Assembly (NCBI GenBank): GCA_903867185.1
Contig: CAIPQK010000154.1
Location: 1 to 49,772, forward strand
Reading direction: 5' to 3'
Origin: an uncultured Candidatus Nemicrothrix sp.
GTDB taxonomy: Bacteria > Actinomycetota > Acidimicrobiia > Acidimicrobiales > Acidimicrobilacustridaceae
Length of the DNA: 49,772 bases
A model generated the notes under the pieces. It was not told the DNA's origin, did no database searches, and worked only from the letters and a program-made list of their open reading frames with translations. The stretch's first letter is position 1, and every line of letters begins with the position of its first letter. Both the position numbers and the translations under genes were made by a program. Positions 1-49,772 of this stretch are shown here, piece after piece.

Positions 1-264
1 GGTCAGGAAGACCTCATGTTGCGCGTCGCTGTTCGTCCTGGTGGCTGCAGCGGCTTTAGCTACGAGATGTTCTTCGATTCCGAGAAGGACTCCGAAGACG
101 TTGTGAATACCGAGTTCGGTGTTCCCGTCGTGGTCGATCCTTCAAGCGCTCAGCTGCTTACCGGCGCCACCCTTGATTACAAGGACGGCCTCCAGGGTGC
201 AGGTTTCGCGATCGACAACCCCAACGCCCAGAAGACATGTGGCTGCGGTAACTCGTTCAGCTGA
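1..264 (+). CDS. erpA: Iron-sulfur cluster insertion protein, ErpA/IscA family (5' partial)
   Basis: A-type carrier protein that passes [Fe-S] clusters to apo-enzymes in the cytoplasm. The reading frame is open from base 1, before the first ATG at 16, and the leading residues GQEDLMLRVAV match the middle of the family, so the true start lies outside the window. The three conserved cysteines are present: one in PGGCSGF and two in the C-terminal CGCG motif. About 88 residues are visible, and family members have about 110-120. The assignment to ErpA rather than another A-type carrier rests on general similarity. A strong hairpin follows directly, so the gene probably ends its transcription unit. 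Confidence 0.9.
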   Translation, partial: GQEDLMLRVAVRPGGCSGFSYEMFFDSEKDSEDVVNTEFGVPVVVDPSSAQLLTGATLDYKDGLQGAGFAIDNPNAQKTCGCGNSFS

Positions 265-284
265 TTCTGCTTTTACTTTCTGAA

Positions 285-310
285 CGACGACCGCCTTCGG
301 GCGGTCGTCG
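285..310 (+). terminator. UUCG-capped hairpin terminator after erpA
   Basis: A perfect 11-bp inverted repeat (arms cgacgaccgcc and ggcggtcgtcg) closes on a TTCG tetraloop 20 bases after the erpA stop. No clear T-run follows. It separates erpA from the next gene at 356. Confidence 0.8.
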
Positions 311-355
311 TCGCGTAACACCTATGTTCCCGATCAACGATTCGATCGCGATGTC

Positions 356-1999
356 ATGACTGATCCGACTTCAATCGAAACCGCGCAGATCACGTTCGTC
401 GTCGATGGCGAAGAAGTGAGCGTTCCCGACAATGGCGTATCGTTGTTGGCCGCACTGCGCGGTCGTCTCGGAGTTCGTGCGCCCAAAGCAGGTTGTAATC
501 CGCAGGGACAATGCGGTTGTTGCACGGTTTTGGTTGACGGCGCTCCACGAGTTTCCTGCGTAACACCAGTTCGTCGTATTGCTGGGCGTGTCATCACAAC
601 AGTTGATGGACTGGCGGAAGAAGATCGCGAACGTTGGTCTGACGCGTTGCTGGCCACCGGCGGCAGTCAGTGCGGGTTCTGCACGCCGGGCATCGTGTGC
701 CGGCTTGAAGGTTTGCGTTCGAAGAACACTGCAGCCGACGATCTCGATGCGGTGGACCGGGCGCTAGCTGCGCATCTGTGTCGATGCACGGGGTGGCAAA
801 CAATCCGAGAAGCGTGGTCGATGGTGGTGAGCGGTTCCTCTGTTGTAGAACATGCACGCAGCGAGGAACGCAATTTCGACGATGCATCGCGCCGGGCAAC
901 GATCGAAGGTCGTTCAGCGCAGCAGGTTTCCGCCGACGTTGTGCTTGGGCGTGGAGGTTTCTCTGAAGACACCGCCCCGCTCGATTCGTTGGTCGCCGTC
1001 CCCGACGGAGAAGGCGGATGGGTTGTTGCCGATTCGTTAACCGAAGCTCGTGCGTTGGCAGGCAAGGTGCAAGGCCGACACGGCACCACTTCACCGGAAC
1101 CGCCACTGACGCTTCCCGAAGGCGAGTGGGAACTTACGTTGCGAACCGGTTGGGTAGAACCGGCCTATTTAGAGACCGATGCGTCGTGGTGTGAGCCCGG
1201 CGGCGAACCGTTCACATCGTTGGCCAATGGTGGAGCATTTGGCGGAAAGTTGACCTCTGATGTTGTACAGGTTGCTCGTGATCTTGCCTATGAACATCGC
1301 CAAGCGATTCGTGTGGTGTTGTCCCGTGAAGACGTCGTGCGCGACGGACCAAAGCGTCCACCGATTGCTGCGGGTATCCGTGCCGATGGCTCAGGCGTAA
1401 TTCGTGTCGTGCGCACAGAAGGTATTGCCGAAGCGATTACGAACATCGCACCGCAATTTGTGGTTGAAGAGGTCGATGTTGCCGGGCCGCCAACTTCGGT
1501 GGACATTCGTGGAGCTGGTGTCGCTGAAGCTCAGATCCTGCTTGCGGCGATTGCGGCAAAGAACGCGGATGAATCGGGCGACAACAACGCTCACAGCGCA
1601 ACGGTGACGAGTGCCGAAGGAGCGGTCGCCACCGTTGCAATTGGCCTCGATGGCATCGTGCGCGTTGATCTGCGATGCGGTCGAGTGCTCGATGCCATCG
1701 TGCTGCGTTCGTACGCGATCGGTGCAGTGCATATGGCGCTCGGTTGGGTTACCAGCGAAGGATTGTCGATTGATGAAGACGGAATGATTAGCGATCTAAC
1801 GATTCGTTCATTCGGTGTACTTCGTTCTGCCGATATGCCCCACGTTGAGGTCACGTTGCACGAGGAAGACTCCGAATCGGTCAACGGGTCTGATGCGGTC
1901 TTTGCGGCCACGGCAGCAGCGGTGTGGTCGGCTCAAGGTTGGCCAACTGACTGGCCGACGGGCCGCAGTGTTCTCAGCAATGCTCGTGTGACACAGTGA
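356..1999 (+). CDS. Two-[2Fe-2S] protein fused to a reduced xanthine-dehydrogenase-type molybdopterin region
   Basis: A 547-residue protein. Residues 10-80 form a plant-type [2Fe-2S] ferredoxin domain (Cys47, Cys53, Cys56, Cys68). Residues 85-160 form the second [2Fe-2S] domain of the xanthine dehydrogenase family, with SQCGFCTPG (Cys106, Cys109) and CRCTGW (Cys142, Cys144). The rest has short stretches like the molybdenum-cofactor subunit, notably GGAFGGK and DIRGAG, but is far shorter than a normal subunit of about 750 residues, and no FAD domain is visible. The ancestral reaction is hydroxylation of purines or aldehydes. Whether this version binds molybdopterin or is catalytic cannot be told. 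A possible -10 box (TATGTT, 325-330) lies upstream. The RidA gene follows after 4 bases, so the two are probably co-transcribed. Confidence 0.75.
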   Translation: MTDPTSIETAQITFVVDGEEVSVPDNGVSLLAALRGRLGVRAPKAGCNPQGQCGCCTVLVDGAPRVSCVTPVRRIAGRVITTVDGLAEEDRERWSDALLATGGSQCGFCTPGIVCRLEGLRSKNTAADDLDAVDRALAAHLCRCTGWQTIREAWSMVVSGSSVVEHARSEERNFDDASRRATIEGRSAQQVSADVVLGRGGFSEDTAPLDSLVAVPDGEGGWVVADSLTEARALAGKVQGRHGTTSPEPPLTLPEGEWELTLRTGWVEPAYLETDASWCEPGGEPFTSLANGGAFGGKLTSDVVQVARDLAYEHRQAIRVVLSREDVVRDGPKRPPIAAGIRADGSGVIRVVRTEGIAEAITNIAPQFVVEEVDVAGPPTSVDIRGAGVAEAQILLAAIAAKNADESGDNNAHSATVTSAEGAVATVAIGLDGIVRVDLRCGRVLDAIVLRSYAIGAVHMALGWVTSEGLSIDEDGMISDLTIRSFGVLRSADMPHVEVTLHEEDSESVNGSDAVFAATAAAVWSAQGWPTDWPTGRSVLSNARVTQ

Positions 2000-2003
2000 G
2001 TTC

Positions 2004-2360
2004 ATGAGCACACCCATTGGTCCGTACATGCCCATTGTTCGAGCCGGAGACTTCCTTGTGATTTCCGGTCAACTCGGCTTGGTGAATGGCGAGATGATTG
2101 TGGGTGGTGTTGTCGAAGAGACAACCCAAGCCCTTCTGAACATGGCGGCACTTTTGGCCTCGCACAAAGCATCGCTTTCGGATGTGGTCAAGACCACAGT
2201 CTTCCTTCGCCACATGCGGGACTTCGACCTGATGAACGAGGCCTACATGGCGGGGTTCGGCGATCATCGTCCTGCCCGAAGCGCCTTTGCCGTGGCTGAG
2301 CTCCCTCGTCTGGCCCTTGTTGAGATTGAAGCGTGGGCCTACTCGCCTGTCGCGAAGTAA
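2004..2360 (+). CDS. RidA family reactive-intermediate deaminase
   Basis: A 118-residue protein with the length and pattern of the YjgF/RidA family: an early SGQLG segment, a middle stretch of the type ALLNMAALL, then a conserved RPARSAF-like turn and a final LVEIEAWA strand. RidA enzymes are trimers that hydrolyse reactive enamine/imine intermediates released by PLP enzymes. Subfamily substrates vary and cannot be read here. The start lies 4 bases after the preceding stop, suggesting one transcript with the Fe-S/molybdopterin-like gene. Confidence 0.88.
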   Translation: MSTPIGPYMPIVRAGDFLVISGQLGLVNGEMIVGGVVEETTQALLNMAALLASHKASLSDVVKTTVFLRHMRDFDLMNEAYMAGFGDHRPARSAFAVAELPRLALVEIEAWAYSPVAK

Positions 2361-2363
2361 GGT
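2358..2363 (+). promoter_or_regulatory. -10 box TAAGGT for a leaderless transcript
   Basis: The hexamer overlaps the RidA stop codon and ends 7 nt before the ATG at 2371, placing the predicted transcription start at the start codon. No Shine-Dalgarno sequence is present and no clear -35 box is visible. Confidence 0.5.
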
Positions 2364-2370
2364 TCGGCTC

Positions 2371-2538
2371 ATGCTTGGCGCCGTCATCATCATCCTTGTG
2401 CTCGTGATCGCAATCCCTGTGGGTTTCCTCATGACCATGTCGATCGTGGCGGGTGTGTTGGGCTGGACCGTTGGCGATGAGGTCGATCAGACCTACGCCG
2501 GCACCGAGGACTACGTCCTCGCTTACCCCGAATCCTGA
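2371..2538 (+). CDS. Small membrane protein (55 aa), unknown function
   Basis: Encodes 55 residues beginning MLGAVIIILV. Residues 2-32 are strongly hydrophobic and form one transmembrane segment; the acidic tail (GDEVDQ, TEDY) is hydrophilic. The ATG at 2371 is preferred over an upstream in-frame ATG at 2287 inside the RidA gene, because it starts at the hydrophobic segment and has a -10-like TAAGGT 7 nt upstream. No family is recognised. Confidence 0.6.
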   Translation: MLGAVIIILVLVIAIPVGFLMTMSIVAGVLGWTVGDEVDQTYAGTEDYVLAYPES

Positions 2539-2675
2539 CGGCAAAGCATCGCTCTCTTCGGCTCGAGATGAACTTTTCGGGTCCATGAAACTTTTCGTCG
2601 ACACGGACCGGCCTAGGGCGGTAAGTTGCCGATTCGTAAAGAAGGTGCTGGGAAGGTGTTCCGACCCCGCAGGAC

Positions 2676-2685
2676 AGAAAGGGGT
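2676..2685 (+). promoter_or_regulatory. Ribosome binding site of the cold shock gene
   Basis: A purine-rich agaaagggg run lies 6 nt before ATG 2692. It fixes this start over an in-frame ATG at 2626 that would add 22 residues not found in cold shock proteins. The roughly 150-base 5' region 2539-2691 may hold a long leader, as in other csp genes, but no specific fold was established. Confidence 0.6.
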
Positions 2686-2691
2686 TCCGGA

Positions 2692-2892
2692 ATGGCTGCC
2701 GGTACCGTCAAGTGGTTCAACGCAGAAAAAGGCTTCGGCTTCATTTCACGTGAAGGAGGCCCAGACGTATTCGTGCATTACAGCGCGATCAGCGGCTCGG
2801 GTTACCGCTCACTCGAAGAAGGTCAAGCCGTCGAATTCGAGGTCACAAGTGGCCCGAAGGGCGATCAGGCACAGGACGTTCGTCCGGTCTGA
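2692..2892 (+). CDS. Cold shock protein, CspA family
   Basis: A 66-residue single cold shock domain carrying both nucleic-acid binding motifs, KGFGFI (RNP1) and VFVHYSAI (RNP2). It is a cytoplasmic single-strand RNA/DNA chaperone. The length matches the family of 65-70 residues. It is monocistronic between a 150-base upstream gap and a strong terminator, and converges on the glnR gene. Confidence 0.96.
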
Positions 2893-2909
2893 GACCACAT
2901 CAGTTCCGT

Positions 2910-2939
2910 AAACATGCCGCCCCTCGGGGCGGCATGTTT
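2910..2939 (+). terminator. Hairpin terminator after the cold shock gene
   Basis: A 13-bp perfect stem (aaacatgccgccc paired with gggcggcatgttt) with a 4-nt loop begins 18 bases after the stop and is followed by cgttttc. It sits between convergent genes and may also serve glnR on the opposite strand. Confidence 0.85.
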
Positions 2940-2978
2940 CGTTTTCACCTCAGTTGTTGATGCGGTGCGTGAATGTAC

Positions 2979-3659
2979 TCAAGAACCCCAACGCGATTGC
3001 CCAAAGCGATAACCAACACTGCGCACCGTTTGAATGAGGTTGGCGTGATGCTCACCGAGCTTGGCGCGCAATCGTCGAATATGAACATCGACTGTGCGCG
3101 CGCCACCGTAGTACTCATAACCCCACACTCGACTCAGCAACGTTTCGCGAGTGAAGACCTTGCCTGGGTTGGAGGAAAGAAACTTGAGTAGTTCGTATTC
3201 CATGTAGGTGAGATCGAGGGGTGCGCCACCGATGGCTGCCTGATAGGTCTCGAGGTTAAGAACAAGTTCGCCGTACTCAACAAGTTCGGGACGCATGCCA
3301 GCGCCGGTGTTCCAGTACAGGTGCTTAAGTCGTGCTTCGAGTTCGCGTGGATGAAACGGAGCGAGACAGAAGTCGTCGTACAAGTCATCACGCAACTCAA
3401 GATCGCCGAGCTGGGTGCCGTTAACGAGCAACAAAAGTGGTTCGAGGGGCACATCGCGCTTACGCAGTGCCCGACACATTAGGAATGCGCGCTCTGGGTC
3501 GAGGTACGCGCAAATGATTGCGCCGCCCCAACCGTTTTCCGGCTCGATGCGCGAGGCAGCGAGTTCGTCACTTGCGGCCTTCCACGGATAACCAGACAAG
3601 TCGAGTGCCTGGGCCAGTTCGGGCGGCGGAGGATCAGGAAAGATCAGGATTGGTTCCAT
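2979..3659 (-). CDS. glnR: GlnR-like orphan OmpR-family response regulator
   Basis: A 226-residue protein. Residues 1-115 have the outline of a receiver domain, but the phosphoacceptor region (IICAYLDPERA) and the usual lysine position (CLAPFHPREL) lack the conserved Asp and Lys, as in actinobacterial GlnR, which works without phosphotransfer. Residues 125-226 form an OmpR-type winged helix, with WGYEYYGGARTVDVHIRRLR and SVGYRF close to GlnR. GlnR controls nitrogen assimilation genes. The context fits: it lies 5 bases downstream of one glutamine synthetase and near a second one and glnE, with no histidine kinase nearby. The ATG at 3659 is chosen because an upstream extension would overlap glnA2. 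The name is inference from domain degeneracy plus context. Confidence 0.82.
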   Translation of the reverse strand: MEPILIFPDPPPPELAQALDLSGYPWKAASDELAASRIEPENGWGGAIICAYLDPERAFLMCRALRKRDVPLEPLLLLVNGTQLGDLELRDDLYDDFCLAPFHPRELEARLKHLYWNTGAGMRPELVEYGELVLNLETYQAAIGGAPLDLTYMEYELLKFLSSNPGKVFTRETLLSRVWGYEYYGGARTVDVHIRRLRAKLGEHHANLIQTVRSVGYRFGQSRWGS

Positions 3660-3664
3660 CGTCG

Positions 3665-4999
3665 TTACCAAGCCGGGAGGTACCGATCGAGTTCGAACTG
3701 GGTGACCTGGGCCTTGTAATCGGTCCATTCCGCACGCTTATTGCGCAGGAACCATTCGAAGATGTGTTCGCCGAGTGCCTCAGCAACGAGTTCAGAATTT
3801 TCCATTACATCAAGCGATTCCGACAGCGATTGCGGAAGCGGTCGAATGCCTTCGGCGGCGCGTTGTTCGGGAGTGAATTCAAAGACGTTGGCGGCAGCCT
3901 CGGGCGGCAGTTCGTAGTCGCCTTCGATGCCCTTGAGGCCAGCAGCAAGCATGACCGAGTAGGCAAGGTACGGGTTACATGCAGGATCGGGGGCGCGGTA
4001 TTCGATGCGGGTCGATGACTGCTTGCCGCGCTTAGTGACCGGAACGCGCACGAGCGCAGACTGATTGTTGCGAGCCCATGTGATGTACACGGGGGCTTCG
4101 TAACCTGAGACCAATCGCTTATATGAGTTCACGAGCTGGTTTGTGACTGCGGTGATTTCTGGTGCGTGGTGCAACAAGCCGGCAATGAAACCGCGTGCAA
4201 CTTTCGATAAACCAACGGGATCGCCGGGCTCGTGGAATGCGTTCTCGTCGCCTTCGAACAAAGACATATGCGTGTGCATGCCCGAACCCTGCACGCCGGC
4301 AAGCGGCTTTGGCATGAACGATGCAAACACACCTTGTTCCATCGCGATCTCTTTCACGATGAGGCGGAAGGTCATGATGTTGTCGGCCATCGTGAGTGCG
4401 TCGGTGTAACGCAGATCGATTTCGTGCTGACTCGGCGCGTCTTCGTGGAATGAGTACTCAACTGGAATTCCCATGGCTTCAAGAACGAGCAATGTCCGGG
4501 TGCGCAGGTCACTCGCAACATCGGCAGTGGTGAGATCGAAATACGAACCGGAGTCGAGCGGAACGAGCGGCTTCGATGGGTCGCCTTCAGCGAAATAGAA
4601 GAATTCCATTTCGGGGGCGGTCATGAACGAGAAGCCGCGGTCGTGGGCCTTGTCGAGATTTCGCTTCAGTACCTGCCGAGGGTCTCCCTCGAATGGCGTG
4701 TCGTCGTGGTTGAGGATGTCGCAGAACATGCGGCCAGAGATTTCTGAACCCTTGCCCCATGGAAGGATCTCAAACGTGTTGGGGTCGGGCTTGGCCAACA
4801 CGTCAGATTCTTGAACACGACTGAAGCCATCGATGACCGAACCGTCGAAGTGAAGACCCTCTTCGAAGGCGTTCTCAAGCTCAGCCGGCGAGATGGCCAC
4901 CGACTTGAGCTGGCCGAGCACATCGGTGAACCACAGGCGGATGAGGCGAACCCCACGCTCTTCAACGGTTCTGAGTACGTAATCTTGCTGACTTCCCAT
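3665..4999 (-). CDS. glnA2: Glutamine synthetase type I (GSI-alpha-like, GlnA2-type)
   Basis: A 444-residue ATP-dependent glutamate-ammonia ligase, cytoplasmic. It has the short GSI-alpha length, an Arg at position 61 in the GFSRVQESD segment (the feedback-inhibition arginine of Bacillus-type enzymes), and a Phe (about 373, in ANVFEFTPEQ) where adenylylated enzymes carry Tyr. It is therefore probably not a GlnE target. The ammonia/glutamate-binding region (HEDAPSQHEID, GSGMHTHMSL) and the flap region (VNSYKRLVSGYEAP) are intact. Start ATG 4999 is preferred over an upstream extension. It lies upstream of glnR in the same direction with 5 bases between them, and diverges from glnA1. Some GSI-alpha homologues are polyamine glutamylating enzymes, which cannot be excluded. 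Confidence 0.92.
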   Translation of the reverse strand: MGSQQDYVLRTVEERGVRLIRLWFTDVLGQLKSVAISPAELENAFEEGLHFDGSVIDGFSRVQESDVLAKPDPNTFEILPWGKGSEISGRMFCDILNHDDTPFEGDPRQVLKRNLDKAHDRGFSFMTAPEMEFFYFAEGDPSKPLVPLDSGSYFDLTTADVASDLRTRTLLVLEAMGIPVEYSFHEDAPSQHEIDLRYTDALTMADNIMTFRLIVKEIAMEQGVFASFMPKPLAGVQGSGMHTHMSLFEGDENAFHEPGDPVGLSKVARGFIAGLLHHAPEITAVTNQLVNSYKRLVSGYEAPVYITWARNNQSALVRVPVTKRGKQSSTRIEYRAPDPACNPYLAYSVMLAAGLKGIEGDYELPPEAAANVFEFTPEQRAAEGIRPLPQSLSESLDVMENSELVAEALGEHIFEWFLRNKRAEWTDYKAQVTQFELDRYLPAW

Positions 5000-5060
5000 G
5001 GTCCAAGTGTCCCACGTCGGGCCCCCTGGCCCCAAGGCCGTTCCCGGGCCCTGAGCCCGA

Positions 5061-5100
5061 GTTCACGTTCCGTTCACAATTGGGCAACAGTGGGGAAAAC
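5061..5100. promoter_or_regulatory. Candidate GlnR operator: four half-sites at 11-bp period
   Basis: Between the divergent glnA genes, half-sites TTCAC (5062), TTCAC (5073), GCAAC (5084) and GAAAA (5095) recur every 11 bp. The central pair TTCAC-N6-GCAAC matches the published actinobacterial GlnR box GTNAC-N6-GNAAC at all but one fixed position. GTTCAC is repeated exactly at 5061 and 5072. The match comes from reading the sequence by eye. Confidence 0.55.
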
Positions 5101-5121
5101 AGCGGCTGGCACGCTCATCAG

Positions 5122-5137
5122 GTCACCCCTCGGAACC
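5122..5137 (+). promoter_or_regulatory. Possible second GlnR box
   Basis: GTCAC-N6-GAACC resembles the GlnR consensus with one deviation in the second half-site. It lies 76 bases before the glnA1 start and is out of phase with the 11-bp array upstream, so it is weaker evidence. Confidence 0.3.
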
Positions 5138-5213
5138 ACTGCGGCGCCGGGGGTAGTGTCCCCAACGATCAGCGTTCTGGAACCGACCAGACCGCACCCC
5201 CACAGGAGGAACC

Positions 5214-6638
5214 GTGCAGGAACGCACTCCCGAAGAAGTACTGAAGCTGGTGAAGGACGAAGGCTGCGAGTTCGTCGACCTCCGCTTCTCGGACCTGCCC
5301 GGCGTCATGCAGCACGTGACCATTCCGGCTCACGTTCTGAGTGAGGACCACTTCACCGAAGGCCACGGTTTCGATGGCTCATCGGTTCGTGGTTTCCAGG
5401 AGATCCAAGAATCGGACATGGTGCTCATCACCGATCCGAACACCGTGTACATGGATCCGTTCATGAAGCACAAGACCGCAGTCATTCATTGTTACGTGGC
5501 CGACCCGGTAACGCACGAGAGCTACTCGCGCGATCCGCGTTATGTCGCAACCAAGGCCGAGGCGTACCTCAAGACCACTGGTATTGCCGACACGGCGTTC
5601 TTTGGTCCTGAAGCCGAGTTCTTCGTGTTCGACGATGTTCGTTTCGACACGCAGCCCAACGGCTCGTTCTACATGGTCGATTCCGTTGAAGGTGAATGGA
5701 ACTCCGGCACCGACGAAGGTCCGAACCTTGGTTACAAGCCGCGCACCAAGCAGGGCTACTTCCCTGTGCCGCCGATGGATCACTACCAAGATCTCCGCGG
5801 CGACATGACCCTCGCTCTTCATGGCGTTGGCATCGAGACCGAACTTCATCACCACGAGGTTGCCTCTGGCGGTCAGGGCGAAATCGGCATCAAGTTCAAC
5901 ACCCTCTTGAAGATGGCTGATCAGCTCATGACCTTCAAGTACGTCTTGAAGAACGTTGCATGGCAGGCCGGCAAGTCGCTTACCTTTATGCCGAAGCCGA
6001 TTTTCCAAGACAACGGATCAGGCATGCACACGCATCAGTCGCTTTGGAGCGGTGGCCAGCCGTTGTTCTACGACGAAGCTGGTTACGCCGGACTTTCCGA
6101 CATGGCTCGCTGGTATATCGGTGGACTTCTCGCCCACGCCGGCGCGGTCATCGCCTTCACCAACCCCACCACCAACTCGTTCAAGCGGTTGGTACCGGGT
6201 TACGAAGCTCCGGTGAACCTCGTTTACAGCCAGCGCAACCGTTCAGCATCGATTCGTATCCCGCTCGCTTCGCCAAGTCCGAAGGCCAAGCGCATCGAGT
6301 TCCGTTGCCCCGACTCCACCAGCAACCCGTACCTCGCCTTCTCGGCGATGATGCTTGCTGGTCTCGACGGCATTCAGAACCGCATCGAACCGCCGGCTCC
6401 CGTCGACAAGGACCTCTACGACCTTCCGGCATCAGAACTCGCCAAGGTTCCCCAGGTTCCTGCGACGCTGGAAGCAGCACTCGATGCACTCGAAGCCGAC
6501 AACGCGTTCCTTAAGGCCGGCGGTGTCTTCACCGACGATCTCATCGAAACGTGGGTCGAGTACAAGCGTAAGAACGAGGTGGATGCGATCCGTTTGCGCC
6601 CGCATCCCTACGAGTTCTCGATGTACTACGACATCTGA
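5214..6638 (+). CDS. glnA: Glutamine synthetase type I (GSI-beta)
   Basis: A 474-residue glutamine synthetase, the expected length for GSI-beta. Conserved parts include [31 protein letters not shown] and [15 protein letters not shown]. Tyr402 in DKDLYDLP corresponds to the adenylylation site of this class, and the GlnE needed to modify it is encoded nearby on the minus strand. The GTG start at 5214 is supported by a Shine-Dalgarno aggagga at 5203-5209. It is divergent from glnA2, with candidate GlnR sites between. A hairpin terminator follows. This is probably the main ammonium-assimilating enzyme. Confidence 0.97.
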
Positions 6639-6675
6639 GCTCGACCACTTAAAGTTTCACTGCATGAATCGAACG

Positions 6676-6700
6676 AGGGCCGGTCCACTGGGCCGGTCCT
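6676..6700 (+). terminator. Hairpin terminator after glnA
   Basis: An 11-bp stem with two G-U pairs (arms agggccggtcc and gggccggtcct) and a 3-nt loop begins 38 bases after the glnA stop. The T-tail is weak. Confidence 0.6.
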
Positions 6701-6734
6701 CTTCGCGTGGCATGAGTCGGTACGGTGGTGGGTG

Positions 6735-7748
6735 ATGTCCACACATTCCGATCGGCGGATCGGCCCTTTCCTCTGCGTTTGCCTCGTTGTTCTTGTTGTT
6801 TTTGTCGCGGGCTGCGAGAAGTCTTCAACTGCTTCCACATCGCGTTCGGGAAGTCCGGTGGCATCAGGTCAAAGTTCTGATACGACAGGTTCGAGTACAA
6901 CAACAGCGGCTCTGGTGCCAGTTCCTGTTGCCCCGACCACCGCAGCACCAACCTCCCAGTCCACGCGTGATCGGCTGTCGGTTCTTGCGGTTGATGACCG
7001 GCAAAGCCCGCAAGGCACCTATCACCGCGAAGAGTGGCCGCACTGGGCCGACATTGATGGCAACGGTTGTGATGCTCGTCAGGACGCCCTTATCGCGTGG
7101 TCAATCGTGACCCCAACGGTGAATCAATCAGGTACCTGCAAGGTTGTTGTTGGTTCATGGGTGTCGCCCTACGACGGAGTGGCGTCGAACAATCCAAGTG
7201 ACTTCGACGTTGATCATCTCGTTCCGCTTGAGAACGCATTCCGGTCCGGCGGTTGGGCATGGAGCACCGAACGTCGACGCGCTTTTGCGAATAACCCCGC
7301 TGAACTTGTTGTCGCCTCCGCATCATCGAATCGTTCGAAAGGCTCTGATCCACCCGATCAATGGCGTCCTGCGAATAGCGACTCGTGGTGCGCCTATGCC
7401 GATGGTTGGGTGAAGGTGAAAAGTTCTTGGGGACTTAGTGTCACGACATCAGAACGCGATGCTCTTGGTCAGATGCTTGACACCTGTGGAATCGCTGGTC
7501 CGGTCTGGCCGTTAGGTGGCACGGCGTTCACGTCCCCGACAGGCGCAGCGCCTTCAGGGTCCGCCTCAGGGGGAGCGTCGGTCACGCCGGCAGTTCCTTC
7601 CGACCCGAGTGCACCTGTGACGGGAGCGGACGTGTACTACGCGAATTGCACGGCGGCGCGCGCTGCTGGCGCAGCACCCATTCATGCCGGGCAGCCTGGC
7701 TATCGAACTGCTCTCGACGGAGATAAAGACGGCGTTGCGTGTGAATGA
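6735..7748 (+). CDS. Lipoprotein with HNH (DUF1524-type) nuclease and Excalibur domains
   Basis: A 337-residue exported protein. The N-terminus is a lipoprotein signal: a basic start, a hydrophobic stretch and the lipobox VAGC. A Ser/Thr-rich linker follows to about residue 75. Residues about 90-245 contain DFDVDHLVPLENA and NNPAELVVASASSNRSKG, the His and Asn elements of the HNH/DUF1524 nuclease fold. The C-terminus (about 295-337) is an Excalibur calcium-binding domain ending DGDKDGVACE. It is probably a surface-anchored nuclease used for nutrient DNA or competition. The ATG at 6735 is chosen; a GTG at 6732 is equally possible. A TACGGT box (6721-6726) suggests a very short leader. Confidence 0.85.
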   Translation: MSTHSDRRIGPFLCVCLVVLVVFVAGCEKSSTASTSRSGSPVASGQSSDTTGSSTTTAALVPVPVAPTTAAPTSQSTRDRLSVLAVDDRQSPQGTYHREEWPHWADIDGNGCDARQDALIAWSIVTPTVNQSGTCKVVVGSWVSPYDGVASNNPSDFDVDHLVPLENAFRSGGWAWSTERRRAFANNPAELVVASASSNRSKGSDPPDQWRPANSDSWCAYADGWVKVKSSWGLSVTTSERDALGQMLDTCGIAGPVWPLGGTAFTSPTGAAPSGSASGGASVTPAVPSDPSAPVTGADVYYANCTAARAAGAAPIHAGQPGYRTALDGDKDGVACE

Positions 7749-7779
7749 TGTTCGACACGCATCTGAAGGCCATCGTCAC

Positions 7780-7785
7780 TAGGGT
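7780..7785 (+). promoter_or_regulatory. -10 box TAGGGT, leaderless-type
   Basis: The box ends 6 nt before the ATG at 7792, and no Shine-Dalgarno sequence lies between. Transcription would start at or next to the start codon. Confidence 0.5.
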
Positions 7786-7791
7786 GCGCGC

Positions 7792-8436
7792 ATGAAGCAA
7801 CTTGATCTGAACGCCGACGAACTGCTCACCACAACTCGTGCGGTGCGTAAACGGCTTGACCTTGAACGACCTATCGATCGGACTGTTGTCGAAGAATGTT
7901 TGCGTGTCGCGTTGCAGGCGCCCAACGGCTCGAATCGTCAGACTTGGAATTGGGTTGTTGTTGACGATGCGTCGACGCGTGCTGCGATGGCTGATATTTG
8001 GCGAGGTGGGGCCGCCGATCTTGGCGCTGCAGCCGCGAATGCCGCGACACCGCCTCGGCCGCCAGGAGAACGCCAACCCGAGATCATGGAATCAGTTTCG
8101 TGGCTGAATCAACACCTCCACGAAGTGCCTGTGCTCGTGGTTGCCACAGTCGATGGCCGCCCTGAAGGCGCGTCGATGTTCACCCAAGCCACAATGTGGG
8201 GGTCGGTGTTGCCTGCAGTCTGGAGTTTCATGCTGGCGTTACGAAGTCGCGCGTTGGGGAGTTGTTGGACAACTGTGCACCTCGAACGCGAACGTGAAAT
8301 GGCCGAGTTGTTGGGGATTCCATTTGCCGACGTCACACAAGCGGGCATGTTTCCGGTTGCCTACACGGTTGGTACGGACTTCAAACCAGGGGCCCGCGAA
8401 GCGTCAGCCGACACGATTCGCTGGAACCACTGGTAG
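7792..8436 (+). CDS. Nitroreductase family protein
   Basis: A 214-residue FMN-dependent oxidoreductase of the nitroreductase fold. It has the opening RAVRKRL, an APNGSNRQTW flavin-binding loop, and a C-terminal ALRSRALGSCW segment seen across the family. It uses NAD(P)H to reduce nitro groups, quinones or flavins; the substrate is not evident. It is convergent with the amidohydrolase gene, and the two stop codons abut at 8436/8437. Confidence 0.9.
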   Translation: MKQLDLNADELLTTTRAVRKRLDLERPIDRTVVEECLRVALQAPNGSNRQTWNWVVVDDASTRAAMADIWRGGAADLGAAAANAATPPRPPGERQPEIMESVSWLNQHLHEVPVLVVATVDGRPEGASMFTQATMWGSVLPAVWSFMLALRSRALGSCWTTVHLEREREMAELLGIPFADVTQAGMFPVAYTVGTDFKPGAREASADTIRWNHW

Positions 8437-9861
8437 TTACGCTTCGTCGGCAAGTAGTTGACGGACCTGCGTTTCCACTGAAGTTCCGTCGAAGAAGTGC
8501 GGGTTCGTTCCGGTGAAAAGACGGGCAACATTGCCGAACATGAAATCGCTGAACTGATCTCGAGTCACGAGATCGTCCTCAATTAACTCCCATGCTTCAG
8601 GAAGTACGCCAGTGAAGTCGGGGACATCCCAGTGGCCGATGTCGGATGCAAACATCGCGCGAAGTCGTGAACCGTCAGGATTGATGGCATCGTTGAAGGC
8701 GAGCGCATTCATTGGATCATCGGCTTCGCAACCAAAGAAGCACTGATCGGTAAATATTTTTACGATGTCGGCCTTCGACGTAATACCGCTCTTTTCCCAC
8801 TCGTCGATGGTGTTCGGTTCTTCATTGGGATCAGAAAGAAATGACAGAGTTTCATCAAGGCGATCGGTGCGATCAGTGAAGAGAGCGTCGCCATGTTCGG
8901 CAATGAGCGATTCGAGCAATGCCCGGTCGAGATAGGCGGGGTTGTAGTGCTCGATGTCATCTCGATTGCGTTTCTCAAAGTGTCCGCAGATATCGGAAAG
9001 AAGGTTGCAACCCCAAGCAACGCCACCTTCAAGGAACGCAAAGCGCAGCTCGGGGAATCGTGACATCACGCCCCCGAAGAACAGCGAGCGCAGGACGGCC
9101 TCGGTGCCAGCGGCGAAGTTTCCGATGTGATTGGCCACGTAATTGGTGGGCGAGACGCGACTTCCAAAACCAATGCCGGTTGAATGGAATGTGGGCGAAA
9201 CATTGAGTTCAGCGCACTTCTTCCACAGTGGGTCGTAGTCGTACATGCTGTCGAGCCCCAGACCATCGACCCAACGAGCGGCGCGGTCGCCCTCGTACCC
9301 CGGAGCATTGCGAAGAACCAGTCCGCCAAAAAGAAATCCGCGAAGGCCGAGTTCTTTGGTTGCGTACTCGAGTTCAGCAATCGCTTCGTCGGGGTCATAG
9401 GTGGGGATGACGCCGACGGGAAGAAGTCGGTCGGAGTACTTGTCGTAGGCCTCGGCGTAATAGCGATTGCACGCGCGTGCGAGCGCACGCCGCAGTTCAG
9501 GGTTGTCAGTCGCCATCACTGTGAGACCCACGGTGGGGTAAAGCACCGCGACGTCGATGCCGATTTCATCGAGGCGGTTGTACAGAAGGCGCGGAAGCAT
9601 CGCGGTTGCGCGGTCGAGGGTGTTACGTGTTGGCACGGCCCACCAGCCTGTTCGGCTCATGCCATTTGCTCGACGCTGGTCGTTGGTGAGTCCGCGTCGG
9701 GCTGTCGCCCCGGCGGTACTCATCGCTTGGAATGTGTCAGCGAGGGCCGTTCCCGCGTCGGCGGCGATTAGGTCGCGAATGGCAGGAATAAATTCGATGA
9801 TGTGTCCATCAGCGTCAATGACGGGATGATCGAGTTCGGCACGAATTGCGGCTGCGTCCAT
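8437..9861 (-). CDS. Amidohydrolase family protein (TIM-barrel metal-dependent hydrolase)
   Basis: A 474-residue protein of the amidohydrolase-2 type. The N-terminal VIDADGHIIEF carries the first metal-binding elements, followed by a mid-chain FHSTG, the conserved FLEGGVAWG strand and a late SDIGHWD motif with the metal-binding Asp. The family includes decarboxylases and hydrolases of aromatic or cyclic substrates; the substrate here is unknown. The ATG at 9861 is chosen because an aggggg Shine-Dalgarno precedes it. A longer TTG start at 9912 would overlap the glnE stop. It follows glnE on the same strand after 47 bases. Confidence 0.85.
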   Translation of the reverse strand: MDAAAIRAELDHPVIDADGHIIEFIPAIRDLIAADAGTALADTFQAMSTAGATARRGLTNDQRRANGMSRTGWWAVPTRNTLDRATAMLPRLLYNRLDEIGIDVAVLYPTVGLTVMATDNPELRRALARACNRYYAEAYDKYSDRLLPVGVIPTYDPDEAIAELEYATKELGLRGFLFGGLVLRNAPGYEGDRAARWVDGLGLDSMYDYDPLWKKCAELNVSPTFHSTGIGFGSRVSPTNYVANHIGNFAAGTEAVLRSLFFGGVMSRFPELRFAFLEGGVAWGCNLLSDICGHFEKRNRDDIEHYNPAYLDRALLESLIAEHGDALFTDRTDRLDETLSFLSDPNEEPNTIDEWEKSGITSKADIVKIFTDQCFFGCEADDPMNALAFNDAINPDGSRLRAMFASDIGHWDVPDFTGVLPEAWELIEDDLVTRDQFSDFMFGNVARLFTGTNPHFFDGTSVETQVRQLLADEA

Positions 9862-9908
9862 AGTGGCCCCCTGAATTATCAGGCCATCATGCCCCAAACT
9901 GATCCGGG

Positions 9909-12635
9909 TCAACTCTTTGAAGGCAGCCCATAGAAGAGTCTCTCGACGACGGTTCGCGATCGACGGGTGACTCGGCGATAGTGCTCTCGGAGCGCACCTG
10001 GTTCAGTGTTGAGCGAGCGAGCCAGCCAAAGCGCGGATTCAGGTTGGGTAGGCATGGAATCACTTGGTGCGCTGTTTACCAAGAACCATCTATTGCGCAC
10101 CTGTTCACAGAACTCGTAGGCCTCGTTGAGAATCTCGGCGTCTTCTGCGCCGAGCACATCGCCTTCGGCCAGGGCCCGGAGCCCATCGATGGTGCCGGTG
10201 GCTTTTACGCCGTACTGCAGTTGCAACATTTGAACGGTGAATTCAATGTCTGAGAGCGAACCTCGGCCAAGTTTCAAATGAAAGTCGGGGTCTTCGCCCA
10301 TAGGGATTCGCTCGGCTTCAATGCGAGCCTTCATCTGACGTATTTCCCGGATGCCCTCCGCCGAGAGCCCACCGCCCCACACCCACGGCTCGATTTCATC
10401 AAGAAGTTCGTCGCCGAGTGATTGGTCACCTGCGACAACCCGAGCGCGGGTCATCGCCTGACGTTCCCAAGTGAGCGCGTGTTCCCGCCAATAGATGGCG
10501 TAGGAGTCGATACCCCGAGTGAGCGGTCCGTTCTTACCTTCGGGACGGAGGTCGCAATCGATGTCATAGAGGCGTGTCGCTGGTGTTGAACCGGCGACCA
10601 TGCGCACCAGTGCTTTCGCAATTTTTCGGGCTTCGTCGATGTCGCTCGCGCTGGAACCGCGATGCACGAACATCACATCAAGGTCGCTTGCATAGGCGAG
10701 TTCAGCACCACCAAATCTTCCGACACCAAGAACAGCGAACGGAACTTGTGGATCAAGACTTTGTAGCGCGGATTCGAGAGTCGCTTCAGCAAGCGTGGTG
10801 AGGTCGTGGCCGACTCGTTCAACGTTGTCGTGAGCAAAAACATCACGAGCGGCGATTCCCAAAAGGTTTCGCTGTTGCCATCTTCGAAGCGATGCTTGTT
10901 GGTCGGTATTTCCTTGCCGCAGTTCAACTGATGACGTCGCGGTTGCGATGAGCCCTGCAAGATCTTTCGTGACAAGTTCTTCTGGGAGTGGCAGGCGGGC
11001 GACGAGATCGGGATTTGTGGCGATGATGTCGCCCAGCAATCGACTGGTGCCTGCAATTATGCAAAGGGATTGAGCAGCCGCAGGCGATTCTCGGAACGTC
11101 TCAGCGATCTGTCGCGATTGGCGCGGCCCGGTGAGCAAGTTTCTGATGAGAAGGAGGCCAAGATCGGGATCAGGGGACAACGACAGCCAATCAAGAAGCA
11201 ACGGCAGCATTTGCTGCATTAACCGACTTGAGCGGCGTAGCCCCCTCGTCAGTTCACCAAGAGCGGCGGCTGTGCGTCGGGCATCAACAAAGCCGAACGC
11301 AGCGAGACGAACTTCAGTTGCTTCCGCGCTGATAGACGTTTCGTCAGTCGTTCTTGTGGCAAATGCTTCAAGGAGGGGACGGAAATACACCCGTTCGTGA
11401 ATACCGCGAACCGTTGTTTGAATGAGATGGAGTTCGCGTTCAAGTTGCTCGGCTGCGGTGCCTTCGGGTGCATCGCGACGACCCATGACGCGCGCAAGAT
11501 GGTCAAGTGAAATCGGATCATTTGGGATGGTGTGAACTTGTTGTTCGTCAACGAGTTGAAGCCGATGTTCGACAGTTCGAAGTTCTCGGTAGGCAGCAGC
11601 CATGCGCATGGCATCGTTGTCGTCGATGTATCCGGCGTTTGCCAATTCATCGAGCATTGTGAGCGTTGTCGGTCCGCGAAGGCCGGGGTCTCGGTGACCA
11701 TGAACGAGTTGAAGAAGTTGCACGGTGAATTCGATGTCGCGGATACCACCAGGCGAGCGCTTGAGTTCGCGGTTTCCCGTTCCCGTTTTCGCTACTTCCT
11801 CCTCGGTCCGAGCTTTCATTGCCCGCAGTGACCGGAGAGCCTCGGCATCAAACGGCCGTTCCCATAGGGAACGTTGTGCAGCATCGAACCATCTCTCGCC
11901 AATGGCAACGTCTCCTGCCACAGGCCGTGCTTTGAGGAGCGCTTGGAATTCCCACGGTTCGGCCCAACGATTCCAATACGAAACGTAGGACTCAACCGAA
12001 CGAACAAGCGGACCGTCGCGACCCTCGGGGCGAAGATTTGCATCGACGCGAAAACATCGGCGGGCGATATCCATAATCGCCCGAGCTCGGTACTCAAGAG
12101 TCTTCCGTTCACCTTCTCCGACGAACAAGATGTCGATATCGCTCGAGTAGTTGAGCTCGTTGCCTCCGAGCTTGCCCATTCCGACTACAGCGATCGAGCA
12201 TTTGCCATCCTCGGTAAGTCTCCACGCTTCATTAAGCACATCTCGACCCAGCGCGGCGAGTGCGGCACCTACATCATCGAGTGCGTCAAGACCGATTAGA
12301 TCGCGGGCAGCGATGCGAAGGAACTCAAGATTGCGCCAGGCGACGAGGTCGTCGGCCGCTGCGATGATGGCGATCGGCCGGTGGTCAAGGTTGTCGAGGA
12401 CGTCAATAGCATCGCTGGGCCGGGCATCGATGAGTCGAGTCAGCGAGCGGCTTGCTGCGAGAACGGCGACCAGAGCTTCGGCAAGTTTGGGAGTACTGCG
12501 AACGCGCTCAGCGAGCGGGGCCGAACGCTCAATGAGTTGTGTGAGCGCCGTGTGGACCGCGGCAGGGGAAGCGCTTCGATCGGCAAGATCAGCGAGTTGG
12601 CTTGGGATTGGGGACGCACCTGAGGGTGTTGCCAC
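9909..12635 (-). CDS. glnE: Bifunctional glutamine synthetase adenylyltransferase/deadenylylase
   Basis: A 908-residue enzyme that adenylylates and de-adenylylates GSI-beta glutamine synthetase. Two nucleotidyltransferase domains are visible: GMGKLGGNELNYSSDIDIL near residues 153-172 and GVGRFGGAELAYASDLDVM near 635-655, each with the G-G...D-x-D signature and followed by a helical PII-uridylyl-transferase-like segment. The GTG at 12635 is chosen because a TAGCCT box lies 7 nt upstream and a longer TTG start at 12710 would run into the divergent nadE gene. The target Tyr is present in the GSI-beta glnA at 5214 but not in glnA2. Confidence 0.95.
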   Translation of the reverse strand: MATPSGASPIPSQLADLADRSASPAAVHTALTQLIERSAPLAERVRSTPKLAEALVAVLAASRSLTRLIDARPSDAIDVLDNLDHRPIAIIAAADDLVAWRNLEFLRIAARDLIGLDALDDVGAALAALGRDVLNEAWRLTEDGKCSIAVVGMGKLGGNELNYSSDIDILFVGEGERKTLEYRARAIMDIARRCFRVDANLRPEGRDGPLVRSVESYVSYWNRWAEPWEFQALLKARPVAGDVAIGERWFDAAQRSLWERPFDAEALRSLRAMKARTEEEVAKTGTGNRELKRSPGGIRDIEFTVQLLQLVHGHRDPGLRGPTTLTMLDELANAGYIDDNDAMRMAAAYRELRTVEHRLQLVDEQQVHTIPNDPISLDHLARVMGRRDAPEGTAAEQLERELHLIQTTVRGIHERVYFRPLLEAFATRTTDETSISAEATEVRLAAFGFVDARRTAAALGELTRGLRRSSRLMQQMLPLLLDWLSLSPDPDLGLLLIRNLLTGPRQSRQIAETFRESPAAAQSLCIIAGTSRLLGDIIATNPDLVARLPLPEELVTKDLAGLIATATSSVELRQGNTDQQASLRRWQQRNLLGIAARDVFAHDNVERVGHDLTTLAEATLESALQSLDPQVPFAVLGVGRFGGAELAYASDLDVMFVHRGSSASDIDEARKIAKALVRMVAGSTPATRLYDIDCDLRPEGKNGPLTRGIDSYAIYWREHALTWERQAMTRARVVAGDQSLGDELLDEIEPWVWGGGLSAEGIREIRQMKARIEAERIPMGEDPDFHLKLGRGSLSDIEFTVQMLQLQYGVKATGTIDGLRALAEGDVLGAEDAEILNEAYEFCEQVRNRWFLVNSAPSDSMPTQPESALWLARSLNTEPGALREHYRRVTRRSRTVVERLFYGLPSKS

Positions 12636-12642
12636 AGAACCG

Positions 12643-12648
12643 AGGCTA
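12643..12648 (-). promoter_or_regulatory. -10 box TAGCCT for glnE, leaderless-type
   Basis: On the minus strand this hexamer ends 7 nt before GTG 12635. With the nadE box at 12669-12674 it makes a compact divergent promoter pair in the 45 bases between the two start codons. Confidence 0.5.
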
Positions 12649-12668
12649 GGGCGTAGGGCCGCGGCCCG

Positions 12669-12674
12669 TAGTCT
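12669..12674 (+). promoter_or_regulatory. -10 box TAGTCT for nadE, leaderless-type
   Basis: The box ends 6 nt before GTG 12681 and no Shine-Dalgarno sequence is present, so transcription is predicted to begin at the start codon. Confidence 0.5.
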
Positions 12675-12680
12675 GCGGGG

Positions 12681-14390
12681 GTGCCCACCCTGCGCGTCGG
12701 ACTCGCTCAACTCAACACAGTCGTCGGTGATATCGACGGCAACACTTCGCGAATCATTGAATTGATCGCTCAGGCAAACGCGTCAGGGTGTGATGTTGTC
12801 GCTTTTCCTGAGTTAGCTATCACCGGGTATCCACCAGAAGATCTTCTTCTCCGCTCTGGATTCGTTGCCGATGTTGGTTACGCGCTCGAACGAATCATTG
12901 CGTCGACGGGAACTTGTACGGCGATTATCGGCTACGTCGAGCAAGGATCAGACACTCGAAGCGGTAATGACGATCACGGTGAAGAGGCGACAGGCGGGCG
13001 TTCCGCGAGTCGACCAGCGTTGTACAACGCAGCCGCGGTGTGTCGAGACGGAAGTCTGATCGGCAACTATCGAAAGCGGGAACTTCCGAACTATTCAGTG
13101 TTCGACGAAGCGCGCTATTTCGTTCCTGGTGAAGGTCCGCTCGACGTCTTTGACGTCAACAGTGTGAAGTTTGGTGTGTCCATCTGTGAGGACGCGTGGA
13201 CTGCCGGTGGTCCCATTGCGGAACTTGGGCATCAAAGTGCACAACTCGTTGTCAATATCAACGCGTCGCCGTTTAACGTCGGCAAGTCGCAGGAGCGAGC
13301 CACCGTCATCGCGGAACGAGCGAAAGAAGCGTCGGCGACCATCGTTTATGTCAATCAGGTTGGCGGTCAGGACGAACTGGTTTTTGACGGCGATTCATTG
13401 GTGATGTCGCCGACTGGTTCGTTGCTCGCTCGTGCGCCACGGTTCGTTGAAAATCTTTATGTCGTTGATCTTGAGTTTCCTGAAGTTGGCGAAGCGGCTG
13501 ATCGGTCACCAATTGCGCCGTTGGGGATAGCGGAACCGCTGAGCGAGGAAGCCGAAGTTTGGGAAGCACTTGTTCTCGCGACCCGAGATTTTGTGGCCAA
13601 GAATCGTTTTACCGACGTCGTGATTGGACTTTCGGGTGGTGTTGACTCAGCGCTCGTCGCAGCGATTGCCGTTGACGCGGTTGGAGCCGATCACGTTCAT
13701 GGCGTGCTCATGCCCTCGCGTTATTCAAGTGACCACTCCATTTCTGATGCAATAGCGCTCGCTGAAAACTTGGGCTTGGAGTACCGCACAATCCCAATTG
13801 AGCCCGGGCATACCGCGTTAATGGAAATGCTCTCGTCGTCCTATGACGGCAAGGCAATTGGTCTTGCTGAAGAAAATCTGCAGAGCCGACTTCGCGCTGT
13901 CACCTTGATGGGCTTGTCGAACGCTTTTGGTTGGCTATTGCTCAATACGGGTAACAAGAGTGAGTCGTCAGTTGGTTACTCAACGTTGTACGGAGATTCT
14001 GCGGGTGGCTACGCGGTCATTAAAGATGTTTCAAAACTTTTGGTGTATCGCCTTTGTCGGTATCGCAATGAACGCGCGGGCCGCGATCTCATTCCCGAAA
14101 ATGTTTTAGTGAAGCCACCTTCGGCGGAGCTTCGTCCCGATCAGCGTGACGATCAAAGCCTTCCCTCCTACGAGGAACTTGATCCCATTCTCGCGATGTA
14201 CGTCGAAGGTGATCATTCGATCGAAGAGATCATCGCCGCTGGCCACAACCCAACTGTGGTTGAGCGCATCGTGGGACTTGTTGACTTAGCGGAATACAAG
14301 CGCCGTCAATCGCCTCCAGGTCCACGTGTGACATCGAAGGCGTTCGGCAAAGACCGTCGCCTGCCCATCGTGAACCGATATCGCCGGTAG
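12681..14390 (+). CDS. nadE: Glutamine-dependent NAD+ synthetase
   Basis: A 569-residue enzyme making NAD+ from nicotinate adenine dinucleotide, ATP and glutamine. The N-terminal nitrilase-type glutaminase domain has the catalytic triad Glu44 (FPELAITGY), Lys in NYRKRELPNY (about 132) and Cys169 (GVSICEDAW). The C-terminal ammonia ligase carries the PP-loop SGGVDS (about 317-322) and the NTGNKSE segment. About 20 polar residues at 88-109 (rich in Asp, Ser, Gly) appear inserted before the catalytic Lys compared with usual enzymes. It is divergent from glnE. NAD synthesis genes nadB and nadC are also in this window. Confidence 0.96.
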   Translation: MPTLRVGLAQLNTVVGDIDGNTSRIIELIAQANASGCDVVAFPELAITGYPPEDLLLRSGFVADVGYALERIIASTGTCTAIIGYVEQGSDTRSGNDDHGEEATGGRSASRPALYNAAAVCRDGSLIGNYRKRELPNYSVFDEARYFVPGEGPLDVFDVNSVKFGVSICEDAWTAGGPIAELGHQSAQLVVNINASPFNVGKSQERATVIAERAKEASATIVYVNQVGGQDELVFDGDSLVMSPTGSLLARAPRFVENLYVVDLEFPEVGEAADRSPIAPLGIAEPLSEEAEVWEALVLATRDFVAKNRFTDVVIGLSGGVDSALVAAIAVDAVGADHVHGVLMPSRYSSDHSISDAIALAENLGLEYRTIPIEPGHTALMEMLSSSYDGKAIGLAEENLQSRLRAVTLMGLSNAFGWLLLNTGNKSESSVGYSTLYGDSAGGYAVIKDVSKLLVYRLCRYRNERAGRDLIPENVLVKPPSAELRPDQRDDQSLPSYEELDPILAMYVEGDHSIEEIIAAGHNPTVVERIVGLVDLAEYKRRQSPPGPRVTSKAFGKDRRLPIVNRYRR

Positions 14391-14408
14391 TCGAGGCGGC
14401 GCTTCGCC

Positions 14409-14414
14409 TAACCT
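14409..14414 (+). promoter_or_regulatory. -10 box TAACCT, leaderless-type
   Basis: The box ends 7 nt before ATG 14422, within the 31-base gap after nadE. No Shine-Dalgarno sequence is present. Confidence 0.45.
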
Positions 14415-14421
14415 TCTGTTC

Positions 14422-14970
14422 ATGGAGTTCCTTACCGCAGGCGAGTCAGTTGATCGCATGGCGTCGTATTGCCGTGTTGAACAGTTGCTGTTCGGACTCC
14501 TTGGCGGTTGGGCGGCCGATGTGAGTGAGCCGATCGCGAAACTCACACTCGTTGCTACCGCCGATCACTGTGCATGGCGATCACGTCGCTGGTTCGAAAT
14601 GTTGCCGACTGCGGCGCCCGGGCCTGACGCGTTCCTGGTACCAACTGACATTGAGCAAGAGGTGTTCACGCTCGTGGCCGATCTCGCCGGATCTTCACAA
14701 GGCGCACAGATGGTTCTGGCCTATGACGAGCTCCTCCCAGCACTTCGTGGGGCCATGATCGAGCATCTTGAGCGCACGACCGCCGTCGCCGATGGCCCTG
14801 TCCGCCGGTTGCTCGGAATCGCTCTTTCCGATATCTCCAACGATCTCGAGACGAGCATCGGTCCAAGAGAAGTGGTGCTGGCACTGGCCGAGGAGCGGGC
14901 TCACGCCGAGCAGAGCAAGGCCGCTCTTGCCGCAGCAGCGACCCAAATCCGCCAGATTTTTGGGGTCTGA
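14422..14970 (+). CDS. Hypothetical helical protein (182 aa)
   Basis: A 182-residue soluble protein with no signal peptide or membrane segment. It looks mostly alpha-helical, with repeated Ala/Leu-rich amphipathic stretches (EQLLFGLLGGWA, LVATADHCAWR, LALAEERAHAEQ) and Glu/His positions that could suit a ferritin-like bundle; that reading is weak. No family is recognised. It lies between nadE and an RpoD-type sigma factor, all on the plus strand, with its own predicted promoter. Confidence 0.7.
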   Translation: MEFLTAGESVDRMASYCRVEQLLFGLLGGWAADVSEPIAKLTLVATADHCAWRSRRWFEMLPTAAPGPDAFLVPTDIEQEVFTLVADLAGSSQGAQMVLAYDELLPALRGAMIEHLERTTAVADGPVRRLLGIALSDISNDLETSIGPREVVLALAEERAHAEQSKAALAAAATQIRQIFGV

Positions 14971-15089
14971 CGGCTCTTTCCCGATCAATTCGGCTTCGCT
15001 TGGTTGGGGGGCTTGACCGGACCGGTATCGTTGACACACCCCGACGGCCCCCATGGCCGATTCTCCGGGCCCAAGTCTGAGGTGTGGCA

Positions 15090-16025
15090 GTGGCAAAGGA
15101 ACGTGTTGAACGCGACGAAGAAGATCTCGTCCGTCTCTATCTGACCGACATTGGCCAGTACCCCCTGCTCACCAAGGACGACGAAGTTCGTCTTGCCCAG
15201 GCCATCGAGGGCGGCGTCGCTGCTCGCGCCGAAGTTGAAGCAACCAAAACCCTCACCGTTGCTCGCAAGCGTGAACTGAAGCGTGCAATAAAGCAGGGCG
15301 ACGACGCCGAGCGCACGTTCGTGCAGTCCAACCTTCGTCTCGTTGTCTCGATCGCCAAGAAGTATCAAGCCTCTGGCCTTCCCCTTCTTGATCTCATTCA
15401 AGAAGGAAACCTTGGTCTTATGCATGCCGTCGAAAAGTTCGACTGGCGCAAGGGTTTCAAGTTTTCGACCTACGCCACATGGTGGATCCGTCAGGCCATC
15501 ACTCGCGGTATCGCAAACACTGGTCGCACCATCCGTCTCCCAGTTCACGCTGGCGACACGCTTGCTCGATTGCAGAAGGCGCGTGCGCGTCTTGAACTGA
15601 AGCTTGGTCGTCCCGCAACTCTCGCCGAACTTTCGGCCGAGGTTGAAATGCCGGAAGACAAAGTCACCGAAGCGCTTCGTTTCGCTGCGGAACCGCTTTC
15701 GCTTTCTGAGCCGCTTCGTGAAGATGGCGATGCCGAACTTGGCGATGTTGTTGAAGATCGTTCGGCCGAATCACCATTCGAGGTTGCCGCAACCGCGCTC
15801 CTTCCCGAAGAGATCAGCCGTTTGCTGTCACCTCTCGATGAGCGTGAGCGCGAAATCCTCAAACTTCGTTTCGGTCTCGATCGTGGCGAACCTCGCACGC
15901 TTGAAGAGGTTGGCGAACACTTCAACCTCACTCGCGAGCGAATTCGTCAGATCGAAGCTCGCGCAATGTCGAAGCTTCGTCATCCATCGTCAGACACTGG
16001 CGCACGCGACTTACTCGCCGTCTGA
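15090..16025 (+). CDS. RNA polymerase sigma factor, RpoD/SigA family (group 1 or 2)
   Basis: A 311-residue sigma-70 factor. It has region 1.2 (DLVRLYLTDIGQYPLL), region 2 with the core-binding and -10 recognition helix (LLDLIQEGNLGLMHAVEKF, FSTYATWWIRQAITR), region 3 (TIRLPVH onward) and region 4 with the -35 recognition helix (LEEVGEHFNLTRERIRQIE). The long acidic N-terminal region 1.1 of primary sigma factors is missing, so it resembles SigB/HrdB-like factors; whether it is the housekeeping factor cannot be decided here. GTG 15090 is chosen because GAGG at 15079-15082 is correctly spaced; GTG 15084 is an alternative. Confidence 0.93.
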   Translation: MAKERVERDEEDLVRLYLTDIGQYPLLTKDDEVRLAQAIEGGVAARAEVEATKTLTVARKRELKRAIKQGDDAERTFVQSNLRLVVSIAKKYQASGLPLLDLIQEGNLGLMHAVEKFDWRKGFKFSTYATWWIRQAITRGIANTGRTIRLPVHAGDTLARLQKARARLELKLGRPATLAELSAEVEMPEDKVTEALRFAAEPLSLSEPLREDGDAELGDVVEDRSAESPFEVAATALLPEEISRLLSPLDEREREILKLRFGLDRGEPRTLEEVGEHFNLTRERIRQIEARAMSKLRHPSSDTGARDLLAV

Positions 16026-16050
16026 TCGTTTCGCGGAGTAACCCGCGGTC

Positions 16051-16671
16051 ATGACTGATCACTTCGACGACGATTCCGACGCGGAGTTCCCGATCGTTGG
16101 TGTTCCGCCGGGGCCATCGGTAACGCCAGGACCGAACCCGCCGCCGCCGCTTTCGGCGACCGACGAAGCGACGGACCAGCGTGGTTGTGTCGCGATACTG
16201 ATTGTCGGAGCCGTGTTGGCGATCATCGCGTTGGTGTTGGCCATCGTGTTGGTTGTTGTTGGCATTCGAGTGTTCGGAAATTCCGACGAGGATGCGAACG
16301 CCAAAGTGCTTCAACAGGTGTTTGTTGAAACCGGAATCGCTAGTGCCAGCCGAGACGCTGTGCATCCGCCCCAGAACGACATCCATCTGGGCACCTGTGA
16401 AGGCGATGGGACCGGCGGGGTAAAGGCCTCAGGAACGTTGACGAACTGGACCGCCCAGACCGTCGATTACGAGATTGACGTGTCGTTTCGTAGCAGTGGG
16501 CCTGGAAGTTCAGGTGAGGAATTCGCAGCCAGTGCCGTCTCGGTTCTGGCCGTTCCTGAGCATGCAACCACGACCTGGACAGCGATCGTTGCCGAACGGC
16601 CCGATGGGGCCTATGCCTGTCGGGTGGTTGCCGTGAACCGTTGGCCGACGGGAACCACGCCGCCATCCTGA
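16051..16671 (+). CDS. Membrane-anchored protein with extracytoplasmic FxLYD-like domain
   Basis: A 206-residue protein. A proline-rich cytoplasmic N-terminus (residues 1-45, GPNPPPPLS) precedes one long transmembrane helix (about 48-75). The extracytoplasmic region (about 105-206) has a beta-rich pattern (GTLTNWTAQTVDYEIDVSF) like the FxLYD/DUF3426-type domain of actinobacterial surface proteins. Its function is unknown. It lies 25 bases after the sigma factor stop and may share its transcript. Confidence 0.7.
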   Translation: MTDHFDDDSDAEFPIVGVPPGPSVTPGPNPPPPLSATDEATDQRGCVAILIVGAVLAIIALVLAIVLVVVGIRVFGNSDEDANAKVLQQVFVETGIASASRDAVHPPQNDIHLGTCEGDGTGGVKASGTLTNWTAQTVDYEIDVSFRSSGPGSSGEEFAASAVSVLAVPEHATTTWTAIVAERPDGAYACRVVAVNRWPTGTTPPS

Positions 16672-16712
16672 GCGCATCGGCATCGCAATGGAACTGAGCG
16701 GATGCTCCGTTC

Positions 16713-16718
16713 TAGAGT
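16713..16718 (+). promoter_or_regulatory. -10 box TAGAGT before the 24-residue ORF
   Basis: The box ends 7 nt before ATG 16726, the same geometry as at other leaderless candidates in this window. Confidence 0.45.
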
Positions 16719-16725
16719 GAGACCC

Positions 16726-16800
16726 ATGAAGAAACTGCTTGTGCTCATCGTCGTTGTTGCCCTCGCCGCATTCGCGGTGAAGAAGCTTCAAGACGCCTGA
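16726..16800 (+). CDS. Very small membrane protein (24 aa), DLW-39-like
   Basis: It encodes 24 residues: MKKLLVLIVVV, then ALAAFAVKKLQDA. The composition is a short lysine-flanked transmembrane helix. It resembles the N-terminal part of the actinobacterial DLW-39 small proteins but lacks their acidic DLW tail. The TAGAGT box supports expression. Its last 56 bases overlap the 3' end of the convergent HAD phosphatase gene, which lowers confidence. Confidence 0.45.
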   Translation: MKKLLVLIVVVALAAFAVKKLQDA

Positions 16801-17614
16801 ATCCTGCTGACCTCGGCATCGAGTGCCGGGTCAGAATCCACCACCCGAGGAAAAGTCCGGCGGACACCCCGGTGGCGACTACCGCGCCTGTTGCGACGCG
16901 GCCTGGCGGAGGAAGTGTGACGCGTTCGCGTAAAGGAACGCGGTGTGTGAACGACAGAATCGGCCAGTCTTCAGCCATTGCGATTCGTGTGAGTTCTCGG
17001 TCGGGATTCACTGCGACCGGATGACCAACCGCGCGAAGCATGGGTTCGTCGGTTGCTGAGTCGGAATAGGCCCAACTTTTCGACAGATCAATTCCCCGCG
17101 ATGCGGCCACGTCAGCGATTGCCTCCGCTTTATAAGGACCGTAGGCATAGACATCGACCTCGCCGGTGTAATTGCCGTCGGCATCGATGCGTGCTCGGCT
17201 GGCGATGGCGCCATCGGCACCGAGGTAGTTCGCCAGAGGGATGACGATCTCTTCTGGTGATGCGGAAACAATGAAGACGAGTCGGCCTGCTTCGCGGTGT
17301 TCTTGAATCAATTCCAATGCTTCGTCGTAGACAATTGGATCGATGACGTCAGTGAGGGTGGAACGAACGAGGGCACCAACGGCATCGTGGTCCCAGCCTC
17401 TCGTGATGCGCAGTGCAGATTCTCGGAACTTTCGCATTCGCTCTTCGTCGGCGCCCAGTGTGTGAAAGACCAAACCATTCCAGGCAGCTCTTGCCATCAC
17501 TCGTCGATTGATCATCCCCGCCTGACGGAACGATCGCCCGAATGCGATCATCGATGCACGCGCAATAACGGTCTTATCGAGATCGAAAAACGCGGCTTCC
17601 ACGTGACTGAGCAT
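16745..17614 (-). CDS. HAD-IB family phosphatase with C-terminal membrane helix
   Basis: A 289-residue haloacid-dehalogenase hydrolase. Motif I is FFDLDKTVI (nucleophile and acid Asp), motif II is in FIVSASPEE, and motif III/IV is in SWAYSDSATDEPML. The IB subfamily includes phosphoserine-phosphatase-like enzymes. A hydrophobic stretch near the C-terminus (GAVVATGVSAGLFLGWWIL) suggests membrane anchoring, followed by a basic tail. ATG 17614 is chosen because it sits just before motif I. Its place next to a CpaE/TadA block is a recurring actinobacterial arrangement. Confidence 0.88.
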   Translation of the reverse strand: MLSHVEAAFFDLDKTVIARASMIAFGRSFRQAGMINRRVMARAAWNGLVFHTLGADEERMRKFRESALRITRGWDHDAVGALVRSTLTDVIDPIVYDEALELIQEHREAGRLVFIVSASPEEIVIPLANYLGADGAIASRARIDADGNYTGEVDVYAYGPYKAEAIADVAASRGIDLSKSWAYSDSATDEPMLRAVGHPVAVNPDRELTRIAMAEDWPILSFTHRVPLRERVTLPPPGRVATGAVVATGVSAGLFLGWWILTRHSMPRSAGFRRLEASSPRMRRGQQRR

Positions 17615-17658
17615 ACGGGTGGGTTGAGGAATCTCCGTGATGTTGACGCGCAAGGCCC

Positions 17659-17687
17659 TTGACGTGACGGCTACGAGTTCGTACGGT
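17659..17687 (+). promoter_or_regulatory. Sigma-70-type promoter of the tad operon
   Basis: TTGACG (17659-17664) and TACGGT (17682-17687) are separated by exactly 17 bp. The predicted start near 17694 leaves a leader of about 36 nt with a gggagg Shine-Dalgarno at 17721-17726 before ATG 17731. Confidence 0.55.
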
Positions 17688-17730
17688 GCCCGCTCCTTCC
17701 CTTGTTTCGATGTCGTGAACGGGAGGATGC

Positions 17731-18399
17731 ATGGTGATTTCGTGTTGGTCTGCAAAAGGTGGATCGGGCACAACAGTGGTGTCAGTCGCGTTGGCCGTTC
17801 TGCTGGGGCAGCAGGCCGAGGCCGGTTCTGTTTTCGTTGACCTTGAAGGCGATGGCCCTACTGTTTTCGGAAGGCCTGAACCTGACGGGCCAGGCCTCTC
17901 GGACTGGTTCGCGGCGTCGGAATCGGTTGGAGTCGCAGCGATCGAACGACTCGAGCGACCAGTTGCCGACTCTGTCCAGTTGGTGCCGCGAGGACGAAGA
18001 GCACTCACGAGTGAGGGACGAGCGAGAATCTGCACGGAACGACTGATTGCCGACGAGCGTCCCGTCGTCGTCGATGTTGGACGCATCACGGGAAGCGGCA
18101 ATTCAGAGGATCTGGTTCGCCGTTGCTTTGCCGAGGCAGCAACAACCTCGCTCCTCGTCACTCGACCGTGCTTCATTTCGCTTCGCAGGACGTTATCGCT
18201 TCCGCTTCGCCCCACTGGTGTTGTTCTCATTGAAGAAGCGGGACGAGCCTTAGGTCGGCGCGACGTCGAGGACGTGCTCGGGGTCCCAGTCGTCGCAACG
18301 ATCGACGTCGATGCCGCAGTCGCCCGTGCCGTCGATGCGGGGCTTCTTGCGGCGCGACTGCCGTCTCCCTTGGGGAGGGCGCTCCGTGACGTCGCCTGA
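17731..18399 (+). CDS. CpaE/TadZ-like MinD-family ATPase of the Tad system
   Basis: A 222-residue P-loop protein with the deviant Walker A KGGSGTT (residues 9-15) of the ParA/MinD/CpaE group and a VFVDLEGDG switch-like strand. Unlike many CpaE proteins it has no N-terminal receiver domain. It probably localises the pilus machine at the membrane. It is the first gene of a coupled tad operon; its stop overlaps the tadA start by 14 bases. The actinobacterial homologue is also called Ssd or the helicase/secretion neighbourhood CpaE-like protein. Confidence 0.82.
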   Translation: MVISCWSAKGGSGTTVVSVALAVLLGQQAEAGSVFVDLEGDGPTVFGRPEPDGPGLSDWFAASESVGVAAIERLERPVADSVQLVPRGRRALTSEGRARICTERLIADERPVVVDVGRITGSGNSEDLVRRCFAEAATTSLLVTRPCFISLRRTLSLPLRPTGVVLIEEAGRALGRRDVEDVLGVPVVATIDVDAAVARAVDAGLLAARLPSPLGRALRDVA

Positions 18400-19570
18400 C
18401 TCCACTACGGATTCCGCGCTTGATTCGGTGGTCGAACATATGCATCGGCAGTTACTCGATCACGGCCATCACGACGCAGCGTCGGTTGGGAAACTACTTG
18501 TCGAACACGATCCGCTGCTCGACGACGGAACGGTCACCGATCTCATTCACCGGGTTCACTCGCGTGTCAGTGGGCTCGGTGTTCTCGATCAATTCCTCGC
18601 GGACCCGGCCATCGATGAAGTCATGGTCAACGGAGCAGGCGATCTTTGGGTCGAGCGTTCCGGTCGGCTTGAGTGCACCGGGATCATTATCGAGAGCGCA
18701 ACCACCTATGCACTGCTTGAACGCATTGTCGCCCCACTTGGTCTTCGCATCGATCGCACCTCACCGTTGGTCGATGCCCGACTTCCCGATGGATCACGGG
18801 TGAATGGGGTTGTCCCTCCACTGGCTGTCGATGGGCCGCTGATCACCATCCGAAGGTTCGGTGCGCGACGCGTTCAATTACCCGAAGTCTGTTCGCCTGG
18901 AGTTGCGAAATTGCTGGAGTGGGCCGTGCAGTCGCGATGCAACATCATCGTGAGCGGAGGTGCCGGAGCAGGAAAGACAACGTTACTCAATGCGGTTGCG
19001 GCGTTTATTCCGCCAGATGAACGCGTTGTCACGATCGAAGACGCGGCCGAGTTGCGCCTCCCCGGACGTCATGTTGTTCGACTCGAACGCCGGCCAGCAA
19101 ATGCTGAAGGGGCAGGTGAAGTTTCCATCCGGGACCTTGTTCGCAACGCGTTACGCATGCGCCCCGATCGCATCGTGATTGGGGAAGTTCGTTCGGGTGA
19201 AGCGATTGACATGTTGCAGGCCATGAACACTGGTCACGACGGTTCACTTTCAACCTGTCATGCCAATTCACCGATTGATGCCATTCGACGTCTTGAAACC
19301 CTTGTACTTATGGGCGATGTTGCCTTGCCCTTAGCCGCGGTTCGTGAACAACTGCGTGCTGCGGTCGATCTCATCGTTCACGTTGCGCGACAACCGGATG
19401 GATCACGGCGAGTTGTCTCGATGGCCGAACCAATGCCCGATGGTGAAACCGGAAGCAGCATCTCTGCGAACGTGTTGACAGGCCCATCGGGTGAACTCGT
19501 CGCACTGCCCAGCCGACCGCACCGGGCGACTCATCTCGGTCAACCGCCCTTGTCTTGGGTTGCGTCATGA
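18386..19570 (+). CDS. tadA: TadA/CpaF secretion ATPase
   Basis: A 394-residue type II/IV secretion ATPase that powers Tad pilus assembly. It has a conserved N-terminal segment ([18 protein letters not shown]), Walker [13 protein letters not shown] (about 190-201), an Asp box/Walker B region ([13 protein letters not shown]) and a His box ([15 protein letters not shown]). GTG 18386 is chosen because ggggaggg lies just upstream and it overlaps the cpaE stop, typical of coupling. An ATG at 18311 would extend it into the upstream gene. Confidence 0.93.
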
Positions 19571-20328
19571 GCTTGCGATTGGTTGTGGTTGTGGTTGTTA
19601 CCGTCATTGCGGTTGTTTCGACGATCACGGTGATCGTCACCACCCCCGAGATGATGGCGGCGCGTCGAGTGCATCAGCGATTTGCTGCGGAAGCCCTGAC
19701 TCGTAGCGACTCACTGTTCGTGCGTGCAGCGCGTGGATCTATTCCCCGTCTCTCAACGCTTGGAATCTTCGAGCCGTTTCGTCGTGGTGCAGAACAACGA
19801 GGTAAGCGCCGACTGGAGATGCGTCTACCCGACTCACTTGACCGTGTTGTTCGGCAGTTACGCGCAGGGGCAACCCTCTCTCTCGCCCTTCGAGGAGTCG
19901 GTACCGACGACATGGTTTTTGCTCGCGTGGCCGCGGAATTAGACAAGGGGCAATCGCTACAGAAGGCAGTTGCGGAATGGGGAGCCGAGGACGAACTTCC
20001 GAATCGCAAACTGACCGCGACGGCCCTTGAGTTGGCCTCAAGTTCGGGCGGGGCAACCGCTCGTGTCCTTGACGGGGTCGCTGCTTCATTGCGCGATCGT
20101 GTCGCGCTTGAACGCGAGGTTGCCGCCCTTTCTTCGCAATCACGGGCCTCTGCGGTTGTGCTTGTCGTAGCCCCAGTGGTTTTTGCCGCAGCGATGGCAA
20201 TGGTTGATCACCGGATTCTCGATGTGCTCATCGGGCGGCCGATCGGGTGGGCGTGCGTCGGTCTGGGGCTTGGGCTTGATGCCTTGGGAGCGTTTTGGAT
20301 GTCGCGTTTGATTGGTCGCCACCGATGA
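19567..20328 (+). CDS. tadB: TadB-like inner-membrane platform protein
   Basis: A 253-residue type II secretion F-domain protein. It has an N-terminal membrane helix, a cytoplasmic helical bundle with LPDSLDRVVRQLRAGATL and QSLQKAVAEWG, and two C-terminal helices around 195-245. It forms the platform of the pilus motor with TadC. The start ATG overlaps the tadA stop (ATGA). Confidence 0.85.
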   Translation: MSLRLVVVVVVTVIAVVSTITVIVTTPEMMAARRVHQRFAAEALTRSDSLFVRAARGSIPRLSTLGIFEPFRRGAEQRGKRRLEMRLPDSLDRVVRQLRAGATLSLALRGVGTDDMVFARVAAELDKGQSLQKAVAEWGAEDELPNRKLTATALELASSSGGATARVLDGVAASLRDRVALEREVAALSSQSRASAVVLVVAPVVFAAAMAMVDHRILDVLIGRPIGWACVGLGLGLDALGAFWMSRLIGRHR

Positions 20329-20864
20329 TCGTCGTTGGCCCATGGGTTGGCTGTGCGCTGGTGGTGGGAGCGTCACTTGTCCCAGTCGTTCGACATCGTT
20401 CAGCGTCACTGGCCACCGATACTGCTCGTCGACAAAGTGCTCCTGAGCTTGTCGACCTCTTCCGCCTTGCCGTCGGAGCCGGACTTTCTGTCCATCAGTT
20501 GGTTGACGTCGTCGAGCCGCGAGCTCCAGACGTCTTTGTTCCGACACTTGTCGAGGTTCGTCGACGAGTGTCGCTCGGACAACGACTAGGCGATGCGCTT
20601 GATGTGTTTGATGAACTCGGTGAGTCAGTCCGCCCGCTGGCAGCGGCGCTTCGTTCGGCAGCATTCGACGGCGTGGCGCTTGGGCCGGCACTTGAGCGGG
20701 TTGCGACCGATGCCCGACTGCAACGTCGGCGTTGGGCGGAAGCGAATGCTCGACGGCTCCCGGTTCAGCTGCTGTTTCCTCTCGTGATGTGCATTCTGCC
20801 GGCGTTCGGGCTCCTGGCGATCGTCCCACTTGTGGTGTCCTCGCTCGGTTCTCTGCACTGGTGA
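20325..20864 (+). CDS. tadC: TadC-like inner-membrane platform protein
   Basis: A 179-residue F-domain protein, shorter than usual TadC (about 280-300). The segments ELVDLFRLAVGAGLSVHQLV, RVSLGQRLGDAL and the final membrane helix CILPAFGLLAIVPLVVSSL are present, with one N-terminal helix. It pairs with TadB. Its ATG overlaps the tadB stop (ATGA). The short form is common in the actinobacterial helicase/secretion neighbourhood. Confidence 0.82.
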   Translation: MIVVGPWVGCALVVGASLVPVVRHRSASLATDTARRQSAPELVDLFRLAVGAGLSVHQLVDVVEPRAPDVFVPTLVEVRRRVSLGQRLGDALDVFDELGESVRPLAAALRSAAFDGVALGPALERVATDARLQRRRWAEANARRLPVQLLFPLVMCILPAFGLLAIVPLVVSSLGSLHW

Positions 20865-20915
20865 ATCGAATCTTCCCCCGTTCAAGTTTTGTCTCACTAC
20901 AACAAAGGAGTTTCG

Positions 20916-21095
20916 ATGAATCGTTTTCGCACCCGTTTTCGCGGTGAGCGTGGTCAGACCACTGCTGAGTATGCGCTTGTTCTTCTAGGAGCAGCGGGAA
21001 TTGCGCTGTTGCTTCTCGGTTGGGCAACACAGTCGGGAGCGATCGGCACGCTGTTCGATGCCGTTCTTGGTGGCGTGATCGGCAAGGTCAAGTGA
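20916..21095 (+). CDS. Flp-type pilin (DUF4244 family)
   Basis: A 59-residue small prepilin. The basic leader ends in Gly13, followed by QTTAEY and a hydrophobic helix (ALVLLGAAGIALLLLGWA). The G|xxxxEY pattern, with Glu at +5 and Tyr at +6, is the class IVb Flp prepilin-peptidase site. ATG 20916 is fixed by an aaaggag Shine-Dalgarno at 20904-20910; an upstream ATG at 20889 lacks one. It follows tadC after 51 bases and overlaps the TadE start. It is probably the major pilus subunit. Confidence 0.85.
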   Translation: MNRFRTRFRGERGQTTAEYALVLLGAAGIALLLLGWATQSGAIGTLFDAVLGGVIGKVK

Positions 21096-21496
21096 AGAAG
21101 ACGAGGTGGGGGGATCACGGACAATCCACTGTTGAATTCGCGTTGATTCTCCCCCTCGTCGTCATCGTTGTCCTCCTTATTGTGCAAGCGGGTTTTGTTG
21201 TGCGCGATCAAGTTCTTGTTTCCCACGCTGCGCGCGAAGCAGCAAGAGCAGCTGCAGTGAGCGATACAGATCGTTTCAGCGCGGCAGTGGCTGCCGCGAA
21301 GCGCGCGGGGGAACTGCGTTCGGATCAGATCTCGGTCGAGGTCACGATGCTTGAGGGCGGTGACACAGTTCGAGCAGAAGTTTCGTATCGCAGTGTCACT
21401 GATTTGGCGATCATCGGAGCACTTGTTCCGGATATCGACCTGCACGCGACCGTGGTCATGCGGGCGGAATCAACGGGAAAGCATGGCCTGCACTAG
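21092..21496 (+). CDS. TadE-like pseudopilin
   Basis: A 134-residue protein. The leader ends Gly10, followed by QSTVEF and a hydrophobic helix (ALILPLVVIVVLLIVQAGFVV), so it also carries a type IVb prepilin-peptidase site with Glu at +5. The C-terminal periplasmic part has the usual AAREAARAAAV helix and a short beta region. GTG 21092 overlaps the pilin stop (GTGA). The last 27 bases overlap the convergent helicase gene. Confidence 0.85.
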   Translation: MKKTRWGDHGQSTVEFALILPLVVIVVLLIVQAGFVVRDQVLVSHAAREAARAAAVSDTDRFSAAVAAAKRAGELRSDQISVEVTMLEGGDTVRAEVSYRSVTDLAIIGALVPDIDLHATVVMRAESTGKHGLH

Positions 21497-23755
21497 CGAA
21501 ACGGCCGCAGCCTTATCGAGGGGCTCATTGCCGTTGCCGCATTTCGGCGACTGAATGCATGACGGACAGCCACTCTCACATGGGCATGACTCAATGACCT
21601 CGAGTGTGGCGGGAAGGTGTCGGTCAGCCGCCGCGAATCCGAGTTCAGCTACCCCCGCCCCACCGGGAAACGCATCGTGGATGACGATGGTTGCAGCACC
21701 CGTTTCGGGCAGGTACGGCGTTGAGACGCCACCGACATCCCAGCGGTCGCATATTGCGAAGAGAGGAAGGATGCCGATACCGGCGTGCTCGGCGGCATGA
21801 AGGGCACCAGGGAGTTCCGCCGGTCCAAGTCCCGCCACGCTCGTGACGTGATCGCCGATGACATACCAGAACGCGCGCGTGACCAGTCGAGAGGAAGGCA
21901 GCAGAAGGTCGTGAGTTCCGAGTTGTTCTCGAGTGAATGTGTCGAATCTTCGATAACCGATAACAGTGGTTTCGACCTCAACGGTGCCGAGACAGAGATC
22001 GGCGGCACCAATGGGCCTCTCGTTATCGGTGGTGAGGATGCGGATATCGGTCACTGCTCGAGGCTGGGTGTACTCACCGCCGTCATGTGGTTCGACGATT
22101 GCGACATGATCATCGATATCGAGTTCGGTGACTTTCCATGCCGTCCCCTGATGCAAATAAATTGAACCTGGATGAACAAGCCGAAAGGCACGTGATCCAT
22201 CGACGGTTCCGATAATTGAGCCATCTGCGGTGGCAATGCGGAATTCGTTGGCGTTCGCACTGCGGAGGCCGACGCCATTGGCAGGTCTACCGCGACCGGC
22301 CCACACAGCTCCGAGACCGGCTCGATCCGTTGGTTGGCGAATCTTGAGCACGTCATCGTGCACGAGATCGCGTATTGCGTCGTCGAGAACATCTGGCCAC
22401 CACGCTTCATCAGCGTCGGTGAGCGGAAGTTCGAATGCCGCACAGGCCAAGTGAGGATTGAGAACGTAAGGATTGGCAATATTGATGACGGCTGGTTCTG
22501 GCGATCGTTGGAAAAGTTCGGTGGGGTTATGGACAAACCATTGGTCGAGCTGATCATCACCGGCGACGAGTACAGCCAACGACTGTTGTGATGATCGGCC
22601 GGCGCGACCGGCCTGTTGCCACATCGAAGCGATCGTTCCTGGAAAGCCATTGAGAATGCATGCGTCAAGGCCGCCGACATCGATACCCAGTTCGAGAGCG
22701 GTTGTCGCCACGACGCCGCGCAACGTTCCATCGAAAAGTTCCTTCTCGATTTCACGTCGTTCCTCGGTGAGGTAGCCCCCTCGGTAGGAGCGAACAGATG
22801 GAGAGAGACGTTTCGAAAGGCGGCGCTTCACGTCGGCGGTGACAAGTTCGGTGCCTTTGCGACTTCTGCAGAACGCAATGGTTCGGTGGTTGGCTTTCAC
22901 CAACGCACTCATAATTTCGGCGGTATCCCGAGATGACGAAACTGAACGTGGCTCTTCTTCGGTCCCATCGTTGATTCCATCGGGATCCCACAAGACGAAA
23001 AGACGTTCACCGCGTGGAGAACCATCGTCGACGACAGATTCAACAGGTAATCCACACAAGGTGGACGCCAGTGCGGCTGGGTCACCGATGGTGGCGGAAG
23101 TAAAAATAAAAACTGGATCGGATCCGTAGTGTGCGCAGATACGGCGAAGACGACGCAGAACCTGTGCAACATTGCTGCCGAACATTCCGCGCAACATGTG
23201 TAATTCATCAATAACCACGTAGCGCAGTCGCTTGAAGTAAGTGCCCCAGTTCGCGTGAACCGGGAGCATGCTCATATGCAACATTTCAGGGTTCGTAAGC
23301 AGAACGTTTGCGTGTGTGCGAGTCCACTTTCGTGCCTCGGGAGAAGAATCTCCGTCGTGAGTTGCGGCGATGAGTCCGGGAACATTGAGCGCGGTGAGTG
23401 AACGAAGTTGGTCCTGGGCGAGAGCCTTGGTCGGAAACAGAAGAAGCGCCGTTGCCGGAAGCGATCCCGCGGCGATTGCTTCTGCGATCGGGAGTTGGAA
23501 ACACAGTGACTTTCCCGATGCTGTGCCAGTAGCGATGGCCACAGATCGACCGGCGCGAATGTGATCAATTGACTCGGCCTGATGAGACCACAGCCCTTGA
23601 TCGGGAATGATGCCCGAAACGGTCTCGGACAACGGCTCGGCAAGCGTCGCGAAACGGGCACGACGTGCTGGTGATCGCTCAATATGCGCGACGCGTTTAT
23701 CGGACTGAAGCGCCGTGACGAAGGAGTCAAGAGACGGAGAAGGACTGCGAGCCAT
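21470..23755 (-). CDS. DEAH-box helicase with DUF1998 four-cysteine domain (MrfA/YprA-like)
   Basis: A 761-residue superfamily 2 helicase. Motif I is ATGTASGKS, motif II is VIDELH, motif VI is QQAGRAGR, and EKELFDGTLRGVVATTALELGID is split across RecA domain 2. The C-terminal DUF1998-type region has four cysteines (CPCESGCPSC...C) as in Bacillus MrfA, which repairs mitomycin-type DNA lesions with a partner exonuclease (MrfB). In actinobacteria this helicase is the conserved convergent neighbour of the tad genes. ATG 23755 is chosen; TACGAT lies 8 nt upstream. No mrfB homologue is visible here. Confidence 0.9.
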   Translation of the reverse strand: MARSPSPSLDSFVTALQSDKRVAHIERSPARRARFATLAEPLSETVSGIIPDQGLWSHQAESIDHIRAGRSVAIATGTASGKSLCFQLPIAEAIAAGSLPATALLLFPTKALAQDQLRSLTALNVPGLIAATHDGDSSPEARKWTRTHANVLLTNPEMLHMSMLPVHANWGTYFKRLRYVVIDELHMLRGMFGSNVAQVLRRLRRICAHYGSDPVFIFTSATIGDPAALASTLCGLPVESVVDDGSPRGERLFVLWDPDGINDGTEEEPRSVSSSRDTAEIMSALVKANHRTIAFCRSRKGTELVTADVKRRLSKRLSPSVRSYRGGYLTEERREIEKELFDGTLRGVVATTALELGIDVGGLDACILNGFPGTIASMWQQAGRAGRSSQQSLAVLVAGDDQLDQWFVHNPTELFQRSPEPAVINIANPYVLNPHLACAAFELPLTDADEAWWPDVLDDAIRDLVHDDVLKIRQPTDRAGLGAVWAGRGRPANGVGLRSANANEFRIATADGSIIGTVDGSRAFRLVHPGSIYLHQGTAWKVTELDIDDHVAIVEPHDGGEYTQPRAVTDIRILTTDNERPIGAADLCLGTVEVETTVIGYRRFDTFTREQLGTHDLLLPSSRLVTRAFWYVIGDHVTSVAGLGPAELPGALHAAEHAGIGILPLFAICDRWDVGGVSTPYLPETGAATIVIHDAFPGGAGVAELGFAAADRHLPATLEVIESCPCESGCPSCIQSPKCGNGNEPLDKAAAVSLVQAMLSR

Positions 23756-23763
23756 TGGTGGTG

Positions 23764-23769
23764 ATCGTA
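23764..23769 (-). promoter_or_regulatory. -10 box TACGAT for the helicase gene
   Basis: On the minus strand the hexamer ends 8 nt before ATG 23755, implying a leader of 0-1 nt. No Shine-Dalgarno sequence is present. Confidence 0.45.
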
Positions 23770-23897
23770 TGACCGCTTTCTGACTCTCCGACCTCTCTGA
23801 GAGACTTTGCTGAGTCGGTCGGCTCGAATCAAGAGCGGTAACCTGAAGATTCTGGGCGTATGTGCGCCTTGCTCTCACCGGAACGGATTCTCGAGTG

Positions 23898-24248
23898 ATG
23901 TTTGATCTCGTTGCGACAGAACCCATTGAGGGAGTAGTGGTCATTTCGATCATCGGTGAACTCGATATCTCCACAGCTCCTCGTCTCCGTGAGGAGCTGG
24001 TTCGCCTCACAGCAGAGCTCAAAACGCCGAAGATCGTGCTTGATCTCGCGGGAGTGGATCTTCTCGATCCAATTGGTCTCGGTGTCATTTTCGAAGGCGT
24101 CAAACGAGCGAGACTTCGCCAAGGGGATTTGGCACTCGCCCGGGCCGAGGCGCAAGTCCTGAGTGACCTTGAGATCACGCGAGTGATCGAGATCCTTCCT
24201 GTTTCGGATTCGGTCGAAGATGCAATTGCAACCCTGACTGGGTCATGA
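23898..24248 (+). CDS. STAS-domain protein lacking the phosphorylatable serine
   Basis: A 116-residue single STAS domain of the anti-sigma-factor-antagonist type (IIGELDISTAPRLREEL, KIVLDLAGVDLLD). The usual switch motif D-S-S-G-L-G is replaced by D57-P58-I59-G60-L61-G62, so the Ser phosphorylated in SpoIIAA-type proteins is absent. Such a protein could bind its partner constitutively, or act as a STAS module for another partner. Its stop overlaps the nhaA start (ATGA). A possible promoter box TAACCT is at 23838-23843. Confidence 0.85.
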   Translation: MFDLVATEPIEGVVVISIIGELDISTAPRLREELVRLTAELKTPKIVLDLAGVDLLDPIGLGVIFEGVKRARLRQGDLALARAEAQVLSDLEITRVIEILPVSDSVEDAIATLTGS

Positions 24249-25480
24249 GGAAGTCTCGCTTCACTCGACCAGTTGCTCGATTCCTCGCGCTTGAATCAGC
24301 AAGTGGGCTCCTTCTCCTCGGTGCAACGGTGCTTGCGTTGGTCTGGGCGAACTCTCCCTGGAAAGACGGGTATAACTCGTTCCTCGGGCATAACATCGCG
24401 ATAAACGTCGGACCGATCGACCTACACATCGATGTTCTGGAGTTTGTGAACGACGCGTTGATGGCGGTGTTCTTCTTTGTTGTTGGCCTTGAGATCAAAC
24501 GCGAACTCGTGAAGGGGGAGTTGCGCGACCGGCGTACGGCTGCCCTCCCAGTTATTGCTGCGATAGGCGGGATGATTGTCCCAGCGCTTCTTTACGTTGC
24601 GATCAATGCTGGATCCTCAACCGTGCACGGCTGGGGCATCCCGATGGCCACTGATATCGCCTTCGCCGTTGGTGTCGTCGCGCTGCTCGGTAAGCGCGTT
24701 CCCGTTGCTCTGAAACTTTTTCTTTTATCGCTCGCCGTCGTCGATGACCTTGGTGCAATCGCAGTCATCGCGATCTTCTACACCTCCTCGATTGCATTTG
24801 GATGGCTACTGGGCGCGGCTGGAGTTTTCGTACTCATCGGGGGTCTACGTGTGTTGCGAGTCCCTTCCGTGATTCCGTATGTCATTCTCGGGATTATCGC
24901 TTGGTATTGCATGTTTAAATCTGGCGTTCATGCCACGGTCGCTGGAGTTGCACTTGGCTTCCTGATCCCGCTTGCCCCGATGCGGGGACAAGAGGGGCGG
25001 CCATCAATGGCCGAACGACTTGAGGACGCACTGCATACTTGGAGCGCGTATGTCATCGTCCCGATTTTTGCCTTATGTAACGCGGGCGTGATTCTTACGA
25101 TCGATGCATTGAGGGACGCGGCAAGTTCTCAGGTCACTTGGGGTGTTGCCGTCGGTCTTGTTGTCGGAAAAACAGTCGGCGTTGCTGCGACATCGCTTCT
25201 TGCCATCAAATTCGGTGTGGTGAATCGGCCTCGTGGCGTGAGCAATCTTCACATGGTCGGAATCGCCATGGCCGCTGGCATCGGATTCACCGTTGCGCTC
25301 TTCGTGACCAACCTGGCCTTTACCGATGCAGCATCTGCCGGTCAGTCGCGAATCGGAATTTTGGGAGCATCGCTCGTTGCCGCACTCGGTTCGGCAACTG
25401 TTCTGCGCCTAGCTTCCGTTCGGTCGAGCACCGATGAACTGATGCGGGAAGCGGCAGAAAACGCTGAATTTTTTGATTAG
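24245..25480 (+). CDS. nhaA: Na+/H+ antiporter NhaA
   Basis: A 411-residue integral membrane antiporter exchanging external H+ for internal Na+ (or Li+). It has the [13 protein letters not shown] helix, the [11 protein letters not shown] segment and the [15 protein letters not shown] segment with the ion-binding Asp pair, and a complete C-terminus ([16 protein letters not shown]). The length is normal. It is translationally coupled to the upstream STAS gene, an unusual partner. Its last 4 bases overlap the convergent acyl-CoA dehydrogenase gene. Confidence 0.96.
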
Positions 25481-26733
25481 CGAGCGACGCCGATATCGCC
25501 TGACGTAGGCGAGGAGTCACCGGAGTCGATGTAACGACCAAGTTCGCGGCGAGCGAGTTGCATGCGATGAACTTCGTCCGGCCCATCCGCAAAGCGCAGT
25601 GTGCGAAGGCCGGCCCACATCCCTGCAAGGGGGAAGTCTTGCGAAACGCCGCCGCCGCCATGCGCCTGAATGGCGCGATCGACAACAGCGAGCGCCACGT
25701 TGGGAGCGATCACCTTGATGGCAGAGATCTCGGTTCGAGCTCCCTTGTTGCCGACGGTGTCCATCAGCCACGCTGCTTTCATTGTGAGCAGGCGGGCCTG
25801 TTCGATCTCGATGCGGGAATCGGCGATCCATTCCTGAATGACGCCTTGTTGGGCAAGTGGCTTGCCGAAAGCAAAGCGTTCGGTGACTCGGCGACACATG
25901 AGTTCAAGCGCGCGTTCGGCCATGCCGATGCAGCGCATGCAGTGATGAATGCGACCAGGACCGAGACGGGCTTGTGCGAGCGCAAAGCCGCTTCCTTCTT
26001 CGCCGAGAATGTTGGAAACGGGTACGCGGACGTTGTCGAACTTCAACTCACAATGACCTTCGCGATCGTTGTAACCGAACACCATGAGATCGCGCACAAC
26101 GGTAAGACCGGGCGTATCCATGGGCACGAGCACCATCGATTGCTGCGTGTAGGTGGGAGCAGACGGATCGGTTTTCCCCATCACGATGGCGACGCGGCAA
26201 CGTGGATTTGCCGCGCCAGAAATCCACCATTTACGGCCATTTAGTACGTAGTCGTCGCCATCGCGAACGATGCTGAGACTGATGTTTCGTGCATCGCTTG
26301 ATGCAACATCGGGCTCGGTCATCGCGAAACAAGATCGGATTTCGCCTTCGAGCAACGGAACCAACCAGCGATCTTTTTGTTCGGGGGTTCCGAACAGCGC
26401 AAGGATTTCCATGTTGCCGGTATCGGGTGCAGCGGAGTTCACCGACTCAGGACCAAGCGGGCTGCGTCCGGTGATTTCTGCGAGCGGTGCGTAGTCAACA
26501 TTGGAAACTGGATCGGGTGTCCACTCGGTCGTGTGTGGCATGAAGAGATTCCACAAACCGCGTGCTTTCGCTTCGGCTTTGAGTTCCTCCATCACGTGCG
26601 GGTGAAAGTGGGGATCACCTGAAGCGCGCATTTCCTCAGCAAAGACAGCCTCTGCCGGGATCACCTTTTCTTCCATGAAGGCGAGCAGGCGTTGTTGAAG
26701 GTCTGTGGCACGCGGGCTGAGTGCGAAGTCCAT
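25477..26733 (-). CDS. Acyl-CoA dehydrogenase (ACAD10/11-like)
   Basis: A 418-residue FAD enzyme that oxidises acyl-CoA to enoyl-CoA. The conserved [14 protein letters not shown] and KWWISGA segments bind FAD/substrate, and [23 protein letters not shown] and [18 protein letters not shown] are typical. In the catalytic-base position the sequence is [11 protein letters not shown], with Asp where classic enzymes have YEG and Glu, as in the ACAD10/11 group. It is coupled to the upstream cupin gene by a TAATG overlap. Confidence 0.93.
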
Positions 26734-27143
26734 TAGGAACCTGCTCTTCCGTAGTCGTCTTCGTAGCGAACGATGTCGTCTTCGCCGAAGTAGGTCCCGG
26801 TCTGCACTTCAATAAACACCACAGGTGTTGCGCCGTCGTTACGAACTCGGTGTTTGGTGTGGACAGGAATCTCGATCGTGCCCCCAGACTCGACGGAATG
26901 GTCGACATCGTTGAGCGTGACGATGGCTGTTCCTTCGACAACGATCCAATGTTCTGAGCGCTTGTCATGCGATTGATAGGACAACCGCTGTCCAGGTTCG
27001 ACGGTGATGCGCTTGACCTTGGCGGCGGGGCCGTCGTCGAGAATGACGAACTCACCCCACGGGCGTCGTTCGCCTGATCCGGCCTCGCCAAGGGGTCGAA
27101 GGGTGTCGTCATCTGAGATGGGGTTTTCGCCGGCAGGTGTCAC
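26733..27143 (-). CDS. Cupin of the mannose-6-phosphate isomerase type II family
   Basis: A 136-residue single cupin. [28 protein letters not shown] and [16 protein letters not shown] match the C-terminal isomerase domain of bifunctional mannose-1-phosphate guanylyltransferases, with metal-binding His/Glu residues. It would interconvert mannose-6-phosphate and fructose-6-phosphate if active; standalone cupins of this type are common and often unassigned. GTG 27143 is chosen; CATACT, a weak -10-like box, ends 6 nt upstream. Extension further upstream would run into the topA leader. Confidence 0.8.
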
Positions 27144-27205
27144 GGGCCGAGTATGGCCGAAATCCCCGTTCAGGGCGGGAAAACAGGGCTGTGGATAAGA
27201 AAAAT

Positions 27206-27230
27206 CGGGGACCCCCTTTAGGGGTCCCCG
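27206..27230 (+). other. Perfect hairpin in the topA upstream region
   Basis: A 10-bp perfect inverted repeat (cggggacccc and ggggtccccg, loop cttta) sits between the divergent cupin and topA starts, 63 bases before the topA ATG. No T-run follows. It could be an operator or a leader structure; its placement does not fit an ordinary terminator, since both flanking genes point away from it. Confidence 0.55.
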
Positions 27231-27292
27231 CGGCTGTGGTTCGAAAGGCTGCGATTGACAGAAGCGCCGGGGTGGTCTCATTGTGTCCCCCC

Positions 27293-30139
27293 ATGGCCGG
27301 TCCCCTCGTCATTGTCGAATCGCCCACCAAGGCGAAGAAGATCACCGAATTCCTCCGCGGCGAGGACACCGGTGGCGCGTCGCCGACCGTTATCGCATCG
27401 GTTGGTCACATTCGTGATCTCGTGTCCAAGGCCAAGGAGCTCCCAGAGGGGAAACAAAAAGAGTGGTGGTCGTACCTGGGCATTGATCCCGATGACGACT
27501 TCAAGCCCTATTACAAGGTGTACGACAAGAAGAAAGACACCGTCGCCGAACTTCGTCGTGCATTGAAGAATGCTGATGCGCTCTATCTCGCAACCGATGA
27601 GGATCGCGAGGGCGAAGCAATCGCGTGGCATTTGCTCCAGGTGTTGAAGCCGCCGAAGGACATGCCTGTTTACCGAATGGTGTTCCACGAAATCACCGCC
27701 CCAGCAATTCGCGAGGCATTTGCCAATCCGCGTGAACTCGATCAGTTGCTCGTCGACGCGCAGGAAACTCGTCGACTTCTTGATCGCCTCGCTGGCTATG
27801 ACCTTTCTCAGGTTCTGTGGAAGAAGGTCAATCGTGGATTGTCTGCGGGTCGTGTGCAGAGTGTTGCGACACGACTTGTGGTGGAACGTGAACGCGAAAT
27901 CATGGCGTTCGTCTCTTCTGATTGGTGGGACATCAAAGGCGTGTTCGCAGCGTCCTCTGAACCGATTCCCTTCGGAGCAAAACTTCTTGAACTCGATGGC
28001 GTTCGTATCGCTACGGGAAATGATTTCGATGACGATGGCGATCTGAAGCGCGACGATCGCGTCATTCTCAATGAAGAAACAGTGACTTCCCTCGCTGCGG
28101 AATTGCAGTCGTCGTCGTTCTCAGTGCGAAGTGTTGAGTCCAAGCCCTACCGCAAGCGACCATTCGCCCCGTTCACGACGTCAACGCTGCAACAGGTCGC
28201 CGGTCGCCGCCTCAAAGTGTCAGCCAAGCAGGTCATGTCGATGGCCCAGGGTCTTTACCAGCAGGGCTACATCACCTACATGCGAACGGACTCCACCAAT
28301 CTTTCCGCCGCAGCTGTCGCTGCAGCGAAAGCGGAAATCACCGAGCGGTACGGCGCTTCGGCGATTGAACAAAAGCCGCGTACCTGGGGCAAGAAGGCAG
28401 CGAATGCGCAAGAAGCGCATGAAGCTATTCGTCCCGCCGGTGATCGATTCCGTCGACCCGAAGAAGTTCGGAATGAAGTTGCTCCTGGTGAATTTCGTCT
28501 TTACGAGATCATCTGGCAGCGCACGGTTGCGTCGCAGATGATCGATGCAATTGGTGAAACCGTCACGGTTCGCCTTGGTTCGGTAACCGCGAGTGGTCGA
28601 GATGCAGAATTCTCTGCGGCGGGCACGGTGATTACTGAACGCGGTTGGATGCAGGTCGAAGACTGGCGTACCGACGAGACCGATGCAGAAAGCGAAGACG
28701 ACACTGAACGCCGTCTGCCGCAGTTGAAGGTCGGCGATGGTCTTGATGCAACGGAAATCACTCCGGAAGGTCACTCCACAAAACCGCCGGCTCGATTTAC
28801 CGAAGCATCGCTAGTCGGAAAAATGGAAGAGCTTGGCGTTGGTCGCCCTTCCACGTACGCATCGATCATGGAAACCATTCAGGGCCGTGGCTATGTGTGG
28901 AAGAAGGGTTCTGCGCTGGTTCCCAGTTGGAATGCATTCGCGGTAACCACGCTGCTTGAACAGCACTTCGCTGAACTTGTCGACTACGACTTCACTGCGA
29001 ATCTCGAAGGAGTACTCGATCGCATTTCCAATGGCGACGCGAACAGCGTCGACACACTTGCCGAGTTCTATTTCGGTCCCATGGTCGACGGAGCACGCAA
29101 AGATGGGCTTCGCGATCTCGTCACCGAGCGACTTCCCGAAATTGATGCCGCAGCTATCAACACATTTCTTCTTGGTGACGATCCCAACGGCATGCCGGTC
29201 ATCGCTAAACCTGGAAAGTTCGGACCATACGTGCAGCGCGGTGACGACACCGCGTCGGTACCCGAGAACCTTCCGCCCGCCGATCTCACCGTCGCAGTCG
29301 CTCTCGAACTTTTGGCCATGCCTAAGGGCGGTAAGCCGATCGGCGAGGATCCTGAGACCGGTCTGACAGTTTTTGTCATGAGTGGCCGCTTTGGTCCGTA
29401 TGTGCAGCTGGGCGAAATTGAAGATGCTCCCGACGAGAAGCCTCGTCGCTCCTCGTTGTTCAAATCGATGGACCCCTACGAGGTCACACTCGAAACCGCA
29501 CTCGAACTTTTGTCATTCCCGAAGGTGCTTGGATCCGATCCGGAAACGGGGAAATCGATTCGTGCGCAGAACGGCAAGTTCGGCCCGTATCTGACCAAGG
29601 GCGATGAAGGCGATGCCGAGAAGCCAGAAACTCGGAGCCTGGATTCTGAAGAGCAGATGCTTGGTGTCACGTTTGAAGATGCACTCGCGCTGTTCGCGGT
29701 GCCGCGCCAATATGGGAAACGGGCGCCGAAGCCGCCATTGGCGGACCTCGGCATCGACCCAGCCTCAGGCCGTCAAATGTTGATCAAAGACGGAAAGTTC
29801 GGGCCCTACGTCACCGACGGCGAGACCAACGCCTCGCTTCGGGTTGGCGATGTTCCGGAATCGCTCAGCCCCGAACGAGGCGCGGAACTTCTTCAGGATC
29901 GGCGTGTCTACATCGCCGAAAACGGTGGGCCGGCGGCCAAAAAAGCGGCCAAGAAGGCTGTGAAGAAGGCCACGAAAAAGAAGGCCACGGCCAAGAAGAG
30001 CGCCAAATCTCGGGCCAAGAAGCCTGATCTCATGACCGCTCGAACGGTGGGGGCGGGGCAGTCGAAGGCGGCCAAGAAGGCGACCAAGAAGCCCAATGTC
30101 GTCAGGTCCGACTCCCAGATCCTCGATCAAGAACGCTGA
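27293..30139 (+). CDS. topA: DNA topoisomerase I
   Basis: A 948-residue type IA topoisomerase that relaxes negative supercoils. The TOPRIM domain opens with VIVESPTKAKK and carries the acidic metal site LYLATDEDREGEA. The catalytic Tyr is in YITYMRTDSTNL (about residue 329). The C-terminus has four tandem modules each carrying a (K/R)FGPY motif and no zinc-finger cysteines, then a Lys/Ala-rich tail (AAKKAAKKAVKKATKK, about 885-930), as in actinobacterial enzymes. ATG 27293 is chosen because it begins just before the TOPRIM strand; upstream in-frame ATG 27137 would cross the hairpin region. Confidence 0.97.
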   Translation: MAGPLVIVESPTKAKKITEFLRGEDTGGASPTVIASVGHIRDLVSKAKELPEGKQKEWWSYLGIDPDDDFKPYYKVYDKKKDTVAELRRALKNADALYLATDEDREGEAIAWHLLQVLKPPKDMPVYRMVFHEITAPAIREAFANPRELDQLLVDAQETRRLLDRLAGYDLSQVLWKKVNRGLSAGRVQSVATRLVVEREREIMAFVSSDWWDIKGVFAASSEPIPFGAKLLELDGVRIATGNDFDDDGDLKRDDRVILNEETVTSLAAELQSSSFSVRSVESKPYRKRPFAPFTTSTLQQVAGRRLKVSAKQVMSMAQGLYQQGYITYMRTDSTNLSAAAVAAAKAEITERYGASAIEQKPRTWGKKAANAQEAHEAIRPAGDRFRRPEEVRNEVAPGEFRLYEIIWQRTVASQMIDAIGETVTVRLGSVTASGRDAEFSAAGTVITERGWMQVEDWRTDETDAESEDDTERRLPQLKVGDGLDATEITPEGHSTKPPARFTEASLVGKMEELGVGRPSTYASIMETIQGRGYVWKKGSALVPSWNAFAVTTLLEQHFAELVDYDFTANLEGVLDRISNGDANSVDTLAEFYFGPMVDGARKDGLRDLVTERLPEIDAAAINTFLLGDDPNGMPVIAKPGKFGPYVQRGDDTASVPENLPPADLTVAVALELLAMPKGGKPIGEDPETGLTVFVMSGRFGPYVQLGEIEDAPDEKPRRSSLFKSMDPYEVTLETALELLSFPKVLGSDPETGKSIRAQNGKFGPYLTKGDEGDAEKPETRSLDSEEQMLGVTFEDALALFAVPRQYGKRAPKPPLADLGIDPASGRQMLIKDGKFGPYVTDGETNASLRVGDVPESLSPERGAELLQDRRVYIAENGGPAAKKAAKKAVKKATKKKATAKKSAKSRAKKPDLMTARTVGAGQSKAAKKATKKPNVVRSDSQILDQER

Positions 30140-30161
30140 GCACCCTCAGGGCGGTGCTCAG
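30136..30161 (+). terminator. Hairpin terminator at the topA end
   Basis: A 9-bp perfect stem (ctgagcacc and ggtgctcag) with an 8-nt loop overlaps the topA stop codon. No T-run follows, so termination efficiency is uncertain. Confidence 0.5.
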
Positions 30162-30180
30162 GGGCAGTAGGGACCTCTCC

Positions 30181-30186
30181 TAGGCT
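30181..30186 (+). promoter_or_regulatory. -10 box TAGGCT, leaderless-type
   Basis: The box ends 6 nt before ATG 30193 and starts the MFS-tmk-holB operon. No Shine-Dalgarno sequence is present. Confidence 0.5.
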
Positions 30187-30192
30187 CCTTGC

Positions 30193-31839
30193 ATGGCTGT
30201 GCATCGCCCCGAACCCCGGGACGACGCCGATCCCCCCGAGGATGCAATGCCCGTCGAGGCTTCTGGCCCCGACGTTGACGCGACCATCCCGGGCTGGAGT
30301 CGTGCATCGCTGTTCGGCGAGGACACCGAAACCATCTTTACGAAAGATCCCTCGGATCGACCAGGTTTCCACGTTCGTCTTTTTGGTAGCCACGAGTTTT
30401 TCCGACTTTGGCTCGTGCAGGTTGTCTCCGCCACGGGCGATTGGTTGGGCTTCTCCGCGATCATCCTCTTAGCGGCCACCATTGGCGGCGGCGCTGGTGC
30501 TGGTGCGATTTCACTTGTCATGGCCGCGCGCATCGTGCCTGGGTTTTTCTTTGGCCCACTCGCGGGCGTGCTTGTTGATCGTTGGGATCGCAAGAAGGTC
30601 ATGGTCACCTGCGATATCGGACGAGCAGTTGTGATGGTGCTGCTTCCGTTCGTCAGCGATGTCATTGGGCTCGTACTGGCATCGCTTGTTCTTGAAGTTC
30701 TCACGCTGTTGTGGGGTCCGGCGAAGGATTCGGAAGTTCCGAACTTGGTTCCCCAGGAACACTTAACGACAGCGAACTCGTTGTCGCTGGCAGCGGCCTA
30801 CGGAACCTTTCCCTTCGCGTCGTTGTTGTTTGCACTGCTCGCAGGATTGTCAGTGTGGATTGGCCGAGTTCCTGGACTTGGGTGGCTCGAGAACAATCAG
30901 ATGGCATTCGCGTTTTATGCCGATGCACTCACATTCGTTTTCTCGGCGTGGATGATTAGCCGACTCACATTCCCTAAGCGGGAACGGCGCGTCCGAACGA
31001 CTGCCGAGGATGAACGACGAGTCGATGTCAAGGCCACACTGCAAGAACTTCGTGAGGGCTGGAACGAAATTTGGAAGAACCACACCGTTCGCGCCGTGAA
31101 TCTTGGACTTGCCACGGGACTGATCGGTGGCGGCATGCTTATTCCGCTCGGCGCGGTGTTCTCGACCGAAGTTCTCGATGCTGGCGCGGCAGGGTACGGA
31201 CTGTTCACCACAGCGCTCGGCTTTGGTGTCGCGATTGGTGTTGTTGGAGTATCGGCATTCCAGAAGCGATTGCCTCAAACCACAACGTTCACCGCTGCAC
31301 TCTTTGTTGCGGGCATAGCGTTGTTCTGCGCCGCATCATCTTCGTCGTTGTGGGCTGCTGTGATCTTCGTCGGGCTGATGGGGATTGCTGTCGGCCCGGT
31401 TTACGTTCTCGGTTTCGCAATGCTCCAACAAGAAGTCGCCGATGATCTTCGCGGTCGTGTCTTCAGTTCGCTCAACACCCTTGTTCGCATGTGCGTACTA
31501 ATTGCGATGGTCGCCGGCCCGTTGCTTGCTGCCATCCTTGGTCGCATTGCATCAACGATGATCAATAATCGCGTTGATCTCGGAGGTAAGACACTTGAAC
31601 TTCCTGGCGTACGTCTCGCGCTTTGGCTTGCTGCGCTGATCATCATCGCCGCGGGGTTTGTTGCTGGAGCTTCGTTGCGCGCAGGCCAGCGAACGAAGCG
31701 TGCCGGCGCGTCCGATCATCCTTCGCGGCCGAACCCCCCTGATCCACAGCCGCTTGATTTCACGCCGATCGATCTGCGCCCGGCTGGCCCGGCACCTGAA
31801 CCCCACCCCGACGACGAAGCTTCCGGAGAACCGACATGA
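30193..31839 (+). CDS. MFS transporter (MFS_3/EntS-like)
   Basis: A 548-residue major facilitator. An acidic, proline-containing hydrophilic N-terminus (about 65 residues) precedes the first helices; the motif-A-like loop GVLVDRWDRKKVM lies between helices 2 and 3. About 12 helices follow to residue 500, and a proline-rich cytoplasmic tail ends the protein. The family exports siderophores and drugs; the substrate is unknown. It is coupled by ATGA overlap to tmk. Confidence 0.9.
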   Translation: MAVHRPEPRDDADPPEDAMPVEASGPDVDATIPGWSRASLFGEDTETIFTKDPSDRPGFHVRLFGSHEFFRLWLVQVVSATGDWLGFSAIILLAATIGGGAGAGAISLVMAARIVPGFFFGPLAGVLVDRWDRKKVMVTCDIGRAVVMVLLPFVSDVIGLVLASLVLEVLTLLWGPAKDSEVPNLVPQEHLTTANSLSLAAAYGTFPFASLLFALLAGLSVWIGRVPGLGWLENNQMAFAFYADALTFVFSAWMISRLTFPKRERRVRTTAEDERRVDVKATLQELREGWNEIWKNHTVRAVNLGLATGLIGGGMLIPLGAVFSTEVLDAGAAGYGLFTTALGFGVAIGVVGVSAFQKRLPQTTTFTAALFVAGIALFCAASSSSLWAAVIFVGLMGIAVGPVYVLGFAMLQQEVADDLRGRVFSSLNTLVRMCVLIAMVAGPLLAAILGRIASTMINNRVDLGGKTLELPGVRLALWLAALIIIAAGFVAGASLRAGQRTKRAGASDHPSRPNPPDPQPLDFTPIDLRPAGPAPEPHPDDEASGEPT

Positions 31840-32447
31840 CGCGCGGAAAGTTCATTGCGTTTGAGGGTGGCGAGGCCTGCGGAAAATCGACTCAGTCGCA
31901 ACGTTTAGCAACCGCGATCGATGCAGTGCTCACTCGCGAACCGGGTGGAACCGTTATCGGTGCGCAATTGCGTGCTGTTCTTCTCGATCCGCAAACAGTC
32001 AACCTTTCCGATCGCGCTGAAGCACTTCTCATGGCTGCCGATCGCGCGCAGCACGTTGCAGAAGTTGTGGAGCCGGCGTTGGCATCGGGACGTCATGTCG
32101 TCACCGATCGCTTTGCGGGTTCATCGATCGCCTACCAGGGCCATGGCCGCGGACTCCCGGTGAGCGAAATTCGCGACCTCTCGCTGTGGGCAACGGATGG
32201 CGTATGGCCCGACCTCATCGTTCTTCTTGATGTCCCCGAGGCCGAAGCCGATCGTCGTCTCGGTTCCTCTCGTGATCGGATGGAGTCAGAACCGGCGTCG
32301 TTCCATGCAGCAGTGATGGAAGGTTTCCGAGCCCAAGCGGCAGCCGAACCAGATCGTTGGGTGGTGATCGATGGCACCCCTTCGATCGAAGAGGTTTCCG
32401 CTGCGGTGTTCGCTGTCGTCGCTGAGCGGCTACAACTGCCTCTGTGA
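31836..32447 (+). CDS. tmk: Thymidylate kinase
   Basis: A 203-residue kinase phosphorylating dTMP to dTDP. The P-loop is FEGGEACGKSTQ. The conserved TREPGG and VVTDRFAGSSIAYQG elements bind substrate, and the lid region SSRDRMESE is present. ATG overlaps the MFS stop (ATGA), and its own stop overlaps holB (GTGA). The topA/tmk/holB grouping is a common actinobacterial order. Confidence 0.97.
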   Translation: MTRGKFIAFEGGEACGKSTQSQRLATAIDAVLTREPGGTVIGAQLRAVLLDPQTVNLSDRAEALLMAADRAQHVAEVVEPALASGRHVVTDRFAGSSIAYQGHGRGLPVSEIRDLSLWATDGVWPDLIVLLDVPEAEADRRLGSSRDRMESEPASFHAAVMEGFRAQAAAEPDRWVVIDGTPSIEEVSAAVFAVVAERLQLPL

Positions 32448-33535
32448 CATCACGCACCGACTACCCGCCGCTGTCGGCGGAACTCGCTGGAATTGAACTC
32501 TGGGCCAATGTCGTCGGCCAGGACGATGCAATTGGCGAACTTCGTGCTGCAGTCAACGCGCCGGTACACGCGTACATGCTGGTTGGTCCGCGCGGAAGTG
32601 GAAAGCGCGAACTTGCTCGAGCGTTTGCTGCAGCGCTCGTAAGTCGTGATCGCACGGGCGACGATGCTGTGCGGCAAGCGCGAATGGCGTTGATGCAAAA
32701 TCATTCCGACATCACTGAGTTCGAACGAGTTGGTGCATCGATTTCTGCCGAGCAGGCCGATGCAATCATTGCGACCGCAGCGCGTTCCTCGATCGAGAAT
32801 GGTCCGAAGGTTCTCATTCTTGATGAGTTCCATCTTGTGACAACCGCTGCTCCAAAGTTATTGAAGACCATTGAAGAACCGCCCGCCGGAACGGTGTTTG
32901 TGGTTCTCGCTGACGATGTTCCGAATGATCTCGTGACAATTGCGAGCCGATGTGTACGCATCGATCTTGCAACGATCACTGACGATGTGGTCACCGAGCG
33001 ATTGATCGCCGAAGGTGTCGCGCCTGACCGAGCTGCCGATGCGGCCGCCGCTGCTGTCGGAGACCTCGGTCGCGCACGGTTGTTGGCAACTGATGATCGG
33101 CTTGCGTTACGACGTGCTGCATGGCGCGCTGTTCCTGATCGCCTCGATGGCACTGGTGCACGCGCAATCGAAACCGTCGACGACCTGTTAGCGATGATCG
33201 AAGATGCCATGGCTCCATTGGCCGAGGCCCACGCCGCAGAAGTTGCCGAGTTCGCCGAACTCGTTGCCTCGCGTGGCGAACGCGGTTCGGGTCGCAAGCA
33301 GTTCGAAGATCGGCATAAACGCGAAGTCCGTCGATACCGAACTGATGAAATTCGTGCCGGCCTCACGGAACTTTCTCGTCGCTACCGCGATGATCTCGCG
33401 GCTTCACCTCGGCCTGCTGAGATCGCTGGTGCGATTGACGACATCGCGACTTTGGCCACAAATCTGGTGAGGAACCCCAACGAGCGACTGCAGTTGGTGG
33501 CGCTCTTTACGAAACTTGGCCGACCCCATCATTGA
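32444..33535 (+). CDS. holB: DNA polymerase III delta' subunit
   Basis: A 363-residue clamp-loader subunit. The Walker-A-like loop LVGPRGSGKREL, a VLILDEFHLV Walker B-like strand and the sensor region LLKTIEEPPAGTVFVVL match DnaX-related clamp-loader proteins, and the C-terminal half is helical. The zinc-binding cysteines of typical delta' are absent. GTG 32444 overlaps the tmk stop. Confidence 0.9.
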   Translation: MTSRTDYPPLSAELAGIELWANVVGQDDAIGELRAAVNAPVHAYMLVGPRGSGKRELARAFAAALVSRDRTGDDAVRQARMALMQNHSDITEFERVGASISAEQADAIIATAARSSIENGPKVLILDEFHLVTTAAPKLLKTIEEPPAGTVFVVLADDVPNDLVTIASRCVRIDLATITDDVVTERLIAEGVAPDRAADAAAAAVGDLGRARLLATDDRLALRRAAWRAVPDRLDGTGARAIETVDDLLAMIEDAMAPLAEAHAAEVAEFAELVASRGERGSGRKQFEDRHKREVRRYRTDEIRAGLTELSRRYRDDLAASPRPAEIAGAIDDIATLATNLVRNPNERLQLVALFTKLGRPHH

Positions 33536-33537
33536 GT

Positions 33538-33566
33538 CCACTCGCCGAGTGGGTCGTTTCCGACCC
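33538..33566 (+). other. Two mutually exclusive hairpins before tRNA-Thr
   Basis: Hairpin A (ccactc/gagtgg, 33538-33552) and hairpin B (gggtcg/cgaccc, 33551-33566) share bases 33551-33552, so they cannot form together. They lie just after the holB stop and could be a terminator. Confidence 0.4.
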
Positions 33567-33572
33567 GGCGGC

Positions 33573-33578
33573 TAACCT
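33573..33578 (+). promoter_or_regulatory. Possible -10 box TAACCT of the tRNA-Thr/sigR unit
   Basis: The hexamer lies 12 nt before the mature tRNA 5' end, predicting a transcription start near 33585. No strong -35 is visible. Confidence 0.35.
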
Positions 33579-33589
33579 CATCGCTTCCC

Positions 33590-33662
33590 GCCCGGGTAGC
33601 TCAGACGGCAGAGCAGCTCACTCGTAATGAGCAGGTCAGGAGTTCGATTCTCCTCTCGGGCT
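33590..33662 (+). tRNA. tRNA-Thr (anticodon CGT)
   Basis: A complete 73-nt cloverleaf. Acceptor stem GCCCGGG pairs with CTCGGGC (one G-U), discriminator T. D stem GCTC/GAGC, anticodon stem GCTCA/TGAGC with loop CTCGTAA (anticodon CGT, reading ACG), T stem AGGAG/CTCCT with loop TTCGATT. The 3' CCA is not encoded. The next coding sequence starts only 3 nt after the discriminator base. Confidence 0.97.
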
Positions 33663-33665
33663 CTG

Positions 33666-34256
33666 ATGGCCGATCAAAAAGCGTTTGCTGAGCAGGCAAT
33701 GGAGTACATGCCGCAGTTGTATTCCACCGCGCTTCGAATGACCCACAACGCGTCTGATGCGGAAGATCTTGTTCAAGAGACGTATCTCAAGGCCTACAAA
33801 GGTTTCGCAGGTTTTGAGCAAGGTACGAATTTGCGAGCCTGGATGTTCCGTATCCTGACCAATACCTACATCAACTCGTATCGGTCGAAGAAGCGCCGTC
33901 CCGAAGAAACAGAACTGGACGATGTTGAAGATTTCTATCTGTACCGACGGATGGGTGGACTTGAAGCCGTTCGTGCGGGTCGCAGTGCCGAGGATGAACT
34001 TATGGACTTGTTCTCCGATGCCGAGGTGCAGAGTGCAATCGATGCGCTGCCAGAGTCCTATCGGCTCGCGATATTGCTGAGCGATGTCGAAGGGCTTTCG
34101 TACAAGGAAATTGCCGAAGATCTCGATATCCCGATCGGTACCGTCATGAGCCGGCTTCACCGTGGAAGAAAAGCACTCCAAAAGCAGTTACATGACTATG
34201 CCCTTGAGCGGGGACTGACCGATGCCATTCCCGAAGCCTCCTTGGAAGCGCCATGA
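33666..34256 (+). CDS. sigR: ECF sigma factor, SigR/SigH type
   Basis: A 196-residue group 4 sigma factor. Region 2 ([29 protein letters not shown] split over two segments, [19 protein letters not shown]) and region 4 ([39 protein letters not shown]) closely resemble the actinobacterial thiol-oxidative-stress factors SigR and SigH. ATG 33666 is the first sensible start; an ATG at 33627 lies inside the tRNA gene. Its stop overlaps a zinc anti-sigma gene (ATGA), the usual SigR-RsrA pair. There is no room for a Shine-Dalgarno sequence after the tRNA 3' end. Confidence 0.9.
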
Positions 34257-34585
34257 CCCACGACCCCAACTCTCCATCCGGCGTTCCTTTTGCCGTCACG
34301 CCCGACTGCGAAAAGGTGATGGCCGAGGTCTACAGCTTTCTTGATCAGGAACTCACCGATGCCATGCGGGCGAGCATCGCGGCTCATCTTGAGTCGTGTA
34401 GTCCCTGCTTCGAGGTGTTTGATTTCGAGGCGGAACTTCGAATGGTGATCTCGACCAAGACCCACACCGTGGAGATTCCCGACACGCTTCGTATCCGCAT
34501 CGAAGAGAAACTGACCTATCTCCGAATCGAAGGATCTGGGGGGACCGAGTCCGGCGGTGGCGGAGAGCCTCGCCGAGAGGCATAG
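34253..34585 (+). CDS. rsrA: Zinc-binding anti-sigma factor, RsrA/RshA type
   Basis: A 110-residue protein with the ZAS motif: Cys19, His45, Cys49 and Cys52, with the same spacing as the Cys11/His37/Cys41/Cys44 zinc site of RsrA. In that family, reduced protein sequesters the sigma factor, and disulfide stress releases zinc and frees it. It overlaps the sigma gene by 4 bases. Its stop codon TAG forms part of the -10-like box for the next small gene. Confidence 0.9.
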
Positions 34586-34588
34586 AAT
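34583..34588 (+). promoter_or_regulatory. -10 box TAGAAT, leaderless-type
   Basis: The box ends 7 nt before ATG 34596 and overlaps the rsrA stop codon. TAGAAT is close to the bacterial -10 consensus. Confidence 0.5.
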
Positions 34589-34595
34589 TAGAACT

Positions 34596-34730
34596 ATGAA
34601 TCTTCTGTTCGCGCAGGTATGGGCATTTTGGATTGCGCCGGTTCTGGTCGCCTCGGCAATCGGGGTCTTGGCAGTAATGATCGGCCTGTACCTGAAGAAG
34701 GTCGTCGCTCCCCGCTATCCCAAGCGCTGA
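34596..34730 (+). CDS. Small membrane protein (44 aa)
   Basis: It encodes 44 residues, MNLLFAQVWAFWIAP followed by a hydrophobic helix (VLVASAIGVLAVMIGLYL) and a basic tail KKVVAPRYPKR. A single transmembrane helix with a positively charged C-terminus is predicted. Homologues are not recognised. The start is supported by the TAGAAT box. It precedes the metalloprotease gene by 4 bases, so they may be co-transcribed. Confidence 0.65.
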   Translation: MNLLFAQVWAFWIAPVLVASAIGVLAVMIGLYLKKVVAPRYPKR

Positions 34731-34734
34731 GCTT

Positions 34735-35808
34735 GTGGCCGCAGCGGTCGATTGGGGAGTAGCCGAACGGGTTGCGATCCGCACGTCGAAGAAGGATCCC
34801 TTCGCCGCTAGCTATCACTATCAATCGCTGCAACCCGATTTCGATCGTTTAACGGCGATCGCTGAAGAGTTGGTTGCACAAGAAACCGGACTTCGATCAC
34901 TCGCCGGTCCTGCTCGCGCTCGAGTCACCGATCGGCCCGGCTGGATCCGCGCCAACCTCGCGTCGTTTCAACGTTTGCTGGCACCAATGCTCGAAAAGTT
35001 TGGCGATCGCGTTTCCTCGAGTCGCGTTGCACCGCTGACCGCTCGAATTGCTGGTGCCGAACTCGGAGTAGTCCTCGGTTGGATGTCGGCCCGGGTGTTG
35101 GGTCAGTACGACTTACTTGTGATCGAAGAAGAGAATCCGCAGGACCAGGACATCGTTTATTACGTGGGTCCAAACGTGCTTGCGCTTGAGAAGCAGTTTG
35201 CGTTTCCACCGGAAGAGTTCCGCATGTGGCTGGCGTTGCACGAGGTCACACATCGCGCTCAGTTCACCGGAGTTCCTTGGCTCCGAGAACATTTCCTCGG
35301 ACTCGTTCATGAAACAATGAACACCATTGACCCCGACCCGGCTCGCGTGAGCGAGACCGTCGCTCGGGTCACTGCTGCAATTCGTGCTGGGAAGAAACCA
35401 CTGGCCGATGGCGGACTAGTCAATCTGATCGCCAGTCCTGAACAACGCGTAGTGCTCGATCAGGTGAGCGGCATGATGAGTCTTCTCGAAGGACACGGCG
35501 ACATCACGATGGATCGGGCTGGTCACGACCTTGTTCCGAGCGCCGATCGCTTTTCAAAGGTTTTGCGTGAGCGACGCGAATCAGCGCGCGGTATGGCGAA
35601 AGTTTTTCAGCAGTTGATTGGCCTGCAAGCCAAGTTGGCGCAGTATGCCCAAGGAGAAGCGTTCATCACGGAAGTTGAACGCGCGGGCGGCCAACCGTTG
35701 TTGTCTCGTGCATGGGAAGGGCCAGAGAATCTTCCGAGCATCATCGAGATTCGCGAACCGCGTTTGTGGATCGAGCGCATGGCTGCTCCGCTTCCGGTTG
35801 CTGGCTGA
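34735..35808 (+). CDS. Zinc metalloprotease-like protein, DUF2342 family
   Basis: A 357-residue protein with the HExxH-type metal motif LHEVTHRAQF near residue 165, surrounded by the family's usual segments (YVGPNVLALEKQFAFPPEEFRMW before it, DRAGHDLVPSADRF later). The family is actinobacterial, is found beside tilS and hpt, and has been annotated as a zinc-dependent metalloprotease or as associated with F420 biosynthesis; its real substrate is unclear. GTG 34735 follows the small gene closely. Confidence 0.85.
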   Translation: MAAAVDWGVAERVAIRTSKKDPFAASYHYQSLQPDFDRLTAIAEELVAQETGLRSLAGPARARVTDRPGWIRANLASFQRLLAPMLEKFGDRVSSSRVAPLTARIAGAELGVVLGWMSARVLGQYDLLVIEEENPQDQDIVYYVGPNVLALEKQFAFPPEEFRMWLALHEVTHRAQFTGVPWLREHFLGLVHETMNTIDPDPARVSETVARVTAAIRAGKKPLADGGLVNLIASPEQRVVLDQVSGMMSLLEGHGDITMDRAGHDLVPSADRFSKVLRERRESARGMAKVFQQLIGLQAKLAQYAQGEAFITEVERAGGQPLLSRAWEGPENLPSIIEIREPRLWIERMAAPLPVAG

Positions 35809-35823
35809 AATCGATTGGTCGTC

Positions 35824-36717
35824 GTGAGTTCTCTCGCTGAACGTCACGGGGAATTGTTGGCTCGCTGCACATTCCCGCCTGCGGGCTCTCCATTGATCTG
35901 TGGTGTGTCTGGTGGCGCGGACTCGATGGCCCTATTGGTTTTGGCTGTCGCTGCAGGCTGTGATGTCACGGCGGTTCATGTCGATCACGGGTTGCGTCCT
36001 GGCTCGCATGACGAGGCCGATCGTGTCCGAGCGGTTGCCGATGCCCTTGGAGCGTCGTTCAAGTCTGAATCAGTGGTGGTGGAAGCGGGGGCCAACCTTG
36101 AAGCTCGCGCTCGAACTGCTCGCCACGAAGTGCTGGGCCCCGATGCCGCGCTTGGTCACACTGCTGACGACCGGGCCGAAACCATGATCGTGAATTTGTT
36201 ACGCGGTGCGGGCCCTGACGGGCTGGCTTCGATCCGCCCGGGTGTCCGTCATCCGATTTTGGATCTGCGGCGATCGGAAACAGAACGGGTCTGTGAAGTT
36301 GAGGGGATCCAACCGTTCTTTGATCCCAGTAATAGCGATCCGGCGTTCGTGCGCAATCGTGTTCGACACGAAGTACTTCCGTTGCTCGCCGAGATCGCTG
36401 GCCGCGATCCGGTTCCGATTCTTGATCGTCAGGCCGATGTTTTCGCGTCGGTTGCTGATCATTTGCGGTTCGAAGCGACCGCGCTTGACCCAACCGATGC
36501 GCGGACTCTTCGCGATGTACCCGAGGCGATTGCTCGCGTCGCTCTCCGCGAGTGGCTCCGAGAAGGTGCAGAAGAGCGACATCCGCCTGATGCGGCAACG
36601 ATTGATCGCGTCATGGCGGTCGTAAAGGGCCAGGCCACCGCGACCGATGTGGGTGGAAATCGTCGCGTCGAACGAACCGCAGGTCGGTTACGAATCGTGG
36701 CGGCACCGAAAGTCTGA
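35824..36717 (+). CDS. tilS: tRNA(Ile)-lysidine synthase
   Basis: An ATP-dependent enzyme that makes lysidine at position 34 of tRNA-Ile(CAU), allowing it to read AUA. The PP-loop is CGVSGGADSMALL, with VHVDHGLRPGSHDEAD following and GHTADDRAETMIVNLLRG binding the tRNA/ATP. It has 297 residues counted from GTG 35824; TTG 35815 would add three. The C-terminal domain is short compared with E. coli, which is normal in actinobacteria. Confidence 0.93.
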   Translation: MSSLAERHGELLARCTFPPAGSPLICGVSGGADSMALLVLAVAAGCDVTAVHVDHGLRPGSHDEADRVRAVADALGASFKSESVVVEAGANLEARARTARHEVLGPDAALGHTADDRAETMIVNLLRGAGPDGLASIRPGVRHPILDLRRSETERVCEVEGIQPFFDPSNSDPAFVRNRVRHEVLPLLAEIAGRDPVPILDRQADVFASVADHLRFEATALDPTDARTLRDVPEAIARVALREWLREGAEERHPPDAATIDRVMAVVKGQATATDVGGNRRVERTAGRLRIVAAPKV

Positions 36718-36726
36718 GGACTGCAC

Positions 36727-36732
36727 TACATT
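36727..36732 (+). promoter_or_regulatory. -10 box TACATT, leaderless-type
   Basis: The box ends 6 nt before GTG 36739 with no Shine-Dalgarno sequence, suggesting hpt has its own leaderless transcript. Confidence 0.45.
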
Positions 36733-36738
36733 CGCCGC

Positions 36739-37320
36739 GTGACCCAAAGCGCGTCTGGAAATGACCATCCGCATCCCGATGTCGATCCCCATCTCGGCCA
36801 GATCCTCGTTACCCACGAAGCCATTCAGCAACGCATCGTTGAATTGGGCAAAGAGATCACCACCGATTACGCGGGCCGCGCACCATTGTTGATCGCTGTC
36901 CTCAAAGGTGCGGTCATGTTTATGGCCGATATCGCTCGCGCAATCGCGTTGCCCGTCGAACTCGACTTCATGGCGGTGTCTTCCTATGGCACAGCAACGA
37001 AGACCAGTGGCGTGGTGCGGATCGTGAAAGATCTCGACATCGACCTCACTGGGCGCGATGTCATCATCGTCGAGGACATCGTCGACAGTGGCCTGACGCT
37101 GAACTATCTCCGAAAAAATTTGGCGGCACGACACCCCGCCAGCCTCGAGGTCTGTGCCCTTCTGCTCAAAGAAGGCATGCAGAAGGTCGAACCCGATCTT
37201 CGCTACGTGGGTTTCCGACTTCCTGATGAGTTTGTTGTTGGTTATGGCCTTGATGTGGCGGAGCGCTATCGCAATCTCGACGATCTTCGTGTTTTTGTCG
37301 GCCCGGAAAGTGGTCACTGA
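36739..37320 (+). CDS. hpt: Hypoxanthine phosphoribosyltransferase
   Basis: A 193-residue purine salvage enzyme converting hypoxanthine (and guanine) with PRPP to IMP (GMP). The PRPP motif is VIIVEDIVDSGLTL; LIAVLKGAVMFMADIARA and the C-terminal DEFVVGYGLDVAERYRNL are typical. tilS-hpt is a conserved pair, usually followed by ftsH in actinobacteria; ftsH is not here. Confidence 0.96.
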   Translation: MTQSASGNDHPHPDVDPHLGQILVTHEAIQQRIVELGKEITTDYAGRAPLLIAVLKGAVMFMADIARAIALPVELDFMAVSSYGTATKTSGVVRIVKDLDIDLTGRDVIIVEDIVDSGLTLNYLRKNLAARHPASLEVCALLLKEGMQKVEPDLRYVGFRLPDEFVVGYGLDVAERYRNLDDLRVFVGPESGH

Positions 37321-37334
37321 GGTCGTTAAATCCA

Positions 37335-37357
37335 GTGGGAATCAGTACGATTCCCAC
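37335..37357. other. Perfect inverted repeat between hpt and folE
   Basis: A 9-bp perfect palindromic stem (gtgggaatc and gattcccac) with a 5-nt centre (agtac) lies 14 bases after the hpt stop. A short T-containing stretch (tttctgttc) follows about 12 bases on. It may be a terminator for hpt or a repressor-type operator for folE. Confidence 0.55.
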
Positions 37358-37401
37358 ACGAATGAACGTTTCTGTTCTCGTCCCCTCACTAGGAGACCGT
37401 G

Positions 37402-37974
37402 ATGGACCCCGTTGATCTTCCCCGTATTTCAGCTGCCGTAAAAGAAATCCTCATCGCAATTGGCGAGGATCCTGACCGTGATGGCCTCCAGGACACACCC
37501 GATCGCGTTGCGCGCATGTACGCCGAGGTCTTTGCTGGCCTGCGTGACGATCCCCGTAGCCACCTTCAGGTCATGTTCGAAGCGAATCACGACGAGATGG
37601 TCATGGTCCGCGACATCGCACTTACGTCAATGTGCGAACACCACCTGGTTCCGTTCATGGGGAAAGCCCATGTTGCCTATATCCCCGGCACCGACGGCCG
37701 TGTGACTGGTCTTTCAAAAATCGCACGTCTTGTCGACGCCTACGCCAAACGACCACAGGTGCAAGAGCGTCTGACCGCGCAAATTGCCGATGAACTCGAA
37801 GCCACATTGCAACCGCGTGGCGTGCTCGTCGTCATCGAAGCAGAGCACCTGTGCATGTCGATGCGCGGAGTTCGCAAGCCTGGCTCAAGCACAGTGACCT
37901 CAGCAGTTCGTGGATTGTTCCGTGAAAGCGCTGCGACCCGATTTGAAGCGATGCGCTTCATTACTCGCGACTAA
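37402..37974 (+). CDS. folE: GTP cyclohydrolase I
   Basis: A 190-residue enzyme converting GTP to dihydroneopterin triphosphate, the first step of folate synthesis. Zinc and catalytic residues are in [11 protein letters not shown], with the conserved [20 protein letters not shown] helix and the later [11 protein letters not shown] strand. ATG 37402 is chosen over GTG 37399 because the aggag at 37391-37395 is better spaced from it. It starts a folE-folP-x-folB-folK operon. Confidence 0.97.
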
Positions 37975-37976
37975 AC

Positions 37977-38798
37977 GTGGCCGACGTCGTTCCTCGGCTC
38001 GGAGTCGGAACTCCGAAAGCAATCCCATTAGTCATGGGGATTGTCAATGTCACTCCCGATTCATTTAGTGATGGTGGGAAGTTTCTCGACCCCGAAGCCG
38101 CGATTGCGCACGGCTTGGCGCTAGTCGATGAAGGCGCTTCCGTCCTTGATATCGGTGGAGAGTCAACTCGACCCGGTGCTGCTCCAGTCGATGTCAAAAT
38201 GGAACTCGCTCGAGTCATTCCCGTCATCGAAGGTCTCGCCGGTCGGTGTCGAATCAGTATCGACACCCGCAAAGCCGAAGTCGCAAGGGCTGCTGTGGCC
38301 GCTGGAGCGACGCTCATCAACGATGTGTCGGCATCACTTTGGCCGGTTGCGGCGGAGCTTGGTGTGGGTTGGATTGCCATGCATATGCAGGGCGAGCCGG
38401 GCACGATGCAAGCCGATCCTCACTACGACGACGTCGTTGCCGAGGTGTGTGCGTTCCTTCGCGAGCGCGCAATGGCCGCTTCAGAGGCCGGAGTAAAAGA
38501 AATTTGGGTCGATCCTGGGTTTGGGTTTGGGAAGACCGATTCGCACAATCTGGCCCTACTCGCGCACCTCGATCGCATCGTTGAAATGGGTTGGCCTGTT
38601 GTCGTAGGGACAAGCAGAAAAGCCATGCTGGGACGGCTCCTTGCGACATCTGACGGTTCCAACGAACTGGTTCCAGCCGACGATCGTCTTGCCGGATCAA
38701 TCGCGACGGAAGTGTGGGCAATGCACGCCGGAGCGAGCATGATTCGCGCTCACGACGTCAGAAGCGCCATCCAAGCGGCCAAAGTCGTGGCAGCATGA
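37977..38798 (+). CDS. folP: Dihydropteroate synthase
   Basis: A 273-residue enzyme joining 4-aminobenzoate to hydroxymethyl-dihydropterin pyrophosphate; it is the sulfonamide target. The signature GIVNVTPDSFSDGG and VDEGASVLDIGGESTRPGA are intact, with the C-terminal DPGFGFGKT and GTSRKAMLG segments. It starts 2 bases after the folE stop, and its stop overlaps the next gene (ATGA). Confidence 0.97.
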   Translation: MADVVPRLGVGTPKAIPLVMGIVNVTPDSFSDGGKFLDPEAAIAHGLALVDEGASVLDIGGESTRPGAAPVDVKMELARVIPVIEGLAGRCRISIDTRKAEVARAAVAAGATLINDVSASLWPVAAELGVGWIAMHMQGEPGTMQADPHYDDVVAEVCAFLRERAMAASEAGVKEIWVDPGFGFGKTDSHNLALLAHLDRIVEMGWPVVVGTSRKAMLGRLLATSDGSNELVPADDRLAGSIATEVWAMHAGASMIRAHDVRSAIQAAKVVAA

Positions 38799-39316
38799 AC
38801 GCCGTGGCCAGCAAAGGGAAATGGGCGCAGGGAATCCGACCCCGCAACTTTCATTGGGTGATCGCTGAGCGACTCGCCCTCTGTGAGCGACCCGGTGGCT
38901 ATGGAGCGAACCATCGAAAGGTTCGTCGCCAAGAGGAAATCATCTGGGTCCGCGAACAGGGATTCACCTGTGTCATCTCGATGATCACGGCTCCGCTCAA
39001 TCTCCACAATTACGACGAGCTCGGTGTCACCTGGCGCCATCGTCCCGTCCCCGAAGACGATCTCGGCCTTTTCGAATCGGCATTCTTCGCGGAATTACGA
39101 ACCTTGCTCGAGCGCGGCGAACGCATCCTTATCCACGCCGAAGAACTCAGTGATCGCGTGTGTGGTCTGATCGCCGGCTACTTGCTCTGGAACGGCCTAG
39201 TCGAGAGCCCGCCGCGCGTTGTTACCGTGATTGAGCAGTTGACGCAGCGCCAACTCGGCCCCATTGGCCGTGAGTTGGTTGCGATTTCACTGACGATCCC
39301 CCCGCCGTCTGCCTGA
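38795..39316 (+). CDS. Tyrosine-phosphatase-like protein with Cys-to-Ala active site
   Basis: A 173-residue soluble protein with a dual-specificity phosphatase-like layout: a CERPGGYG opening, an EIIWVREQGFTCVISM strand-helix, an HRPVPEDDLGLF acid-loop-like turn, and the phosphate-loop position ILIHAEELSDR (His114, Ala115, Arg121). The catalytic Cys of HCx5R is Ala, while His and Arg remain at correct spacing, so it is predicted to be a pseudophosphatase. It is translationally coupled to folP and precedes folB by 16 bases. Its role in the folate operon is unknown. The fold call is inference. Confidence 0.65.
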   Translation: MNAVASKGKWAQGIRPRNFHWVIAERLALCERPGGYGANHRKVRRQEEIIWVREQGFTCVISMITAPLNLHNYDELGVTWRHRPVPEDDLGLFESAFFAELRTLLERGERILIHAEELSDRVCGLIAGYLLWNGLVESPPRVVTVIEQLTQRQLGPIGRELVAISLTIPPPSA

Positions 39317-39332
39317 ACCGGAGCGCTGCCTA

Positions 39333-39698
39333 ATGGCCCCGACTGATCGAATTGAACTTCGCCAACTTGTTGTGACCGGTATTTGTGGCGCGCTTCCCGA
39401 AGAGCGTGAACGAGCACAGCCACTCGAAGTCGACCTCGATGTTGTCGCCGATCTCTCTGCGGCGGGTGCGTCAGACAATCTCGCCGACACCCTCGATTAC
39501 GGAGCGATCACCGCATCAGTCGAGCGCGTGATTCTCAACGGAACGCCGCAGTTACTTGAACACCTCGCCCAGAACATTGCCGATGCTGTGCTCGCCGATT
39601 CCCGGGCATTGTCGGTCACGGTTTCTGTGCGGAAGTTGCGCCCACCAGTGCCTCAGGCTCTGGCCACTTCGGGCGTCACCATCACCCGAGGACGCTGA
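39333..39698 (+). CDS. folB: Dihydroneopterin aldolase
   Basis: A 121-residue enzyme cleaving dihydroneopterin to hydroxymethyl-dihydropterin. The conserved GICGALPEERERAQPLEVD, DTLDYGAI and LEHLAQNIADAV segments match the family. folK starts directly after its stop, with no spacer. Confidence 0.95.
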   Translation: MAPTDRIELRQLVVTGICGALPEERERAQPLEVDLDVVADLSAAGASDNLADTLDYGAITASVERVILNGTPQLLEHLAQNIADAVLADSRALSVTVSVRKLRPPVPQALATSGVTITRGR

Positions 39699-40163
39699 AT
39701 GTCGCGTGCCTTCTTGAGCCTCGGCTCAAATATCGGTGATTCATGGTCGCTTTTGCGTGAAGCGGTGAATTCGCTTGATTCAGTTGTCGCGGTGTCACCG
39801 GTGTATCGCACCGATCCGGTTGGTGGACCAGAGCAAGATCCGTTTCTCAACATTGTGATTGAACTCGATACCGAGTTGAGTGCGCGCGAGTTATTGGGCG
39901 TTTGTCATCGTCTTGAATCAGCGGCCAACCGAGTGCGTACCGTTCGGTGGGGTCCGCGAACGCTTGATGTCGACATCATCTGGATCGACGGCGTCACGAT
40001 TTCCGAACCCGATCTCGAAGTTCCTCATCCGCGAATGCAATCGCGTCGTTTCGTCATGGCGCCGCTTGCCGATCTTGCTCCCGATGTTGCCGGACCTAAT
40101 TGGGCCGACCGGGCCGAGGGTCACGTACATCGCGTCGGACCAATCGACGCCGAACCAGGATGA
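39699..40163 (+). CDS. folK: HPPK, 2-amino-4-hydroxy-6-hydroxymethyldihydropteridine pyrophosphokinase
   Basis: A 154-residue enzyme transferring pyrophosphate from ATP to hydroxymethyl-dihydropterin. It opens with SLGSNIGDSW, has VYRTDPVGGPEQDPFLN and the signature RWGPRTLDVDIIWIDG, and ends with PHPRMQSRRFVMAPLADLAP. Its stop overlaps the DUF2520 gene start (ATGA). Confidence 0.96.
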   Translation: MSRAFLSLGSNIGDSWSLLREAVNSLDSVVAVSPVYRTDPVGGPEQDPFLNIVIELDTELSARELLGVCHRLESAANRVRTVRWGPRTLDVDIIWIDGVTISEPDLEVPHPRMQSRRFVMAPLADLAPDVAGPNWADRAEGHVHRVGPIDAEPG

Positions 40164-40945
40164 CCACGAACAGTTCGGTCCGAATCATTGGGCCGGGCCG
40201 TGCGGGCGGTGCGCTGGCGATTGCCTTGGCACGAGTTGGATGGTCGGTGGTTGCTCCTATTCATCGTGGTGAGTCGCTCTCGGCGGCAGCAAGCGGGGTT
40301 GATCTTTTAGTCATTGCGACTCCAGATGGCGTCATCGCCGAGGTCGCACGCGAGATCACGCCCGATCCAACAACAGTTGTCGTCCATCTTTCTGGTGCGC
40401 TTGGTCTTGAAGCGTTAGCGAATCATCCGCAACGTGCGGCGCTGCACCCTCTGACGTCAATGCCAACTGCGGAAATCGGAGCTGAGCGATTGGTCGGTGG
40501 CGCGTGGTTCGCGATCGATGCGAATACCGAGAGCGCGCTGAATCGCATGGAATCGCTGGTCGCTGGGCTCGGCGGGCGATCGTTCGTCGTAGACGAAGAA
40601 CATCGAGTTGCGTACCACGCAGCGGCAGCAATCGCGTCGAATCACGTCGTTGCATTGCTCGGTTCCGCAGAACGCGTGGCCCGTGCGGCTGGAGTGCCGA
40701 TCGAGGCGTATTTAGAACTCGTTCGGGCAACGATCGACAACATTGAAGATCTTGGAGTTATCGATGCATTGACAGGCCCTGTGGCGCGTGGCGACTGGGA
40801 CACCGTCGCTCGTCATCGAGACGCGATCGATCCTTCCGAACTTGCGTTATATGACGCATTGGTGGATGCAGCTCGTCGCGTGGTGGACTCTCGCCCAACA
40901 CTGAGCGATGTAGTGACTCCACCAATTCCCGGAACGGAAAACTGA
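40160..40945 (+). CDS. Rossmann/DUF2520 protein, candidate ketopantoate reductase
   Basis: A 261-residue protein. An N-terminal NAD(P)-binding Rossmann fold begins IIGPGRAGGALAIALA; LHPLTSMPTAE and a helical DUF2520 C-terminal domain (HRVAYHAAAAIASNHVVALL) follow. The layout is like 6-phosphogluconate dehydrogenase-type reductases. It overlaps panC by one base (TGATG) and no panE or panB is in the window, so a ketopantoate-reductase role is plausible. The function is inference from context. Confidence 0.8.
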   Translation: MTTNSSVRIIGPGRAGGALAIALARVGWSVVAPIHRGESLSAAASGVDLLVIATPDGVIAEVAREITPDPTTVVVHLSGALGLEALANHPQRAALHPLTSMPTAEIGAERLVGGAWFAIDANTESALNRMESLVAGLGGRSFVVDEEHRVAYHAAAAIASNHVVALLGSAERVARAAGVPIEAYLELVRATIDNIEDLGVIDALTGPVARGDWDTVARHRDAIDPSELALYDALVDAARRVVDSRPTLSDVVTPPIPGTEN

Positions 40946-41799
40946 TGCAGGTCCTTTCCACAAAATCAGAGTTTCGTGAGCACCTCGAAACAGTGCGCGC
41001 GCTCGGTCGTACGGTCGGACTCGTTCCAACTATGGGAGCGCTCCATGAAGGCCATCTTTCGCTGCTTCGTGCTGCAGCAAACGATTGCGATGTTGTAGCG
41101 CTCACGATTTTCGTCAATCCGCTTCAGTTCAGTGCAGGTGAAGACCTCGATGCCTACCCGCGTCCGCTAGAGCGTGATCTCGAACTGGCCGAAGCGGCCG
41201 GAGCCGATGTTGTCTTCACGCCAACGACTGACGAGATGTATCCCGAACCGACGCTTACGAATGTTCGTGTCGATCGACTCACTTCCTCAATGGAAGGTGC
41301 GAGTCGTCCTACCCACTTCGATGGTGTCACCACCGTCGTCACGAAGTTGTTCAACATCGCTGGCCCGTGCAGGGCCTATTTCGGCGAGAAAGACTTTCAG
41401 CAGCTCGCGGTTGTTCGCCGAATGGCCGCCGATCTTGATCAGCCGGTGGAAATCGTTGGTTGTCCTATCGTGCGCGAAAACGATGGTTTGGCCATGTCGA
41501 GTCGGAATGTTTATCTGTCGTCAACCGAACGCGAAGCGGCCACGGTGATCAATCGCGCGCTACGTGCGGGGGCGGCCATGATCGAAGCAGGGGAGAGCGA
41601 TCCGTCGGTTATCGAGGCACACATGGCCTCGATCATCGATGCCGAACCGCTCGCCGCCCTCGATTACGCCGTCGTTGTGAACCCTGACTCATTGCTCACT
41701 CCCGATCGACTGGTGAGTGGAACCACGGTGCGGTTGTTGATGGTGGCGCAACTGGGAACGCCGCGACTCCTCGACAACTTGGGCGTCGACGTTCCGTAG
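40945..41799 (+). CDS. panC: Pantoate-beta-alanine ligase
   Basis: A 284-residue ATP-dependent enzyme forming pantothenate. The signature VPTMGALHEGHLSLLRAA (HxGH) and FVNPLQFSAGEDLDAYPR are intact, as are VTKLFNIAGPCRAYFGEKDFQQL and the C-terminal CPIVRENDGLAMSSRN. panD, usually next in actinobacteria, is absent here; nadB follows after 68 bases. Confidence 0.96.
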   Translation: MQVLSTKSEFREHLETVRALGRTVGLVPTMGALHEGHLSLLRAAANDCDVVALTIFVNPLQFSAGEDLDAYPRPLERDLELAEAAGADVVFTPTTDEMYPEPTLTNVRVDRLTSSMEGASRPTHFDGVTTVVTKLFNIAGPCRAYFGEKDFQQLAVVRRMAADLDQPVEIVGCPIVRENDGLAMSSRNVYLSSTEREAATVINRALRAGAAMIEAGESDPSVIEAHMASIIDAEPLAALDYAVVVNPDSLLTPDRLVSGTTVRLLMVAQLGTPRLLDNLGVDVP

Positions 41800-41867
41800 A
41801 TCGGTCGCTTCTCGGTCATCAAGCGGGTATCGCTGCCGCCAAGACGGAGAAATACGGGGCTGATTCT

Positions 41868-43466
41868 GTGTGCGCACCCGTTCTTCGGTCAGACTGCACC
41901 CCTGTGACTGCCGAGCTCGATCTACTTGTTGTCGGTTCTGGCGTCGCCGGACTTTCCGCCGCCGTGCGCGCCGCGGCCCGAGATGGTGTTCGCGTGGGAG
42001 TCCTTACCAAGGGTCCGCTTGAGCAGTCGACAACCAGATGGGCCCAAGGTGGAGTAGCTGCTGTTCTTGGTGGTGATCCCGACTCCACTGATCTGCATCT
42101 GGCTGACACGCTCGCTGCCGGCGCTGGGCTTTGTGACGTTGATGCGGTGCGCATTCTGGTTGAAGAGGGTCCGCTTCGAGTTCGTGATCTGGTTTCACTT
42201 GGGGCGCGATTCGATCGCGACGCTGAAGGCAAGTTTGAATTAGCGCGCGAAGGCGGACATTCATTGCCGCGAATCGTTCACGCCGGCGGTGTTGCTACTG
42301 GGGCCGAAATCGAACGAGCGCTGGTTGCTGCGGTTCGAAGTGAAGCAACAGAAATTCATGAGCACGCGTTTGCTCTAGACCTTGTGGTTGAAAATGGTCG
42401 ATGCGTTGGTGTTCGTGCCGCCTTGGCCGATGGAACGGTCGGGGTTGTTCGTGCCAGAAATGTTTTGTTGGCTTCAGGCGGAGCTGGGCAGATCTTTTCG
42501 GTAACGACGAATCCACTTGAGGCGACTGGTGACGGCATCGCCATGGCATTGCGCGCTGGTGCTGCAGTGGCCGATGTTGAGTTTGTGCAGTTTCATCCGA
42601 CTGCGCTTCACCATCAGCGCATGCCACGTCCGTTGCTTTCCGAAGCATTACGAGGTCATGGCGCTCTCATTCGCGACATCAACGGCGAACGATTCGTCGA
42701 TGAAATGCTTCCGCGTGATCAAGTCAGTCGAGCGATGGTCCGCCGCATGATCGAATTACATACCGATCATTGCTTGCTCGATGTGACTGGTCTCGATCAA
42801 TTCGATGTTCGATTTCCAACCATCGCCGCGATGCTTTCCGGTCTCAAGTTCGATCCCTCCCAAGATCTCCTTCCGATTGCTCCAGCAGCGCATTACCTGT
42901 GCGGTGGCGTTCTCACCGACCTCAACGGCGCGACGAGCATCCCGGGTCTGTGGGCTGCCGGTGAAGTCGCGTGTTCAGGTGTGCACGGCGCGAATCGACT
43001 GGCATCAAATTCATTGCTCGAAGGAATGGTGTTTGGGGCTCGCGTTGTTGAAGCAATCGAACTGGGTATCGGCGCTCCGGAACTGACGGGCGCTATGCGA
43101 GCACTCGATGGTGACGGCGGCCGTCGCATCGAGGGATGGAGTGCGCCAGCTTCGTTGTCTTCAGTCGTCGAAGGTGACACCGACGCCCTCGCGACCGCTC
43201 GTGATGACATGCAATGGGCAATGACCGTTGGTGCCGGAGTCGTGCGAGATTCGAGTTCGCTTTCAGCGACGGCGGCAAAGGTTGAGCACGCCCGCACCCT
43301 TGCCAATGCCACTGGAGTCGCCGCGTGGGAGCTGGCAAACCTGACCGCAGTGGCCACTGCTCTCCTCGTTGCCGCTGAAGCTCGCACGGAAAGTCGTGGT
43401 GCGCATACCCGTGACGATTGCCCGTCGCTGGACCCGAATTTGGCTCTGCGATTGGTGATCGTCTGA
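41868..43466 (+). CDS. nadB: L-aspartate oxidase
   Basis: A 532-residue FAD enzyme oxidising aspartate to iminoaspartate for quinolinate synthesis. The dinucleotide fold begins LLVVGSGVAGLSAAVRAA; TTRWAQGGVAAVLGGDPDS, EFVQFHPTALHH and GEVACSGVHGANRLASNSLLE are typical of the succinate dehydrogenase flavoprotein family in this subgroup. GTG 41868 has a gggg element upstream; GTG 41904, which omits 12 residues before the fold, is an alternative. nadA is not in the window. Confidence 0.94.
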   Translation: MCAPVLRSDCTPVTAELDLLVVGSGVAGLSAAVRAAARDGVRVGVLTKGPLEQSTTRWAQGGVAAVLGGDPDSTDLHLADTLAAGAGLCDVDAVRILVEEGPLRVRDLVSLGARFDRDAEGKFELAREGGHSLPRIVHAGGVATGAEIERALVAAVRSEATEIHEHAFALDLVVENGRCVGVRAALADGTVGVVRARNVLLASGGAGQIFSVTTNPLEATGDGIAMALRAGAAVADVEFVQFHPTALHHQRMPRPLLSEALRGHGALIRDINGERFVDEMLPRDQVSRAMVRRMIELHTDHCLLDVTGLDQFDVRFPTIAAMLSGLKFDPSQDLLPIAPAAHYLCGGVLTDLNGATSIPGLWAAGEVACSGVHGANRLASNSLLEGMVFGARVVEAIELGIGAPELTGAMRALDGDGGRRIEGWSAPASLSSVVEGDTDALATARDDMQWAMTVGAGVVRDSSSLSATAAKVEHARTLANATGVAAWELANLTAVATALLVAAEARTESRGAHTRDDCPSLDPNLALRLVIV

Positions 43467-43507
43467 CCGGTTCGCTCTGGTCGGGCTCGGCAGGGCAGGC
43501 TTTCGGA

Positions 43508-44368
43508 ATGTCAGATCTGCTTCAGCCGCCCCGAGTCGTTGTCGTTGATGCGGTCGAACGTGCCCTCGCCGAGGATCTCACGCCACTTGGCGACCTCACT
43601 TCTGCACTCCTTCCTCAAGACTTGGTCGCAACTGCGCGCTTCGTAGCTCGCAGCAAGGGCGTCATTGCTGGTCGACTTTGCGCGGCGGAAACCTTCGCCC
43701 AGGTCGATCCGGCTGTAGTTCTCGAATGGTCGGTCAATGACGGTGACACCGTCAGCCCAGGTTCGGTGATCGCCACGGCGACTGGTTGCTTGGCATCGAT
43801 CCTGACTGCAGAACGCACGGCACTGAACTTTCTCGGACACCTTTCGGGTATCGCCACACGAACAAGTGAGTACGTCGCTGAAGCAGCAAAGGGCGGAAGT
43901 GCGTATGTGTGGGACACGCGAAAGACCACGCCTGGATTGCGAGTGCTTGAGAAAGCTGCGGTTCGCGCCGGCGGTGGACGTAACCATCGCGGCAACCTTT
44001 CCGACTGGATCCTTTTGAAAGACAACCACATCGCGTTGTTTGGCATCACCGATGCAGTTGCCCGTTCTCGTTCAATGTGGCCAGCACGAACCGTTCATGT
44101 TGAATGCGACACGGTTGAGCAAGTTCATGAAGCGCTTGCGGCTGGTGCCGATGCGTTACTGCTCGACAACATGACGACCGACAAGATCCGTGAATGTGTG
44201 GCAGTTGCTTCTGCTTCGCATCGCCGTCCGTTGCTCGAAGCATCTGGCGGGATCACTCTTGAGACGATTGCGTCCTACAGCGCCGCGGGTGTCGATTGCA
44301 TCTCGGTCGGTGGACTTACGAATTCTGCTCCGGTGCTCGATATTGGACTCGACATCGAGCCGGCATGA
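43508..44368 (+). CDS. nadC: Nicotinate-nucleotide diphosphorylase (carboxylating)
   Basis: A 286-residue quinolinate phosphoribosyltransferase. DAVERALAEDLTPLGDLTS opens the N-domain; ERTALNFLGHLSGIAT, TRKTTPGLRVLEKAAVRAGG and NHRGNLSDWILLKDNH form the active site. ATG 43508 is chosen because an upstream in-frame ATG at 43418 would overlap nadB. Its stop overlaps the possible coaX start (ATGA). Confidence 0.96.
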   Translation: MSDLLQPPRVVVVDAVERALAEDLTPLGDLTSALLPQDLVATARFVARSKGVIAGRLCAAETFAQVDPAVVLEWSVNDGDTVSPGSVIATATGCLASILTAERTALNFLGHLSGIATRTSEYVAEAAKGGSAYVWDTRKTTPGLRVLEKAAVRAGGGRNHRGNLSDWILLKDNHIALFGITDAVARSRSMWPARTVHVECDTVEQVHEALAAGADALLLDNMTTDKIRECVAVASASHRRPLLEASGGITLETIASYSAAGVDCISVGGLTNSAPVLDIGLDIEPA

Positions 44369-44382
44369 CGGAGGAACCACGA

Positions 44383-45177
44383 ATGCTTCTCGCTGTTGAT
44401 GCAGGAAATACACAGACGGTTGTAGGTCTTTACGATCTCGATGGTGGAACCGCAGCTGGGCGTCGCCCAGAAGCCGGCCTTCTTGACCACTGGCGGATCT
44501 CTACCGCTGCCGATCGCACCGGCGATGAGTACGCGGTCATGTTGCAGGGCTTCCTTGCTCTCCGGCGCAACAGTTTTTCCGATATCGATGGAATTGTTAT
44601 TTCCTCTGGCGTTCCGCAAGTAACTGCGACGTTGCGTCAGGTCACTGCGCGTCACTTGGATTTTGAGCCAATCGTCATTGGTCCCGGCGTCCGCTCCGGC
44701 ATCCGCATCGATTACGACAACCCCAAAGAGGTCGGTGCCGATCGCATCGCGAATGCTGTTGGCGCGTACGACCTGTACGGCGGGCCGACGATCATCGCTG
44801 ATTTCGGAACGGCAACAACTTGCGATGCCGTTTCTGAAGATGGGGTCTACCTCGGTGGCGCAATCGCCCCTGGCATCGAAATCTCGATGGATGCGTTAGT
44901 TGGCCGGGCATCGGCATTGCGAGCGGTGGAACTCACCGCACCGCGCAACGTTCTGGGAAAGTCCACGGTGGAATCGATTCAGTCGGGTGCTGTTTACGGA
45001 TTCGCCGCGCAGGTCGACGGTTTATGTGACCTGATCGAAGCGGAACTGGGAACGTGCACGGTGATTTCCACGGGGGGACTAGCGGAAACAATTACGCCGT
45101 TCTCAAAGCGCATTCAACACACCGAACCATGGTTGACACTGCATGGTCTTCGGTTGATTTACGAAAAGAACGTCTGA
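44383..45177 (+). CDS. coaX: Type III pantothenate kinase
   Basis: A 264-residue enzyme phosphorylating pantothenate, the first committed step to CoA. The ASKHA-type phosphate loop is LLAVDAGNTQTVVGL; GADRIANAVGAYD and IIADFGTATTCDAV carry catalytic Asp and base-binding residues. ATG 44383 is preferred over ATG 44365 because cggagg lies 8 nt upstream and the protein then begins at the usual MLLAVD. Together with panC it links pantothenate and CoA synthesis in this run. Confidence 0.93.
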   Translation: MLLAVDAGNTQTVVGLYDLDGGTAAGRRPEAGLLDHWRISTAADRTGDEYAVMLQGFLALRRNSFSDIDGIVISSGVPQVTATLRQVTARHLDFEPIVIGPGVRSGIRIDYDNPKEVGADRIANAVGAYDLYGGPTIIADFGTATTCDAVSEDGVYLGGAIAPGIEISMDALVGRASALRAVELTAPRNVLGKSTVESIQSGAVYGFAAQVDGLCDLIEAELGTCTVISTGGLAETITPFSKRIQHTEPWLTLHGLRLIYEKNV

Positions 45178-45193
45178 CGCTTCGCTTCGCTGG

Positions 45194-46219
45194 TTAGGCC
45201 GCAGAGCGAACAGTGCCGAGCAAATGTTCGGCAGCGGCTTCGAGAGCAGTGACTGCTTCGGTGCCGGCATACGGAGCCAGTGCCCGCTGCCCGGCTTCAA
45301 CATACGAACGAGCAGTGTCGAGCGAGTCTTTGACCGACGGTGATGAACGCAACAGCGTGCGAGCACGACCAAGCGTGTCGGGATCTTCGACCGGTTCGAT
45401 GGAACCGTCGGTGGGCGCAAGTTTCACCAGCAGTGAACGCAGTTCATCGGCTTCGGCTCCGCCAGCAGCAAGTGTGCGAATCACCGGAAGGGTGTAGGTG
45501 CCTTCAACGAGGTCATGGCCGGCAGGTTTGCCCAATTCTTCGTCGGTGGACGTGACATCGAGCAGGTCGTCGACGATCTGGAATGCCATGCCGAATGAAT
45601 TGCCGAACGTGGTGAGCGCATCGATCTGAGGGCGAGGAAGGTTGGCGACGATTCCACCGACCCGACATGCCGTGCCGAGCAGTGATGCGGTCTTGCCATC
45701 GATCGAACGTAGGTAGGCCTCTTCGGTGCGGTTAAGGCTGAACGCGTGTTGCAGTTCAAGAATTTGGCCCTCGCACAGTTTGGCGATGGTTGCTGCGAGT
45801 AATCCGGCAACTTCGGTTCCGAGCGACGCAGCAATCTCAGAAGCTTTTGCCAGCAAGTAGTCGCCAGCGAGGATGGCCTTGAGGTTGCCCCATCGCGCGT
45901 TGACGCTCTCGACAGTGCGACGGGTCGTGGCATCGTCCATGACATCGTCGTGATAGAGCGATCCGAGATGAACCAGCTCAACTGACACAGCGCCCATGAT
46001 GACCTCAGGGGTGGCAGCGCCCATTTCGGTGGCTGAGGTTGCTGCCGAAGTGACGCAGAAGGCAGGACGAACGCGTTTGCCGCCGGCGAGAATTAAGTGG
46101 CTGGCGACCTCGGTCAGAAACGGGTCTTCGGTAATCACCGAGGCCTGCAGCGCGTCCTCGACCCGGGCAAGGTCGGCCTGCAGCACAGGCAACTGGAGGA
46201 GGGGCGAGGCGCTTGCCAT
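45194..46219 (-). CDS. Polyprenyl diphosphate synthase
   Basis: A 341-residue trans-isoprenyl diphosphate synthase that builds the long prenyl chain of menaquinone. The first Asp-rich motif is [14 protein letters not shown] and the second is [22 protein letters not shown] binds IPP. Chain length (hepta- to decaprenyl) cannot be read with certainty. ATG 46219 is supported by TAACGT ending 6 nt upstream. It is convergent with coaX. Confidence 0.95.
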
Positions 46220-46225
46220 AGCGCC

Positions 46226-46231
46226 ACGTTA
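46226..46231 (-). promoter_or_regulatory. -10 box TAACGT for the polyprenyl synthase gene
   Basis: On the minus strand the box ends 6 nt before ATG 46219, implying a leaderless transcript. Confidence 0.5.
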
Positions 46232-46338
46232 GGCCCGCGGCCGGTTCGGACCTCAACCGGGCGGACAGGTTCAGAACTCCTTGTGACAAAGGCACGGCGA
46301 ACGTGGATTTCCGACGAGGCGATCTCGGAGGTGATGGG

Positions 46339-46344
46339 TACACT
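46339..46344 (+). promoter_or_regulatory. Possible -10 box TACACT of clpC
   Basis: TACACT lies 37 bases before GTG 46382, which would give a leader of about 30 nt. No convincing -35 was identified. Confidence 0.35.
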
Positions 46345-46381
46345 CACGTCACGTAACCCCGTCTGGGAAGCAGGTCACAAA

Positions 46382-48901
46382 GTGTTTGAACGGTTCACCG
46401 ATAGGGCCCGCAGGGTCGTCGTGCTGGCGCAAGAAGAAGCGCGACTCCTGAACCACAACTACATCGGCACTGAGCACATCCTGCTCGGGCTGATCCACGA
46501 GGGCGAAGGCGTCGCCGCCAAGGCCCTCGAGTCTCTGGGCATTTCGCTCGAGGCCGTGCGTTCGCAGGTCGAAGAAATCATCGGTCAGGGCGGCTCATCG
46601 CCGAGCGGTCACATCCCATTCACACCGCGTGCCAAGAAGGTTCTCGAACTCTCGCTGCGTGAAGCACTGCAGCTTGGTCACAACTACATCGGCACCGAAC
46701 ACATTCTTCTTGGCCTCATCCGTGAAGGCGAAGGCGTTGCTGCCCAGGTGCTCGTCAAACTTGGCGCCGATCTTTCTCGAGTTCGCCAGCAAGTCATTCA
46801 GTTGCTTTCTGGCTATTCCGGTCCTGGTCCGCAACAGGGCGAAAAGGCCGGAGCCGCTACTGGCGGTTCGAGCGAAGCGTCACCGAGCGGTTCGGCAGTG
46901 CTCGATCAGTTCGGTCGCAATCTCACCCAACTCGCTCGCGAAAAGAAACTCGATCCGGTAATCGGTCGTGCGCGCGAAACCGAACGCGTCATGCAGGTCC
47001 TCAGCCGTCGTACCAAGAACAACCCTGTTCTTATCGGCGAGCCCGGCGTCGGAAAGACCGCAATCGTCGAAGGTCTTGCGCAAGCAATCGCTTCTGATCA
47101 AGTTCCAGAAACTTTGCACGGCAAGCAGCTCTACACGCTCGATCTGGGCGCGCTTGTTGCCGGCTCGCGTTACCGCGGCGATTTCGAAGAGCGCCTCAAG
47201 AAGGTGCTCAAAGAAATCAAGACACGCGGCGACATCATTCTGTTCATTGACGAAATCCACACCCTCGTTGGTGCTGGTGCTGCCGAAGGCGCAATCGATG
47301 CGGCCAGCATTCTCAAGCCGATGCTTGCTCGTGGTGAACTCCAAACCATTGGTGCCACCACACTCGACGAGTACCGCAAGCATCTCGAAAAGGACGCTGC
47401 ACTTGAGCGTCGTTTCCAGCCGATCAAGGTTGAAGAGCCCACTGTCGCCCACACCATTGAAATCCTCAAGGGTTTGCGCGATCGCTACGAAACCCATCAC
47501 CGCGTCACCATCACCGATCAAGCGCTCGTTGCTGCGGCCAACTTGGCCGACCGCTACATCGCCGATCGTTTCCTTCCCGACAAAGCCATCGACCTCATCG
47601 ACGAAGCCGGTTCGCGTTTGCGTATTAAGCGAATGGAAACGCCACCCGATTTCAAGGAACTCGAAAACGAGATCACCAAGGTCGTGACCGAAAAGAAGGA
47701 AGCGGTCGAGGCCCAGCAGTTCGAAGAGGCCGGTCGTTTGCGTGATCGCGAGAAGGAACTTCTTGCGCAGAAAGAAACCAAAGAGCAGGAAATGAAGGAC
47801 TCCGGCATCGACTTGTTTGACGAGGTCGATGAAGAAGCCATCGCCGAGGTGCTTTCACTCTGGACCGGCATTCCCGTTTACCGACTCACTGAAGAAGAAA
47901 CCGCTCGACTTCTGCGTATGGAAGACGAACTGCATAAGCGAGTCATTGGTCAAGAAAACGCCGTCAAGGCAGTGAGCCAGGCCATCCGTCGAACGCGTGC
48001 CGGCCTCAAAGACCCCAAGCGTCCTTCGGGCTCGTTCATCTTCCTCGGCCCATCGGGTGTTGGAAAGACCGAACTGGCCAAGACCCTCGCCGAGTTCTTG
48101 TTCGGCGATGAAGATTCGCTCATTTCGCTCGACATGTCTGAGTACCAAGAGAAGCACACCGTCAGTCGTCTTGTCGGTTCGCCTCCTGGCTACGTCGGTT
48201 ACGAAGAAGGCGGACAGCTCACCGAAGCAGTGCGTCGCAAGCCGTTCTCGGTTGTGCTCTTCGACGAAATCGAAAAGGCCCATCCCGACGTCTTCAATAC
48301 GTTCTTGCAGATCCTTGAAGAAGGACGACTCACCGACTCACAAGGCCGTTCGGTCGACTTCCGCAACACCGTGCTGATCATGACCTCAAACCTGGGTACT
48401 GCCGATCTTCGTAAAGCCAACATTGGTTTTGGTAAGTCCGACGAAGCCGTGTCGTACGAGCGCATGAAGGAAAAGGTCAACGATGCACTCAAGGCGCATT
48501 TCCGCCCTGAGTTCCTGAACCGCATCGACGACACCATCGTGTTCCATGAACTTTCCAAGACAGAGGTCACGACCATTGTCGATCTGCTCATCAAGCGAGT
48601 CACCAAGCAGCTTGAAGGCCAGGGCATTGGTCTTGAACTCACCGAAGCGGCGAAGTTCCTGCTGGCCGACAAGGGTTACGACCCCACGCTGGGTGCTCGT
48701 CCACTGCGTCGTGCCATTCAACGCATGGTGGAAGATCCGCTTTCCGAGCGTCTGTTGTGGAAGGAATTCCGCGCCGGTCAGAACATCGTGGTCGACGCCG
48801 AACCCGATCCCGAAACCGGCGATCGCATCATCGTGTTCCGTGCCACCGAGGGCTTCGAGCCCCCGCCCATGGAACTGGCCGAAGCAGGCGCACCCGAATA
48901 G
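46382..48901 (+). CDS. clpC: ATP-dependent Clp protease ATPase subunit ClpC
   Basis: An 839-residue AAA+ unfoldase for ClpP. Two Clp N repeats ([14 protein letters not shown] twice, residues 20-140), AAA1 with Walker [10 protein letters not shown] (about 219-227), a UVR domain ([18 protein letters not shown], about 440-460) and AAA2 with [10 protein letters not shown] (about 556-565) are complete. GTG 46382 gives the usual beginning [20 protein letters not shown] 46334 would add 16 residues. It is divergent from the polyprenyl synthase gene. Confidence 0.97.
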
Positions 48902-48925
48902 GGCATGTCTCCAACGGATTTTGGC

Positions 48926-48954
48926 AAGAGCCCGGGCCCAGCGCTCGGGCTCTT
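48926..48954 (+). terminator. Hairpin terminator after clpC
   Basis: A 9-bp stem (aagagcccg and cgggctctt) with an 11-nt loop is followed by a short tcg tail. It lies 25 bases after the clpC stop. Confidence 0.7.
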
Positions 48955-48992
48955 TCGCGCACGGCGCCACGGACTGTGTGCGATTGCGCTGG

Positions 48993-48998
48993 TAGGTT
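48993..48998 (+). promoter_or_regulatory. -10 box TAGGTT, leaderless-type
   Basis: The box ends 7 nt before GTG 49006; no Shine-Dalgarno sequence is present. Confidence 0.5.
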
Positions 48999-49005
48999 GC
49001 GCGTC

Positions 49006-49772
49006 GTGAACAAGAATCGTCGACTGCAGCGCGTCTTCGTGCTTCTTGCGCTCGTCGTTGTGGTTGCCGCAGGTTGTCGTGTTCAGATCGAAACCAAGAT
49101 TGATGTTGGTCTCGACGGCAAAGGCACGATCACACAAGGCATCGGATTCGATGACGCTGCGCTGAAGCGAGTTGGCGATCCAGCGCAAGCGCTTCGAGCC
49201 GATGACTTAGTGAAGGCTGGATGGGAGGTCGACGCTGCCTCTAAGGATGGAGACCTCACCTGGATTCGCGTGCATCACTCATTCGCTACTCCTGAAGAAG
49301 GCACCGCGCTTCTCGCCCAATTGAGCGGTCCTGATGGTCCGTATCGCGACATGCTCATCAAACGGTCCGATGGGTTGCTGTCGACCGCGGTAAAAGTGAC
49401 TGGTCAGATCGACACAACTGCTGGCCTTCAGATGTTTGGCGATCAACAGTTAGCTACGACTCTGGGTGGCGATGCATCTGGCGGATTGCTCGCCAAGATT
49501 GAAGCGGAAGAAAAGGCGCCGCCGGCCTCGATGGTCGGACTCGACCTGATCGTGACTGCCGGTGGAACGACCAAGACCTACAACGCTTCGTTTACCGATA
49601 CCGATACTCAAAAGGTGAAGGTCAGTTCCTCAAAGGACAAGTTCCTCCAGATCCTTGAAGCACTCGTGGTGTTTGGATTGGCGGCTCTCACCGCCACGGT
49701 GATTGGCCTCCGATATCGCAAGCGCCGCCTGCGCACCCGTCGCCTCATGCACTCTCGCGGCCGGCGCTGGTA
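49006..49772 (+). CDS. LppM-like lipoprotein with C-terminal membrane helix (3' end at the window edge)
   Basis: At least 255 residues, open to the window end; the last two bases TA could be the first two of a stop codon. The N-terminus is basic then hydrophobic with lipobox VAAGC, so it is lipidated. The body (about 25-215) has the beta-rich pattern of actinobacterial LppM proteins (RVQIETKIDVGLDGKGTI). A hydrophobic helix (ALVVFGLAALTATVIGL) and a basic tail rich in Arg follow. Lipoprotein plus a second membrane anchor is typical of LppM, whose role is linked to the cell envelope. It starts with a TAGGTT box 7 nt before the GTG. Confidence 0.75.
   Translation, partial: MNKNRRLQRVFVLLALVVVVAAGCRVQIETKIDVGLDGKGTITQGIGFDDAALKRVGDPAQALRADDLVKAGWEVDAASKDGDLTWIRVHHSFATPEEGTALLAQLSGPDGPYRDMLIKRSDGLLSTAVKVTGQIDTTAGLQMFGDQQLATTLGGDASGGLLAKIEAEEKAPPASMVGLDLIVTAGGTTKTYNASFTDTDTQKVKVSSSKDKFLQILEALVVFGLAALTATVIGLRYRKRRLRTRRLMHSRGRRW

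Follow-up and report, generated by a model that had tools for sequence, protein, structure and literature searches.

In the window analyzed here (the entire 49,772-nucleotide stretch of DNA, from an uncultured Candidatus Nemicrothrix sp.), the gene for a sigR-type sigma factor begins almost directly after a tRNA-Thr(CGT) gene. This arrangement raises the question of how the sigR mRNA acquires its 5' end, and of how a ribosome finds a start codon that has so little sequence before it. The first-pass annotation of this DNA proposed that the 5' end may be made by tRNA processing. Based on a comparison of related genomes, we consider it probable that the tRNA gene, sigR and rsrA form one transcription unit, and that processing of the tRNA 3' end produces a near-leaderless sigR mRNA. 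The following sections describe the locus, its conservation, its probable origin, and the explanations that compete with this one.

Anatomy of the locus

The proposed junction was confirmed by a covariance model and by the sequence itself: tRNA-Thr(CGT) ends at 33662, and a 3-nt spacer separates it from the ATG at 33666. Rfam model RF00005 assigns the tRNA a length of 73 nt at 64.8 bits, which is above the gathering score, and the discriminator read from the sequence is T33662. ARAGORN called the tRNA at 33590-33663, which is one base too long as judged by the acceptor stem. Of the assembly's 44 identified tRNA genes, this one alone has the anticodon CGT; the other Thr tRNAs have TGT and GGT. 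Features of the locus are listed in Table 1.

Table 1. Features at and around the tRNA-sigR junction, in window coordinates
Feature	Position	Strand	Basis
tmk (dTMP kinase), upstream gene	31836..32447	+	NCBIfam TIGR00041, 147.6 bits (cut-off 83.25)
holB-like (DNA polymerase III delta'), precedes tRNA	32444..33535	+	NCBIfam NF005926/TIGR00678, E 1e-45 and 2e-33, under curated cut-offs
-10-like TAACCT, presumed tRNA promoter, 11 nt 5' of tRNA	33573..33578	+	seen directly
tRNA-Thr(CGT)	33590..33662	+	RF00005, 64.8 bits; ARAGORN
In-frame ATG inside anticodon arm	33627..33629	+	set by tRNA sequence
3-nt spacer CTG, at tRNA positions 74-76 (CCA slot)	33663..33665	+	read from sequence
sigR-type ECF sigma factor, 196 aa	33666..34256	+	Pfam Sigma70_r2, Sigma70_r4_2
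rsrA-type zinc anti-sigma factor, overlapping the end of sigR (ATGA)	34253..34585	+	NCBIfam TIGR03988, 70.3 bits (cut-off 62.5)

The best NCBIfam model for the sigR-type protein is TIGR02947 (SigH_actino; 233.1 bits, under the cut-off of 251.55). The translation of the rsrA-type gene contains HLESCSPC, which has the form HxxxCxxC. In a scan of the region 32800-35200, two terminator-like matches were found where 2.2 are expected, and one promoter-like match where 0.8 is expected, the latter under a strict sigma-70 rule that also misses TAACCT; none of these matches is at the junction. Between holB and the -10 element of the tRNA promoter, the window has GCCGAGTGGGTC (33544-33572), and several close relatives have the palindrome TCCGATCGGA. 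Each of these is a possible operator or -35 region.

Conservation within the genus

A family search covered 37 genomes and found SigR in 36, of which 21 belong to the genus of the window. These 21 genomes amount to 20 distinct sequences, or 19 when the window is set aside. The distance between tRNA and ATG is exactly 3 nt in all 21 (20 fetched loci and the window), a recurrence that speaks against a chance arrangement, while SigR identity drops to 72% across the genus. Among the 20 distinct sequences, the spacer is CTG in 13, CTC in six and CCC in one. The constant length is weak evidence on its own, because few indels are expected where there are few substitutions, and we do not use it as proof of selection. 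Two MAG contigs titled Bifidobacterium breve (L005 and L006) carry the locus of this genus with 98% identical SigR, and their labels are probably wrong.

A TANNNT hexamer is located 10-15 nt 5' of the tRNA in all 19 other distinct sequences; its distance from the tRNA varies (10, 11, 13, 14 or 15 nt), in loose contrast to the constant distance between tRNA and ATG. The stretch from holB to the tRNA differs greatly between the deeper branches of the genus, except for a GGCTANNNT-like block. Immediately before the sigR ATG, neither TANNNT nor even TA is found at 5-10 nt (counted from the hexamer end) in any of the 19 sequences. An SD sequence (AGGAG or GGAGG) is likewise absent from all 19.

Start signals in relatives outside the genus

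For a broader comparison, we used the loci whose SigR matched that of the window best; these loci are mutually related and do not constitute a census of the class. There were 102 loci, of which 82 are distinct, and 30 loci were taken from a wider search in which 279 of 395 genomes had a SigR match. Loci L046, L094 and L148 were dropped because the start codon was unresolved at the first matched residue, and L047 and L048-L057 are outside the analysis. With distances to a close tRNA counted from the discriminator, the 60 loci outside the genus consist of 50 without a tRNA within 60 nt and 10 with one.

Loss of the close junction in relatives, which the first-pass annotation named as an observation that would refute its idea, does not occur within the genus (the junction is kept in 21/21) but does occur outside it: the junction is absent from all 15 sigR-positive genomes in the family's other genera. 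In relatives outside the genus, the sigR start codon is at the matching position and is preceded by other signals. When no tRNA is close, this signal is usually a putative promoter: TANNNT occurs 6-9 nt before the start codon in 39 of the 50 loci, compared with a mean of 1.1 and a maximum of 5 in 500 shuffles. TA is present in the 5-10 nt range in 45 of these loci, AGGAG or GGAGG in two, and TANNNT and SD are both absent in nine.

When tRNA-Thr(CGT) is located 20-56 nt upstream (10 loci), an SD sequence is found in seven (shuffle mean 0.5), TANNNT in two and neither in one (L031). This variant, in which an SD lies between tRNA-Thr(CGT) and sigR, is represented by L029, L035, L036, L038, L039, L040 and L043, and also by L157; the 21-nt spacer in genome G054, for example, contains GGGAGG. 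Four further loci, outside the main counts, have the tRNA 21, 45, 82 and 106 nt upstream of sigR (L157, L158, L159 and L160, respectively). Of these, L157 has an SD and L159 has TANNNT. L158 and L160 have neither, so our rules for start signals miss some signals.

By these rules, the lack of both signals is thus not unique to the genus of the window, but this is the only genus whose spacer is too short to hold an SD. Across the loci compared, most sigR genes are predicted to be leaderless, or else SD-led behind a tRNA trailer.

Origin of the arrangement

The gene order MFS-tmk-holB-tRNA-Thr-sigR is shared by two further loci of the genus (L161 and L162). In another genus of the same family (g11), the order is MFS-tmk-holB-tRNA-Thr(CGT)-insert-sigR-rsrA, with inserts of about 0.9 kb (L155) and 1.84 kb (L154). 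Elsewhere in the order, among the matches listed, the tRNA is between 21 nt and many kilobases from sigR, or is on another contig. Given the gene order in g11 and these scattered distances, the neighborhood therefore seems older than the genus, whose junction is the extreme form of it. In the simplest reading, a segment between the already neighboring tRNA-Thr and sigR genes was probably lost, and with it sigR's own leaderless promoter.

Proposed processing of the tRNA-sigR transcript

The idea that tRNA processing creates the 5' end of the sigR mRNA is supported because neither of the two start signals found in most relatives is present in the genus, and the junction is kept in 21 of 21 genomes. 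Of the original proposal, this part is well supported by comparison, with the cleavage itself a prediction. Transcription would begin at a housekeeping promoter before the tRNA (-10 TAACCT, 33573-33578), or would read through from holB. RNase P would trim the 5' end of the tRNA, and RNase Z, or an actinobacterial activity that cuts after C74, would cleave at its 3' edge. The 5' end of the sigR mRNA would then be 0-3 nt before the AUG, and the ribosome would initiate on a practically leaderless message. Co-transcription, the cut, its position, leaderless translation and the loss event are all steps that we infer.

The length of the leader depends on where the cut is made. A cut after the discriminator may leave 3 nt, a cut after C74 may leave 2 nt, and a cut at the AUG may leave none. 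The first-pass annotation assumed the first case, a CTG-ATG end. However, in P. acnes, a species without an obvious tRNase Z, some tRNAs are cut between the Cs (PMC3848588), and in the assembly of the window a C directly follows the discriminator in all 43 of the 43 other tRNA genes (full CCA is encoded in only 21; L097-L129), so the sigR leader may be 2 nt or less. This C in all 43 genes would fit cleavage after C74 and subsequent repair of the end.

A cut made further downstream could spoil the sigR start. In S. coelicolor, cuts are described a few nucleotides downstream of several CCA-less tRNAs (PMC4681348), and a similar cut here could land in the sigR start. If maturation of this tRNA instead began with a cut downstream and continued by exonuclease trimming, it would destroy the sigR mRNA and not produce it.

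In two actinobacteria, 5' ends left by endonucleases have been mapped to the 3' edges of tRNAs (PMC3848588, PMC4681348), and a streptococcal RNase Z is reported to cleave directly 3' of the discriminator (PMC8549757). In the genome of the window, a 273-residue protein scores 367.9 bits against NCBIfam NF000806, the model for ribonuclease Z, whose cut-off is 363; this candidate carries HLHSDH and three cysteines (33, 177 and 184). An RNase PH gene is also present. NF000806 is matched above its cut-off in 16 of the 21 genus genomes and not in the other five, two of which are more than 90% complete. RNase Z activity is only predicted, because NF000806 is narrow (none of 14 control genomes passes it) and because the general RNase Z model TIGR02651 was passed by none of 11 genomes.

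Leaderless mRNAs are common among actinobacteria, accounting for nearly a quarter of mRNAs in mycobacteria (PMC4633059) and 33% in C. glutamicum (PMC3890552). Our window has a signature of this kind: TANNNT is found 6-9 nt before ATG or GTG in seven of 46 chosen ORFs (7/111 codons), and in 0/111, 2/181 and 0/168 codons of the control sets. A 3-nt leader may be weak, because RTG codons at +2 to +5 in mycobacteria gave fewer N-termini than those at +1 (4/558 versus 51/1098), a result that its authors call not definitive (PMC4633059). A weak sigR start could be useful, just as in Streptomyces a poor GTC start holds SigR below RsrA (PMC5472188).

Alternative explanations

The close junction could also consist of two independent genes that merely abut, with a promoter inside the tRNA gene that yields a triphosphate-ended leaderless sigR mRNA. 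Relatives frequently have leaderless promoters at sigR (the 39 of 50 loci above), and the tRNA contains the weak hexamers CGTAAT and GATTCT, 37 and 14 nt before the ATG. Nonetheless, TANNNT is absent from the tRNA and spacer in all 20 distinct genus sequences, window included; none of the 19 others has TA where a leaderless promoter would place it; and the tRNA sequence allows little freedom for a promoter to evolve. An ECF-type motif is present only 170-192 nt upstream, within holB, in seven of the 20 sequences, and no such match is near the junction. We therefore rejected a promoter within the tRNA as a candidate, and regard independent transcription as unlikely. A SigR-dependent autopromoter was also rejected. 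The match GGAAC-N17-GTT at 33471-33495 is inside the holB coding region and appears to be coding-driven, and no conserved GGAAY-N15-19-GTY was found within 300 nt upstream of sigR, where the only matches are in holB coding sequence, again in 7/20 (the window plus six more, with 13 lacking it).

It is also conceivable, though we think it quite improbable, that the tRNA-sigR transcript is translated uncut and inefficiently beside the folded tRNA, so that cutting merely degrades the sigR mRNA and acts as a brake. Streptomyces requires SigR to be made at a low level, and its GTC start keeps SigR below RsrA (PMC5472188); the downstream cuts in S. coelicolor (PMC4681348) would be compatible with such a brake. 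Against this stand the missing SD in 19 of 19 genus sequences and the folded tRNA, which at the start codon would presumably leave a ribosome no room. Moreover, tRNA-Thr(CGT) is expected to be matured, because it is intact and is the assembly's only CGT-Thr tRNA.

The first-pass annotation further suggested a second protein, in which unprocessed RNA is translated from the ATG at 33627 to give SigR a 13-residue extension alongside the form made from processed mRNA. This in-frame codon, 39 nt upstream, straddles the border of the anticodon loop: its A is the last base of the loop, and its TG opens the 3' strand of the stem. Both the ATG and the open frame are found in all 19 other distinct genus sequences, in which the extension has two sequence versions, but the tRNA sequence, together with the constant spacer, makes both inevitable, and no ribosome-binding site is seen before this ATG. 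The known SigR' extension, in addition, has 58 residues and arises from another promoter (PMC5472188). We accordingly discarded the longer isoform, for which we see hardly any chance.

Other tRNA-ORF junctions in the assembly

Same-strand ORFs of at least 70 codons were sought near the 3' ends of the other 43 tRNA genes. One of these genes is at a contig end with only 2 nt downstream, leaving 42 assessable. Two short ORFs (86 and 75 codons) begin within 5 nt of a tRNA, both at +2, and no ORF of more than 100 codons does so among the 42. The nearest starts of ORFs above 100 codons are at +6, +15 and +19. The ORF at +6 follows tRNA-Pro(CGG), has a GTG start and 163 codons, and is without a Pfam match. 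Among four ORFs of more than 100 codons near tRNAs, two match Pfam, with earliest possible starts at +15 and +19. Genome-wide punctuation of the mitochondrial type is not found in this assembly.

Relation to known systems

Mitochondrial mRNAs released by tRNA punctuation are almost leaderless. In that system, cuts by RNase P and RNase Z release the mRNAs from longer transcripts (PMC10941002, citing Ojala, Montoya and Attardi 1981). The locus of the window resembles it in having a tRNA flush with a reading frame and no room for a ribosome-binding site. It differs in that only one junction is involved, in a bacterium, the tRNA is presumed to have its own local promoter, the gene encodes a regulator, and the cleavage is predicted. 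Because the junction is single, bacterial, and cut only by inference, we do not classify it as a proven member of the punctuation class.

Transcripts that combine a tRNA and an mRNA are known in bacteria, including the E. coli tRNA-tufB operon, in which tufB has its own leader with an SD. Precursor tRNAs are also cotranscribed with other genes in Streptococcus oligofermentans (PMC8549757). At the junction in the window, the spacer cannot accommodate a leader or an SD. The locus is like actinobacterial leaderless mRNAs (PMC4633059, PMC3890552, PMC3848588) in lacking an SD and in a start codon that would coincide with the 5' end or lie close to it. In those mRNAs the 5' ends are transcription starts, whereas here the end would come from cleavage; and unlike ordinary leaderless genes, sigR in this genus has no -10 element at the start codon (0/19).

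As in Streptomyces sigR-rsrA, the gene for the ECF sigma factor precedes one for a zinc anti-sigma factor. According to PMC5472188, Streptomyces sigR is transcribed from promoter p1 and SigR-dependent promoter p2, its translation starts at GTC, and p2 yields a SigR' form extended by 58 residues. None of these features was found at the genus locus. In the open-licence literature, as judged by titles and abstract openings of the papers listed, we found no report that tRNA processing generates the 5' end of a bacterial mRNA beside its start codon.

Implications

In S. oligofermentans, peroxide leads to the oxidation and breakdown of RNase Z, and precursor tRNAs rise in amount (PMC8549757). If the enzyme here were similarly sensitive, oxidative stress would block release of the sigR-rsrA mRNA, and the tRNA-sigR precursor would build up. 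We see only a slender chance that such a redox gate operates; if it did, one cut would set both the supply of tRNA-Thr(CGT) and that of SigR. Even without such a gate, the processing model would make SigR production depend on maturation of the tRNA, and a regulatory role is possible.

Across relatives, this one locus appears in alternative states: a leaderless promoter, an SD with a short tRNA trailer, and a direct fusion. The locus is suited to asking whether a nearly leaderless 5' end that carries a monophosphate, as left by processing, can serve bacterial ribosomes. If the processing model is true, a bacterial tRNA gene replaces both the promoter and the ribosome-binding site of a protein-coding gene throughout a genus, by the logic of mitochondrial punctuation, and the synthesis of a stress regulator is tied to the maturation of a tRNA.
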